Origin: Candidatus Eiseniibacteriota bacterium
GTDB taxonomy: Bacteria > Orphanbacterota > Orphanbacteria > Orphanbacterales > Orphanbacteraceae
Reading direction: 5' to 3'
DNA length: 56,397 bases
Assembly (NCBI GenBank): GCA_024276995.1
Contig: JAJRWB010000045.1
Location: 1 to 56,397, forward strand
Both the position numbers and the translations under genes were made by a program. Shown here piece by piece: positions 1-56,397 of this stretch (the first letter of the stretch is position 1; each line of letters opens with the position of its first letter). The notes under the pieces are model-generated. The model saw nothing but the letters and a program-made list of their open reading frames with translations. It ran no database searches and was not told the DNA's origin.

Positions 1-133
1 TGAGCAGATCGATGTCGCTGTCGCGGGTCATCTCGCCCGTGGCGGCCGAGCCGAAAAGGATGATCTTGTCCGGGGCGGCCGCGGCGAGAATCCGGCGGAC
101 GATCTCTTCTACCAAGGATTCGTCAATTCCCAT
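1..133 (-). CDS. Nucleotidyltransferase-domain protein (N-terminal part, runs off the window)
   Basis: The minus-strand frame starts at ATG 133 and is still open at base 1, so only the first 44 residues are visible. They contain FGSAATGEMTRDSDIDLL, which matches the GS-x(n)-SDxDL signature of the minimal/pol-beta-type nucleotidyltransferases; the two Asp of DSDID would bind metal. An AGGGGGG run lies about 5-12 bases upstream of the ATG. Family members of this size class are often MntA-like antitoxins paired with HEPN proteins, but the partner would lie outside the window. The active-site signature is intact here, unlike the degenerate copy at 53963-54364. Confidence 0.8.
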   Translation of the reverse strand, partial: MGIDESLVEEIVRRILAAAAPDKIILFGSAATGEMTRDSDIDLL

Positions 134-437
134 GGTCGCCCCCCCTGGACGGTTATGAAAACCGCAACTCGGACGCCCGTGTGCAACCGGCCTGTTAAAC
201 AAGGCGACATGAAAAACGGAGAACAGGAGAATCCGAAAATGATATTTTGGGACACCGAACGCAATCGTCGGGGTTGCGCCTGAAGCCCGAAAACTTTTTC
301 TCCAACCGGAGAACCCATGCTCATGTCCGCCTTGTCGTAACCCTCTAACAAATCAGGGGAAACGGTTACTTCACGCCTCCCGTTTCCCCTCACTCTATCG
401 TTAACCAACGAGCCTCGGGAGGTTCGTGGTTTTAATC
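134..437. other. Gene-free stretch between nucleotidyltransferase gene and tRNA-Asn, with two hairpins
   Basis: No convincing coding frame is seen here. The stretch holds a perfect 10-bp stem, GGGGAAACGG at 356-365 and CCGTTTCCCC at 380-389, with a 14-nt loop. A second stem just 3' of the tRNA pairs ACGA at 408-411 and CCTC at 413-416 with GAGG and TCGT up to 427. Both lie where transcription of the minus-strand tRNA would end, but neither is followed by a clear T tract on that strand, so a terminator or processing role is only suggested. Confidence 0.4.
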
Positions 438-513
438 TGGCTCCCCGGGTAGGACTCGAACCTACGACCCAGCGGTTAACAGCCGCTTGCTCTACCAGCT
501 GAGCTACCGAGGA
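438..513 (-). tRNA. tRNA-Asn (anticodon GTT)
   Basis: The minus-strand cloverleaf runs from 513 to 438. The acceptor stem TCCTCGG pairs with CCGGGGA, the D arm is GCTC/GAGC, the anticodon loop is CTGTTAA with anticodon GTT, and the T arm contains the GTTCGAGTC loop. The discriminator is G and the CCA end is encoded (TGG at 438-440). The gene stands alone, away from the tRNA cluster at 34-36 kb. Confidence 0.97.
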
Positions 514-523
514 ATAAATGTCG

Positions 524-571
524 TTCTCTATAGAATTATGGTCGGTCCGAAGACCTCGAATCCATAGAGAA
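524..571. repeat. Nested 48-bp inverted repeat upstream of tRNA-Asn
   Basis: TTCTCTAT at 524-531 is matched by ATAGAGAA at 564-571. Exactly centred between them, GGTC at 540-543 is matched by GACC at 552-555. The 8-base spacers are equal in length, so the whole element is symmetrical. It begins 11 bp upstream of the tRNA-Asn 5' end. It could be an RNA stem in the pre-tRNA leader or a protein-binding palindrome; the sequence does not decide which. Confidence 0.45.
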
Positions 572-850
572 AACATGGTAGGCCACCGCCGCGGCAAAGT
601 CAACCATCATCGGTGCTTCGGCGCCCCCCGCGGGCGCCGGCTCTTCGCCCGGCCCGGGCGACCAAGTACAACCTCTTTGTTTTCAACGCGTTACGCCTTG
701 CGTCTTCCCCGGGTCGTTTCCTTGACAAGTCTCCCTTCCCGTGGGAAACTAAAGGTCTTCTGTCCAGACGGCCCGGCATCGCACCGGGCGTGGCGGAATC
801 CCCGGAAGTGCTGAAACGGCACCCAACTACAGGAATGAAGAGGAAACCCG
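572..850 (+). promoter_or_regulatory. Upstream region of the MutL-family gene; weak promoter and possible structured leader
   Basis: No gene is seen. A TTGACA box lies at 722-727, with only a poor -10 candidate (GAAACT at 745-750, 17-nt spacer). Downstream, two short stems could form in the leader: GCCCGG 771-776 with CCGGGC 784-789, and GTGC 808-811 with GCAC 819-822. The arrangement suggests a 5' UTR of about 90 nt ending at the GAGGA ribosome-binding site. I compared it by eye with cobalamin, SAM, ZTP and c-di-GMP riboswitch core motifs and found no match. Confidence 0.3.
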
Positions 851-2656
851 ATGGCAGATGGTAAGGAAATCCGGTCGGTGCTCGCCACGGACTGCGGCAG
901 TACCACCACCAAGGCGATTCTGATCGAAAAGCAAGGCGACGAGTACCGCCTCGTCGTACGCGGGGAGGCGCCCACCACGGTGGAAGCACCCTTCGAGGAT
1001 GTGACGCGCGGCGCGCTGAACGCTATCATGGAAGTGGAGGAGCTGGCGGGCCGGAAGATCCTCGACGGCGAACAGATCATCATGCCCCAGGCGGGCGACG
1101 AGGGTGTCGATGTCTATCTCTCCACGTCGAGCGCCGGCGGCGGGCTCCAGATGATGGTCTCCGGCGTGGTGAAGCAGATGACCGGCGAGAGCGCCGAGCG
1201 CGCCGCCCTCGGGGCGGGCGCTATCGTGATGGACGTGATCGCCTCGAACGACGGCCGCGCCGCCCACGAGAAGATCCGCAGGATCCGCGAGCTGCGCCCC
1301 GACATGATTCTCCTTTCCGGCGGCATCGACGGCGGCGCGCTGAGCCACGTGGCGGAGCTTGCCGAGGTGATCGCCGCGGCGGAGCCGAAACCGCGCCTCG
1401 GCTCCGATTACAACCTCCCCATCATCTACGCCGGCAACGTCGACGCCCGCGACGTCGTCGAGGAGCGACTCGGCAAGAAGAGTTCCCTCGTGATCACCGA
1501 GAACATCCGCCCGGTGCTCGAGCGGGAGAACCTGATGCCGGCGCGCCACAAGATCCACGATCTCTTCATGGAACACGTGATGGCCCAGGCGCCCGGCTAC
1601 AAGAAGCTGATGAGCTGGACGTCCCTCCCGATCATGCCGACGCCCGCCGCGGTGGGCTATATCATCGAGACGATCGCGAAGCAGCAGGGGATCGAAGTGA
1701 TCGGCGTCGACATCGGCGGCGCCACGACGGACGTCTTCTCCGTCTTCCAGGAAGTGTTCAACCGCACGGTGAGCGCGAACCTCGGCATGTCGTATTCGAT
1801 CTCGAATGTGCTCGCCGAATCGGGCCTCAATAACGTGATGCGTTGGGTCCCCTTCGACATGGACGAAATCGATCTTCGCGATCGGATCAAGAACAAGATG
1901 ATCCGCCCCACGACGATTCCCCACTCCCTTGCGGAACTGAAAGTGGAGCAGGCGATCGCCCGCGAAGCGCTCCGCCTCGCCTTCGAGCAGCATAAGTCGC
2001 TCGCCGTCGGCCTCAAGGGGGTGCAACAGGAAAGAACGATCTCCGACGCCTTCGACCAGTCGTCGTCGGGCCAGACGATCATCAACCTGAAGACCCTCGA
2101 TCTTCTCGTCGGAAGCGGCGGCGTTCTTTCCCACGCGCCGCGCCGCGTCCAGGCGGCCGCCATGCTCGTCGACGCTTTCCTCCCCGAGTATGTCACCAAG
2201 CTCGCCGTCGATTCGATCTTCATGATGCCCCAGCTCGGCGTGCTCGCCTCGGAATACCCGAAGGCGGCGACCGACGTGTTCGAAAAGGATTGCCTGATCC
2301 ATCTCGGTTGTTGCGTCGCCCCGGTGGGGAACGCGAAGCAGGCCGGGCAGCCTTGCGTCACGGTGGAGTACAATCTGAAAGGCGAACATGTGAAGAAGGA
2401 GGTCTCGTACGGTGACATCGCCCTCATTCCGATGGAGCGCACCGACGAAGTGGAAGCGACGATCACCCCGGCGCGCCATTTCGACATGGGCCAGGGCAAC
2501 GGCAAGGCGGTCACGGCGAAACTCACGGGCGGCGTGGTGGGGCTCATCGTCGACGCCCGCGGCAGGCCGTACAAGATGACCACCGACAGCACGGAACGGG
2601 TGCAACGCCTCAAGACCTGGGAGAAGGAACTCAAGCTCTACCCTGAACAGGAGTAA
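851..2656 (+). CDS. MutL-family ASKHA protein (glutamate mutase L / GlmL type)
   Basis: The 601-residue product belongs to the MutL family associated with B12-dependent carbon-skeleton and amino mutases, not to DNA mismatch repair MutL. Two phosphate-binding signatures of the ASKHA (actin/Hsp70/hydantoinase) fold are visible: DCGSTTTKA at residues 14-22 and GVDIGGATTDVFSVF near residues 282-296. The central part contains a third glycine-rich element, LVGSGGVLSHAP. It is longer than the roughly 460 residues I recall for GlmL. The family role is taken to be chaperone or reactivase of an adenosylcobalamin mutase, but no mutase or B12 gene is visible here. The ATG at 851 is preceded by GAGGA. The next gene starts 5 bp after its stop, so the two form an operon. 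I am confident of the family but not of the substrate. Confidence 0.85.
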   Translation: MADGKEIRSVLATDCGSTTTKAILIEKQGDEYRLVVRGEAPTTVEAPFEDVTRGALNAIMEVEELAGRKILDGEQIIMPQAGDEGVDVYLSTSSAGGGLQMMVSGVVKQMTGESAERAALGAGAIVMDVIASNDGRAAHEKIRRIRELRPDMILLSGGIDGGALSHVAELAEVIAAAEPKPRLGSDYNLPIIYAGNVDARDVVEERLGKKSSLVITENIRPVLERENLMPARHKIHDLFMEHVMAQAPGYKKLMSWTSLPIMPTPAAVGYIIETIAKQQGIEVIGVDIGGATTDVFSVFQEVFNRTVSANLGMSYSISNVLAESGLNNVMRWVPFDMDEIDLRDRIKNKMIRPTTIPHSLAELKVEQAIAREALRLAFEQHKSLAVGLKGVQQERTISDAFDQSSSGQTIINLKTLDLLVGSGGVLSHAPRRVQAAAMLVDAFLPEYVTKLAVDSIFMMPQLGVLASEYPKAATDVFEKDCLIHLGCCVAPVGNAKQAGQPCVTVEYNLKGEHVKKEVSYGDIALIPMERTDEVEATITPARHFDMGQGNGKAVTAKLTGGVVGLIVDARGRPYKMTTDSTERVQRLKTWEKELKLYPEQE

Positions 2657-2661
2657 TCGGA

Positions 2662-3792
2662 ATGGCCCACGCATACACCCCCGGTCTCCGGGTGACCGAT
2701 AAGACGATCATCCAGCGCGAACGCCGCCTTCCCCTCACCGGCGAGGTGGTCGTGAAGAAGGGGGACGAGGTAAAGGCGGAGGATATCGTCGCCCGGACGA
2801 ACCTCCCGGGAAACGTTCAGATCGTCAAGGCGGCGAGTATCCTCGGCATCTCCCCGGAAGATATCAACGACGTGATGGTCAAGAAGAAGGGCGATCCTGT
2901 GTCGAAAGGCGAGGTGATCGCCATGACATCCGCCTTCTTTGGTCTCTTCAAGTCGAAAGTGACCTCCCCGGTGACCGGCGAATTGGAGGAGATCTCGAAT
3001 GTTTCGGGGCAGATCATCCTGCGCGAACCGCCGATCCCTGTCGAAGTGGCGGCCTACATCGACGGCTGGGTCGGCGAGACGATCCCGAACGAGGGGGTGA
3101 TCGTCGAGACGACCGGCGCCTTCGTGCAGGGCATTTTCGGCATCGGCGGGGAGACCACCGGCGAGATGACCGTCGTCGTCGGCGCGCCCGAGGACGAGCT
3201 GACCGGCGACATGATCACCAAGGACCTCGCCGGCAAGATTCTCGCGGGCGGCGCGTACGTGACGTACGACACGGTGAAGAAGGCGATCGACGCGGGGGTG
3301 AAGGGCATCATCGTCGGAGGTTTCCGTGATTCCGACCTGCGCCGAATCCTCGGTTACGATCTCGGCGTCGCCATCACCGGCCAGGAGCACATCGGCCTGA
3401 CGCTCATTCTCACCGAAGGCTTCGGCCGCATGAGCATGGCGAAGAAAACGTTCGACCTCTTCAAGCGTTTCGCGGGGAAGAAGGTCTCCATCAACGGAGC
3501 CACGCAGATCCGCGCAGGCGTCATGCGCCCGGAGATCATCGTTCCCCTCGGCGAACGCTACTCGGAAGACCTCGCAGGCCGGGAGCACGTCGCCTCGGGC
3601 GGCCTCGGCATCGGTTCGACGATCCGCGTGATCCGCGAGCCGCACTTCGGCCAGCTCGCCGAGGTGGTCGAGCTTCCTCCCGAGCTGACCGTCGTGGACA
3701 GCGAGACGAAGGTCCGCGTCCTTCGCGCCCGCTTCGAGGACGGTTCGGAAATGCTCATGCCCCGCGCGAACGTGGAGATGATCGAAAGCTGA
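2662..3792 (+). CDS. Conserved protein with N-terminal barrel-sandwich (lipoyl-like) domain, partner of MutL-family protein
   Basis: This 376-residue protein has no signal peptide. The N-terminal ~120 residues resemble a barrel-sandwich hybrid: hydrophobic strands alternate with the turns GEVVVKKGDEVKAEDIV and VSKGEVI, then a second half-motif SPVTGELEEISNVSGQII, as in RnfC or HlyD-type lipoyl-like folds. The central part (about 125-280) is Gly/Val-rich, with GIFGIGGETTGEM and DAGVKGIIVGGF. The C-terminal ~60 residues look like a small beta barrel (TKVRVLRARFEDGSEMLMPRANVEM). It lies 5 bp behind the MutL-family gene and should be co-translated. I recall similar pairs in other phyla, but I know no assigned function. 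A role in handling the same cofactor or mutase is inference. Confidence 0.75.
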   Translation: MAHAYTPGLRVTDKTIIQRERRLPLTGEVVVKKGDEVKAEDIVARTNLPGNVQIVKAASILGISPEDINDVMVKKKGDPVSKGEVIAMTSAFFGLFKSKVTSPVTGELEEISNVSGQIILREPPIPVEVAAYIDGWVGETIPNEGVIVETTGAFVQGIFGIGGETTGEMTVVVGAPEDELTGDMITKDLAGKILAGGAYVTYDTVKKAIDAGVKGIIVGGFRDSDLRRILGYDLGVAITGQEHIGLTLILTEGFGRMSMAKKTFDLFKRFAGKKVSINGATQIRAGVMRPEIIVPLGERYSEDLAGREHVASGGLGIGSTIRVIREPHFGQLAEVVELPPELTVVDSETKVRVLRARFEDGSEMLMPRANVEMIES

Positions 3793-3826
3793 TCTTCACC
3801 GATTTCGCCACGGCGCAAGATCAGCT
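3787..3826. terminator. Bidirectional inverted repeat between convergent genes
   Basis: AGCTGATCTT at 3787-3796 and AAGATCAGCT at 3817-3826 form a perfect 10-bp inverted repeat with a 20-nt loop. The arms include the stop codons of both convergent genes (TGA at 3790-3792 plus strand; TGA at 3821-3823 minus strand). There is no U tract, so a hairpin serving both transcripts, possibly as a 3'-end stabiliser, is more likely than a classical intrinsic terminator. Confidence 0.45.
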
Positions 3827-4318
3827 GCGGTAAAGCTCCACCGCGTCCATGGAAACGAAGCAGTCGGGTTTCGGGCAGCTTTCTTCCTTGCCCGCCATGC
3901 CGCAGGGCTGCATTTCGGCGTCCTCTTCCGCGCCCGGACCGGCATCCTCGCCTTCGCCCTCTTCCGCCGGCTCCGCCTCCACCACGACCACCGCGCCTTC
4001 CACGCGAATCCGGTCGCCGGCGCACGTCTTCGGCAGGATCACCTTGTCGCCGGCGCTCTTCACGAAAAGCGTGTCCGCCGCATCGTCGGTCACCACCTTC
4101 GCCCAACACCCGGCCCCCTGGCAGACCGCCGAGACGGTCCCCTCCACCATCACCACTTTCCCTTCGTACGCGCGCGGGTCCGCCTTGATCTCGCCGAGGG
4201 CGGTGGCGCTCTTCAGTTTCACTTCATCGCCCGCCACGTAGTAAGCACGCTCACCGCACCCGGAAACGAGAATCGCCAGCCCGGCGAGTCCGAGAAGTAT
4301 TCGTATCGATTTTTGCAT
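3821..4318 (-). CDS. Lipoprotein with DUF4920-like OB-fold domain
   Basis: The 165-residue product begins with a lipoprotein signal peptide: positive N-terminus, hydrophobic core, and lipobox LVSGC with the lipidated Cys near residue 21. Residues 40-115 (DPRAYEGKVVMVEGTVSAVC, then AGCWAKV) resemble the DUF4920/OB-fold domain found in small periplasmic lipoproteins. An acidic low-complexity stretch at about 115-135 precedes a Cys-rich tail containing MQPCGM and CPKPDCF. Cys residues in the OB part and tail could form disulfides or bind metal, but this is a guess. The start ATG at 4318 has AAGGAG 8 bases upstream. It lies downstream of the rplQ terminator on the same strand and probably has its own promoter; TGTAAT near 4375 is a possible -10 box. 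Confidence 0.75.
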   Translation of the reverse strand: MQKSIRILLGLAGLAILVSGCGERAYYVAGDEVKLKSATALGEIKADPRAYEGKVVMVEGTVSAVCQGAGCWAKVVTDDAADTLFVKSAGDKVILPKTCAGDRIRVEGAVVVVEAEPAEEGEGEDAGPGAEEDAEMQPCGMAGKEESCPKPDCFVSMDAVELYRS

Positions 4319-4445
4319 CGACTTTTCTCCTTCGTATCGAATGAAACGGGTGAATTCGATTCCGGGGATACCCTATTACAATCGCAGTCGCGGGGCGATT
4401 TTGCAAGGGGAATCGGCGCGGCGGAGGAGAAACCGGGACGGTCGA

Positions 4446-4477
4446 ATGAAAACGCCCCGGGGAAACTTCCCGGGGCG
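4446..4477 (-). terminator. Intrinsic terminator at the end of the ribosomal protein cluster
   Basis: Read on the minus strand, CGCCCCGGG (4477-4469) pairs with CCCGGGGCG (4461-4453) across a 7-nt loop and is followed at once by TTTTC. This strong GC stem and T tract lie 50-80 bp downstream of the rplQ stop codon. It closes the roughly 31-kb run of minus-strand translation genes. Confidence 0.85.
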
Positions 4478-4527
4478 CTGTATTCGCTGTCTCCCGCCGG
4501 TCGCGCGGACCGGCGGCGGAAAAGGAG

Positions 4528-5019
4528 CTACTTCTCCTTCTTCTCTTCCTCTTCGGCGGCCTCCGCCTCCATCCGGGCGAGCTGCTCTTGCATCTCCTTT
4601 TCCTTCTCTTCCTTGCGCTTCTTCTTCTTCTCGACGCGCTCTTCCAGTTCCTCGATCTTCGGCTCGAGACCGACCAACTCGACCACCGACATCGGAGCGT
4701 TGTCGCCGTGACGCCGCCCGTGCTTGATGATCCTCGTGTAGCCGCCGTTTCGATCGGCGAACGCCGGGGCGATCGTATCGAACAGCTCGCTGACGACCTT
4801 CTTGTCGGAAATCACGCGAAGCACGTTCCGCCGGGCGTGGAGATCTCCTCTTTTCGCGAAGGTGATCATCCTGTCGGCGACCTGCCTCAGCTCCTTGGCG
4901 CGCGTGTCGGTCGTTTCGATTCGCCTCGATCGGAAGAGAGACGTCACCATGTTCCTGAACATGGCGTTACGGTGCGCCGTGGTCATGTTCAGCCTGCGGC
5001 CTGCCTTCTGGTGTCGCAT
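4528..5019 (-). CDS. rplQ: Ribosomal protein bL17
   Basis: The start [20 protein letters not shown] is diagnostic of bL17, and the family core extends to about residue 115. After it comes a highly charged Lys/Glu tail of about 40 residues (residues 123-163), predicted to be helical or coiled coil and absent from short homologues such as E. coli L17 (127 residues). The ATG at 5019 is chosen over an upstream in-frame ATG because homology begins there and AAAGGGA lies in front. It is the last gene of the cluster, 22 bp after rpoA, and is followed by the terminator at 4446-4477. Confidence 0.97.
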
Positions 5020-5041
5020 CGGACGGTCCCTTTCTCCTCGA

Positions 5042-6043
5042 TCAGTTGCCCTGTTCCGCCCGGGGCGGGGCGCTGTCCAGGTACTCGCCCACATCCATGC
5101 CGAACGTCAGGTTCATGTTCTTGATGATATCGTGAATCTCTTTGAGCGATTTTCGGCCGAAGTTGCGGTACTTGAGCATCTCCGCCTCGCTCTTCTGGAC
5201 GAGTTCACCGATGGTGCGGATCTGCGCGGCCTGCAGGCAGTTGCTCGATCGAACCGAAAGCTCGAGTTCGTCAACGCTCCGGTTGAGCAGTTCTCTCATC
5301 TGCTCCGTCGACTCGTCCACCACTTCGACTTCGTCCGCCACCGGTTCCTGGTCGAAGTTCATGAACAAGAAGAGGTGGTCCTTGAGCAGCTTGGCAGCGT
5401 GGGAGATCGCGTCTTCCGGGTTGATCGTCCCGTTGGTCCACACCTCCATGACCAGCTTATCGTAGTCGGTGTCCTGTCCGACACGCGTATCTTCGACCCG
5501 GTAGGTGACGCGCCGGACGGGGGAATAGTGTGAATCGACCGCGATCACGCCGATCGGCGCGTCGGTCAGCTTCTGCGCGTCCGACTTGATGAAGCCGCGA
5601 CCGTCGTTGACGCCCACTTCCATCTTGAGGCTCACGCCGCTGTCGAGGGTGGCGATATGCTGTTCCTTGTTCAGGATCTCGAGCTCCGCGGGAACATCGA
5701 ACAGCTCGGCGGTCACCTCCCCGGGACCTTCCACGTCGAGAGTGAGCGGCTTCGCTTCGTCGCCGTCGAGACGGATCACCAGGCTCTTCAGGTTGAGCAC
5801 GATGTCCGTCACGTCTTCGTAGACCCCGGGGATGGTGCTGAACTCGTGCTTCACGCCGTCGATTTTCACGTAGTTCACCGCCGCGCCCTGCAACGACGAG
5901 AGAAGAATACGCCGCAGCGCGTTGCCGAGCGTCACTCCGAAACCGCGCTCGAGCGGTTCGACCACGAAGAGACCGTACTTCTCGGTGTATGTCTCCTCGT
6001 CCCGCTCGATCGCCTTGGGCATGCGGAGACTTTTCCACTTCAT
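5042..6043 (-). CDS. rpoA: RNA polymerase subunit alpha
   Basis: This is the 333-residue alpha subunit that dimerises to nucleate RNA polymerase assembly. The N-terminal domain shows the typical [20 protein letters not shown] motif. The C-terminal domain shows the helix-hairpin-helix part ([21 protein letters not shown], then [12 protein letters not shown]) that contacts UP elements and activators. The ATG at 6043 fits the family start ([10 protein letters not shown]), and GGGGGG precedes it. It directly follows rpsK with a 95-bp gap. The usual rpsD gene is not between them. Confidence 0.98.
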
Positions 6044-6138
6044 TCCAGTGCCCCCCTTTTCCATCACTACGATGGGGACAAAAGTTATCTCTCAAACGAA
6101 ATCGCGCGGGCCGCCGGGGGACGTCCCCGGCGGGCGCG

Positions 6139-6528
6139 TCAGACACGGCGCCTCTTCGGAGGCCGGCACCCGTTGTGCGGAATCGGCGTCACGTCGTTGA
6201 TCGACGACACGTCCAGTCCGGCGGCCTGGAGCGAACGGATCGCCGCCTCGCGGCCCGAACCGGGGCCCTTGACCCGGACTTCCACTTTTCTCATCCCCAT
6301 ACCGACCGCCACGCGGGCCGATTCGTCGGCCGCCATCTGCGCGGCGAACGGGGTGCTCTTCTTCGATCCCTTGAACCCCATCTTCCCGGCGCTCGACCAG
6401 GAGACGACGCCGCCCGACATATCGGTGATCGTCACGATGGTGTTGTTGAACGTCGACTGGATATGGACGATGCCGAAAGGATCGACTTTCCTGTCCTTTT
6501 TCTTTTTTCCCCTTCTCGGTGGTGCCAA
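6139..6528 (-). CDS. rpsK: Ribosomal protein uS11
   Basis: The 129-residue product has the uS11 core ([30 protein letters not shown]) and the conserved C-terminal [11 protein letters not shown]. It is a platform protein of the 30S subunit and contacts 16S rRNA near the E and P sites. Translation starts at TTG 6528: AAGGAGG lies 6 bases upstream and there is no ATG near the family start. It lies between rpsM and rpoA. Confidence 0.97.
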
Positions 6529-6567
6529 GGAGAACCTCCTTCATACGCGCCGGCCCCGGCGGCCGGC

Positions 6568-6942
6568 TTACTTTTTCCGCTTAACGGCGCCCGAACCCTT
6601 CTTCGGACCCTTCCGGGTCCTGGCGTTCGTGCTGGTTCGCTGGCCCCGTACCGGGAGGCCGCGCCTGTGCCTCAACCCGCGGTACGTGCCGATGTCCATG
6701 ATGCGCTTGATGTTCATGCTGATTTCGCTGCGCAACGAACCTTCGACTCTGTATTCGCTTTCGATGATCTGCCTGAGTTTCGCCGTCTGCTCCTCGGACA
6801 GGTTTCTCGCGCGCACGTTCGGATCGATTCCGGCCTTGTCCAGGATCCGCATCGATGTCGTGGGGCCGATGCCGAAGATGTACGTCAGCGCGACTTCCAT
6901 TCGCTTGTCGTTAGGGAGGTCGACTCCCGCGATTCGGGCCAA
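6568..6942 (-). CDS. rpsM: Ribosomal protein uS13
   Basis: The 124-residue product begins [20 protein letters not shown] and has the family [16 protein letters not shown] motif and a basic C-terminal tail that reaches the P-site tRNA. The start is TTG 6942, with AGGAGG 8 bases upstream. It follows rpmJ by 17 bp and precedes rpsK by 39 bp in the alpha-operon part of the cluster. Confidence 0.97.
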
Positions 6943-6959
6943 GAGAACGCCCTCCTTTC

Positions 6960-7076
6960 CTAGCCTTGCCTCTGCTTATGCCTCGGGTTCTTCTTGCAAA
7001 TCACGCGAAGAACGCCCTTGCGCTTCACGATCTTGCAATGCTCACATATTTTCTTGACCGATGCTCTGACCTTCAC
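6960..7076 (-). CDS. rpmJ: Ribosomal protein bL36
   Basis: This small gene codes for 38 residues: [20 protein letters not shown], then a second half ending [11 protein letters not shown]. The zinc-ligand set C-x2-C...C-x4-H (CEHC and CKKNPRH) is complete, so this is the zinc-binding form. The start is GTG 7076 with GGAGG 8 bases upstream; an ATG a few bases earlier is out of frame. It lies between infA and rpsM, as in most bacteria. Confidence 0.95.
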
Positions 7077-7105
7077 GTCCCATTCCTCCTCTGGGCGCTA
7101 CTTTC

Positions 7106-7324
7106 CTACTTGTATCTATAAGTAATTCTTCCGCGCGTAAGATCGTACGGCGACAGTTCCACGGTTACCTTGTCTCCCGGAAGGATGCGGATGAAGTGCA
7201 TCCGGATCTTCCCGGAAATATGAGCCAGGATCCTGTGCCCGTTCTCGAGTTCCACCCGGAACATCGCATTGGGCAGCGGCTCCACCACGGTGCCTTCTAC
7301 CGTAATCGGTTCTTCCTTCGCCAT
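7106..7324 (-). CDS. infA: Translation initiation factor IF-1
   Basis: The 72-residue protein is a single S1/OB-fold domain ([20 protein letters not shown], then [21 protein letters not shown]). It binds the 30S A site during initiation. It starts at ATG 7324, 9 bp after the map stop codon, and is followed by rpmJ. Length and sequence are typical. Confidence 0.97.
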
Positions 7325-7333
7325 CCGATCTCC

Positions 7334-8083
7334 CTACGCGTTCAATGTCAGTATGTCCGGGCCGTTCTCCCGGATCGCCACGGTGTGCTCGAAGTGAGCG
7401 CTGAGCGACCCGTCGATCGTCACCACCGTCCAGTCGTCATCGAGAATGCGGACGTCGTCGCCGCCGGCGTTCACCATCGGCTCGATGGCGAGCACCATCC
7501 CTTGCCGAAGGAGCAGCCCGCGCCCCGGCCGGCCGAAGTTCGGCACCTGCGGATCTTCGTGCATGTTCCTCCCGATGCCGTGGCCGACCAGCTTGCGCAC
7601 CACGGTGAACCCGTGGCTCTCCACCTCGGCCTGGACGGCGTGGGAGATATCGGACAGGTGCCTGCCCGGGCGCGCCTGCTCGATCCCCTTCTCCAGGGCG
7701 TCCCGCGTCACGTCGAGCAGCCGGTCCGCCTCCTCGCTCACCCTGCCCACACGGAAGGTGCGCGCCGAGTCGCCGTAGTAGCCGCCCACGATCGAGCCGA
7801 CGTCGACACCGATGATATCCCCTTCTTCGAGCACACGATCCCCCGGGATGCCGTGCACCACCTCGTCGTTCACCGACGCGCAGATGCTCGCCGGGAAACC
7901 GTTGTATCCGAGAAAGGCGGGCTTCGCGCCGCGACTCTCGATGTATTTCCTCACAATATCGTCCAACTCCCCCGTGGTGACACCCGGCTTCGCGGCTTTC
8001 TCCGCCGCATCGAGCGCGCCCGCCACCACCGACCCGCTGACGCGCATCTTCTCGATCTCCTCCGTGCTCTTTAGTATCACCAT
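7334..8083 (-). CDS. map: Methionine aminopeptidase, type I
   Basis: The product of about 249 residues removes the initiator Met from nascent proteins. The pita-bread metal site is visible: Asp in GVDVGS and in YYGDSART, His in GHGIGRNMHEDP, Glu in LAIEPMV and Glu in FEHTVAI. I chose ATG 8083 (MVILKSTEEIEKMRVSG) because the family starts there; an in-frame GTG at 8101 would add six residues. It lies between secY and infA without adk, which separates secY and map in many bacteria. Confidence 0.95.
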   Translation of the reverse strand: MVILKSTEEIEKMRVSGSVVAGALDAAEKAAKPGVTTGELDDIVRKYIESRGAKPAFLGYNGFPASICASVNDEVVHGIPGDRVLEEGDIIGVDVGSIVGGYYGDSARTFRVGRVSEEADRLLDVTRDALEKGIEQARPGRHLSDISHAVQAEVESHGFTVVRKLVGHGIGRNMHEDPQVPNFGRPGRGLLLRQGMVLAIEPMVNAGGDDVRILDDDWTVVTIDGSLSAHFEHTVAIRENGPDILTLNA

Positions 8084-8102
8084 GGCGTTTCCGCTCCGCA
8101 CC

Positions 8103-9428
8103 CTATCGGCGGCCCCTCATGCGGCCCTTCTTCATGAACCCGTCGTAGTGGCGCATCAGCAGGTGCGATTCGATCTGCTGCAGCGTGTCGAGCGCCACGC
8201 CCACCACGATGAGAAGTCCCGTGCCGCCGAAAAAGAAAGGTACGTTGAACTGGCGGATCAGGAAGAACGGCAGGATCGCGATGATGGCGAGAAAAATACC
8301 GCCCGGCAGCGTGACCCGGGTGAGAATCCTGTCGATATACTCCGCCGTGCGCTTGCCCGGCCGGATCCCGGGAATGAACCCGCCGTACTTGCGCATGTTG
8401 TCCGCCAGGTCGGCGGGGTTGAAGATGATCGCCGTGTAGAAATAGGAGAAAAAGATGATGATCAACGAATAAACGATGTTGTAGAGCCATCCGCCCGGCG
8501 CGAGAAGTCCTACGATGCTCTGCATCACTTCGCTGTTCGGCGCGAAGAGCGTGGCGATCGTCGACGGGAACATAATCAGCGACTGGGCGAAGATGATCGG
8601 GATCACACCCGCCGTGTTCACGCGGAGAGGAATGTGAGTGCTCTGCCCGCCGTACACCTTCCTGCCCACGATCCGCTTGGCGTACTGCACCGGAATCCGC
8701 CGCTGTCCCTGGGTGATCATGATCACCCCCGCGATGATTCCCACCATGATCGCCAGCACGAAGAGAAGGAGGAACGGTGACAGCGTACCGGCGCGCAGCA
8801 CCTGCACCGTGTTCAGGAACTGCGACGGGTAGCGCGCCACGATCCCGATGAAGATGATCAGCGAAATCCCGTTGCCGATCCCCCGCTCGGTGATCTGCTC
8901 TCCCAGCCACATGACGAACACCGTTCCCGCCACGAGGGTCAGCATCGTCATCAGGCGGAAGCCGAGTCCCGTGGCCGGCTCGATCCCCGGCACCGCGGCG
9001 GCCGCCTGGATCTGGATGCTCTCGAGGAAGATCGAAATCCCGAAGCCCTGGATCACGGCGAGAAGCACCGTTCCGTAACGGGTGTACTGGGTGATCTTCT
9101 TCCGGCCCTCTTCCCCCTCCTTCTGCAACTTCTCGAAGTAGGGAACCACCGCCGTGAGAAGCTGGAAGATGATCGATGCGCTGATGTACGGCATGATGCC
9201 GAGGGCGAAGATCGTTGCCTTCGATAGGTTGCCGCCGGCGAACAGGTCATACAGGCCGAAGAGGGTTCCCGCATTCTGCTTGAAGAAGTGCTGGAGCGCC
9301 GCCGTGTCGACACCGGGCGTCGGAATGTGGCCGCCGAGGCGATAGACGATCAGAAGCCCCAGGGTGAACAGGATCCGTTTCCGAAGCTCCGGGATCTTGA
9401 ATATATTTTGAATTTTATCGACGATCAT
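8103..9428 (-). CDS. secY: Preprotein translocase subunit SecY
   Basis: The 441-residue product forms the inner-membrane protein-conducting channel with SecE (33813-34013) and SecG. It shows the family start (IFKIPELRKRILFTLGLL), the GHIPTPGVD plug-region entry, about ten hydrophobic segments, and the C-terminal cytoplasmic loop GIRPGKRTAEYIDRILTRVT used by SecA and the ribosome. The start is ATG 9428, 25 bp after rplO. Confidence 0.98.
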   Translation of the reverse strand: MIVDKIQNIFKIPELRKRILFTLGLLIVYRLGGHIPTPGVDTAALQHFFKQNAGTLFGLYDLFAGGNLSKATIFALGIMPYISASIIFQLLTAVVPYFEKLQKEGEEGRKKITQYTRYGTVLLAVIQGFGISIFLESIQIQAAAAVPGIEPATGLGFRLMTMLTLVAGTVFVMWLGEQITERGIGNGISLIIFIGIVARYPSQFLNTVQVLRAGTLSPFLLLFVLAIMVGIIAGVIMITQGQRRIPVQYAKRIVGRKVYGGQSTHIPLRVNTAGVIPIIFAQSLIMFPSTIATLFAPNSEVMQSIVGLLAPGGWLYNIVYSLIIIFFSYFYTAIIFNPADLADNMRKYGGFIPGIRPGKRTAEYIDRILTRVTLPGGIFLAIIAILPFFLIRQFNVPFFFGGTGLLIVVGVALDTLQQIESHLLMRHYDGFMKKGRMRGRR

Positions 9429-9453
9429 CAGGTACCTTTCGTGCCCGCGGCCG

Positions 9454-9903
9454 CTATGACGGCAGCTTTACCGATCCTCCGGCGGCTTCGATTTTCTCTT
9501 TCGCCTTTTCGCTCGCCGCGTGAACCGTGACGTGGAACGCCCCCGACACGTCGCCGTTCGCCAGGAGCTTGACCCGTTTCCCGGCGTTGCGTATGAGGCC
9601 GTTCGCCTTCAGCACCTCGGGGGTGATTTCGGCCGCGCCCTCGCATTTCGCCAGATCCTCGACATTCACGATCTGCCATTCCTTCTTGAAACGGTTCTTG
9701 AACCCGCGTTTCGGGATGCGCCTTTGAAGGGGCATCTGGCCCCCTTCGAACCAGGGGCGCACCTTCCCGACCCCCCGGGAGCGCTGCCCGCCGTGTCCCT
9801 TTCCGCAGGTCTTGCCGTTTCCGCTCCCCTGTCCCCGGCCGACGCGGTTCCGATTCTTCACCGCGCCCGGATTGGGAGAGAGGTTGTTCAGCTTCAACGC
9901 CAT
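9454..9903 (-). CDS. rplO: Ribosomal protein uL15
   Basis: The 149-residue product has the Gly/Arg-rich N-terminal extension typical of uL15 (GRGQGSGNGKTCGKGHGGQR) and the FEGGQMPLQRRIPKRGF motif that threads into 23S rRNA. The ATG is at 9903, 6 bp after rpmD. The order rpmD-rplO-secY is the standard spc arrangement. Confidence 0.97.
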   Translation of the reverse strand: MALKLNNLSPNPGAVKNRNRVGRGQGSGNGKTCGKGHGGQRSRGVGKVRPWFEGGQMPLQRRIPKRGFKNRFKKEWQIVNVEDLAKCEGAAEITPEVLKANGLIRNAGKRVKLLANGDVSGAFHVTVHAASEKAKEKIEAAGGSVKLPS

Positions 9904-9909
9904 GACTCG

Positions 9910-10092
9910 TCAAGCCTCCTCGACACGGAGCAGATGCGAGATCTTGTTGATCATGCCGCGGATCTGCGGAGTGTCGTTATGTTCCACCGTCTGGTTCATC
10001 CTGCGAATCCCCAGCGTCCGAAGAGTGATTTTCTGTACCTTCTGCCGCCCGATCGCCGACCGGACCTGCGTAATTTTAAGCTTCTTCGACAT
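9910..10092 (-). CDS. rpmD: Ribosomal protein uL30
   Basis: The 60-residue product starts [15 protein letters not shown] and has the family [13 protein letters not shown] motif and the helix that binds domain II of 23S rRNA. I chose ATG 10092, matching homologue length; an ATG three codons earlier is possible. The start lies 17 bp inside the end of rpsE, in another frame, suggesting translational coupling. Confidence 0.95.
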
Positions 10093-10675
10093 CGCTCTCA
10101 ACCACCTCCGCCTGCCGCGGTTCCATGCCGGCCGGCTCCGGCTCCTCCATGCCGAACAACTCCCGCACCGACATCCCGCGGCTGTGCGCCACCTGGGAAG
10201 CCTTGCGAAGCCTGTTCAATCCGTCCATCGTCGCATGCACCACGTTGTGCGGATTGTTCGTCCCGATGCACTTGGTCAGCACGTTCTTGACGCCCGCCAC
10301 CTCGAGGATCGCCCGGACCGGGCCGCCGGCGATCACGCCGGTACCTTCCGATGCCGGCTTCATCCAGACCCGGCCCGCGTTGAACCGGCCCACGATTTCG
10401 TGAGGAAGCGTCGTGCCGAGGAGGGGCACTCGCTTCATCGCCTTGCGGGCGACCTCGTTCCCCTTCCGGATCGCCTCGGCCACTTCCCGCGCCTTACCGA
10501 GACCGGTGCCCACTTTCCCTTTTCCGTCACCCACCGCCACGAGCGCCGTGAAACCGAACCGCCGGCCGCCCTTGACCACCTTCGCCACGCGATTGATATA
10601 GATCACCCGCTCCTGGAAGTCGTCTTCTTTCCTGTCGCCGCGGCCGCCGAACGACCTGTGTCTGTATAGCTTCAT
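10076..10675 (-). CDS. rpsE: Ribosomal protein uS5
   Basis: The 199-residue product carries the S5 dsRNA-binding N-terminal domain ([20 protein letters not shown]) and the S5-type C-terminal domain ([20 protein letters not shown]). A Pro/Glu-rich acidic tail of about 25 residues after ELFGMEE exceeds the usual length (about 166 residues in E. coli). S5 lies on the back of the 30S subunit and affects fidelity. The ATG shares one base with the rplR stop codon (TGATG). Confidence 0.97.
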
Positions 10676-11049
10676 CAGAACTCGAGTCCTTCCTCGCGCG
10701 CGGCCTCCGCAAGCGCGCGAACCCTCCCATGGTAGTTATTGCCGCCGCGATCGAAGCGGATCGTGGTGATCCCCTTCTCTTTCGCCTTCTGCGCCAGGAG
10801 CTTTCCGAGGAGTGTGCTCTTCGCCGTCTTCCCCTTCAGCTCCGCGGCCTGGCCGGCGAACTCCTTCGACGCCGTGGTGAGGGAACAGAGGGTGACGCCG
10901 CTCGTGTCGTCGATGATCTGCGCGCTCAAATGCTTCAGACTGCGATAAACGCACAGCCTCGGCCGCGCCGCGTCGCCGAGTACCTTCTTGTGGACGCGCA
11001 GCTTCCGCCTCCGCCGTCCGAGTGTCTTCTTGCTCGTGTACCTGCCCAT
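10675..11049 (-). CDS. rplR: Ribosomal protein uL18
   Basis: The 124-residue product binds 5S rRNA at the central protuberance. It shows the family pattern [52 protein letters not shown] and the C-terminal GLEF. The ATG is at 11049, 22 bp after rplF; it overlaps the start of rpsE by one base. Confidence 0.97.
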
Positions 11050-11071
11050 GGGAATCCTCGCTGTCCGGGCG

Positions 11072-11605
11072 TTAGGCCGTCGCCTTCCCGGCCTTCCGTT
11101 TGATCACTTCCTCCAGATATTTCACACCCTTGCCATTGTACGGCTCGGGCTTGCGGAATGACCGGATCTTCGCGGCCACTTCGCCGACGATCTTCTTGTC
11201 CGTACCGGTGACGTGCACCTTGTTCCCCGCGACCTTGATCTCCACTTCCGGCGGGAACTCGTACGGTATGGGGAACGCATAGCCCAGTGAGAGGGTAAGG
11301 ACTTTGCCGTCCAGCTGGGCGCGGTAACCGACGCCGTTCACCTCAAGCACCCGCTCGAACCCTTTCGTGACGCCCTCGATCAGGTTGGACACCAGCGTCC
11401 GGGTCAGTCCGTGGAGCGACCGGTGAAGGCGCTCGTCAGATGGGCGATTCACGTGAACCGCGCCGTCTTTCAGTTCCACGAGCATATCGCTGTGGTATTT
11501 GAACGATTCCGTTCCCTTCGGCCCCCTGGCCTGCACCACGCCGTCGTGGACGGTCACTTCGACACCGTCGGGCACCGGCACGGGGATTTTCCCAATTCGG
11601 GACAT
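11072..11605 (-). CDS. rplF: Ribosomal protein uL6
   Basis: The 177-residue product has the two repeated L6 domains, beginning SRIGKIPVPVPDGVEVTVHD, and the conserved C-terminal PEPYNGKGVKY motif contacting the sarcin-ricin loop. It lies near the factor-binding site used by EF-Tu and EF-G. The ATG is at 11605, between rpsH and rplR in standard order. Confidence 0.98.
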   Translation of the reverse strand: MSRIGKIPVPVPDGVEVTVHDGVVQARGPKGTESFKYHSDMLVELKDGAVHVNRPSDERLHRSLHGLTRTLVSNLIEGVTKGFERVLEVNGVGYRAQLDGKVLTLSLGYAFPIPYEFPPEVEIKVAGNKVHVTGTDKKIVGEVAAKIRSFRKPEPYNGKGVKYLEEVIKRKAGKATA

Positions 11606-11625
11606 GGCTTCCTCCGATTCACCCG

Positions 11626-12024
11626 CTACCAGAGGTAGCAGAGCACCTCGCCGCCGACCTGTTCCCTCCGCGCTTCCTTGTAGGTGAGCACGCCTCTTGG
11701 CGTCGACAAGATGGCGGTTCCGATTCCGCCGTACACGCGGGGAATCTCCGCCTTGCCCACGTACTTGCGAAGGCCCGGCTTGCTGATCCGCTTGATTCCC
11801 GTGATCAGCGGCGTGCCTTCGACGTCGTAGCGCAGGTAAACGCGAATGGTTCCCTGGCAGCCGTCATCAAGAACCTTGTACCGGGCGATGAATTTCTCCC
11901 GGACCATGGCCTTGACCATTTCCAGTTTCACTTTCGACTTCGGGATGTCGACGCGGTTATGCTTCGCGTTTTTCGCGTTCCGAATCCGCGTCAGCAGATC
12001 CGCAATCGGATCCGACATGGACAT
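11626..12024 (-). CDS. rpsH: Ribosomal protein uS8
   Basis: The 132-residue product begins MSMSDPIADLLTRIRNAKNA and contains the C-terminal STPRGVLTYKEARREQVGGE rRNA-binding motif. S8 is a primary 16S-binding protein and, in E. coli, the translational repressor of the spc operon. ATG 12024 is preferred over the internal ATG because AAGGAG lies 7 bases upstream. Confidence 0.97.
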   Translation of the reverse strand: MSMSDPIADLLTRIRNAKNAKHNRVDIPKSKVKLEMVKAMVREKFIARYKVLDDGCQGTIRVYLRYDVEGTPLITGIKRISKPGLRKYVGKAEIPRVYGGIGTAILSTPRGVLTYKEARREQVGGEVLCYLW

Positions 12025-12057
12025 ACTCTAGCTCCTTGCTGTCCGGAAGGCCCCGGT

Positions 12058-12243
12058 CTACCAACTCGACTTCAACACGCCCGGAACGAGGCCGCGGTGG
12101 GCCAGTTCCCGCAGGCAAATCCTGCAGATCCCGAACTTCCTGAGAAAACCCCGCGCCCGTCCGCAACGGTGACAGCGGTTGTATTTCCTCACCTTGAACT
12201 TCGGTTCCCGATTGGCCTTCTCGATTAGCGCTTTCTTCGCCAA
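12058..12243 (-). CDS. rpsN: Ribosomal protein uS14, zinc-binding type
   Basis: The 61-residue short form carries two CxxC pairs (CHRCGRARG and CRICLRE) and so is the zinc-binding type Z. The start is TTG 12243 ([20 protein letters not shown]). S14 sits in the 30S head. Order rplE-rpsN-rpsH is standard. No zinc-independent paralog is present in the window. Confidence 0.97.
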
Positions 12244-12259
12244 CCAAAAGCTCCTTTCC

Positions 12260-12796
12260 CTATTTCCGCTTGAACGGCATTCCCAGAAGGGCGAGCAGCG
12301 CCTGCGCTTCCTCGTCCGTCTTCGCCGTGGTGACCACGGAAATATCCATTCCCTGGATCTTCGCTACCTTGTCGTAATCGATTTCGGGGAACACCGTCTG
12401 CTCCTCGATGCCGAGCGTGTAGTTCCCGTGGCCGTCGAACGATTTCGTCGGCACTCCGCGGAAGTCGCGGATCCTTGGGATCGCCACATTCACCAGGCGG
12501 CTGAAAAAATCCCACATCCGCTTTCCGCGGAGCGTCACGGCGCAGCCCACCGGCATCTGCTCGCGGATCTTGAAATTCGCGATCGCCTTCCGGGCGCGGC
12601 GCACGTTCGGCCGCTGCCCGGAGATGATGGCGAGATCTTTCATGAGGGCATCAAGCATCTTCGCGTCCGAAGGCGCCTCCTTGACCCCCATGTTCACTAC
12701 GATCTTCTTCAGCGTCGGGACGCTCATAGGGTTCTTATACCCGAACTTCTTGATCATCTCCGGCTTGACGTTACTCTCGTAGGTTTGCTTCAGCAT
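12260..12796 (-). CDS. rplE: Ribosomal protein uL5
   Basis: The 178-residue product has the L5 motifs [35 protein letters not shown] and [20 protein letters not shown]. It binds 5S rRNA and contacts P-site tRNA in the central protuberance. The ATG is at 12796, and it follows rplX by 36 bp. Confidence 0.98.
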
Positions 12797-12832
12797 TGCT
12801 GACCCTGCTTCTCCATATCCATGGTGGGGAGA

Positions 12833-13138
12833 CTACTCGATCGTGTCCCCGGTCCTATTCGCCACGCGGACCTTCTTGCCGTCCGCGAGCCTCTGGTAGC
12901 CGATCTTCGTCGGTTCGTCGTCGTACACGAGCATCACGTTCGACGCTTCGATGGGCGCTTCCTTTTCGAGAATCCCGCCCTGCTCCTGCTGACTCTTCTG
13001 CTTCGTGTGGCGCTTCACGAAGTGAACGCCCTCGACGATCACCCTGTTCCGGGCCGGGTCGACCGAGAGGATTTTCCCCGTCTTCCCCTTGTCCACGCCC
13101 GAGATGACGATGACCGTGTCGTTTTTCCGCAACTTCAT
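12833..13138 (-). CDS. rplX: Ribosomal protein uL24
   Basis: The 101-residue product has a KOW domain (LRKNDTVIVISGVDKGKTGK) and the conserved loop HTKQKSQQEQGGILEKEAPI. L24 is an assembly initiator of the 50S subunit. The ATG is at 13138, 10 bp after rplN. Confidence 0.97.
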   Translation of the reverse strand: MKLRKNDTVIVISGVDKGKTGKILSVDPARNRVIVEGVHFVKRHTKQKSQQEQGGILEKEAPIEASNVMLVYDDEPTKIGYQRLADGKKVRVANRTGDTIE

Positions 13139-13148
13139 GGCCGCTCCC

Positions 13149-13517
13149 CTAAATCACTTCGGGCGCCAGGGAGACGATGCGCATGAACGCCCGGTCGCGC
13201 AGTTCCCGCGCCACGGGACCGAAAATACGCGTTCCCCTCGGCTCCTTCTGGTCGTTGATGATCACGGCGGCGTTCTGGTCGAACCGGATGTAGGACCCAT
13301 CCTTGCGGCGGATCTCCTTCTTGGTGCGAACAATGACCGCCTTCACCACGTCGCCCTTCTTCACCTGGGCGCCGGGCATGGCGTCTTTCACCGCGCAGAC
13401 GACGATGTCGCCCACACTCGCATAGCGGCGCCGGGATCCACCGAGCACCTTGAAGCACATGACACGCTTCGCCCCGGAATTGTCCGCGACGTTCAGCATG
13501 GTTTGCGCCTGTACCAT
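13149..13517 (-). CDS. rplN: Ribosomal protein uL14
   Basis: The 122-residue product begins [20 protein letters not shown] and has the [20 protein letters not shown] and [10 protein letters not shown] motifs of uL14, which forms intersubunit bridges and the binding site of silencing factor RsfS. Length is exactly typical. It lies between rpsQ and rplX. Confidence 0.98.
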
Positions 13518-13535
13518 GGCTAGCTCCTTCCCGGC

Positions 13536-13802
13536 CTACGCTTGCTCGAAGCGCTTGACGATTTCGATCAGCCGCCACCGCTTCGTCTTCGACAACGGCC
13601 TCGTTTCCATCACCTTCACCGTGTCGTTCATCCGAGCCTCGTTTTGCTCGTCGTGGACGCTGATCTTCTTCGTCGTCTTGATGATCTTCCCATAGATCGG
13701 ATGGGGCACCCGCCGCTCGATAGCGACGATCGCGGTCTTGTCCGGCTTGTCGCCGACCACCCGTCCGATCCGGACCTTTCGTCTTCCTCTTTCGTTCTCC
13801 AT
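13536..13802 (-). CDS. rpsQ: Ribosomal protein uS17
   Basis: The 88-residue product is an OB-fold 16S rRNA-binding protein ([37 protein letters not shown], and [14 protein letters not shown] at the C-terminus). The ATG is at 13802, 5 bp after rpmC, in standard S10-operon order. Confidence 0.97.
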
Positions 13803-13807
13803 AACGG

Positions 13808-14041
13808 CTACGCCCCTTCGCTCGTCGCTTCTTCGACGCCGAGCTTCCGGATTCCGATTTCGTCCTCCCGGAGAACCGTGTCGATCCGGGCGACTTCCTT
13901 CCGCACTGTTCTGAGGCGAAGGGGATTGTCGAGCGAGCGGGTGGCCGAAGCGAATCGCAGGTTGAACAGCTCTTCCGTCAGCTCACCGCGGCGCTGCAAC
14001 AGCTCTTCGCGGTTCATTTCTCGAAGTTTGTACGGTTTCAT
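13808..14041 (-). CDS. rpmC: Ribosomal protein uL29
   Basis: The 77-residue helical hairpin ([40 protein letters not shown]) matches uL29, near the polypeptide exit tunnel. A short acidic C-terminal tail follows the core. The ATG at 14041 lies 2 bp behind the rplP stop codon, so translation is probably coupled. Confidence 0.97.
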
Positions 14042-14043
14042 GA

Positions 14044-14463
14044 TTACTCCGCCAGGTCTACGCGCGCCAGGAACTGCGTCTTCACCGGCAGTTTCGCCGA
14101 GGCGAGCTTCATCGCCGCCTGGGCGAGTTCCTTCGACACGCCTTCGATTTCAAACATCACCCTGCCCGGCTTCACAAGGGCGACCCAGCTTTCCGGGTTT
14201 CCCTTTCCCTTCCCCATGCGGGTTTCCGCCGGCTTCTGCGTCAGCGGCTTGTCCGGGAAGATCCGGATCCAAATCTTTCCGCCCCTCTTCACCTTGCGCG
14301 TGAGGGCGACACGAGCCGCTTCGATCTGCCGGTTCGTGATCCACGCCGGTTCGAGAGTCTGCAGGCCGTAATCGCCGAAGCTGATCTCGTTCCCCCGGCG
14401 GGCGAGCCCCCGCATGCGGCCCCGCTGCTGTTTGCGGTGCTTGACTTTCTTCGGCATCAACAT
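14044..14463 (-). CDS. rplP: Ribosomal protein uL16
   Basis: The 139-residue product matches uL16 ([19 protein letters not shown], then the [20 protein letters not shown] loop near the peptidyl-transferase centre). ATG 14463 gives MLMPKK, parallel to E. coli MLQPKR, and GGAGG is 10 bases upstream, so it is preferred to the ATG two codons later. Confidence 0.97.
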
Positions 14464-14478
14464 GGTGCTCGCTCCTCC

Positions 14479-15234
14479 CTAGCGCCTTGGCGCGCCGTGC
14501 GGCCTCCGGCCGCCCGACCTTCCGCGGTCCCGGTCGCCGCCCCGGCGGCCTCCCGGCGTTCTCTGGCTCGCCTTGTTCGCGATCGCTTCGTTCCGCTCCG
14601 CCCTCGTCTTACCTAGAATCTCTCCCTTGAAGACCCACACCTTCACGCCGATGCAACCGAAAGTCGTGTGAGCGGTTGTCTGCGCGTAATCGATGTCGGC
14701 GCGCAGCGTGTGCAGCGGTATCCGGCCGTCCTTGTAGCTCTCGCTTCGCGACATCTCCGCGCCGCCGAGCCGGCCGCCGCACGTGACCTTGATCCCCTGG
14801 GCGCCCATCCGCATGGCGGAGGCGACCGCCTTCTTCATCACCCGGCGGAACGACATCCGTCCGACGAGCTGCTGTGCGATATGGTCGGAAATCAGCTGGG
14901 CCGATGTCTCGGCGCGATCGACTTCCTTGATGTTGATGTAGATCTCCTTGCCCGTCAGGTGCTGCAGCTCATCGCGGAGCTGATCCACTTCCTGCCCCTT
15001 CCGGCCGATCACGATCCCAGGCCGCGCCGTGTGGATCATGATGGTTACCTTCTTCGGCGCCCTGTCGATCTCCACCTTCGAAACGCCCGCCTTCTGCAGC
15101 CGCTTCTTCAGATACTTACGGATGTAAAGATCCTCTTTGAGAAGAGTGGAATACTGGCGGGTCGAAAACCAGCGAGAATCCCAGGTCTTTACGATTCCGA
15201 GCCTCAGTCCGTTCGGATGTATTTTCTGTCCCAC
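14479..15234 (-). CDS. rpsC: Ribosomal protein uS3
   Basis: The 251-residue product has the type-2 KH domain ([20 protein letters not shown]) and the C-terminal S3 domain ([20 protein letters not shown]). The last ~30 residues are Arg/Gly-rich and longer than in many homologues. S3 forms part of the mRNA entry channel. The GTG start at 15234 follows the rplV stop codon with no gap. Confidence 0.97.
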
Positions 15235-15594
15235 CTACGATTCCTCCACCTGGTCAAGAGCATCCAGTACGATAGTCAGGTGGCTGGTACGATTGTTGAT
15301 CCGCGTCGCCCGCCCCATGGCGCGGGGCATGAAGCGCTTGATGATCGGTCCGCCGTCGACGTACGCCTCCTTGACGTAAAGCGTGTCGGGGTGGATCTTC
15401 ATGCTCCCTTCCCGGCTCATCGCGTTCGCGACCGCAGAGTTCAGCACCTGCGCCGTAATGCGCGCGCCCTTGGTGTGCGTCTGCTCGAGAACCTTGATCG
15501 ATTCATCCACACCGCGACCGCGAATCATATCGGCGACGAGCCTCAGCTTTCGCGGCGGGATCCTCTGGTACCTGGCCGATGCCTTGCTTTCCAT
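15235..15594 (-). CDS. rplV: Ribosomal protein uL22
   Basis: The 119-residue product shows KASARYQRIPPRKLRLVADM and the extended beta-hairpin region (PRAMGRATRINNRTSHLTIV) that lines the exit tunnel, the site of macrolide-resistance changes in other bacteria. The ATG is at 15594, 33 bp after rpsS. Confidence 0.97.
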   Translation of the reverse strand: MESKASARYQRIPPRKLRLVADMIRGRGVDESIKVLEQTHTKGARITAQVLNSAVANAMSREGSMKIHPDTLYVKEAYVDGGPIIKRFMPRAMGRATRINNRTSHLTIVLDALDQVEES

Positions 15595-15627
15595 ACCGCC
15601 AACCTCTTCTCTCGGGAGTCGCCCGGC

Positions 15628-15912
15628 TTACCGGCGTCCCTTGGCTTTATCTTTCCTGCCGGCGTGCCCGCGGAACGTCCGTGTCGGCGCGAACTCTCCG
15701 AGCTTGTGTCCCACCATATTCTCCGTGATGAACACGGGGATGAACTTGTTGCCGTTGTGGACCGCAAGCGTGTGCCCGACGAAATCGGGCGACACCGTCG
15801 ATCGACGCGACCAGGTCTTGAGGACCTGCCGGTCGCCGGACTTGTTCATTTTCTGGATCTTCTTCTCGAGGGAAGCCTCGATATACGGACCCTTTTTCAG
15901 AGAACGGGGCAT
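15628..15912 (-). CDS. rpsS: Ribosomal protein uS19
   Basis: The 94-residue product ([40 protein letters not shown], and [16 protein letters not shown]) is typical uS19 of the 30S head, contacting S13. The ATG is at 15912, 18 bp after rplB. Confidence 0.98.
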
Positions 15913-15930
15913 TCTACCCTCCGTGCGGCG

Positions 15931-16761
15931 CTATTTCTTCTTCCGCCGCCTTACGATCAGATCGTTCGATTTCTTCTTCTTGCTGCGCGTCTTGTAACCC
16001 TTCGTCGGAACGCCCCACGGCGTGACCGGATGGCGGCCGCCGGAGGTCTTCCCTTCGCCGCCGCCGTGCGGGTGGTCGTGGGGGTTCATCACGACGCCCC
16101 TCACCTTGGGACGCTTGCCGAGCCAGCGCGACCGGCCCGCCTTGCCGCTCACCTGGTTCTCGTGCTCCAGGTTTCCCACCTGGCCGATGGTGGCGACACA
16201 GTCGAGGAGCACCTTGCGCACCTCGCCCGAGGGAAGGCGCAGCGTCGCGTACTTCCCTTCCTTCGCCAACAGCTGCGCGTACGCGCCCGCGCTTCGCGCC
16301 ATCTGCGCGCCCTTGCCCGGCCGCATTTCGATGTTGTGGACCTCCGTGCCGAGCGGGATCTTGCGCAACGGCATCGAATTGCCCTGGTTGATCTCGCTCG
16401 ACGGGCCGTCCTCTATCTTATCGCCCACCTTCACGCCGTGGGGCGCGATGATGTAGCGTCTTTCACCGTCGGCGTAGAGCACGAGCGCCAACCGGGCGGA
16501 GCGGTTCGGATCGTACTCGATCGCCTCCACCTTGCCCGGAACGCCCCCCTTGTTCCGGCGGAAATCGATCAGGCGGTAGCGCCGCTTATGGCCTCCGCCC
16601 CTGCGCCGGCTCGTGATCCGGCCGTGATTGTTCCTGCCGCCCGACTTCTTGAGCGGCTTCAGGAGCGATTTCTCGGGCTCCTTCTTGGTGATCTCCTTGA
16701 AATCGGAAATCGCCTTGAAGCGAAGCGTCGAAGTCGTCGGTCTGAATTTTCGAATCCCCAT
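15931..16761 (-). CDS. rplB: Ribosomal protein uL2
   Basis: The 276-residue product has the OB and SH3-like domains of uL2 and the conserved [20 protein letters not shown] segment near the peptidyl-transferase centre. The C-terminus is basic ([16 protein letters not shown]). The ATG is at 16761, between rplW and rpsS. Confidence 0.98.
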
Positions 16762-16785
16762 CGTGGACCATCCCTCGCGTTGGGC

Positions 16786-17073
16786 TTATACCTGTTCGAA
16801 AACGGGAATGCTGTCGCCCTCTTTGAGCGTCACCGCGGCGCGCTTCCGGTCGGGGGTCTTCCCCGCGTGCTGGCCGCGCCGCCGCATCTTCCCTCGCGTA
16901 AACCAAGTGGTGACCTTCTCGACATGAACGTCGAAGATATCCTCCACCGCTCTTTTGATCTCGATCTTGTTCGCCGCGGATGCCACCTCGAAGACGTAAC
17001 GGTTGCTCTCTTCACGCATGTTCGACGTCTTCTCCGTCACAATGGGCCGAACGATGATCTCTCTCGACTCCAT
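16786..17073 (-). CDS. rplW: Ribosomal protein uL23
   Basis: The 95-residue product (MESREIIVRPIVTEKTSNMR, VASAANKIEIKRAVEDIFDV) is uL23 at the tunnel exit, the docking site of trigger factor and SRP. ATG 17073 is chosen because homology begins there; the frame stays open upstream but overlaps rplD. It follows the rplD stop codon by 4 bp. Confidence 0.97.
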   Translation of the reverse strand: MESREIIVRPIVTEKTSNMREESNRYVFEVASAANKIEIKRAVEDIFDVHVEKVTTWFTRGKMRRRGQHAGKTPDRKRAAVTLKEGDSIPVFEQV

Positions 17074-17077
17074 CGTC

Positions 17078-17704
17078 TTACTCCGTCTCCTCGAACACCT
17101 TGAGCGCCTCGGTGGTAAAAACCACGCGATCCACATTCAGCGCGTCGTACGTGTTCAGGTTCGTGTTCGTCGTCACATAGAGGCGGGAAAGGTTCCGCGC
17201 CGAAAGGAACACGTTCTCGTCGTATTTTTCGATCACCAGGAGGCACTTTTGCCCCTCCGGCGCGAGGGCGCGCCACAGCTCGGCGTACACCTTCGTCTTC
17301 GGCTCCTCCACGGCGGGATAGCTTTCGATCACGGCGATCGCTCCGTGGCGCGCCTTGTCGGAAAGCACCGAACGGAGCGCCAGGCGCCGGATCTTCTTCG
17401 GCACGGTCACCGAGAAATCGCGCGGCCGCGGCCCGAAGATCCGGCCGCCGCCCACCCACAACGGGGACTTGTTCGAACCGGAACGCGCCCGGCCGGTCCC
17501 CTTCTGGCGCCACGGCTTCGTAGTGGTGCCCCGCACTTCGCCGCGGGTCTTGGCGGAGGATGTTCCCTGCCGCTGGTTGCGCAGGATCCCCTTGATCGTC
17601 TCGTAAACGGCCTGCTTGTTCGGCGTCACGCCGAAAACCGAATCGGGAAGGTTGACCCTGCCCTTTTCCGAGCCGTCCCGGTTCTGCAGTACTGCCTCGG
17701 CCAT
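17078..17704 (-). CDS. rplD: Ribosomal protein uL4
   Basis: The 208-residue product has the long tunnel loop (TRGEVRGTTTKPWRQKGTGR, ARSGSNKSPLWVGGGRIFGP) and the globular domain (KKIRRLALRSVLSDKAR) of uL4. The E. coli homologue represses the S10 operon. ATG 17704 has GGGAGAGG just upstream. The gene starts 19 bp after the rpsJ stop codon, so the rplC gene that normally separates them is absent. The frame stays open upstream, but that part lies inside rpsJ and the EF-Tu paralog in other frames. Confidence 0.97.
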   Translation of the reverse strand: MAEAVLQNRDGSEKGRVNLPDSVFGVTPNKQAVYETIKGILRNQRQGTSSAKTRGEVRGTTTKPWRQKGTGRARSGSNKSPLWVGGGRIFGPRPRDFSVTVPKKIRRLALRSVLSDKARHGAIAVIESYPAVEEPKTKVYAELWRALAPEGQKCLLVIEKYDENVFLSARNLSRLYVTTNTNLNTYDALNVDRVVFTTEALKVFEETE

Positions 17705-17723
17705 CGTAATCCTCTCCCGATCC

Positions 17724-18032
<309 letters not shown>

Positions 18033-18087
18033 AACTCCTGCCTCCGCGGCGCACCGCGCCGCCTGTCGACCGTTGCGGAACGGCTCT

Positions 18088-19266
18088 CTAAGTCGCGACT
18101 CCGGTCACCACTCCAGCGCCGACCGTGCGCCCCGTTTCCTTGATTCCGAACCTCTGTTTCGTTTCCAGGGCGACGGCGCCGCCCAGATCTATATCCATTT
18201 CCGAGTAGCCTCCCGGGAGAATCGTCTCCGTTCCTTCCGGAAGAGTCACGCGGCCATCCACCTCGGCGCTTCGCAACTGAAACTTCGGTGTCCACGGTGA
18301 CGGCGTGCCGTCGCGGCGCCCCCCCTCCTCGGCGGCGAGCATGTACGCCACGGCGCGAAAAGATTTCGCCGCGCCGATCGACCCGGGCGCCGCGAGTACC
18401 GCGCCCCTCGCGACCTCCTCGCGCGCCTCTTCGGGAAACGAGATCTCCACCCGATCGCCGGCAACGGCCGATTCGGCGGCGCGTCCCCCCTTGCGGACTT
18501 CCGAAACCGTCCACTCGTTTCCGCTCGGCACGCCGGCGGAGATGATCGTCGCGCCCGGGGAAACCGTTCCCCGCTCCACCGTCCCGACGGCCACGGCACC
18601 CCGTTCGGCGTCGATGTACGCGGTGTCCACGGGGAGTAGGAACGGCGCCTCCGCCGGCGGCGGCACCGCCGCGCACACCGTTTCATCGAGCACGCCGAGG
18701 AGCTCGCGGATCGGCGCGACCGCTTCGCCGTCGGACGGATCCGCGGCCGCACGGAGGGCGGATCCGCTCACGAAGGGAATCCGCTTTCCGTCGAAGCCGA
18801 GCCGGTCGAGCATGTCGCGACTCTCCCGCTCCACACGATCGACGATACCTTCGTCGGCCACGGCGTCCGCCTTGTTGAGGAACACCGCCACCACGGGAAT
18901 GTCGAGCGCCCGGAGAAGGGCGAGCTGCGATCGCGTGTGGGCCATCGGCCCATCGGCGGCGCTTACCGTGAGGAGGGCGCCGTCGAGCCGGATTCCGCCG
19001 CCCACGGCGCTCTTCACGAAATCGATGTTCCCGGGACAGTCGATCATCGCGTAGACGCGCCGATCCGTTTCGAAGGGAGCGACGGCACGGCGAAAGACCA
19101 TACCCCATTCGCGTGTGACGCCCGCTTCCACGCTCGGCACGGCGGCGGTGTCACCGCCCGCCCCGAGGAGCACGGCGGCCATCGCCGCGACGAGGGTGCT
19201 CTTCCCGTGGTCGACGTGGCCGACCACCGCCACGTTCGCCACTTCCCCCCGACCGTTCCCGACCAT
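18088..19266 (-). CDS. Degenerate EF-Tu paralog in the canonical str-operon tuf position
   Basis: The 392-residue protein has EF-Tu length and three-domain layout: GTPase P-loop GHVDHGKST (16-24), NKAD (131-134), GSAL (168-171), domain 2 around [13 protein letters not shown], and the EF-Tu C-terminus [16 protein letters not shown]. Key residues are changed. DCPGH has become DCPGN, so the His that activates water in EF-Tu, IF2 and EF-G is Asn80. The switch I RGITI motif aligns with WGMVF (54-58), so the Mg2+-coordinating Thr is Val57. ATG 19266 is chosen because GGAGGA lies 9 bases upstream; in-frame ATG 19287 or TTG 19305 (overlapping fusA) are alternatives. It lies between fusA and rpsJ, exactly where tufA normally is. 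Poor GTP hydrolysis is expected; an EF-Tu decoy, a regulator, a specialised factor, or decay of tufA are all possible. It lacks the C-terminal winged helices of SelB. Confidence 0.85.
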
Positions 19267-19301
19267 CTGTTCGTCTCCTCCGCTCATTCCGTCACCGAGC
19301 C

Positions 19302-21383
19302 TCAATACCCGCGCATCCGGGCGATCATCGCCTCGCAGATCCGGGTAGGCACATCGTCGTACCTCGCGAACTGCAGCGTATGGCTCGCCCTCCCCTGAGT
19401 GAGGGAGCGCACAGCCGTCGCGTAGCCGAACATCTCCACAAGCGGCACGGTGGCGCGGATCACTTTCACCTCACCCCGCTGATCGGTGCCGACGATCTGG
19501 CCGCGCCGCCCGTTCAGATCGCCGATCACCGCTCCCACGTACTCCTCGGGAACCACCACTTCCACTTCCATGATCGGCTCGAGAAGCACCGGGTCCGCCT
19601 TCCGGACGGCGTCGCCGAACGCTTTCGACGCCGCCGTCTCGAAGGCGAGTTCGGTGGAGTCGGTCTCGTGGAACGAACCGCCCACCAGCGCCACTTGGAT
19701 TCCCATCAGCTCGTACCCGGCGAGCACGCCGCCGCCCATCGAGTTGCGAGCCCCCCGCTCGATGGCGGGGATGAACTCCGACGGGATCACCTCGGGCGAT
19801 ACCTTGTTCACGAAGGCGAACATCCCTCCGTCGGCGAGAGGGGCGACCTCGAGAATCACGTGGCCGAACTGGCCGCGCCCGCCGGTCTGCTTGTCGAAGC
19901 GGACTTCCGCCTGCGCGCTCGTGCGGATCGTCTCGCGGTACGCCACCTGCGGCTTCCCCACGTTCGCCCCCACCCCGAATTCCCGCGCCATCCGGCTCGT
20001 CAGGATCTCGAGGTGAAGCTCTCCCATACCGGAGATGATCGTCTGCCCCGTCTCCGCGTCGATATGGTGGCGGAACGTCGGATCCTCCTCGGCGAGCCTG
20101 GCGAGCGCCGACGTGAGCTTCTCCTCGTCGGCGGCGGACTTCGCCTCGATCGCCACCGAGATCACCGGGGTCGGAAAGGTCATCGTTTCGAGGGAGATCG
20201 GCTTCGCCGGATCGCAGATCGTGTCGCCCGTCGCCACGTTCCTGAGACCGACCGCCGCGGCGATCTCCCCGGCGGTGACGATCTCCCTTTCCTCCCGCTT
20301 GTTCGCGTGCATCTGGAGAATCCTGCCGATCCGCTCGGTACGGCCGGTACGCGAGTTCAGAATCCGATCCCCGCTTTTCAACCTCCCGGAGTACATCCGG
20401 AAGTACGATAGCTTCCCCACGTACGGGTCGGCGGCGATCTTGAAGGCGAGACCACAGAACGGCTCGTCCAGTTTCGCCTTCCTACTGACTTCGTTGCCGT
20501 TCGAAGGGTCGAGACCGGTCACGGGCGGGACGTCGACGGGAGAGGGAAGGTACGCGACAATCGCATCGAGCAGCTGCTGCACCCCCTTGTTCTTCAGGGC
20601 GCTGCCGCAGAGAACCGGGAAAAAGGACCCGCCCAGGGTGCCTGAGCGGATCGCCCGGTGAAAGTCCTCTTCGAGAAGGGGTTTCCCTTCGAGGTACTTC
20701 TCCGTGAAGCGGTCGTCGTACACTGAAATCGCGTCAATCAACTCGTTGCGGGCCTCTTCCGCGCTCTGGCGGTGTTCTTCGGGAATCTCCTCTTCCCAAA
20801 ACTGCGCGCCGAGCGACTCCTCATCGAACGTCACCTTCTTCAGGCGAACGAGATCGATCAGTCCCTCGAAATCATCTCCCGAGCCGACCGGGAGCTGGAT
20901 CGGCACCGCGTGTGCCCCCAGCTTCTCGCGCATCATCCCGAGCGCGTTTCCGAAATCGGCGCCGACCCGGTCCATCTTGTTGATGAACGCCAGTCGGGGG
21001 ATCTGGTATTTATCCGCCTGGCGCCACACCGTCTCCGACTGGGGCTCCACGCCCCCGACGCCGCAGAAAACGGCGATGGCGCCATCCAGCACCCGGAGGG
21101 AGCGCTCCACCTCGACGGTGAAGTCGACATGCCCCGGGGTGTCGATTATGTTAACCCTGCGTTCTTTCCAGAAGCAGGTGGTCGCAGCCGAAGTGATGGT
21201 TATCCCGCGCTCGCGCTCCAGGTCCATCCAGTCCATCGTCGCGGTTCCGTCGTGCACTTCCCCGATACGATGAACCCGCCCGGTGTAGAAGAGAATCCGC
21301 TCGGTGACCGTAGTCTTCCCCGCATCGATATGCGCCATGATACCGATGTTGCGCGTATCCTCGAGTCGAGACTCCCGGGCCAT
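19302..21383 (-). CDS. fusA: Elongation factor G
   Basis: The 693-residue GTPase drives ribosomal translocation. The P-loop AHIDAGKTT, switch [22 protein letters not shown] and NKMD motifs are all intact, in clear contrast to the neighbouring EF-Tu paralog. Domains II-V follow, including the domain IV loop region (GGRGQFGHV) that reaches the A site. ATG 21383 lies 188 bp downstream of rpsG; the stop is followed by the EF-Tu-like gene 35 bp on. Confidence 0.98.
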
Positions 21384-21540
21384 CGATCCTTCTCTCTCTC
21401 GCCCCGGCTGCGGGGCCTGCCGCCGGCGCCCTGGTGTACGGCGGCATACGGACAGCGTCGCGCACCCGCCGGCGCGCGGTCATTCCATTGCTGGAGCTTC
21501 TCTGAAGATTCGTAGATTCGCACTCTGACTCTGTTAGTTG

Positions 21541-21555
21541 GCCCCGCGAAGGGGC
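21541..21555 (-). other. Small GC hairpin in the rpsG-fusA intergenic region
   Basis: The 188-bp gap between rpsG and fusA is the longest gap between rpsL and rplQ. It holds GCCCC (21541-21545) and GGGGC (21551-21555) around a 5-nt loop, about 20 bp after the rpsG stop codon. There is no T tract on the minus strand, so readthrough is likely; an mRNA processing or attenuation role is possible but unsupported. Confidence 0.3.
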
Positions 21556-21571
21556 TTTCATCTTCTCGCCG

Positions 21572-22042
21572 TTACCAGCGGTAGTGGGCAAATGCTTTGT
21601 TAGCCTCAGCCATCCTGTGCGTGTCTTCTCTCTTCTTGATCGTGCTCCCTTCCTTCTTGGCGGCCGCCATCAGTTCGGCGGCGAGCCTGTACTTCATCGA
21701 CTTCTCGGGGCGCGCCTTGGCGAACCCGATGAGCCATCTCATGGCGAGCGACGTGCGCCGCTCGGGCCGGACTTCCACCGGAACCTGGTACGTCGCACCG
21801 CCGACACGTCTCGACTTCACCTCGAGCACCGGCTTCGCGTTGCTCAGCGCCTGCTTGAACACCGCCAGCCCCGGCTGCCCCGTCTTCTCCTCGATCACCT
21901 CGAGCGCGCCGTAGAGAATTCCCTCGGCGGTGCTCTTCTTTCCCCCCTGCATCAGGTTGTTGATGAACTTGGCCACCGTCAGGTTGCCGTGCACCGGATC
22001 GGGGAGTGTTTCGTGCTTCTTCGCGTACTTTTTTCTTGGCAT
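21572..22042 (-). CDS. rpsG: Ribosomal protein uS7
   Basis: The 156-residue product ([40 protein letters not shown], and [20 protein letters not shown]) is uS7, which binds the 3' major domain of 16S rRNA and lines the E site. I chose ATG 22042, matching the family start; it lies 4 bp after the rpsL stop codon, so initiation may depend on coupling. Confidence 0.97.
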
Positions 22043-22046
22043 CGCT

Positions 22047-22421
22047 CTACTTCTTCGGCCTTCGGGTTCCGTATTTCGACCGGCTCTGCGTCCGTCCATC
22101 CACGCCGGATGCGTCGAGAGTACCCCGGACGATGTGATACCGGACGCCCGGGATATCTTTCACACGCCCTCCCCGGACGAGCACGAGAGAGTGCTCCTGG
22201 AGGTTGTGCCCCTCGCCCGGAATGTACGAGGTCACCTCGATCCCGTTGGTGAGACGTACACGGGCCACCTTTCGAAGCGCCGAGTTCGGCTTCTTCGGTG
22301 ACGTCGTGTACACGCGGGTGCATACGCCCCGCTTCTGCGGACACGCCTGGAGCGCAGGCGCTTTCGTCTTCTTTTTCACCACCTTACGTCCTTTTCGGAC
22401 GAGCTGGTTAATGGTCGGCAC
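22047..22421 (-). CDS. rpsL: Ribosomal protein uS12
   Basis: The 124-residue decoding-centre protein begins [20 protein letters not shown] and contains [17 protein letters not shown] and [15 protein letters not shown]. The Lys residues at the two classical streptomycin-resistance positions (in PKKPNS and GRVKDIPG) are unchanged. The start is GTG 22421, with GGAGG 8 bases upstream. It begins 70 bp after rpoC with no obvious terminator between, so it is probably co-transcribed. Confidence 0.98.
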
Positions 22422-22491
22422 GAGGCGATCCTCCTAAACTCGTTACCCTTGCGGGTTTAACGGCACAGAACATCCATCCTACTTGAATTTC

Positions 22492-26640
<4,149 letters not shown>

Positions 26641-26685
26641 CGCTTACCTCCCGGATAGATCCGCCCCGTCGGGCGGCCGAACCTT

Positions 26686-30471
<3,786 letters not shown>

Positions 30472-30503
30472 AATACCCGCTCCTTATTCGAATAGATGGA
30501 ACG

Positions 30504-30560
30504 CCCGTCGCCGAAGGGACCGGAGCGCCGGACGCCCCCCGGCCCGCCGTCGGCGACGGG
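30504..30560 (-). promoter_or_regulatory. 11-bp inverted repeat in the rplL-rpoB gap (candidate attenuator or processing stem)
   Basis: CCCGTCGCCGA at 30504-30514 is perfectly complementary to TCGGCGACGGG at 30550-30560, enclosing a 35-nt GC-rich loop. In the minus-strand transcript this stem lies between the rplL stop codon and the rpoB ribosome-binding site. In E. coli this gap holds an attenuator and an RNase III site that set the ratio of L7/L12 to polymerase; an analogous role here is inferred from position. No T tract follows. Confidence 0.5.
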
Positions 30561-30578
30561 TAAATACCGGGCAGCGCC

Positions 30579-30995
30579 CTACTTGAGATCCGCCTGGCCG
30601 CCGGCCTCTTCGATCTTTCCCTTGATCTCTTCGGCTTCCGCCTTCGGGATCCCTTCCTTGATCGCCTTGGGCGCATTGTCCACCACCTCTTTCGCCTCCT
30701 TGAGGCCCAGGCCGGTGATGGCGCGAACGACCTTGATCACCTGGATCTTCTTGTCGCCCACCGCCGTGAGCACCACGTCGAACTCGGTCTTCTCTTCCGC
30801 GGCGGCTTCTCCGCCGGCGGCGGCCATGGCGGGCATCGCCATCGCCTGCGGCGCGGCGGACACGCCGAACCGGTCCTCGAGGGCCTTGACCAGTTCCGAT
30901 GCTTCCAGGACGGTCAGCTGCTCAATCGTCTCGAGCACTCCCGCGATCTTGGGGGAAACTTCCACAGCTTCCTTGGTGGCGGCTTCTTCAGTCAT
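30579..30995 (-). CDS. rplL: Ribosomal protein bL12 (L7/L12)
   Basis: The 138-residue product has the N-terminal dimerisation domain ([20 protein letters not shown]), an Ala-rich hinge (about 45-65) and the C-terminal factor-binding domain ([20 protein letters not shown]). It forms the stalk that recruits EF-Tu, EF-G and other GTPases. I chose ATG 30995 ([12 protein letters not shown]), with GGAGG 10 bases upstream; an in-frame start 45 bp earlier has no homology support. Confidence 0.97.
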
Positions 30996-31104
30996 CGTTC
31001 TCTTTCCTCCCGATGGGTAACGGAGGCGGGAACTCCCCACTCTCCGGTCTGTATTGCGATTTCCTCGACGGCGGACCGGCCGCCCGGCGTGTTACGCCCC
31101 TGAT

Positions 31105-31698
31105 CTAGTTCGCCTCCGATGCGTTCTTTTCGCCGGCAGGCGCGCCATCGGCGCTATCGGATGAAGAGGACGGGCCACCACCCGCCTCCTTCTGCTTGCG
31201 GATCTCGTCAACGGCGACGGCCAGACCTGTCATCACCGCGTGGAGTCCGCCGGCCAGTCCCTGCACCGGGGACTGGATGAGGCCCAGGATCTGGGCGATC
31301 AGCACGGGCTTCGTGGGAAGCTCCGCGATCGTCCTGACCTCCTCGGCCGTGGCGGCGGCGCCATCGAAATAGCCCGCCTTGATCTTCGGGGATTTGTGCT
31401 CTTTCGCGAACCGGCTGAGCACCTGCGCCGGGGAGACGGCGTCACCGTCGGTGACCGCCCACCCGGTGGGACCCTCGAGGTATTCGTCGAGACCTTCGAG
31501 GCCCGTTTCCTTGAGCGCCCTGAGGGCGAGAGTGTTCTTGATCACGAAAAACAGGGAATCGGCGCCGCGGCATTCCCGTCGCAGCATCGTCATCTTCTCG
31601 ACATCGAGCCCGGTAAAGTCGGCGAGCACCACGCCCTTGGCATTCTCGAGCCGTCCCTTCATCTCCTCGATGAGTTCGGTTTTCCTTGCAGTTGCCAT
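31105..31698 (-). CDS. rplJ: Ribosomal protein uL10
   Basis: The 197-residue product has the rRNA-binding N-terminal domain (ENAKGVVLADFTGLDVEKMT) and the C-terminal helix that carries the L7/L12 dimers. The last ~30 residues are Ser/Gly/Ala-rich and low complexity. The ATG is at 31698, 20 bp after rplA, leaving no room for a separate L10 leader; a 109-bp gap separates it from rplL. Confidence 0.97.
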   Translation of the reverse strand: MATARKTELIEEMKGRLENAKGVVLADFTGLDVEKMTMLRRECRGADSLFFVIKNTLALRALKETGLEGLDEYLEGPTGWAVTDGDAVSPAQVLSRFAKEHKSPKIKAGYFDGAAATAEEVRTIAELPTKPVLIAQILGLIQSPVQGLAGGLHAVMTGLAVAVDEIRKQKEAGGGPSSSSDSADGAPAGEKNASEAN

Positions 31699-31718
31699 TC
31701 TCTCTTCGCCTTTCCCGT

Positions 31719-32420
31719 CTATTTGATCTGAAGGAGTTCGCCCTGAATATCGAGCCGTACACCGGGCCCCATGGTCGAGGAGACGGTCACCGACCTCCAG
31801 AACGTCCCCTTCGCCGCCGGCGGCTTCGCCCGCAGCAGTTCGCCCAGCACGATGCGGGCGTTCTCGGTAAGTTGATCTTCGCTGAAGGAGACGCGGCCCA
31901 CGGGCACGTGTATGTTCCCGGTCTTGTCGGTGCGGTACTGGATACGGCCCGCCTTCACTTCGTTCACCGCCTTGGCGACGTCGAAGGTGACGGTGCCGCT
32001 TTTCGGATTCGGCATGAGACCTCTCGGCCCAAGAATGCGACCGAGCTTACCGACTTCCCGCATCATATCGGGCGTGGAGATGATGGCGTCCACATCGGTC
32101 CACCCCTCCTGGATCTTCTTCACATACTCCTCGCCGCCCACGTAATCGGCGCCCGCCGCTTCCGCTTCGGTCACCTTCTCGCCTTTCGCGAACACGAGAA
32201 CCCGCACCTTTTTCCCCGTTCCGTGCGGGAGGGAGATCGTTCCCCTCATCTGCTGATCCGAGTGTCGCGGATCGACGCCGAGGCGCGCGGCCAGCTCGAC
32301 CGACTCATCGAACTTCGACGCCGCGCCTTCCTTGACCAGTTTCATCGCCGTGGGGAGGTCGTACTGCTTCATCGGCTCGACCTTTTCCGCGGCGTTCCTG
32401 TAATTCTTTCCCCGTTTCAT
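31719..32420 (-). CDS. rplA: Ribosomal protein uL1
   Basis: The product of about 233 residues forms the mobile L1 stalk at the E site. Typical motifs are [40 protein letters not shown] and [21 protein letters not shown] 32420 is chosen over the in-frame start at 32447 because GAGG lies 5 bases upstream and homology begins there. It follows rplK by 41 bp. Confidence 0.97.
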
Positions 32421-32461
32421 CGGTTCCTCGCTCTCCTCGTACCTCACGAAATACGGCGTGT

Positions 32462-32905
32462 CTACGCCTCCACGCCCTCCACGATGATTCCCATGCTGCG
32501 GGCGGTTCCCGCGATCATTCTCATCGCCATCTCGACGTCGTTCGCGTTCAGGTCGTCTTTCTTGATTTCCGCGATCTCACGAAGCTGCTCACGCTTGACC
32601 GTCCCCACCTTGTTCCGGTTCGGTTCACCGGACGCCTTCGCGAGGCCGACCGACCGCTTGAGCAGGACGGCCGCCGGCGGCGACTTCGTAATGAAAGTGA
32701 AACTGCGGTCCGCGTAGACGGTGATCACCACCGGTATGATGAGCCCCTGGTCCTGCTGCGTTCTCGCGTTGTACGCCTTGCAGAACTCCATGATATTCAC
32801 GCCGTGCTGGCCGAGCGCGGGTCCCACGGGGGGGGCGGGCGTCGCCGCGCCCGCGGGGATCTGCAGCTTGATGATTCCGGCGACACGTTTCTTCGGACCT
32901 GCCAT
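32462..32905 (-). CDS. rplK: Ribosomal protein uL11
   Basis: The 147-residue product has the flexible N-terminal domain ([36 protein letters not shown]), the thiostrepton-binding proline-rich part, and the rRNA-binding C-terminal domain ending [12 protein letters not shown]. It controls factor binding at the GTPase-associated centre. The ATG is at 32905, 35 bp after nusG. Confidence 0.98.
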
Positions 32906-32940
32906 TGTCCTGTGCTCTCCTTGAGGCCTTGATCGGCCGT

Positions 32941-33783
32941 CTACAGTTTATTGACCTGCAAAAAGTCCAGTTCCACGGGGGTGGCTCGGCCGAAAATGGA
33001 GACCATGACCTTCAATTTTCCGCGCTCGGCGTTCACCTCGTCCACCACGCCGGTGAAGTCGGTGAACGGGCCGTCCACGACCTTGACGTGCTCGCCCACA
33101 TGGTAGGGAACGTTGGGCGTCGGTTTCTCCTTCGTGCCGTCGATTCGCCCGAGGATCCTATCGATCTCTTCGGGCGCGAGGGGCTGCGGCTTCGAACCGG
33201 TGCCGATGAACCGTGTCACGCCGGGCGTGTTCATCACCACCCGCCACGCATCGTCCGACATCGCCATCTGGACGAGCACGTAGCTCGGGAAGAACTTGCG
33301 CGTCAGGATCGACTTCTTGCCGTTCCTCATCTCCGCGACGTTTTCCGTCGGGATGAGCACGCGGGGAACCTCTTCCTTCAGCCCCGCCTGCTCGACCGCC
33401 CGCTCGATATTTCCCGCCACCTTGTCTTCGTGGCCCGAATACGTGTGGATCACGTACCAGCTGAAGCGGTCGTCTTCCTTTTCCGCCGTCTCCGGAGCCT
33501 CTTCGCCCGACGCTTCCGCATCGTCCCCGGCGGTCTCCTCCACGGCGGCATCCTTTTCGGAACCTTCGGCGGATCCGGCGCCACCACCCGTCTCCTCCGG
33601 CGCGACCTCCTCGCCGGGAACCTCTTCAGCGGCGGCCGTTTCTTCCGGGGCGTTCTCTTCCTCTTCCACCGACTCCGGTTCTTTCACTTCGGTCATTTCC
33701 GTCACCTGGGGGGTATTCGATTTCGTTCCGGAAGAGCTTTCTTCCGTTCCGTCGTCGTGATTCTCGTTAACGTCGTCAGACAT
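32941..33783 (-). CDS. nusG: Transcription factor NusG with long acidic N-terminal extension
   Basis: The 280-residue product ends with a normal NusG: the NGN domain from about residue 107 ([43 protein letters not shown]) and the KOW domain ([20 protein letters not shown]). NusG suppresses pausing and links RNA polymerase to Rho or to S10. The first ~105 residues are Glu/Asp-rich with Ala, Thr, Ser and Pro and predicted to be disordered; most NusG proteins are about 180 residues. ATG 33783 is supported by GGATGG upstream and by the secE stop 30 bp away. The frame stays open farther upstream, but only by running antisense-like through secE and the tRNA, so a longer protein is rejected. Confidence 0.95.
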
Positions 33784-33812
33784 GACATTCCATCCCGGGG
33801 GAATAATCCGGT

Positions 33813-34013
33813 TTACAGACTGAACACGAGACGCACGAGACGGGAGAGACCGTAGTCGACCATCCCGATGAACACCGCCACGAGGAATACCGCCACCACC
33901 ACAACCGCGGTGGACGACTTCAGCTCTTCCCAGGTGGGCCATGTCACCTTGTGCAGCTCGATCCACACTTCCTTCAGGAAGCGGTTCGATTTCTGGACTA
34001 CCGTTTCGCTCAT
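33813..34013 (-). CDS. secE: Preprotein translocase subunit SecE
   Basis: The 66-residue product has the conserved amphipathic helix ([20 protein letters not shown]) and one transmembrane helix ([20 protein letters not shown]). It is the short single-span form that clamps SecY. The ATG is at 34013, between tRNA-Trp and nusG, its position in most bacteria. Confidence 0.97.
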
Positions 34014-34051
34014 AATTCTCAGTCAACCCCTTGAAGAGCGTTCGAGAAATA

Positions 34052-34124
34052 CAGGCCCGGCAGGAATCGAACCCGCAACCCCCGGTTTTGGAGACCGGTG
34101 CTCTACCAATTGAGCTACAGGCCT
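34052..34124 (-). tRNA. tRNA-Trp (anticodon CCA)
   Basis: The minus-strand cloverleaf runs 34124 to 34052. The acceptor AGGCCTG pairs with CGGGCCT (one G-T pair), the anticodon loop is CTCCAAA and the T loop is TTCGATT. The discriminator is G and CCA is not encoded. It lies between tuf and secE, a position conserved in many phyla. Confidence 0.97.
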
Positions 34125-34200
34125 GTAGCTTTGTTCTCTTCCGGCGGCATGCCGGGCGGAGGCGGCGGACCACCCGCCGCCGCACCCGAAGCGATGCCTG

Positions 34201-35406
34201 CTATTCGAAAATCTCCGCGATCACGCCGGCGCCGACGGTGCGCCCCCCTTCACGAATCGCGAAGCGGAGCGATTTCTCCATCGCGATCGGCGTGTGCAGC
34301 TCCACCGTCATTTCCACATTGTCCCCGGGCATGACCATCTCGCGTCCCTCGGGGAGGCTGAGCGTCCCGGTCACGTCGGTGGTGCGGAAGAAGAACTGCG
34401 GGCGATAGCCGGTGAAGAACGGCGTGTGGCGTCCCCCTTCGTCCTTCGTGAGGATGTACACCTCTCCGCGGAACTTCGTGTGGGGCGTAACCGATTTCGG
34501 CGCCGCCAAGACCATACCGCGCTCGAGGTCGTCCTTGTTCACGCCGCGCAGGAGAAGGCCGATGTTGTCGCCCGCCTGGGCCTGGGTCATCTCCTTGCGG
34601 AACATTTCAACGCCGGTGACCACCGTCTCGATCGGCTCGCGAATACCGACGCGCTCCACCTTGTCGCCGACTTTCACCACACCGCGCTCGACACGGCCGG
34701 TGCCGACGGTGCCGCGGCCGGTGATGCTGAACACGTCTTCCACCGCGAGAAGGAACGGCTTGTCGATTTCGCGCTCCGGCTCGGGGATGTGCTCGTCGAT
34801 CGCTTCCATCAGTTCCTGGATGCACTTCGTCGCTTCCGGATCGTCCGGGTTGTTCATCGCGTTCAGCGCGGAACCGCGGATCACGGGGAGATCGTCGCCC
34901 GGGAAATCGTACGAGCTGAGAAGTTCGCGAACCTCGAGTTCCACCAGGTCGAGAAGCTCCGGATCGTCCACGGTGTCCACCTTGTTCAGGAAGACCACGA
35001 TATGCGGCACGTTGACCTGGCGAGCGAGAAGCACGTGCTCACGGGTCTGGGGCATCGGACCGTCCGACGCGCTCACCACGAGAATGGCGCCGTCCATCTG
35101 GGCCGCACCGGTAACCATGTTCTTCACATAGTCGGCGTGGCCGGGACAGTCGACATGGGCGTAGTGGCGCTTGTCGCTCTCGTACTCCACATGGGATGTC
35201 GCGATAGTGAGAATCTTGGTGGCGTCGCGACGCCCCTGGGATTCCGACGCCTTCGCAACCTCGTCATAGCTGATCTTGGTGGCCAAACCCTTGGCCGCCT
35301 GCACAGCCGTGATCGCGGAAGTGAGAGTCGTCTTGCCATGATCGACGTGGCCGATCGTCCCCACGTTCACATGGGGCTTGGTTCGTTCGAATTTCTCCTT
35401 CGCCAT
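34201..35406 (-). CDS. tuf: Elongation factor Tu, with atypical switch I
   Basis: The 401-residue EF-Tu has intact GHVDHGKTT (19-27), [11 protein letters not shown] with the catalytic His90, NKVD (141-144) and all three domains to [13 protein letters not shown]. Switch I differs from the textbook form: ARGITINTSHVEYE is replaced by [15 protein letters not shown], with Thr67 kept for Mg2+ binding but the Arg-Gly-Ile lost. From memory, planctomycete EF-Tu shows a similar RDATK-type switch I, so this may be a lineage trait. It lies between tRNA-Thr(GGT) and tRNA-Trp, as tufB does in E. coli. Because the second copy (18088-19266) is degenerate, this is probably the only working EF-Tu in the window. 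Confidence 0.97.
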
Positions 35407-35473
35407 GGAACCTGTCTCCTCCTAGCCTTTCTCAGGCTCTCGCAAATGCGTCTCAGGCGGTCGAATCGAGAAG

Positions 35474-35549
35474 TGGAGCCCACGACCCGATTTGAACGGG
35501 TGACCTATTGCTTACCATGCAATTGCTCTACCGACTGAGCTACGTGGGC
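35474..35549 (-). tRNA. tRNA-Thr (anticodon GGT)
   Basis: The minus-strand cloverleaf has acceptor GCCCACG pairing with CGTGGGC, anticodon loop ATGGTAA, T loop TTCAAAT, discriminator T and an encoded CCA (TGG at 35474-35476). It is the last of four tRNAs before tuf, matching thrT in the E. coli thrU-tyrU-glyT-thrT-tufB unit. Confidence 0.97.
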
Positions 35550-35617
35550 CCTCTTCAAGTCTCCTGTTTCCGCCGTTCCCCGCCGGAACGCCTGTTTCTC
35601 TCTCCTGACCCATTTTC

Positions 35618-35694
35618 TGGAGCGGGAAACGGGACTCGAACCCGCGACCCTCAGCTTGGAAGGCTGATGCTCTAGCCAACTGAGCTATTCCCGC
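35618..35694 (-). tRNA. tRNA-Gly (anticodon TCC)
   Basis: The minus-strand cloverleaf has acceptor GCGGGAA pairing with TTCCCGC, anticodon loop CTTCCAA, T loop TTCGAGT, discriminator T and an encoded CCA (TGG at 35618-35620). It is the third tRNA of the cluster. Confidence 0.97.
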
Positions 35695-35844
35695 AAGCCG
35701 GGCCGCTCCTCCCGGGGGAGGAAGACCCCGAATCCACTCTCCCGAAGGAGAGGGAAGAATACCGTCCACGGGCACACAGAAATACCCCGCAGGGCGTTCC
35801 TCGCAGGTGACCCGACAACAACTCCTTCAGTATCGATCCGAATC

Positions 35845-35926
35845 TGGGGAGGGGAGGATTCGAACCTCCGAAGGCTTCGCCGACAGATTTACAGTCTGTT
35901 CCCTTTGGCCACTCGGGAACCTCCCC
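35845..35926 (-). tRNA. tRNA-Tyr (anticodon GTA)
   Basis: The 82-nt minus-strand tRNA has acceptor GGGGAGG pairing with CCTCCCC, anticodon loop CTGTAAA and the long variable arm expected of bacterial tRNA-Tyr. The discriminator is A and CCA is not encoded. It is the second tRNA of the cluster. Confidence 0.97.
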
Positions 35927-35997
35927 ATGATCTATTTTCTAAGTTCCCGTCTCCGTTTTTCACGACGGCCGGCCTCCCCACCGTTGGCCCGACGGCC

Positions 35998-36073
35998 TGG
36001 AGCTGGCGAGAGGAATCGAACCCCCAACCACCTCATTACAAGTGAGGTGCTCTACCATTTGAGCTACGCCAGC
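35998..36073 (-). tRNA. tRNA-Thr (anticodon TGT)
   Basis: The minus-strand cloverleaf has acceptor GCTGGCG pairing with CGCCAGC, anticodon loop CTTGTAA, T loop TTCGATT, discriminator T and an encoded CCA (TGG at 35998-36000). It is the first gene after the promoter at 36119-36148. Confidence 0.97.
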
Positions 36074-36118
36074 CACACTCTGAGGACGAAGATATAGCTG
36101 TGCGGAGACAGAAAATGG

Positions 36119-36148
36119 AATGTACCAGACTAAGCCGAAGAATGTCAA
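36119..36148 (-). promoter_or_regulatory. Sigma70-type promoter of the tRNA-tuf-secE cluster
   Basis: On the minus strand a consensus -35 TTGACA (36148-36143) is followed after 18 bases by TACATT (36124-36119). A TTTTTTG run just upstream may act as part of an UP element. Transcription would start near 36112, about 40 bp before tRNA-Thr(TGT). It is the only strong promoter seen for the whole cluster. Confidence 0.75.
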
Positions 36149-36242
36149 CAAAAAAGCCCGGATTCCTCAGATTTTTCCGGACCATGAAAACGCGGCTTCC
36201 AGACCTGGACGAGGGGTGAACCCGATGGTGATGCTGGAGCAC

Positions 36243-36272
36243 TTGCGCCATGAACCGGCAGACTGATATGAT
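36243..36272 (+). promoter_or_regulatory. Promoter of the glycosyltransferase island
   Basis: TTGCGC (36243-36248) and TATGAT (36267-36272) are spaced by 18 bases. Transcription would start near 36279, which leaves about 35 nt before the GTG start at 36315 and argues against the TTG at 36282 as start codon. It diverges from the tRNA cluster promoter about 100 bp away. Confidence 0.5.
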
Positions 36273-36314
36273 ACTTTTCCTTTGCTTGCTCGTCAACAAG
36301 GCACGGTATTTTTC

Positions 36315-38375
36315 GTGAAAAAATCCCACGTCGCACTCCTTTTCTTGATCGCCCTGGCGCCGCGGCTCCTTTTCCTCTCCGAGGCGGTACGCGTTCCCCT
36401 GTTCGACCGGTTCTATCTCGATGCGAAATCGTACGATACGTGGGCGACGAAGCTCGCCGAAGGCGAATGGATCGGCGATCTGCCGTTCCACATGGCACCG
36501 GTCTACCCGTATCTCCTCGGAATGTTTTACAAGGTTTTCGGGCACAACCTATTGCTTTTGCGTGTGTTACAACATACGGCCGGGGCGGTTTCCATGGTGC
36601 TCCTCTTCCTCATCGCCCGGCGCCTCTTCGATACGAGGACGGCGTGGCTCTCTTTCATCCTCGCCCTCGGGTACGGCCCTTTCATCTATTTCGAGGGGCA
36701 GCTTCTCGCTTCGTTCCTCGGTATTCTGCTCGGCTTGGCGGCGCTCCTCCTCCTCATTCGCTCCCTCGCCCGTGAAGGGAAGGGGTTGTTCCTCGCCGGC
36801 CTGGTACTCGGCGCCGGCTCGGTCGCAAGGCCCAACCTGTTGTTTTTCATGCCGTTCGCGTTTCTCTGGATCTTCCTCGTCGAGCGCCCCCCTCTCCGGC
36901 GGACCGCCGGCTGGACGGCGGGCTTCCTCCTGGCGCTCGTTCCGACAACTGCATACAACTATGCCGTTTCCGGCGATTTCGTTCCCATTTCCACCCACGG
37001 AGGAATCAGCTTCTACCTGGGGAACAACGACTTCACTCCGGGCACCTATATTCCCCCTCCCGAGTTCGGCGGGAACCCGGAGGCGATCGACATCTACGAT
37101 TCGAAACGGATCGCCGAGCGGGAGACGGGGAAGGAACTCAGCCCGTCGGAAGTCTCCAACTACTGGTATCACGAGAGCTTCGAATACATGAAGAGCGAGC
37201 CGTGGGACTTCGTGAAGCTCGTGGCGCGCAAAACCCTTCTCTATATGAACAGCTACGAGATCCCTCTCGACGTGAATTACGAGTTCGACAAGCGTCTCTA
37301 CGGTGTGTTCTGGCTCCTCCCGGTCACCCTCGGGCTCGTCCTCCCTCTCGCGCTCGTCGGGATGGTGCTCCTTTTCGCCGTGAACCGGCGGGCGACGCTG
37401 CTCACCCTCTTCGTGGCGGGAAACGCCGCGTCGGTGATCGCCTTCTTCATCTGCGCCCGTTACCGGCAGACGGCGGTGCCGGTCCTGATCGTTCTCGCCG
37501 CTTTCGCCCTAGTGAGGCTCTATGATTTCGCACGGGAGAGGCGGTGGCACCCCTTCCTCGTGGGAGCGGCCGCCGCACTCCTCCTCGTGGTTCCGGTGAA
37601 CCTCGATATCTACCCGGGGAAGGTTACGGGAGAGGCGCGTTCGTCGGTGATCGTCGGGCGCGCCTGGGCGGCCGCGGGGGAACCGGTGAAGGCGGAGGAG
37701 GCGTACCTCCGGGCGATCTCGATGGTCCCCGGGTACACCGACGGCCGGATGAACCTCGGACTGCTCTACTATCGGCTCGGGAGGTACAAGGAGGCGGTCG
37801 AAGAGTTCGGAGAGGTGATCCGCAAGACACCCCTTTTCGCCGGGGCGTGGAACAACCTGGGGAACGCTCTTCGCGAGGCGGGGGACACGGAGCGGGCGGC
37901 GGCGGCGATCCGGAGGGCGACGGAGATCGACCCGGGCTACGCAGGGGCGTGGAACAATCTCGGCTACACTTACACCGCCCTCGGCCGCTTCGCCGAGGGG
38001 GAGCGCGCGTACCGAAAAGCTCTTGCCATCGATCCGAAGGGAGCCGATACATGGGCGAATCTCGCCGACGTCCTCGTGGCGCAGGGGAGATTCGACGAGG
38101 CGGCCGCCGTGCTCCGCCGCGGCCTCGCCGAAACGGGGGACACGATACGGATTACGAGGAAGCTCGACCAGCTCGGGCGAACGATCGATCTGTGCAGAAC
38201 GGTGCTCGAAGCGGTGCGGGCGGGAAGGGACGATGAGGCGATCGAAGTGCTCGCGTCGGCGGTGATCGCGGGGGGACCGCCCGTCCGGGCGTGGGCGATG
38301 AGCGAACCTGAATTCGAAACGCTCCGGCGTGATCCGCGTTTCGCAACCGCGCGGGAGGGGGGAGGAGTGCGGTGA
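36315..38375 (+). CDS. GT-C membrane glycosyltransferase with C-terminal TPR repeats
   Basis: The product of about 686 residues has roughly ten hydrophobic segments followed by a TPR domain. The first periplasmic loop carries an acidic motif, LDAKSYDTWATKLAEGEW, as expected for polyprenyl-phosphate-sugar-dependent GT-C enzymes (PMT/ArnT-like). The same motif recurs in the paralog at 43441-45618. Residues after about 455 contain TPR units such as VKAEEAYLRAISMVPGYTDG and AWNNLGYTYTALGRFAEGER. The start is taken as GTG 36315, a codon just before the first membrane helix; an in-frame TTG at 36282 is an alternative. Its stop overlaps the start of the next gene. The substrate is unknown; extracytoplasmic protein O-glycosylation is inferred from the fold and TPRs. 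Confidence 0.75.
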   Translation: MKKSHVALLFLIALAPRLLFLSEAVRVPLFDRFYLDAKSYDTWATKLAEGEWIGDLPFHMAPVYPYLLGMFYKVFGHNLLLLRVLQHTAGAVSMVLLFLIARRLFDTRTAWLSFILALGYGPFIYFEGQLLASFLGILLGLAALLLLIRSLAREGKGLFLAGLVLGAGSVARPNLLFFMPFAFLWIFLVERPPLRRTAGWTAGFLLALVPTTAYNYAVSGDFVPISTHGGISFYLGNNDFTPGTYIPPPEFGGNPEAIDIYDSKRIAERETGKELSPSEVSNYWYHESFEYMKSEPWDFVKLVARKTLLYMNSYEIPLDVNYEFDKRLYGVFWLLPVTLGLVLPLALVGMVLLFAVNRRATLLTLFVAGNAASVIAFFICARYRQTAVPVLIVLAAFALVRLYDFARERRWHPFLVGAAAALLLVVPVNLDIYPGKVTGEARSSVIVGRAWAAAGEPVKAEEAYLRAISMVPGYTDGRMNLGLLYYRLGRYKEAVEEFGEVIRKTPLFAGAWNNLGNALREAGDTERAAAAIRRATEIDPGYAGAWNNLGYTYTALGRFAEGERAYRKALAIDPKGADTWANLADVLVAQGRFDEAAAVLRRGLAETGDTIRITRKLDQLGRTIDLCRTVLEAVRAGRDDEAIEVLASAVIAGGPPVRAWAMSEPEFETLRRDPRFATAREGGGVR

Positions 38376-39376
38376 GCGGCCCTCTTTCCATCTCTGTGAT
38401 CGTGCCGGTGCGCGACGGCGGGGCGACTATCGAACGCTGCCTCGAAGCGATCTACGCATCGGACATCGAGCCGCACGAAGTGATCGTCGTCGATGACGGC
38501 TGCACCGACGGCACCATCGATGCGGCGCGACGCTTTCCATGCCGGATCATCCGAGCCGGGGGGGAGGGGGGCGTGGCTGCCGCACGAAACCGGGGCGCCG
38601 CCGAGTCGACCGGCGAGGTCCTCTTTTTCACCGACGCCGACGTCATCCTTCTCCCCGGCGCTCTTCGCGCCGGTCGAGAGGCGATCCGGGAACGCTCTCT
38701 CGACGTGGCGGTGGGGCTCCAGTCGGCGACATGTGAATTCCGTAACGCAACGAGTGTCTACAAGAACCTCTGGCTCCGATACACATATCTCCGGCGCGCC
38801 GGACGGTTTTCGGTTCTCTACTCGAGCGCCGTGGCGATCCGGCGGGAGGCGTTCGAGGCGGTGGGGGGCTTCGACGTCCATTATCGCCGGCCGAACATCG
38901 AAGACTCCGAACTCGGAAAGCGGCTGAGCGAGGCAGGCTGCGCCGTGGGACTCGTTTCCGACCTCGAATTCATCCACATCAAGCGCTACAACGTCGTCTC
39001 CATGCTGAAGACCGACTACCTCCGCACCGTCGGAATGATCAAGGTGCAGCTCCGCGACCGTTTCTCGAGGATCCGCCGCGAAAACTACACGTCGATTCCG
39101 ACGTCGTTCCTCCTCTCCTGTCTCGCCCCGTGGGCCGCGCTGATGCTGATCGCGGCGCCTTCATCAGCCTGCGCACCCGCGATTCGCGCCGCCCTCCTGC
39201 CAGCGCTCCCCTTTCTCGTCCTGTGGCTCAACATCGACTGGCTGAAGTACATCGCCCGGCACGAGGGGATGTTTCTCGCCTTGAAGGGCGGGGTACTCGT
39301 GCACCTCGACATCGCCGCGGTCAACCTCGGGCTGATCGCGGGTGCGGCGGAATACGCGACGGGGAAGAAGTACTGA
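38372..39376 (+). CDS. GT2 family glycosyltransferase with C-terminal membrane segments
   Basis: The 334-residue product has a GT-A fold: SVIVPVRDGGATIERCLEAI at the N-terminus, VVDDGCTDGT, the metal-binding TDADV (DxD-like) near residue 90, and the acceptor region NIEDSELGKRL (ED box). The C-terminal ~100 residues contain two or three hydrophobic segments. It starts at GTG 38372, overlapping the upstream stop by four bases (GTGA), so translation is coupled. It probably transfers a sugar from a nucleotide donor to a lipid carrier or glycan at the inner membrane, perhaps supplying the GT-C enzymes beside it; that link is inference. Confidence 0.85.
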   Translation: MSGPLSISVIVPVRDGGATIERCLEAIYASDIEPHEVIVVDDGCTDGTIDAARRFPCRIIRAGGEGGVAAARNRGAAESTGEVLFFTDADVILLPGALRAGREAIRERSLDVAVGLQSATCEFRNATSVYKNLWLRYTYLRRAGRFSVLYSSAVAIRREAFEAVGGFDVHYRRPNIEDSELGKRLSEAGCAVGLVSDLEFIHIKRYNVVSMLKTDYLRTVGMIKVQLRDRFSRIRRENYTSIPTSFLLSCLAPWAALMLIAAPSSACAPAIRAALLPALPFLVLWLNIDWLKYIARHEGMFLALKGGVLVHLDIAAVNLGLIAGAAEYATGKKY

Positions 39377-39457
39377 GAAGGGAGTGACCTGTGGCGTGGC
39401 AGATGACCGACAGACCGATCCCGCCCGGCGCCCGTCGTCACCGGCCGGAGGATGAGC

Positions 39458-41236
39458 GTGTCTGATACGCCTGTCACCGGCCGCCTCTCCAGGTATGGAG
39501 AATGGTTTCGAAGGCGGACCACCCCGCTCACGCTGTTGTCGCTCCTGCTGCTGACCCTGGCCGTCTATTCCAACTCCTTCGACAATCGATTCGTCAACTG
39601 GGATGACGACCTGTACATCACCCGGAATCCTCTCGTTCGCGATCTGAGCCCCGCCGGAATCGTTCGCATATTCAGCCGGTTCCATTTCACCGACTACCTG
39701 CCTTTGTCGCTCCTTTCGATCGCCCTCGACTACCGTTTCTGGGGTCTCGATCCGATCGGTTACCACCTGACCACGACGTTCCTCCACGGTCTCAACGGTA
39801 TCTTCCTCTTCCTGCTCATCCGCCGTCTCGCCGGGAACTACGGCATCGCCCTTCTGACGTCGCTGATCTTCCTGGTTCACCCCGTTCAGGTCGAGTCGGT
39901 GGTCTGGCTGACCGAACGGAAGAACGTACTTTCCATGGCCTTTCTTCTGGCGGCCGTCCTGACCCACATTCGGAGCCGCGGGCCGGACGCTCCCCGTTAC
40001 TCTCTTGGGCTATCCTGGTTTCTTTACCTTTTGTCCATTCTTTCGAAGTCGGCCGTCGTGGGCGCGCCCCTCATCTTTATCGCCCTCGATCGATGGTGGG
40101 GAGATCTTTCTTGGCGGGAGATCGCCCGCCGCAACGCGCCGTACTTTCTGATCGCCGCTCTCTCCGCGGCGCTGACCCTCGCTTCGCAGAGTGCGGCGGA
40201 CGCCGTGAAGACGTACCGGGGCGACAGCTTCCTTCTGACCATGCGGTTGATGATGACCGTCCTGTGGGACTACGTGCGAACCCTGGCGGTCCCATTGCAC
40301 CTGAATAATTTCTATCAGTATGACGCGATCCCGGCACTCGGGGACCGGCGGTTTTGGTTCGGCGGAGCGCTGGTCGGGCTTTTCATCGTGACGGCGCTCC
40401 GGCAACCGCTGGGGCGGCCTGTATCGGCGTTTTGCATTCTCTGGTTCTCGGTTTTCCTTCTACCTGTTTTCAACGTGGTGCCCATCGCCATCGTACGGGC
40501 GGATCGATACATGTATTTTCCGTCGATCGGCCTTTTCTGGCTCCTCTCCCTCGCCCTCGATCGCGCCTGGAGTCGGGCGGGCGGGCGGGCGAAGAGCGTC
40601 GCCCCGCGGTTTCTCCTCGTGGTCGGCATGACGGGAATACTCCTTTTCTGGGGGCGGTTGACGCTGAGGCGCAACGAGGTCTGGCAGGACAGCGCCACCT
40701 TATGGACGGATCACCTGCGCGACTACCCGCAGAGCATAACCGGCTATTTCAACTTGGCGGGCCACTACCTGACCCGGGGCGAGTACGAGAAAGCCCGGCC
40801 CCTTTACGAGAAGCTGCTTCTCCTCCAACCCGCCCACATGAGAGCGAACTACAACCTGGCGCGCATCGACGAGGCGGAGGGGCGTCTGGACGAGGCGATC
40901 GCCCACTTCGAAAGAGCCGTTCAACTCGCTCCCGGGGAGAAGATCATTTACAAGAGTCTCGGTCTCGCTTGTTACAAGGCGGGCCGATTTCAAATGGCCG
41001 AGCGCGTCTACCGGGCCGGGCTCGACCTCGACCCCGATGACGTCGAGATTCATCTCAACTTGGGCCGCATCGCACTGAAGATGAAGAACGCTCCAGCGGC
41101 GCGGAAGGCGTTCGACCGTGTTCTCGCCCTGGATCCTGGAAATGCCGAAGCCCTCGCCGGCCTTTCCCGCGCCCACGCCATGACCGGAAAGGCGACGCCG
41201 GAGGAAATTCCGGCGGCCGGGCGACAGAAGCGATGA
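39458..41236 (+). CDS. TMTC-like membrane O-mannosyltransferase-type protein with TPR domain
   Basis: The 592-residue product has a multi-span N-terminal part and four or more TPRs after about residue 425 (PQSITGYFNLAGHYLTRGEY, ADLDP-type repeats such as AGLDLDPDDVEIHLNLGRIA). The first loop motif NRFVNWDDDLYITRNPLV and the later VVWLTERKNVLSMAFLLAAV are typical of bacterial homologues of the animal TMTC O-mannosyltransferases. GTG 39458 is preferred because GGAGG lies 6 bases upstream; the ATG at 39452 abuts the GGAGG. It follows the GT2 gene by 81 bp and is probably in the same transcript. The acceptor is not known. Confidence 0.8.
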   Translation: MSDTPVTGRLSRYGEWFRRRTTPLTLLSLLLLTLAVYSNSFDNRFVNWDDDLYITRNPLVRDLSPAGIVRIFSRFHFTDYLPLSLLSIALDYRFWGLDPIGYHLTTTFLHGLNGIFLFLLIRRLAGNYGIALLTSLIFLVHPVQVESVVWLTERKNVLSMAFLLAAVLTHIRSRGPDAPRYSLGLSWFLYLLSILSKSAVVGAPLIFIALDRWWGDLSWREIARRNAPYFLIAALSAALTLASQSAADAVKTYRGDSFLLTMRLMMTVLWDYVRTLAVPLHLNNFYQYDAIPALGDRRFWFGGALVGLFIVTALRQPLGRPVSAFCILWFSVFLLPVFNVVPIAIVRADRYMYFPSIGLFWLLSLALDRAWSRAGGRAKSVAPRFLLVVGMTGILLFWGRLTLRRNEVWQDSATLWTDHLRDYPQSITGYFNLAGHYLTRGEYEKARPLYEKLLLLQPAHMRANYNLARIDEAEGRLDEAIAHFERAVQLAPGEKIIYKSLGLACYKAGRFQMAERVYRAGLDLDPDDVEIHLNLGRIALKMKNAPAARKAFDRVLALDPGNAEALAGLSRAHAMTGKATPEEIPAAGRQKR

Positions 41237-41317
41237 AGATCGGCCATGAATCGAGCCCCTGCGAGCACTCGTCCCGCCCCGTTCAAGCCGAGGCGCAAGG
41301 ATGTCGATTATGGGAAT

Positions 41318-42270
41318 ATGAACTATTCCGTGATCAGGAGAGTGCTCTTTTCGCTTCTGACCGCACTCCTCGCGTCCGGGTGCGGCGGCGGGGAAGGCAA
41401 TCCGTCCGGGTCGATCGACGATGGTGTGGGGGACGATGCAAAAGTCGACACGGTTTATCTGAGCGTCGTTCTTCATTACGAGGAATCTTTCGTCCAGGCG
41501 GAAGATTATTTCGTCCGCCAGAGAAACGACCTCCTCGCCCCCGCTCGTTACCTGCGCGACGAGAATATCCGGCTCAACGTCGGTCCCGATTGGGCGTTCA
41601 TGACCGCCTTCGATTCTTTCGAGACCGAGGAAATGCGACAGGAAACGGGCGGCAAGAGCGTCTTGCCCTATCTCAAGGAAGATCTGGGCCATGAGATCGA
41701 TCCTCACGCCCACGAGCACGGCTGGAACTATGCCGACGTGGCTTTTTCCTGATCGGCCGGCAAGGCGTCCAGCCGAGCACCATCGCCAGCGGACTGATCA
41801 TCGACCCGCCGGAAAGCAGTGTTTTCGAGCAATTCCTCCAGCCGATCGAAGCGTCCCGCTTTCCCGGTTTCAGCTGGACGGCAAAATGGCTCTGGGGAGA
41901 CGCCACGGCGGATCACCAGAACGACACTCCCGCATCAGGCATCTGGCGCCCCCGGGACCGCGATCACTTCTACGAAAACGATGAAGAAGGGCCGATTCCG
42001 TGCATCGGAAAAGATACCAATGATCTCCCCGGCGTCTTCGCCCTGATCGATTCGATCTCCACCGGTGCCGCCGAGACCGGACATATGTACACCACGGCGA
42101 TCTTCATTGCCCAGGACGATGTGGCGGGAATGCTCAAGGAGCTGAAAGGGGAGATGGCACGATTGAAGGAAGAGGAGAGCGCCGGCAGGCTCCGCTTCGT
42201 CTCCCTCGGGGAGGCCGCCGCGATCTGGCAGGACCTGTATGCCGGCGAGGGATACGTTTACATCCCCTGA
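41318..42270 (+). pseudogene. Lipoprotein gene with a frameshift at a T run; possible deacetylase-like domain
   Basis: The first part (41318-41752) has a lipoprotein signal (hydrophobic core then LLASGCGGG) and DPHAHEHGWNYADVAF, then stops at TGA 41750. The protein continues at once in the -1 frame: FLIGRQGVQPSTIASGLIID onward to QDLYAGEGYVYIP at 42270, with no further stop. The break lies in GCTTTTTCC (T run at 41743-41747); one extra T would restore one frame of about 318 residues. The cause may be a homopolymer error, a real mutation, or -1 slippage on the T run. The GHEIDPHAHEHG segment faintly recalls the His motif of NodB-type polysaccharide deacetylases, but I cannot assign the family firmly. 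It lies 82 bp behind the TMTC-like gene. Confidence 0.65.
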
Positions 42271-42312
42271 GAATCCACGCGGCGGACGCCAGCATGAAGA
42301 GAGCCCCCCCCT

Positions 42313-43020
42313 CTACCATACCCACCCCTTGAAGAGATGCGACAACCGGCGGCGGAGTTCGTCCCTCGTCTGGCGGAACGCGTCGAGCACCGCCTCGTCG
42401 TCGCCGCGCGCCAATCCGGGGTCGGGAAGACCCCAGTGAAGGTGGAGCGCTCTGCCGAGGAAGGCGGGGCAGATTTCGTCGGCACAGAGGGTGACCACCA
42501 CGTCGATCGCCGCCGAATCGATGTCATCCATGCTCTTCGACCCGTGCCCGGAAATGTCCAGTCCGATCTCCTCGAGGGCGCGAATCGCTTCCGGCCTCAC
42601 TGCCGTCGGGCGCGAACCGGCGGAAAGGACGTTCACCGACCGAGGCGCCAGCGAGCGGGCGATCCCCTCCGCCATCTGGCTCCTCGCCGAGTTCGCCACG
42701 CACAGGAAAAGGAAGCGCGAAGGCTGGAGGCTACGCAGAACGGTGGCCTCCACCATCCAGCGGGGAGGAACTCCCGCCGCCCCGTCGTAGAGCCTCTCCC
42801 CGAGGGAAGGCTCGCCCGGCGGCGTGCCCGCCACGTCGAGGCCGTCGACGATCACCGTGGGGGAACCGTGGAATTTCAGTCGACGAGCCTCGTCGAGGGT
42901 AGCGACGGTGACGCGCCTCATCTTTCCCCCGGGGACAAGCGAATCCACCACGCTCTTCACCATGCGGAGCGTATCCTCCGTGTGGGGACATTCCACCGTA
43001 TGGCGCACCTCGAATATCAT
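42313..43020 (-). CDS. Fusion of thioredoxin-fold domain and LMW-phosphatase-type arsenate reductase
   Basis: The 235-residue protein joins two domains. Residues 1-98 resemble small thioredoxin-fold proteins (VECPHT with Cys11, then RRLKFHGSPTVIVDGLDV with a cis-Pro-type SPT, and PPRWMVEATVL). Residues 102-235 are arsenate reductase of the low-molecular-weight tyrosine phosphatase family: P-loop CVANSAR (Cys107, Arg113), the downstream redox pair TLCADEIC (Cys179, Cys184) and WGLPDP with the general-acid Asp. The three Cys match the thioredoxin-coupled ArsC mechanism, so the N-terminal domain may supply thiol reductant in cis; it has one clear Cys, not a CxxC. No arsB, acr3 or arsR is visible. 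Start ATG 43020 has GGAGAGAGG upstream. A tyrosine phosphatase role is the alternative. Confidence 0.85.
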   Translation of the reverse strand: MIFEVRHTVECPHTEDTLRMVKSVVDSLVPGGKMRRVTVATLDEARRLKFHGSPTVIVDGLDVAGTPPGEPSLGERLYDGAAGVPPRWMVEATVLRSLQPSRFLFLCVANSARSQMAEGIARSLAPRSVNVLSAGSRPTAVRPEAIRALEEIGLDISGHGSKSMDDIDSAAIDVVVTLCADEICPAFLGRALHLHWGLPDPGLARGDDEAVLDAFRQTRDELRRRLSHLFKGWVW

Positions 43021-43094
43021 GAACCGTGCCTCTCTCCGGGAATCTTCCTCTCCCGATACTATCCAACGCCCTGCCCGGGAGTTCCAGTACTTAT

Positions 43095-43119
43095 CTGACC
43101 GCCCGCGGGCGGCGGTCAG
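43095..43119. promoter_or_regulatory. Inverted repeat in the divergent arsC-fusion / HTH promoter region
   Basis: CTGACCGCC (43095-43103) and GGCGGTCAG (43111-43119) form a perfect 9-bp inverted repeat with a 7-nt GC spacer. It lies in the 183-bp gap between the divergently transcribed arsenate-reductase fusion and the small HTH gene. Its position suits an operator, but an RNA hairpin is equally possible. Confidence 0.4.
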
Positions 43120-43203
43120 AAAATCTTGGTGTTCTCCCTAATTCTTTTCGCTCTCTCGCCGATAAGTGAGGTATCTGCCCATGCAGAGAGAAGGAGGCTT
43201 GCA

Positions 43204-43389
43204 ATGGAACGAGAGATTCTGACCGCCGAACAGGTGGCCGACTACCTGAAGCTGAGCCGCAAGTCGGTTTACCGGCTCGCGAGGGCGGGAGTGCTCCCGG
43301 CGAAGAAGATCATGAATCAGTGGCGGTTCGAAAGGACCCAGCTGAACGAATGGATCCGCCAGAAGGAGACCGAGCCGATCGTCGCCTGA
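43204..43389 (+). CDS. Small excisionase-type helix-turn-helix DNA-binding protein
   Basis: The 61-residue protein is a single winged-HTH of the excisionase/MerR-like HTH_17 family: ILTAEQVADYLKLSRKSVYR, then RAGVLPAKKIMNQWRFERTQ. AAGGAGG lies 6 bases before ATG 43204; the frame extends upstream without a ribosome-binding site. No integrase or phage gene is near, so a stand-alone regulator is more likely than a recombination directionality factor. It is divergent from the arsenate-reductase fusion and convergent with the glycosyltransferase at 43441-45618. Confidence 0.9.
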   Translation: MEREILTAEQVADYLKLSRKSVYRLARAGVLPAKKIMNQWRFERTQLNEWIRQKETEPIVA

Positions 43390-43440
43390 CCGGAATCCGG
43401 GGTCGACAGGCATCGTCCGAACGCGCTTCGACGCGCGGAA

Positions 43441-45618
43441 TCAGCGTGCCCTTTCCAGCCACTCCGCCACCTGGCGGTCGTCAGGCCGGATCGCCAGGTA
43501 GCGTTGCAGCATGCCCGCCCCGCGATCGCGGTCTCCCGCACGGATCAGCAGAACACCGAGGGCACGCAGCGCATCCGGCCACTCGCCGTCGAGTTCGAGG
43601 GCCCGGCCGTATTCCCGTGCCGCGCCCCGCGGATCGCCTCGCGCCTCGGCGAGAGCGCCCAGTTGGAGCCTCGCCTCCTTCGTCTCCCGCACGCCGACAA
43701 GCCGGCGGAACGCCTTTTCCGCGTCGTCGTCGCGGCCCGCCATTCGATACGCCTTCCCCAGGTTGTAGAGAAGACCGCCGTGTCGCGGCGAAAGATCGAC
43801 ACCCCGCTCGAAAAGGGCGATCGCCCTTTTCACTTCACCTCCCCGCAGGAGGAGCGCACCGAGATTGTTGCAAAAATCAGCGTTCCCCGGTTCGAGGCCC
43901 GTTGCCTCTTCGAGCAGCGCGCGGGCGGAGTCGAGCTTCCCCTCGGCGTAAAGGATTCCCGCCAAGTTCGCCATCGCCTTCGCGTGGTTCGGCGTCACAT
44001 CGATCGCCTTCTCGTACGCTGAGCGGGCGCCCCGTCGATCGCCGATCGCTTCGAGGGCGAGCCCCCGGTTGTTCCAGATATCGCCGTCGTCGCCCCACCG
44101 TGCGAGCGCCTCGTCGTAGAAGGCGAGCGCCCCGCGGTAGTCGTGAAGATCATAGAGCCGCTTTCCGAGATGAAGGGGTATTCGCACGATCCCCTCGACC
44201 GGCATGCCGAGGGGAAGGATATTGAGCGCCGCAAAGAGGCCCGCCGTCAGCCCGAGTCGTCGTAGGAAGATGGCGCGAATCGATCCGCCGGCACGGCGCG
44301 CCGCCCGCGCGGCGCCGGCGAGCGAGAGAAGCGCGGGCGCCGCTGCGAGAATAAAGAAGAAGAACACCGCCATCCTGTAGCGCGAGGAATACGGGAATGC
44401 GAGGATCACGGGAACGTACGAGAGGAGCAAGAGAACATGAAGAGGGGGCACCGCACGATGCCGGAGCGACGAGAACAGGCCGATCAGTGTGAAAGGAACG
44501 ATCGCGCCGGCGGGAAGGAAAAGGAGGCGCAGCACTTCCGAGTGATCGCGGAACCAGCGCCGGTCGTGGCTCGTATCGACTTCCGGCCCGCCGAAGAAAA
44601 GGTAGAGCCGCCTGAGAATTCGCCCCGCGGCGGCCACCGGTTCCGCGGTCATCTCCTTTAATCCTTCTTTATAATAGAATCGGTCCCGATCGACTTCCCT
44701 CACGGCGCCCGCCTCGGTGGCGAGCCGCTCGATCGCCTTCCACTCGACGCCGGGGCGCACCGAGGCGAGACCGTCGGCTCCCGACCGATTGGCGATGTAG
44801 AAGTTCATCCCGCCGTTCGCCTGCACAAGCACGGGATCACCGATGGCGGCGTTCCGCAGCGTCACGGGCGCCACAATAAGAATCACGCCGGCGAATACCG
44901 CCGCCGCGCGCGCCGCGCCGCCGTGCCGCCGCGCACCACAGGAGCGCCACGTCCACCAGAGGAGCGCCGGAAGGAAGATGAGCGCCGTAGGGCGACCTGT
45001 CGCCGAGAGACCGAGAATCACGCCGACGACGATCCACCAGGGAGGCGCGGCGCGGCGCGCCTTCAGCTCGAGCGCCGCCGCCAGGAGGGCGATGTTGAGG
45101 AAAGCGACGAGCGAAGTGGCGAGAAGAAGTCCTTCGAAGTAGAGAAAATGCCCGTATAGAAGCGCCAGAATCGACGCGATCAGCGCAGTCGCCCGGCCGC
45201 CGATCCTCCGAGCGGCCGCATACAGAAGCGCCGTCGAAGCGATTCCCAAGACGTGGTTCACCAGGTGAAGCCCCGGGAGATGGGCGCCCGCGCGAATGAA
45301 GAACGCGAGAAGCATCGGGTAGAGAGGGCCGTGGATGTGGGCGCGCGTCCAGAGCCACTCCCCCTTCGCCATGGTAGTGGCCCATCCGTAGTACTCGGCG
45401 GCATCGATGATCGGGTAATCGAAGAAGGGGCCGTGGCGCATTCCCGCCACGAAGGCGATCCGCACAAGGACGGCGATGGAAAGGAGGGAAGCGAGGATCA
45501 CCCTTTCCCGCCCGCTCCAGCGATCGCCCGACTCCCACCGGGCCCCTGTCCCACCACCGTTTCGCAAGCCGATCCCCCGACTGGATGCACCATTGTGGAA
45601 CGCCGCCGGCAACGACAA
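43441..45618 (-). CDS. GT-C membrane glycosyltransferase with C-terminal TPR repeats (second copy)
   Basis: The 725-residue product is a paralog of the one at 36315-38375. It has about ten membrane segments, the loop motif IDAAEYYGWATTMAKGEWLW, a periplasmic domain around GGMNFYIANRSGADGL, and TPRs after about residue 485 (DIWNNRGLALEAIGDRRGAR, GLLYNLGKAYRMAGRDDDAE and others). The frame starts at TTG 45618, giving a ~35-residue polar leader before the first helix; the GTG at 45498 is an alternative. It stands alone on the minus strand. A candidate sigma54 site lies about 520 bp upstream (46138-46154). The sugar donor and acceptor are not evident. Confidence 0.75.
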   Translation of the reverse strand: MSLPAAFHNGASSRGIGLRNGGGTGARWESGDRWSGRERVILASLLSIAVLVRIAFVAGMRHGPFFDYPIIDAAEYYGWATTMAKGEWLWTRAHIHGPLYPMLLAFFIRAGAHLPGLHLVNHVLGIASTALLYAAARRIGGRATALIASILALLYGHFLYFEGLLLATSLVAFLNIALLAAALELKARRAAPPWWIVVGVILGLSATGRPTALIFLPALLWWTWRSCGARRHGGAARAAAVFAGVILIVAPVTLRNAAIGDPVLVQANGGMNFYIANRSGADGLASVRPGVEWKAIERLATEAGAVREVDRDRFYYKEGLKEMTAEPVAAAGRILRRLYLFFGGPEVDTSHDRRWFRDHSEVLRLLFLPAGAIVPFTLIGLFSSLRHRAVPPLHVLLLLSYVPVILAFPYSSRYRMAVFFFFILAAAPALLSLAGAARAARRAGGSIRAIFLRRLGLTAGLFAALNILPLGMPVEGIVRIPLHLGKRLYDLHDYRGALAFYDEALARWGDDGDIWNNRGLALEAIGDRRGARSAYEKAIDVTPNHAKAMANLAGILYAEGKLDSARALLEEATGLEPGNADFCNNLGALLLRGGEVKRAIALFERGVDLSPRHGGLLYNLGKAYRMAGRDDDAEKAFRRLVGVRETKEARLQLGALAEARGDPRGAAREYGRALELDGEWPDALRALGVLLIRAGDRDRGAGMLQRYLAIRPDDRQVAEWLERAR

Positions 45619-46282
45619 CCGCGCGACACTCCCAGATTACCTCAGACCGGTCCGGCAAAGGAGGAAGAAACGGCTTAACGGAGGGACGAAAAAAGAAGGC
45701 GGGCCCCGTGAATCGGCAAATGCACCCCAAACTCCACCCGAAACAGAATGACCGCGCCCTGGCTCCCCTTGTTGACCACAGCACGAATGGGGCAAACGCC
45801 CCTGTCGGAATCGAGTTCCGACCCTGCTTGGGTGAAGTACCGGCCGAATACACGAAAGACCCGCACTTCTCTAGTTGATCGGCCCCGATACCGCCGCGCC
45901 GAAGCGCGACGGATCGGGACCACCGCCTACGTATCGAGGAGGGCAGGAGGTGGCTTTCGCCGATTCCAGGTCACCCGGCCCCTATTCCGAACGACCTTCG
46001 CCCGTACATAGTGCAAGAGACGTGCCCACACGGGGTCAAGATGAACAATTCCCGAAAGATCTTCCAAATCAGTGGCTTACGGAAGTAGCGATCGTGAGGG
46101 GGAGAGAATCGCTTCCCATGAGGCGACTACGCGTGGGAAGCAAGTTTCCAGCCCGGGAGGCTTTGAGTGGCCTAATTTCTTTGAAATCATTTTGTTATGC
46201 CCATGAAACCTCCTTCCGCCCCGTTTCCCCGCGATGCACGCCGGTACCGGCCGACAAGAATGTCTCGAAGGGAGACCACCGC
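45619..46282. other. 664-bp gene-free stretch between the second GT-C gene and the hybrid kinase
   Basis: Open frames here are short and have compositions unlike neighbouring genes, so none is called. The stretch is less GC-rich at 46160-46200, where CTAATTTCTTTGAAATCATTT occurs. It would contain the promoter of the GT-C gene, and it could hold remnants of lost genes that I cannot recognise. A GCCGGTACCGGC palindrome at about 46240-46251 lies just after the kinase stop codon and may be its transcript end. Confidence 0.4.
46138..46154 (-). promoter_or_regulatory. Possible sigma54 (-24/-12) promoter element
   Basis: The minus-strand sequence GGGCTGGAAACTTGCTT has GG and GC separated by 10 bases and the block TTGCTT, close to the consensus TGGCAC-N5-TTGCW, with three mismatches in the -24 block. 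It points towards the glycosyltransferase gene at 43441-45618. A sigma54 activator is encoded nearby (50287-53319). This is a by-eye match and may be chance. Confidence 0.2.
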
Positions 46283-49200
46283 TCAGTCACTTCCGAGCAC
46301 CGATCGGAGCACACCGGAAAGCTCCCTCATATGGAACGGCTTCGCGAGCCCGGCGGCGAAGCCATGTTCGCTGGTTCGCGCGAGCACCGGATCATCCGAG
46401 TAGCCGCTCGCGGCGATGGCGCGCACATGGGGGTCGATCTTCCTAAGCATCGCCACCGTTTCACTCCCGTCCGGTCCGTCCGGCATGGTCAAGTCGGTGA
46501 TCACGGCATCGAAGGGTCGGCCCTCGCGAAGCGCTTCGCCGTAGAGCCGAACCGCCCGGCGACCGTCCGGCGCGGCGACCGCTGAGTAGCCGAGCCGCGT
46601 GAGCATCTTCACCATCACTTCGCGGACGAGTTCCTCGTCATCCACCACGAGAATCCTTCCCGCGCCCCTGACCGGCACGGGCGGAGATGGTTCGCGTCTA
46701 TTCTTTTCGACCGCCGACCTCGACATGGGAAGATGGATTCGAAAAATCGACCCTCGGCCCTCTTCCGATTCGACATGGATCCTTCCGCCGTGCCTCTCGA
46801 TGATCGAATGCGCCGTAGCGAGTCCAAGCCCGCTCCCTCTTTCCTTCGTGGAGAAGTAAGGGTCGAAGATCCTGCCCAGGTTCTCTCTCGGTATTCCCCC
46901 ACCCTCGTCCTCGATCTCGAGAACCACATAGTCTCCCTCCGGCAGGAAAGCGGGTGGATGTTCCTCGCGATAGCCACGCACGCGGATCATGCCGCCTCCG
47001 GGCATCGCTTCCCTCGCGTTAAGCAAGATGTTGTTGAGCACCTGGGATATCTGTCCCCTGTCGATTTCCACCGGAGGGACCGGATCGGCGAAGTCGAAAT
47101 CGCACCAGCAGTTCGATCCGCGAAGAATGAGCGACGCCGACTCTCTCGCCAGGTCGACGATCGAAGATGTGCGGAGCACGGGGGAGCCCCCCTTGGAGAA
47201 GGTGAGCAGCTGCCTCGTAAGCTCGGCGGCCTGGAGCGTGGCGAGCCGCGCCGATTCCACCGATTGATCGCGCGATCGGTCTCCAGAAGCTCTTTCGCCC
47301 AAGGTTCCCAGGTTTCCGAGAATGATCATGAGCAGGTTATTGAAATCATGGGCGATACCGCCGGCGAGAATGCCCAGTGCATCGAGACGCTCCCGGCGCG
47401 AAAGCTCCTCCTTCAGTCGTCGCTTATCACTCATGTCGCGGAAGGTGAGAATCCTTCCCACCGGGGCGGCGCCTCCGCCGACCACGGCCGACGAGAACTC
47501 GAGCCAGCACGTCCCCCCCCGGGGGCGGTTGAAGAGCACCGCTTCGTCCGGAACGGGATCGTTCGGGCGAGCGCCCCCACCTTCGGACGAACCTTTCTTC
47601 GGTACGCCGGGAATCAGTTCGTCTAGGTTCCGCCCGAGCGATTCCGCCGCCGTGCGGCCCGTGATTCTCGCCGCCGCTCGATTCCAAAGAATCACGCGAC
47701 CCTTTTCGTCGGTGGCGACCACGCCATCCGCCACACCGCCAAGAATCGCGGCGAGTTTTTCCCGCTCCTCCGACACCTCTTTTTCCGAGCGGCGAAGCTC
47801 GGCGGTTCGTTCGCGCACCGCCCTCTCTAGAACGCGCGCATGTCGCCGTTCGAGGAGGAGGACGGCCACGCCGCCGACGACGAAAAGGAGGGAAAGAATC
47901 GCAAGCACCTGGAATAAGGGCGTGCGGACAAAGGGCGCCTTGACGGTGATCGTCCCCGACTCCGCTTCATCGCTGATCCTCCCGTTCGGTGCGACGGCCC
48001 GCACGTGAAACCGGTACTCCCCGGGAGGAACGTTCGTGTAGCGGATCTGCCGGAGCGGGAGGGCGGTCTCTTCCGACCACCCGTTTTCGAATCCTTCAAG
48101 CCACGTCGTATAGCGCATTCTTCGTTCATCGATAAAGGAATACGCATTGAAACGGAAGGTGAGTGTATTTCCGGCGTGTGGAATCCGAAGCCCGCCTGAA
48201 GACGGGTAGAGAACCCCGCGGCTCTCGACACCCACCATCTCCACTTTGGGGGCGGCGCGGCCGCTTCGCTCGAATCGAGGCTCGAACACGGTAACCCCCC
48301 GGTCGGTACCGATCCAGATGCGATTTCTCGTGTCGAGAAGCGCGGCCGCCCGGTTCGCCTCGAGTCCGGCGAGGCCGTCCCTCGCGGTGAGCCGGATCAG
48401 CCCGGCTCCGTCCCAACGGAAAACCCCGCCGTCGGTGCCGAACCAGACCCTCCCCTCGGCGTCCGCCACCATCGAGTAGACCGGACGATCGATGGAAAGC
48501 GCTCCGTCATGCAGTTTCCGGAGCCCGCCTTTCGGGACCAGCTCATAGAGTCCGGCACCGGTGCCGACCCACACCGGGCCTTCGGGAGTCTCGTAAAGCG
48601 AGAAGACACTGTTCCCCGCCGGATCTTCAGACGACACCCAGCGCCGGGTCGTTCCGTCCCGCCAATGGAACAGCCCGCGGCAAATCGAAAAAAGATAGAA
48701 CCCTCCGTCACGAGCGGAGACCATCCGCCTCACCCTGATTCGAGCGTTGGGGATGTGGAGAGAATCGACCCTCTCGAACCGGTCGTCGTGGAGACGGAAG
48801 ATCCCGCTTTCTCCCGCGGTCCAGATCGTCCCGGCCGGGTCGTGGAGCAGGGCGGCCACGGGAAAGTTTTCCGTGCCGGGAATCGGGTAATGTCGCCATG
48901 TCCCGACCGTCTCATCGAGGCGAAGCATCCCCTCCCACGACGCCACAACCCAAAGATTCCCCTCGCCATCCTCCGTCATATCGAGAACCCGCCCGCGGAA
49001 GCCGGAGGAGGCAGAAGTGGGAAACGTCCGTACCGGAGGCCCGAGAAGAGTAACCCCCCCGGGATGACCGAGAACGATCGAACCATCCTTTCGCTGGATC
49101 AACGCGGATACTTCGTCCGCAAAGAGACCACTTTCTCCGTCCAGGCTCCACACCGATCTCGACACGATCTTCGAAAGTCCCCGATGCCCGCCGACCCAGA

Positions 49201-50179
49201 GAATTCCCTCCCTGTCGAGGAGCATTGCGGTGGCGCCCGGCGCGATGAGACCGTTCTTCCTATCGAGCAGTTCGAGGGCGCTTCCCCCGTCGTTTCGATC
49301 TGGATCGAAGTGGAACACCCCCGCAGGATTACCGAGATAGATCCCCCCCTCACGGTCCGGCACCACTTGGAACCAAGGGAAATATCGTTCGAGACCAAAG
49401 TCGAGGTTCTCCGCCAGGCGACTCAACGAATCTCCCGTGAACGTGCCGATCCAGTCGGAGCCGACGACCCAAAAGAACGTGCTTCCCGGATCATCGCCTA
49501 CACCGCGGATCAGTTCCGCCGGCAGGTTCTCCACAAGAGCGAGTTTGGCAACGTCCGCGGCGGGATCGACTCGAAGGAGGCCACGATCCGATGCAAGGAA
49601 AAAACGGCCGTCCACCGCCACGATCGGCCCGATCTCCCCCACGTTCGTCCGCTCCCGAAGCCGTATCCATTCTCCTCCCCTACCAAAATGGAGACATCCG
49701 GAATGCCCGGCCAGCAGAAACCGCGCGTCCTCCCCTTCTCCAATGACCGCCCCGAAATCGATGATACGGTTCGCGTCGAGTCCGGTCGCGGGCGCATCGG
49801 GGTGCCATTCCTTGCCGTCGAACCGCGCCGGCCGAAGGGGGGTTCGCCCGGGAAACGCCACCACGGTCCCATCACGGTCGACGAAAACGAGGGAACCCTC
49901 TTTCCACGGGAGCCCGTCGGCGGGCGTGAACGTGGTCCAGTTCAATCCGTCGTATCGCGTCAGCCCCGCCCGGGTGGAAGCCCAGATGGCGCCGGAAGAA
50001 TCCTGTGCAAGACCGTTGATCGTGGCGCTCGGAAGGCCGTCCGTTTCGCTGTACGTATGAACCACGTAGCGTTGCGCCGAAGCATCGCGCCCGGCGAAGA
50101 AGAGAAGAACACCCGCCACGGCGAAGACGGAGAATCTCCGCGAGGGAAACGCCCGCACGGTATGGGGAAAAAAGATCAA
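46283..50179 (-). CDS. Hybrid sensor histidine kinase with two-component propeller, PAS, kinase and receiver domains
   Basis: The 1298-residue protein has a signal peptide ending near ASA|QRY, then a periplasmic beta-propeller made of repeated units such as DSSGAIWASTRAGLTRYDG and TRNRIWIGTDRGVTVFEP (Reg_prop), a Y_Y_Y domain (about 655-750, YTTWLEGFENGWSEE), one transmembrane helix at about 755-773, a PAS domain (about 800-910), HisKA with phospho-acceptor His in GGIAHDFNNLL (about 941), HATPase (NNILLNAREAMPGGG, DEGGGIPRENLGRIFDPYFS) and a C-terminal receiver (ILVVDDEELV, with Asp in VITDLTMPDG near 1227). Start is TTG 50179, GAGGAG upstream. In Bacteroidetes this architecture (HTCS) senses glycans and ends in AraC; here no DNA-binding domain is fused. 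The ligand is unknown; the adjacent glycosyltransferases make a glycan plausible. Confidence 0.92.
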   Translation of the reverse strand: MIFFPHTVRAFPSRRFSVFAVAGVLLFFAGRDASAQRYVVHTYSETDGLPSATINGLAQDSSGAIWASTRAGLTRYDGLNWTTFTPADGLPWKEGSLVFVDRDGTVVAFPGRTPLRPARFDGKEWHPDAPATGLDANRIIDFGAVIGEGEDARFLLAGHSGCLHFGRGGEWIRLRERTNVGEIGPIVAVDGRFFLASDRGLLRVDPAADVAKLALVENLPAELIRGVGDDPGSTFFWVVGSDWIGTFTGDSLSRLAENLDFGLERYFPWFQVVPDREGGIYLGNPAGVFHFDPDRNDGGSALELLDRKNGLIAPGATAMLLDREGILWVGGHRGLSKIVSRSVWSLDGESGLFADEVSALIQRKDGSIVLGHPGGVTLLGPPVRTFPTSASSGFRGRVLDMTEDGEGNLWVVASWEGMLRLDETVGTWRHYPIPGTENFPVAALLHDPAGTIWTAGESGIFRLHDDRFERVDSLHIPNARIRVRRMVSARDGGFYLFSICRGLFHWRDGTTRRWVSSEDPAGNSVFSLYETPEGPVWVGTGAGLYELVPKGGLRKLHDGALSIDRPVYSMVADAEGRVWFGTDGGVFRWDGAGLIRLTARDGLAGLEANRAAALLDTRNRIWIGTDRGVTVFEPRFERSGRAAPKVEMVGVESRGVLYPSSGGLRIPHAGNTLTFRFNAYSFIDERRMRYTTWLEGFENGWSEETALPLRQIRYTNVPPGEYRFHVRAVAPNGRISDEAESGTITVKAPFVRTPLFQVLAILSLLFVVGGVAVLLLERRHARVLERAVRERTAELRRSEKEVSEEREKLAAILGGVADGVVATDEKGRVILWNRAAARITGRTAAESLGRNLDELIPGVPKKGSSEGGGARPNDPVPDEAVLFNRPRGGTCWLEFSSAVVGGGAAPVGRILTFRDMSDKRRLKEELSRRERLDALGILAGGIAHDFNNLLMIILGNLGTLGERASGDRSRDQSVESARLATLQAAELTRQLLTFSKGGSPVLRTSSIVDLARESASLILRGSNCWCDFDFADPVPPVEIDRGQISQVLNNILLNAREAMPGGGMIRVRGYREEHPPAFLPEGDYVVLEIEDEGGGIPRENLGRIFDPYFSTKERGSGLGLATAHSIIERHGGRIHVESEEGRGSIFRIHLPMSRSAVEKNRREPSPPVPVRGAGRILVVDDEELVREVMVKMLTRLGYSAVAAPDGRRAVRLYGEALREGRPFDAVITDLTMPDGPDGSETVAMLRKIDPHVRAIAASGYSDDPVLARTSEHGFAAGLAKPFHMRELSGVLRSVLGSD

Positions 50180-50217
50180 TCGACTCCTCGATTCCCGTGG
50201 TTTCGAATATCGATTGA

Positions 50218-50223
50218 ATTATA
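50218..50223 (-). promoter_or_regulatory. -10 element upstream of the hybrid kinase
   Basis: A perfect TATAAT lies on the minus strand at 50223-50218, about 40 bp before the kinase start, in the 107-bp gap after the sigma54-activator gene. No good -35 box is seen at 16-18 bases, so an activator or alternative sigma factor may be needed. Confidence 0.35.
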
Positions 50224-50286
50224 ACGTAAGAACCGATCCGCGGGGGGACCGATTCGGCCGGCGGCGGCGGCGGAAAGAAGTACGGA

Positions 50287-53200
50287 TCAGCGGCTGTCGA
50301 GACCGTACCGCTGGATCTTGTTCCTCAGGCCTCTGAGGGATAGGCCGAGATCGCGGGCCGTGCGGCTCCTGTTTCCGTGGTTCCTTTCGAGAGACTCGCG
50401 GATGCGCGCCACTTCGAGGCGCTCCACTTCCTCCTTCAGCGGAAGATCCTCCGCCGCCGCCGGGGGCGAAACGGCGGCGATCGTTCCACGCACCTCGTCC
50501 GGCAGGTCGGCAACGGTAAGATGATCGCCGGTGGCGAGAAGAATCGCTCTTTGCACCGCCTTCTCCAGCTCCCGAACGTTGCCCGGCCAGTCGTACTGAT
50601 CGAGAGCGGCGAGGAAAGCGGCGTCCCCTTCGATTCCATCCCTTTTTACCTTCACGGAGAACGTTTCAATGAAGTACTCCGCAAGCAGCCTGATATCGGA
50701 CTGTCTTTCCCGCAGTGGGGGAAGCCTGAGGGTGATATCGTTGATCCTGTAGTAGAGATCCTTCAAGAAGGCACCGTCGCTGATATCCTCCTTCAATCGG
50801 AGATTCGACGTGGCGCACACGACACGCACATCCACGGTACGATGGACATTCGATCCCACCGGCCGGATCTCCCCCTGGTCGAGCACGTGAAGAAGGGCGC
50901 GCTGCACGTGCGGGCCCGCCTTACCGATTTCATCGAGGAAAACCGTTCCGCCGTCCGCTTCCTCGAAGAGTCCCTTCCTTGCCTGGATGGCGCCGGTGAA
51001 CGAACCCTTCTCATAACCGAAAAGCTCCGATTCGAGGATTTGCTCCGGCAAAGAGGCGCAGTTCACCGTGATGAACGGCCGGTTCGCTCTGTCGCCCGTG
51101 TCGTGGATCGCCTGGGCGAGAAGCTGCTTTCCCGTCCCCGTCTCTCCCTCGATGAGTACGGTGATCGGGTACGACGCGATCCGTGACGCGATGTCGAGAG
51201 TTTCGATCATCTTCGGATCGCCGGTAACGATATTCGCCAAGGGGAACCGGTTTTCCAGCTTCTCCTTGAGATAGCTGTTCTCACGCCGAAGAGCGCTGTT
51301 TCGCTCCTCCACGATGAGATCGCCGATTTCATAGGTGATCCCCGCCAGGTGCTGCACTTCTCGGAGACGGAACCAGTCGTACGGACCCGAGCCCGACCGT
51401 TCCACGTATAGGATCGCCCGCTCCTTTTCATCGATGACGAAGGGGAGGACGATCGCCGCGCCGTCCGGCCTCTCCCTCTCGCCCCTACCGGGAAAAAACG
51501 GTTTCATTTCGTCGAAGAAGCCTGGATCCTCGACGAGGATGGAGGAAAGAAGCGATGCCGCCTTTTCTTCCTCCACTCCATGGGCGCCCCGGATGGCCAG
51601 CTTCTCCGCCGTCGTTCCGACGGCGAGAAAGGCGATGTCTCCCTCGGCGTGGCGCAGCGCTTCCCGAAGGAGGGTGTCGATGTTCTCCTCCAGCGGCCGG
51701 GGTGGTGCGGAAGGAGTGGTAGTCCGAACCGATTCGCCCTTCGGATGGATCTCCTCGACCAATCGGTCTTCCACGGTACGGCGCAGGGCGGCCACGACAG
51801 AGAGCCCCCGCGTATCGTTCACCCCGGCATAGAGGCGGGCGGCGCTTTGCAGATAGGTGAGCGACTCGTCGAGATCGTGCCGGGCGAACCAGTATCTCGC
51901 GATGTCCACGCAGACCTCGGCGACCGATCGGTCAGCTGATAATTCTTCCCATATCCTTCGAGCCCGGAGATAATGCGTCAACACGCGATCTGTTTGGGAT
52001 AAGCTGCCGCCGGAAGCGGCCGAGATCTTTCCCGCCACCGTGAGCGCCCTGGCAAGCTCCTGCCGGTAACCAATCTTTTCGAACCGGGTGATCGCCGCGG
52101 AAATCGCCTCCTCCGCATCCTCCAGATTCCCATCGGCGAGTTCCGCCTCCGCGAGAAGCGTGTGATACCACCCCTCCTCCGAAGGATCGTCGGCGGCGCC
52201 AGCCACCGCGGCGAGAATCTTCCGCCCTTCCGCAACGGCGGATCGCCCGATGAGGAACTGAGCGAGGTGAAGCGAGGCGGTGGCGGCCATTCCCCCCGTG
52301 GCGGTGATCTCTTCCGCCAGATGGAGGGCGATCCTGTAGTGTCTCTCGGCGGCTCTGTCGTCATCGAGAAGGAGGGCGGCCTCTCCTTCGAAAATCTCGA
52401 GGTGCACCCTCTCTCTCTTGAAGCGTCCCGCACGGCAGAGGGTCGCGCCGAGGTCGAGCGCCTCCCGGACGCTGCTGAATTCGGCCCGGAGAAGATGGAT
52501 CCGTGCCTGGGCGATGAGAGACCTTACAATACCGAGCTGGTAACCGATCTCTTTGAAGACACGGTTCCCCTCGAGAATCGCTTCGAGCGCCTTTTCGTGG
52601 TCGCCGAGGCGGAAGTGGAGATTGCCGAGGTTCAGGCTGGCCGAACCGTAAAGATAGTAGAAGCCTTCTTCATCCGCGAGGGCGCGTCCCTTCTCGAGGA
52701 AGCGGAGCGCTTCTTCCCATCGGCACTCGGTCTTGGACAGCGTGCCGAGATGAATGTAGGAGCGGCACTCCCCGTCGGCGTCGGCCGCCACGCGGTAGGC
52801 GAGAAGAGCCTCCTCGAAGTGGGTGCGCGCCTCTTCGCCCGCACCCTTCTGTTGCGCCGCGATACCGAGGAGAGAGCGGGCCGGACCGACCCATTCGGAC
52901 GAATCGTCCCGGGCGGCGATCGCTTCGAGTGTCAGCGTGGCGAACCTCTCCGCTTCGTCGAGTTCGCCCCGCTCCAAGGCGATTCTTCCCTCGAGGAGGA
53001 GCGCCCCCGGCCGGTCGGTCGCCGGATCGCCGCCGCGGCGGAGAACCTTTTCCGCCTCGCCGTACGATCCCGTCCAGTAGTAGCACCAAGCAAGCTTTTC
53101 GCGCACATCGCGCCGCGCGCCGATCGACGCGGTGTCGCTCCAGTTGCTGTCGAGAGCCTGGCGGAACTCGCGGATCGCGTCGAGATAGTGATCGCTCGAG

Positions 53201-53319
53201 AGGTAAAGATAGCCTAGGTCGCCCGGCTTCGTTCCCGGGGGGAGGGAGCGGTCGAGACCGAGCACATCCCGGATCTCGCTCAGGTTTCTTCCCAGTTTCG
53301 CCTGGTGGTCAAAAGTCAT
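50287..53319 (-). CDS. Sigma54-dependent transcriptional activator with TPR sensor region and GAF domain
   Basis: The protein of about 1010 residues has an N-terminal half of TPR-like helical repeats (for example DTASIGARRDVREKLAWCYY and SASLNLGNLHFRLGDHEKAL), a GAF-like domain at about 555-680, an AAA+ sigma54-interaction domain (Walker A GETGTGKQLLAQ near 725, Walker B GGTVFLDEIG near 795, YYRIN region) and a Fis-type HTH at the C-terminus (RNHGNRSRTARDLGLSLRGL). The sigma54-contact loop reads GSFTGA instead of GAFTGA. It should open promoters held by RpoN in response to a protein-protein or small-molecule signal. ATG 53319 (MTFDHQAKLG) is favoured; ATG 53331 adds four residues. It lies 46 bp behind the small exported-protein gene and is probably in its operon. 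Confidence 0.93.
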   Translation of the reverse strand: MTFDHQAKLGRNLSEIRDVLGLDRSLPPGTKPGDLGYLYLSSDHYLDAIREFRQALDSNWSDTASIGARRDVREKLAWCYYWTGSYGEAEKVLRRGGDPATDRPGALLLEGRIALERGELDEAERFATLTLEAIAARDDSSEWVGPARSLLGIAAQQKGAGEEARTHFEEALLAYRVAADADGECRSYIHLGTLSKTECRWEEALRFLEKGRALADEEGFYYLYGSASLNLGNLHFRLGDHEKALEAILEGNRVFKEIGYQLGIVRSLIAQARIHLLRAEFSSVREALDLGATLCRAGRFKRERVHLEIFEGEAALLLDDDRAAERHYRIALHLAEEITATGGMAATASLHLAQFLIGRSAVAEGRKILAAVAGAADDPSEEGWYHTLLAEAELADGNLEDAEEAISAAITRFEKIGYRQELARALTVAGKISAASGGSLSQTDRVLTHYLRARRIWEELSADRSVAEVCVDIARYWFARHDLDESLTYLQSAARLYAGVNDTRGLSVVAALRRTVEDRLVEEIHPKGESVRTTTPSAPPRPLEENIDTLLREALRHAEGDIAFLAVGTTAEKLAIRGAHGVEEEKAASLLSSILVEDPGFFDEMKPFFPGRGERERPDGAAIVLPFVIDEKERAILYVERSGSGPYDWFRLREVQHLAGITYEIGDLIVEERNSALRRENSYLKEKLENRFPLANIVTGDPKMIETLDIASRIASYPITVLIEGETGTGKQLLAQAIHDTGDRANRPFITVNCASLPEQILESELFGYEKGSFTGAIQARKGLFEEADGGTVFLDEIGKAGPHVQRALLHVLDQGEIRPVGSNVHRTVDVRVVCATSNLRLKEDISDGAFLKDLYYRINDITLRLPPLRERQSDIRLLAEYFIETFSVKVKRDGIEGDAAFLAALDQYDWPGNVRELEKAVQRAILLATGDHLTVADLPDEVRGTIAAVSPPAAAEDLPLKEEVERLEVARIRESLERNHGNRSRTARDLGLSLRGLRNKIQRYGLDSR

Positions 53320-53365
53320 GATGTACCGCATCCCGCCTGTTGCTGATGAGTTCCCCGATCTTCCG

Positions 53366-53632
53366 TTACTTTACGAGAAACCTCGCAAGAAAGATCGCGA
53401 GTCGTACGCTCGGCGACAGGGAAGCGGTCGTTTCGACGTCGCTCGGCAGCTGTTCCGCCTGGGGGCCGGACGAGACGATCGGGAAATCATCCGGATCGGT
53501 ATCGTCGGGCATCCCACCGGCCGGCTGCGGTCCGGGACCGACGCCGATCCAGGCGAACACCCCCACCGGCCAGGCCAGAAGAAGCGAGAGGATCAGAATG
53601 ATCGATCCCGCCTTCGTGAAACGTCCTCGCAT
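53366..53632 (-). CDS. Small exported or membrane-anchored protein of unknown function
   Basis: The 88-residue product starts MRGRFTKAGSIILILSLLLA, a short basic segment followed by a hydrophobic stretch ending in VGVFAW, so it is a signal peptide or a membrane anchor. A Gly/Pro/Asp-rich middle (GPGPQPAGGMPDDTDPDDFP) and a C-terminal amphipathic or hydrophobic helix (LSPSVRLAIFLARFLVK) follow. ATG 53632 is chosen because GGAG lies 8 bases upstream. It follows a strong promoter (53756-53785) and precedes the sigma54-activator gene, suggesting a functional tie. I do not recognise a family. Confidence 0.6.
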   Translation of the reverse strand: MRGRFTKAGSIILILSLLLAWPVGVFAWIGVGPGPQPAGGMPDDTDPDDFPIVSSGPQAEQLPSDVETTASLSPSVRLAIFLARFLVK

Positions 53633-53755
53633 CGCGCCTTCTCCTTCCACGGGGTAAGTGCCTCGACACCCCGCATCTTCGCTCAAACCGGGTTTATCTT
53701 CAGAATCGACGTAATTCCGGATCATCCCTCCCGAACCGACACGGTTCTTTTATTG

Positions 53756-53785
53756 ATTATAGAAGATGTTGTCCGAAATCGTCAA
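53756..53785 (-). promoter_or_regulatory. Sigma70 promoter of the small exported protein / sigma54-activator operon
   Basis: On the minus strand TTGACG (53785-53780) and a perfect TATAAT (53761-53756) are separated by 18 bases. Transcription would start near 53749, giving an untranslated leader of about 115 nt before the ATG at 53632. Confidence 0.75.
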
Positions 53786-53962
53786 GGGCGCCGACAGGGC
53801 GGAGGCGGCGTAACCCACCAATTTTCAATATGATAATGAGAACATTATTCCTGTGGGGAAGGGAGGGGGCCTCCACGGAAAAAGTGAGTGAGTGAGTGGC
53901 GCCCGGTGGATAAGCCATCCCCCCGGCCGGCCCGTGTGGAAAGATTGTCCACCCCCCTTATC
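53786..53962. other. Intergenic region with AT-rich patch, GTGA microsatellite and DnaA-box-like words
   Basis: An AT-rich patch (53819-53850) is followed by TGTGGGGAA (53852-53860), a (GTGA)n tract (53884-53898), GGTGGATAA (53905-53913), TGTGGAAAG (53935-53943) and TTGTCCACC (53945-53953). The last three differ from the DnaA box TTATCCACA or its complement by one or two bases. No dnaA, dnaN or rpmH is near, so an origin is not claimed. Confidence 0.3.
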
Positions 53963-54364
53963 TCATCCGTGCCTCGCGGCGTGGCTCGTGTCGTACACGG
54001 TGCGGAGGAACTCGTTGCGAATCGCCGTCTCGAACCGGGCACGGTCGGCGATGGAACGGGAAAAGATCGGCTCGCCCCGGGTGATGGCGGAATAAACCAG
54101 GCTCGGCGAGGCGCCGTTCAGGATCACTGCCCCCACGTGAGGCGTCCCGAGGGAGACGGCCACCTTCTCGATCGCCTCGAGCCGGATGGGGTCATACCGC
54201 TCCGCCGGAAGGGTGGGCACGAGAAGGATTCCGAGATCGACGGCGCACTCGTCGCCACCGGTCGCTTGGTACGCTTCACCGAGGTCGTAGGCGAGCCGCA
54301 CGCCTTCCAGCGTCGAGAGCGCCTTCCCCGCGAGGTCGTATTCCGCTTTCGTCGGTCTTCTCAT
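53963..54364 (-). CDS. Degenerate MNT-type nucleotidyltransferase-fold protein
   Basis: The 133-residue protein aligns by eye with MntA-type minimal nucleotidyltransferases: GVRLAYDLGEAYQATGGDEC then AVDLGILL stands where GSRARG...SDVDLAVLL is expected, and the C-terminal half (GAVILNGASPSLVYSAITRG, FETAIRNEFLRTVYDT) matches the family's usual DLVVLN...ILREGRLL...R..FE pattern. The GS dipeptide has become GE and the first catalytic Asp is Ala, so catalysis is doubtful. The ATG at 54364 has GGAGGGAG upstream. Such proteins normally pair with a HEPN toxin, but no HEPN gene is adjacent. It is divergent from mrp with a 185-bp gap. Confidence 0.65.
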   Translation of the reverse strand: MRRPTKAEYDLAGKALSTLEGVRLAYDLGEAYQATGGDECAVDLGILLVPTLPAERYDPIRLEAIEKVAVSLGTPHVGAVILNGASPSLVYSAITRGEPIFSRSIADRARFETAIRNEFLRTVYDTSHAARHG

Positions 54365-54549
54365 TTCTCCCTCCTCACCGACTATTCGTGGAACTACGCT
54401 CCGTGTCCACCCTTTTCTCCCGTCGGAAACGGACATCCGTCGGCCTTGGCCGGGTGACCTCACGCCCCGTTTTGACTACACTATACGTGACCGCGCCGTC
54501 GTAACGGGACACGCGCAATCGCCCTTCGAATCCAATGAGGAGAATCGAT

Positions 54550-55650
54550 TTGTCCGCCATCGAACTAACCAGCGAATCGGCCGCCGCCGCCATCGGCACC
54601 ATAAGGGAACCTGAAATCGGGGGGGATCTCGCGACCCTCGGGATTCTCAAGGACGTCCGTGTCCGCGATGCGAGCGCCGTCGTATCTCTCGAAATGCCCG
54701 TCCCCCTCTTTCCCCGGCACGACGCGCTTCGTGACGCGGTATCGGAAAAGCTGCGCGCCTTGGGCGCCGGGAAGATCGAATTCAACATGACCAGCCTGAT
54801 CCGCGGCCGGCGCGCCGCCGACAAGGGGGAACTCCTTCCCGGTGTGAAGAACGTGGTCGCCGTGGCGAGCGGAAAAGGGGGGGTGGGCAAATCGACCCTC
54901 TCCGTGAACCTGGCGTTGACCTTTTCTCGTTGCGGCGCATCCGTCGGTCTGCTCGACGCCGACGTGTACGGACCGAGCATGGGAATGATGCTCGGCGTGG
55001 ACGAGAGACCGAAGCCGGTAGCGGAGGACAGGATTCTTCCGGTGAATGCCCACGATTTGAAGCTGATGTCGATGGCTTTTCTTTCCACCGAGGATGCGCC
55101 CGTGATCTGGCGCGGGCCGATGGTGCACGGCCTGGTGCAGCAGTTCCTCGCCAACGTCGAGTGGGGCGAACTCGACTACCTCGTCATCGATCTTCCGCCC
55201 GGAACGGGAGACGCGCAGCTCACCCTTACCCAATCGGCGCCCCTCGCCGGCGCGGTGATCGTCAGCACACCGCAGGACGTGAGTCTCATCGACGCCCGGA
55301 AGGGGCTTCGCATGTTCCAGCAGGTGAACGTCCCGGTGCTCGGAATGGTGGAGAACATGAGCTACTTCGCGTGTCCCCATTGCAACACCCGGACCGAAAT
55401 CTTCCGCCACGGCGGCGGGCGAAAGGCGAGCGAAGAGATGGGAATCCCTTTCCTCGGCGAAGTGCCGATCGACCCCGAGGTGGTTCTCGGCGGCGATAAC
55501 GGCACGCCGATCGTGTCGAAGAATCCCGACTCCCCGGCGGCACGCGCCTACGAGGACGTGGCGTGGAAGACGGCGTGCGCCCTGGCCCGTCTCGCCGCGG
55601 AGACGACGGAAGGGGATTCCTTCTTCATCGAATGGGAAGAAACGAAGTGA
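54550..55650 (+). CDS. mrp: Mrp/ApbC-type iron-sulfur cluster carrier ATPase
   Basis: The 366-residue protein has an N-terminal MIP18 (DUF59) domain (about 1-95), the deviant Walker A ASGKGGVGKST (about 107-117), the switch DLPPGTGDAQLTL, and CPHC (about 275-278), the Cys pair that bridges a [4Fe-4S] cluster between two subunits. It loads Fe-S clusters onto apo-proteins in the cytosol. TTG 54550 is preferred because AGGAG lies 7 bases upstream; ATG 54535 has no ribosome-binding site and its codons form that AGGAG. The stop overlaps the start of the DUF971 gene, a strong sign of coupled function. Confidence 0.93.
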   Translation: MSAIELTSESAAAAIGTIREPEIGGDLATLGILKDVRVRDASAVVSLEMPVPLFPRHDALRDAVSEKLRALGAGKIEFNMTSLIRGRRAADKGELLPGVKNVVAVASGKGGVGKSTLSVNLALTFSRCGASVGLLDADVYGPSMGMMLGVDERPKPVAEDRILPVNAHDLKLMSMAFLSTEDAPVIWRGPMVHGLVQQFLANVEWGELDYLVIDLPPGTGDAQLTLTQSAPLAGAVIVSTPQDVSLIDARKGLRMFQQVNVPVLGMVENMSYFACPHCNTRTEIFRHGGGRKASEEMGIPFLGEVPIDPEVVLGGDNGTPIVSKNPDSPAARAYEDVAWKTACALARLAAETTEGDSFFIEWEETK

Positions 55651-55982
55651 CCGGGGGGGAGAAGACCGTCCGGCCGAAATCGATCCGCAAGGAGGACGAG
55701 TTCCACCTGCAGATCACGTGGGAGGACGGCCACGAGTCGTCGTACAACACGGCGGCGCTTCGCCGTGCGTGCCCCTGCGCCGGCTGTGTGGACGAATGGT
55801 CGGGCGAAGCGATCCTCGATCCCCTGGCGGTGCTCGACTCGGTGAAGCCGGTGCGTGTTGAACCGGTCGGACACTACGCCATCCGGATCGTCTGGGATGA
55901 CGGCCACGACTCGGGGATCTACACATTCGAAAATCTTCGCTCCCTTTGCCCGTGCGCCGACTGCTCCCGCCGGCGCGGCTGA
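55647..55982 (+). CDS. DUF971-domain protein with two CPCxxC motifs
   Basis: The 111-residue protein is a DUF971 domain (PF06155; also the N-terminal domain of gamma-butyrobetaine hydroxylases): two repeats of a strand pattern (HLQITWEDGHESSYNTAALR and AIRIVWDDGHDSGIYTFENL), each followed by a Cys cluster, ACPCAGC (Cys42, 44, 47) and LCPCADC (Cys101, 103, 106). The six Cys suggest metal or Fe-S binding. GTG 55647 overlaps the mrp stop in GTGA, with GGAAG upstream. In plant HCF101 the same three parts (MIP18, Mrp, DUF971) are one protein, so this is probably a partner of Mrp. Confidence 0.88.
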   Translation: MTGGEKTVRPKSIRKEDEFHLQITWEDGHESSYNTAALRRACPCAGCVDEWSGEAILDPLAVLDSVKPVRVEPVGHYAIRIVWDDGHDSGIYTFENLRSLCPCADCSRRRG

Positions 55983-56091
55983 GGTCGAATCATTCCTTGC
56001 AGGAAGGGTGCGGGGATCCTATACTGACGGCGGAGTATTCAAACCACGCCCACGGCAATCACGTTCCGGGCAGAACAGGGGAGATCGACCA

Positions 56092-56397
56092 GTGGCCGGC
56101 AGGGATATCCTCAAGGACGCCGAGATCAAGAAACGTCTGGCTGCTCTGCCCGAATGGTCGAGAAACTGCAGATCGATCAAGCGGGCCGTCAGATTCGACA
56201 CATACCAGCAGGGGATCGACTTCGTCTGCATCCTCGCCGAGCTCGCCGACGGCTGTAATCATCATCCGGATATCGAGATCCGCGAAAACGTCGTGACTCT
56301 TCACTGCACCACCCACCGCGCGGAGGGAATCACTTCGTTCGACTTCGATCTCGCCCACAGGATCGAAGGGCTGATCGCCGACACGATTATCGAGGAA
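56092..56397 (+). CDS. Pterin-4a-carbinolamine dehydratase (C-terminal end outside the window)
   Basis: The 102 visible residues match the pterin-4a-carbinolamine dehydratase family: LPEWSRNCRSIKRAVRFDTY and the signature CNHHPDIEI with the paired catalytic His, followed by VVTLHCTTHRAEGITSFDFD. The enzyme recycles the pterin cofactor of aromatic amino acid hydroxylases; in bacteria without these it is often linked to molybdopterin or other pterin metabolism. GTG 56092 has GGGGAG 8 bases upstream. The frame is still open at the window edge, although the family is nearly complete. It follows the DUF971 gene by 109 bp. Confidence 0.9.
   Translation, partial: MAGRDILKDAEIKKRLAALPEWSRNCRSIKRAVRFDTYQQGIDFVCILAELADGCNHHPDIEIRENVVTLHCTTHRAEGITSFDFDLAHRIEGLIADTIIEE

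Follow-up and report, generated by a model that had tools for sequence, protein, structure and literature searches.

The window analysed here, a 56,397-nucleotide stretch of Candidatus Eiseniibacteriota bacterium (contig JAJRWB010000045.1), has on its minus strand a complete EF-Tu-type frame flanked by fusA and rpsJ, at 18088 to 19266 and possibly from 19305. The operon order is rpsL, rpsG, fusA, paralog, rpsJ, rplC and onward. A sequence-only reading had described a full-length EF-Tu-like frame at this place and left out its strand; the frame is intact and encodes 392 amino acids. The features referred to below are as follows.

17724 to 18032, minus strand: rpsJ (S10), downstream of the paralog after a gap of 55 nt
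18088 to 19266, minus strand: EF-Tu paralog, 392 amino acids from ATG 19266 to the stop at 18088, no internal stop
19027 to 19041, minus strand: DCPGN of the paralog, DxxG kept and catalytic His84 replaced by Asn
19093 to 19110, minus strand: switch I stretch EWGMVF of the paralog, EF-Tu Arg58 and Thr61 lost
19195 to 19221, minus strand: P-loop GHVDHGKST of the paralog
19267 to 19305, minus strand: possible N-terminal extension of the paralog from TTG 19305, with a 4-nt overlap with the fusA stop (TTGA)
19302 to 21383, minus strand: fusA (EF-G), directly upstream of the paralog
34201 to 35406, minus strand: normal tuf, 690 bits on the EF-Tu model, on the same contig and the only normal tuf of the genome

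The ATG at 19266 has the good ribosome-binding site claimed for it (GGAGGAG, 8 nt upstream), and from the sequence both this codon and the TTG at 19305 are possible starts. The 4-nt overlap with fusA recurs in the orthologs of two other genera (ATGA in G004 and GTGA in G001), and the G004 protein also starts with MRL, like the extended window paralog. The conservation of the overlap indicates translational coupling of the paralog with EF-G. Upstream of the normal tuf lie genes for tRNA-Thr, tRNA-Tyr, tRNA-Gly and tRNA-Thr, and downstream of it come tRNA-Trp and the genes from nusG to rpoC. This is the classical tufB layout, and the odd copy is therefore the one in the tufA slot.

Scored against curated models, the paralog matched EF-Tu best (300 bits, E about 1e-89, far above chance), ahead of EF-1A (123), SelB (115) and CysN (56). 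This places it in the EF-Tu/EF1A superfamily and bears out the proposal that the tufA slot is occupied by an EF-Tu paralog. The curated cut-off of the EF-Tu equivalog model (TIGR00485), 522.4 bits, was missed by the window protein and by its orthologs (348 and 235 bits); the paralog is an EF-Tu derivative, yet not an accepted EF-Tu. It shares with the products of tufA and tufB the three-domain fold, the DxxG motif and the slot in the str operon, and both the intact P-loop and the C-terminal EF-Tu motif (GRTVGAG) are as first described. Pfam domains 1 and 3 scored above their gathering scores; domain 2 fell below (24.2 versus 30.3) but is seen in the structure model. Its further motifs are a 15-residue stretch at switch I, DCPGN, NKAD and a 12-residue stretch. 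Unlike EF-Tu, the paralog reads WGMVF in place of RGITI, with its Mg2+-binding Thr61, lacks His84 of DCPGH, and has replaced the switch I arginine, the aminoacyl pocket, the T-stem contacts and the residues through which EF-Tu engages L7/L12 and EF-Ts.

We compared seven genomes of the phylum, drawn from five genera of a single family. Orthologs in the same slot, which the sequence-only reading had proposed as a check, were present in three of the six other genomes (G004, G001 and G005), so that with the window genome (G000) the gene spans three genera; the G005 ortholog is split across two contigs with an identical overlap of 126 nt. In the sister clade (G002, G003 and G006), fusA continues straight into rpsJ. 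Carriers and non-carriers of the slot gene form separate clades in the tree of the main tufs, and one gain or one loss accounts for the pattern. The paralogs group apart from all tufs with support of 100/100. Furthermore, a paralog profile gave 622–705 bits for the paralogs and at most 412 bits for the other matches listed, across 386 genomes; only this gap in score is informative, because the profile was built from the three full-length paralogs themselves. Identity between genera is 43–47% for the paralogs versus about 91% for the main tufs.

To locate the divergence, we examined 175 EF-Tu positions conserved at 95% or more (E. coli numbering, mature protein), of which 53 were altered and 67 retained in all paralogs. 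Translational GTPases use the catalytic histidine to activate the hydrolytic water and the switch I threonine to coordinate Mg2+. The retained positions include the P-loop in every ortholog (G18, H19, V20, D21, H22, G23 and K24) and, beyond it, D80, G83, K136, D138, S173, A174, K89, R288 and E378. All four orthologs lost R58 and T61 in switch I and Y87 and N90 in switch II. The threonine replacement noted first (Val57 of the window protein) is real and common to the whole group; switch I of G001 can be aligned in two ways, two residues apart, and threonine is absent in both. The loss of the catalytic histidine (Asn80 of the window protein) is likewise real but restricted to the window genome, the other three orthologs keeping His84, and is thus no shared defect. 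The NKAD sequence, once listed as an anomaly, fits the normal NKxD motif. In G001 and G005 Asn135 is replaced by serine and the motif reads SKID, which may weaken nucleotide binding in these two proteins. Judged by these alignments, the defect common to all orthologs is the missing switch I threonine, together with the arginine before it and most aminoacyl-tRNA contacts. Eight replacements are identical across genera (T25S, H118Q, L148R, I220D, L278F, Y326W, D336E and R377K), which speaks for one origin and a new constraint.

Selection on the paralog was estimated from the congeners G001 and G005. Their copies differ with a dS of 0.195 and a dN of 0.041 (omega 0.207), and amino-acid changes are strongly depleted (pS versus pN, Fisher test, p = 6e-13). 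For the same pair, dN/dS is 0.051 for the main tuf and 0.094 for fusA. The paralog is thus constrained, if less than tuf and fusA, and with no stops in any carrier the earlier view of a gene under selection holds; the stops, frameshifts and dN/dS near 1 of a decaying pseudogene were not found in the four genomes. Codon bias showed no contrast between ribosomal and other genes. These data bear on the possibility that selection on the slot gene is relaxed and that it is a redundant tuf copy, heading to loss and devoid of an important new function. Its absence from G002, G003 and G006 (lost or never present), its rapid divergence, the loss of His84 in one lineage and of Asn135 in another and a dN/dS four times that of the main tuf would all be expected of such a copy. 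We nevertheless consider it unlikely: the frame has stayed intact across three genera, the depletion of amino-acid changes is strong, identical replacements were fixed across genera, and the P-loop is untouched except for Thr25 to Ser.

Structure models point to a change in conformation. The AlphaFold model of the paralog, from an alignment of 25 rows, has the full EF-Tu fold (pLDDT 87.5, with parts of switch I under 50). It matches GDP-form EF-Tu with TM scores of 0.82–0.91, mostly 0.88–0.91, and GTP forms such as 1eft with only 0.5–0.57. The control, the same rows with the main tuf as query, gave the reverse (about 0.88 for GTP forms and about 0.55 for GDP forms). Although AlphaFold takes no account of nucleotides and each protein was modelled once, the contrast hints that the paralog adopts a GDP-like open form and has lost what holds the GTP form. 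The notion of a locked GTPase therefore needs qualifying: the model is consistent with a protein held in a GDP-like form, not with one locked in the GTP form.

The losses extend to the surfaces on which EF-Tu carries tRNA, with contact roles that we take in part to be those of the ternary complex structure. All four orthologs lost D216, I220, N273 and L277 near the 3' end and aminoacyl group and H319, Q329, T338 and G379 toward the T stem. A specialised tRNA-binding or guarding protein has a precedent in the archaeal SelB-like MM1309, a GTP-binding protein whose switches serve domain packing and which protects Cys-tRNA (PMC4329189). The paralogs keep all three domains and the 5'-end contacts K89 and R288, as such a role might require. 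However, every ortholog differs from EF-Tu at T61, R58, N90, D216, I220, N273, L277, Q329, T338 and G379, which removes most of the contacts with the acceptor end and the T stem, and MM1309 is closed whereas the paralog model is open. With the A76/aminoacyl pocket and the T-stem contacts lost, the earlier suggestion of a specialised tRNA carrier is weakened, and we regard a guarding role as distinctly improbable.

Also replaced in all four orthologs are H118 in helix C and L148 in helix D, which EF-Tu uses for L7/L12 and EF-Ts, and in part Q114. This weakens the idea of a decoy or stalk regulator, in which the paralog would compete with EF-Tu for EF-Ts or the L7/L12 stalk. The EF-Tu fold, the fusA-coupled synthesis and the retention of E152 in helix D would suit such a competitor, and a GDP-like form would suit EF-Ts binding. 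Yet helix D, which binds L7/L12, has Arg for L148, helix C has Gln for H118, and in E. coli EF-Tu the single change L148A makes association with the ribosome five-fold slower (PMC5770553); we give this reading little credence. Least probable by our estimate is a slow but working GTPase that, like Streptomyces EF-Tu3, delivers some of the aminoacyl-tRNAs. The paralogs retain most nucleotide motifs, and three of the four orthologs His84, but every ortholog lacks the switch I threonine and has a changed aminoacyl pocket, and the score lies far under the EF-Tu cut-off.

Two other candidates were set aside. Loss of EF-Ts does not explain the paralog, as EF-Ts is present in all seven phylum genomes. 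Balon-type hibernation factors bind EF-Tu-GDP; a partnership with such a factor was rejected because baeRF_family10 is absent from six of the seven genomes.

The explanation that we favour, and to which we give an even chance, is that the tufA-slot copy became a neofunctionalised, non-cycling EF-Tu-shaped pseudo-GTPase. Loss of residues for the GTP switch and catalysis with retention of fold and selection makes it a putative pseudo-GTPase, judged from sequence and model. EF-Tu is among the most conserved bacterial proteins, and its duplicates are usually kept identical by gene conversion. After an old duplication of tuf, the tufA-slot copy would have escaped gene conversion while its synthesis from the str operon stayed coupled to that of EF-G. 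The protein probably still holds guanine nucleotide, since the P-loop, DxxG, NKxD and SAL are kept in the window genome. Switch I could presumably not be ordered around Mg2+ and the gamma phosphate, which would leave the paralog in the GDP-like open form and incapable of a normal ternary complex with aminoacyl-tRNA. We infer that its altered surface serves a binding or regulatory role in the translation apparatus. Against this explanation stand the very fast evolution of the gene, its dispensability in the sister clade and its presence in four of the seven phylum genomes.

The switch I of the paralogs also bears on their origin. It is of ordinary length, versus four residues longer in the main tufs of all seven phylum genomes, none of which has RGITI. 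Furthermore, at 20 positions that set the main tufs apart, the residues of the paralogs match those of other bacteria more often than those of the main tufs. Both features hint, at the level of sequence, that the duplication predates the switch I change of the main tuf. A tree constrained to unite the paralogs with the main tufs of the phylum could not be rejected (p-AU 0.42) and the paralog branches are extremely long, so the tree cannot date the duplication. In the normal tuf of the window, the long switch I (near 35190–35265) reads GRRDATK(I)LTIATSH and keeps Thr61. A similar form was seen in just one of the other tufs inspected, L029 (G014); planctomycete tufs share it.

We also identified a second EF-Tu paralog of 386 amino acids in another phylum (G045, locus L202, 2013 to 3173, minus strand). 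It keeps a P-loop (GATGHGKTT), reads DCETN for DCPGH and NTRN for NKxD, and scores 220 bits on the EF-Tu model, below the cut-off. Paralogs of this type occur in about 50 genomes of four families (loci L204–L225 among them), with 34–96% identity, and nearly all of these genomes also show an ordinary tuf. Like the window paralog, the G045 protein stands beside a normal tuf, keeps the P-loop and has lost switch and tRNA-contact residues; unlike it, it belongs to another phylum, has a DCETN-like motif and adjoins hisA, outside the str operon. The two families share 7 of 63 replacements versus 3.6 expected (p 0.064). This is not clearly above chance, and we prefer separate origins to homology.

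Known proteins of comparable kind resemble the window paralog only in part. Actinobacterial EF-Tu3 (actEFTu2), which a survey names as the sole clearly distinct EF-Tu subfamily of bacteria, is likewise a second tuf copy escaping gene conversion, but is described as a condition-specific translation factor with no lost switch (PMC4342817). Yeast Ski7 is an EF1A-family paralog with Ser for the catalytic His that is regarded as binding rather than hydrolysing GTP (PMC4509514). Unlike the paralog, Ski7 is eukaryotic and derived from Hbs1, keeps a switch I Ser that coordinates Mg2+, adopts a GTP-like form and has an exosome-binding N-terminal region. Archaeal aSelBL/MM1309 also combines divergent G2 and G3 motifs with a kept fold and conserved orthologs (PMC3037878, PMC4329189), but belongs to the archaeal SelB lineage, is closed and binds Cys-tRNA. 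The literature searched, which covers few subscription papers, held no report of a bacterial pseudo-EF-Tu.

A maintained str-operon copy that overlaps fusA and lacks the switch threonine suggests that a central factor of translation has been given a different task, much as happened to an EF1A relative in yeast Ski7. More tentatively, and in our view less likely than not, pseudo-EF-Tus could form a recurrent, unrecognised bacterial class: additional tuf copies that are freed from gene conversion would repeatedly shed the GTP switch and the grip on tRNA and turn into nucleotide-bound regulators of translation. The window copy would be a GDP-like member made with EF-G, and the second, conserved over four families, would have arisen independently in another phylum. 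With this second, apparently independent family, the role of switch-dead EF-Tus becomes a testable question, and the paralogs offer natural variants with which to assign EF-Tu residues to individual partners.

The EF-Ts of the phylum is short (about 200 amino acids; G000:C75:170396-170983) and matches only both ends of TIGR00116, and the window genome has two EF-G-like proteins besides fusA (G000:C27:72187-74232 and G000:C62:4315-6354).
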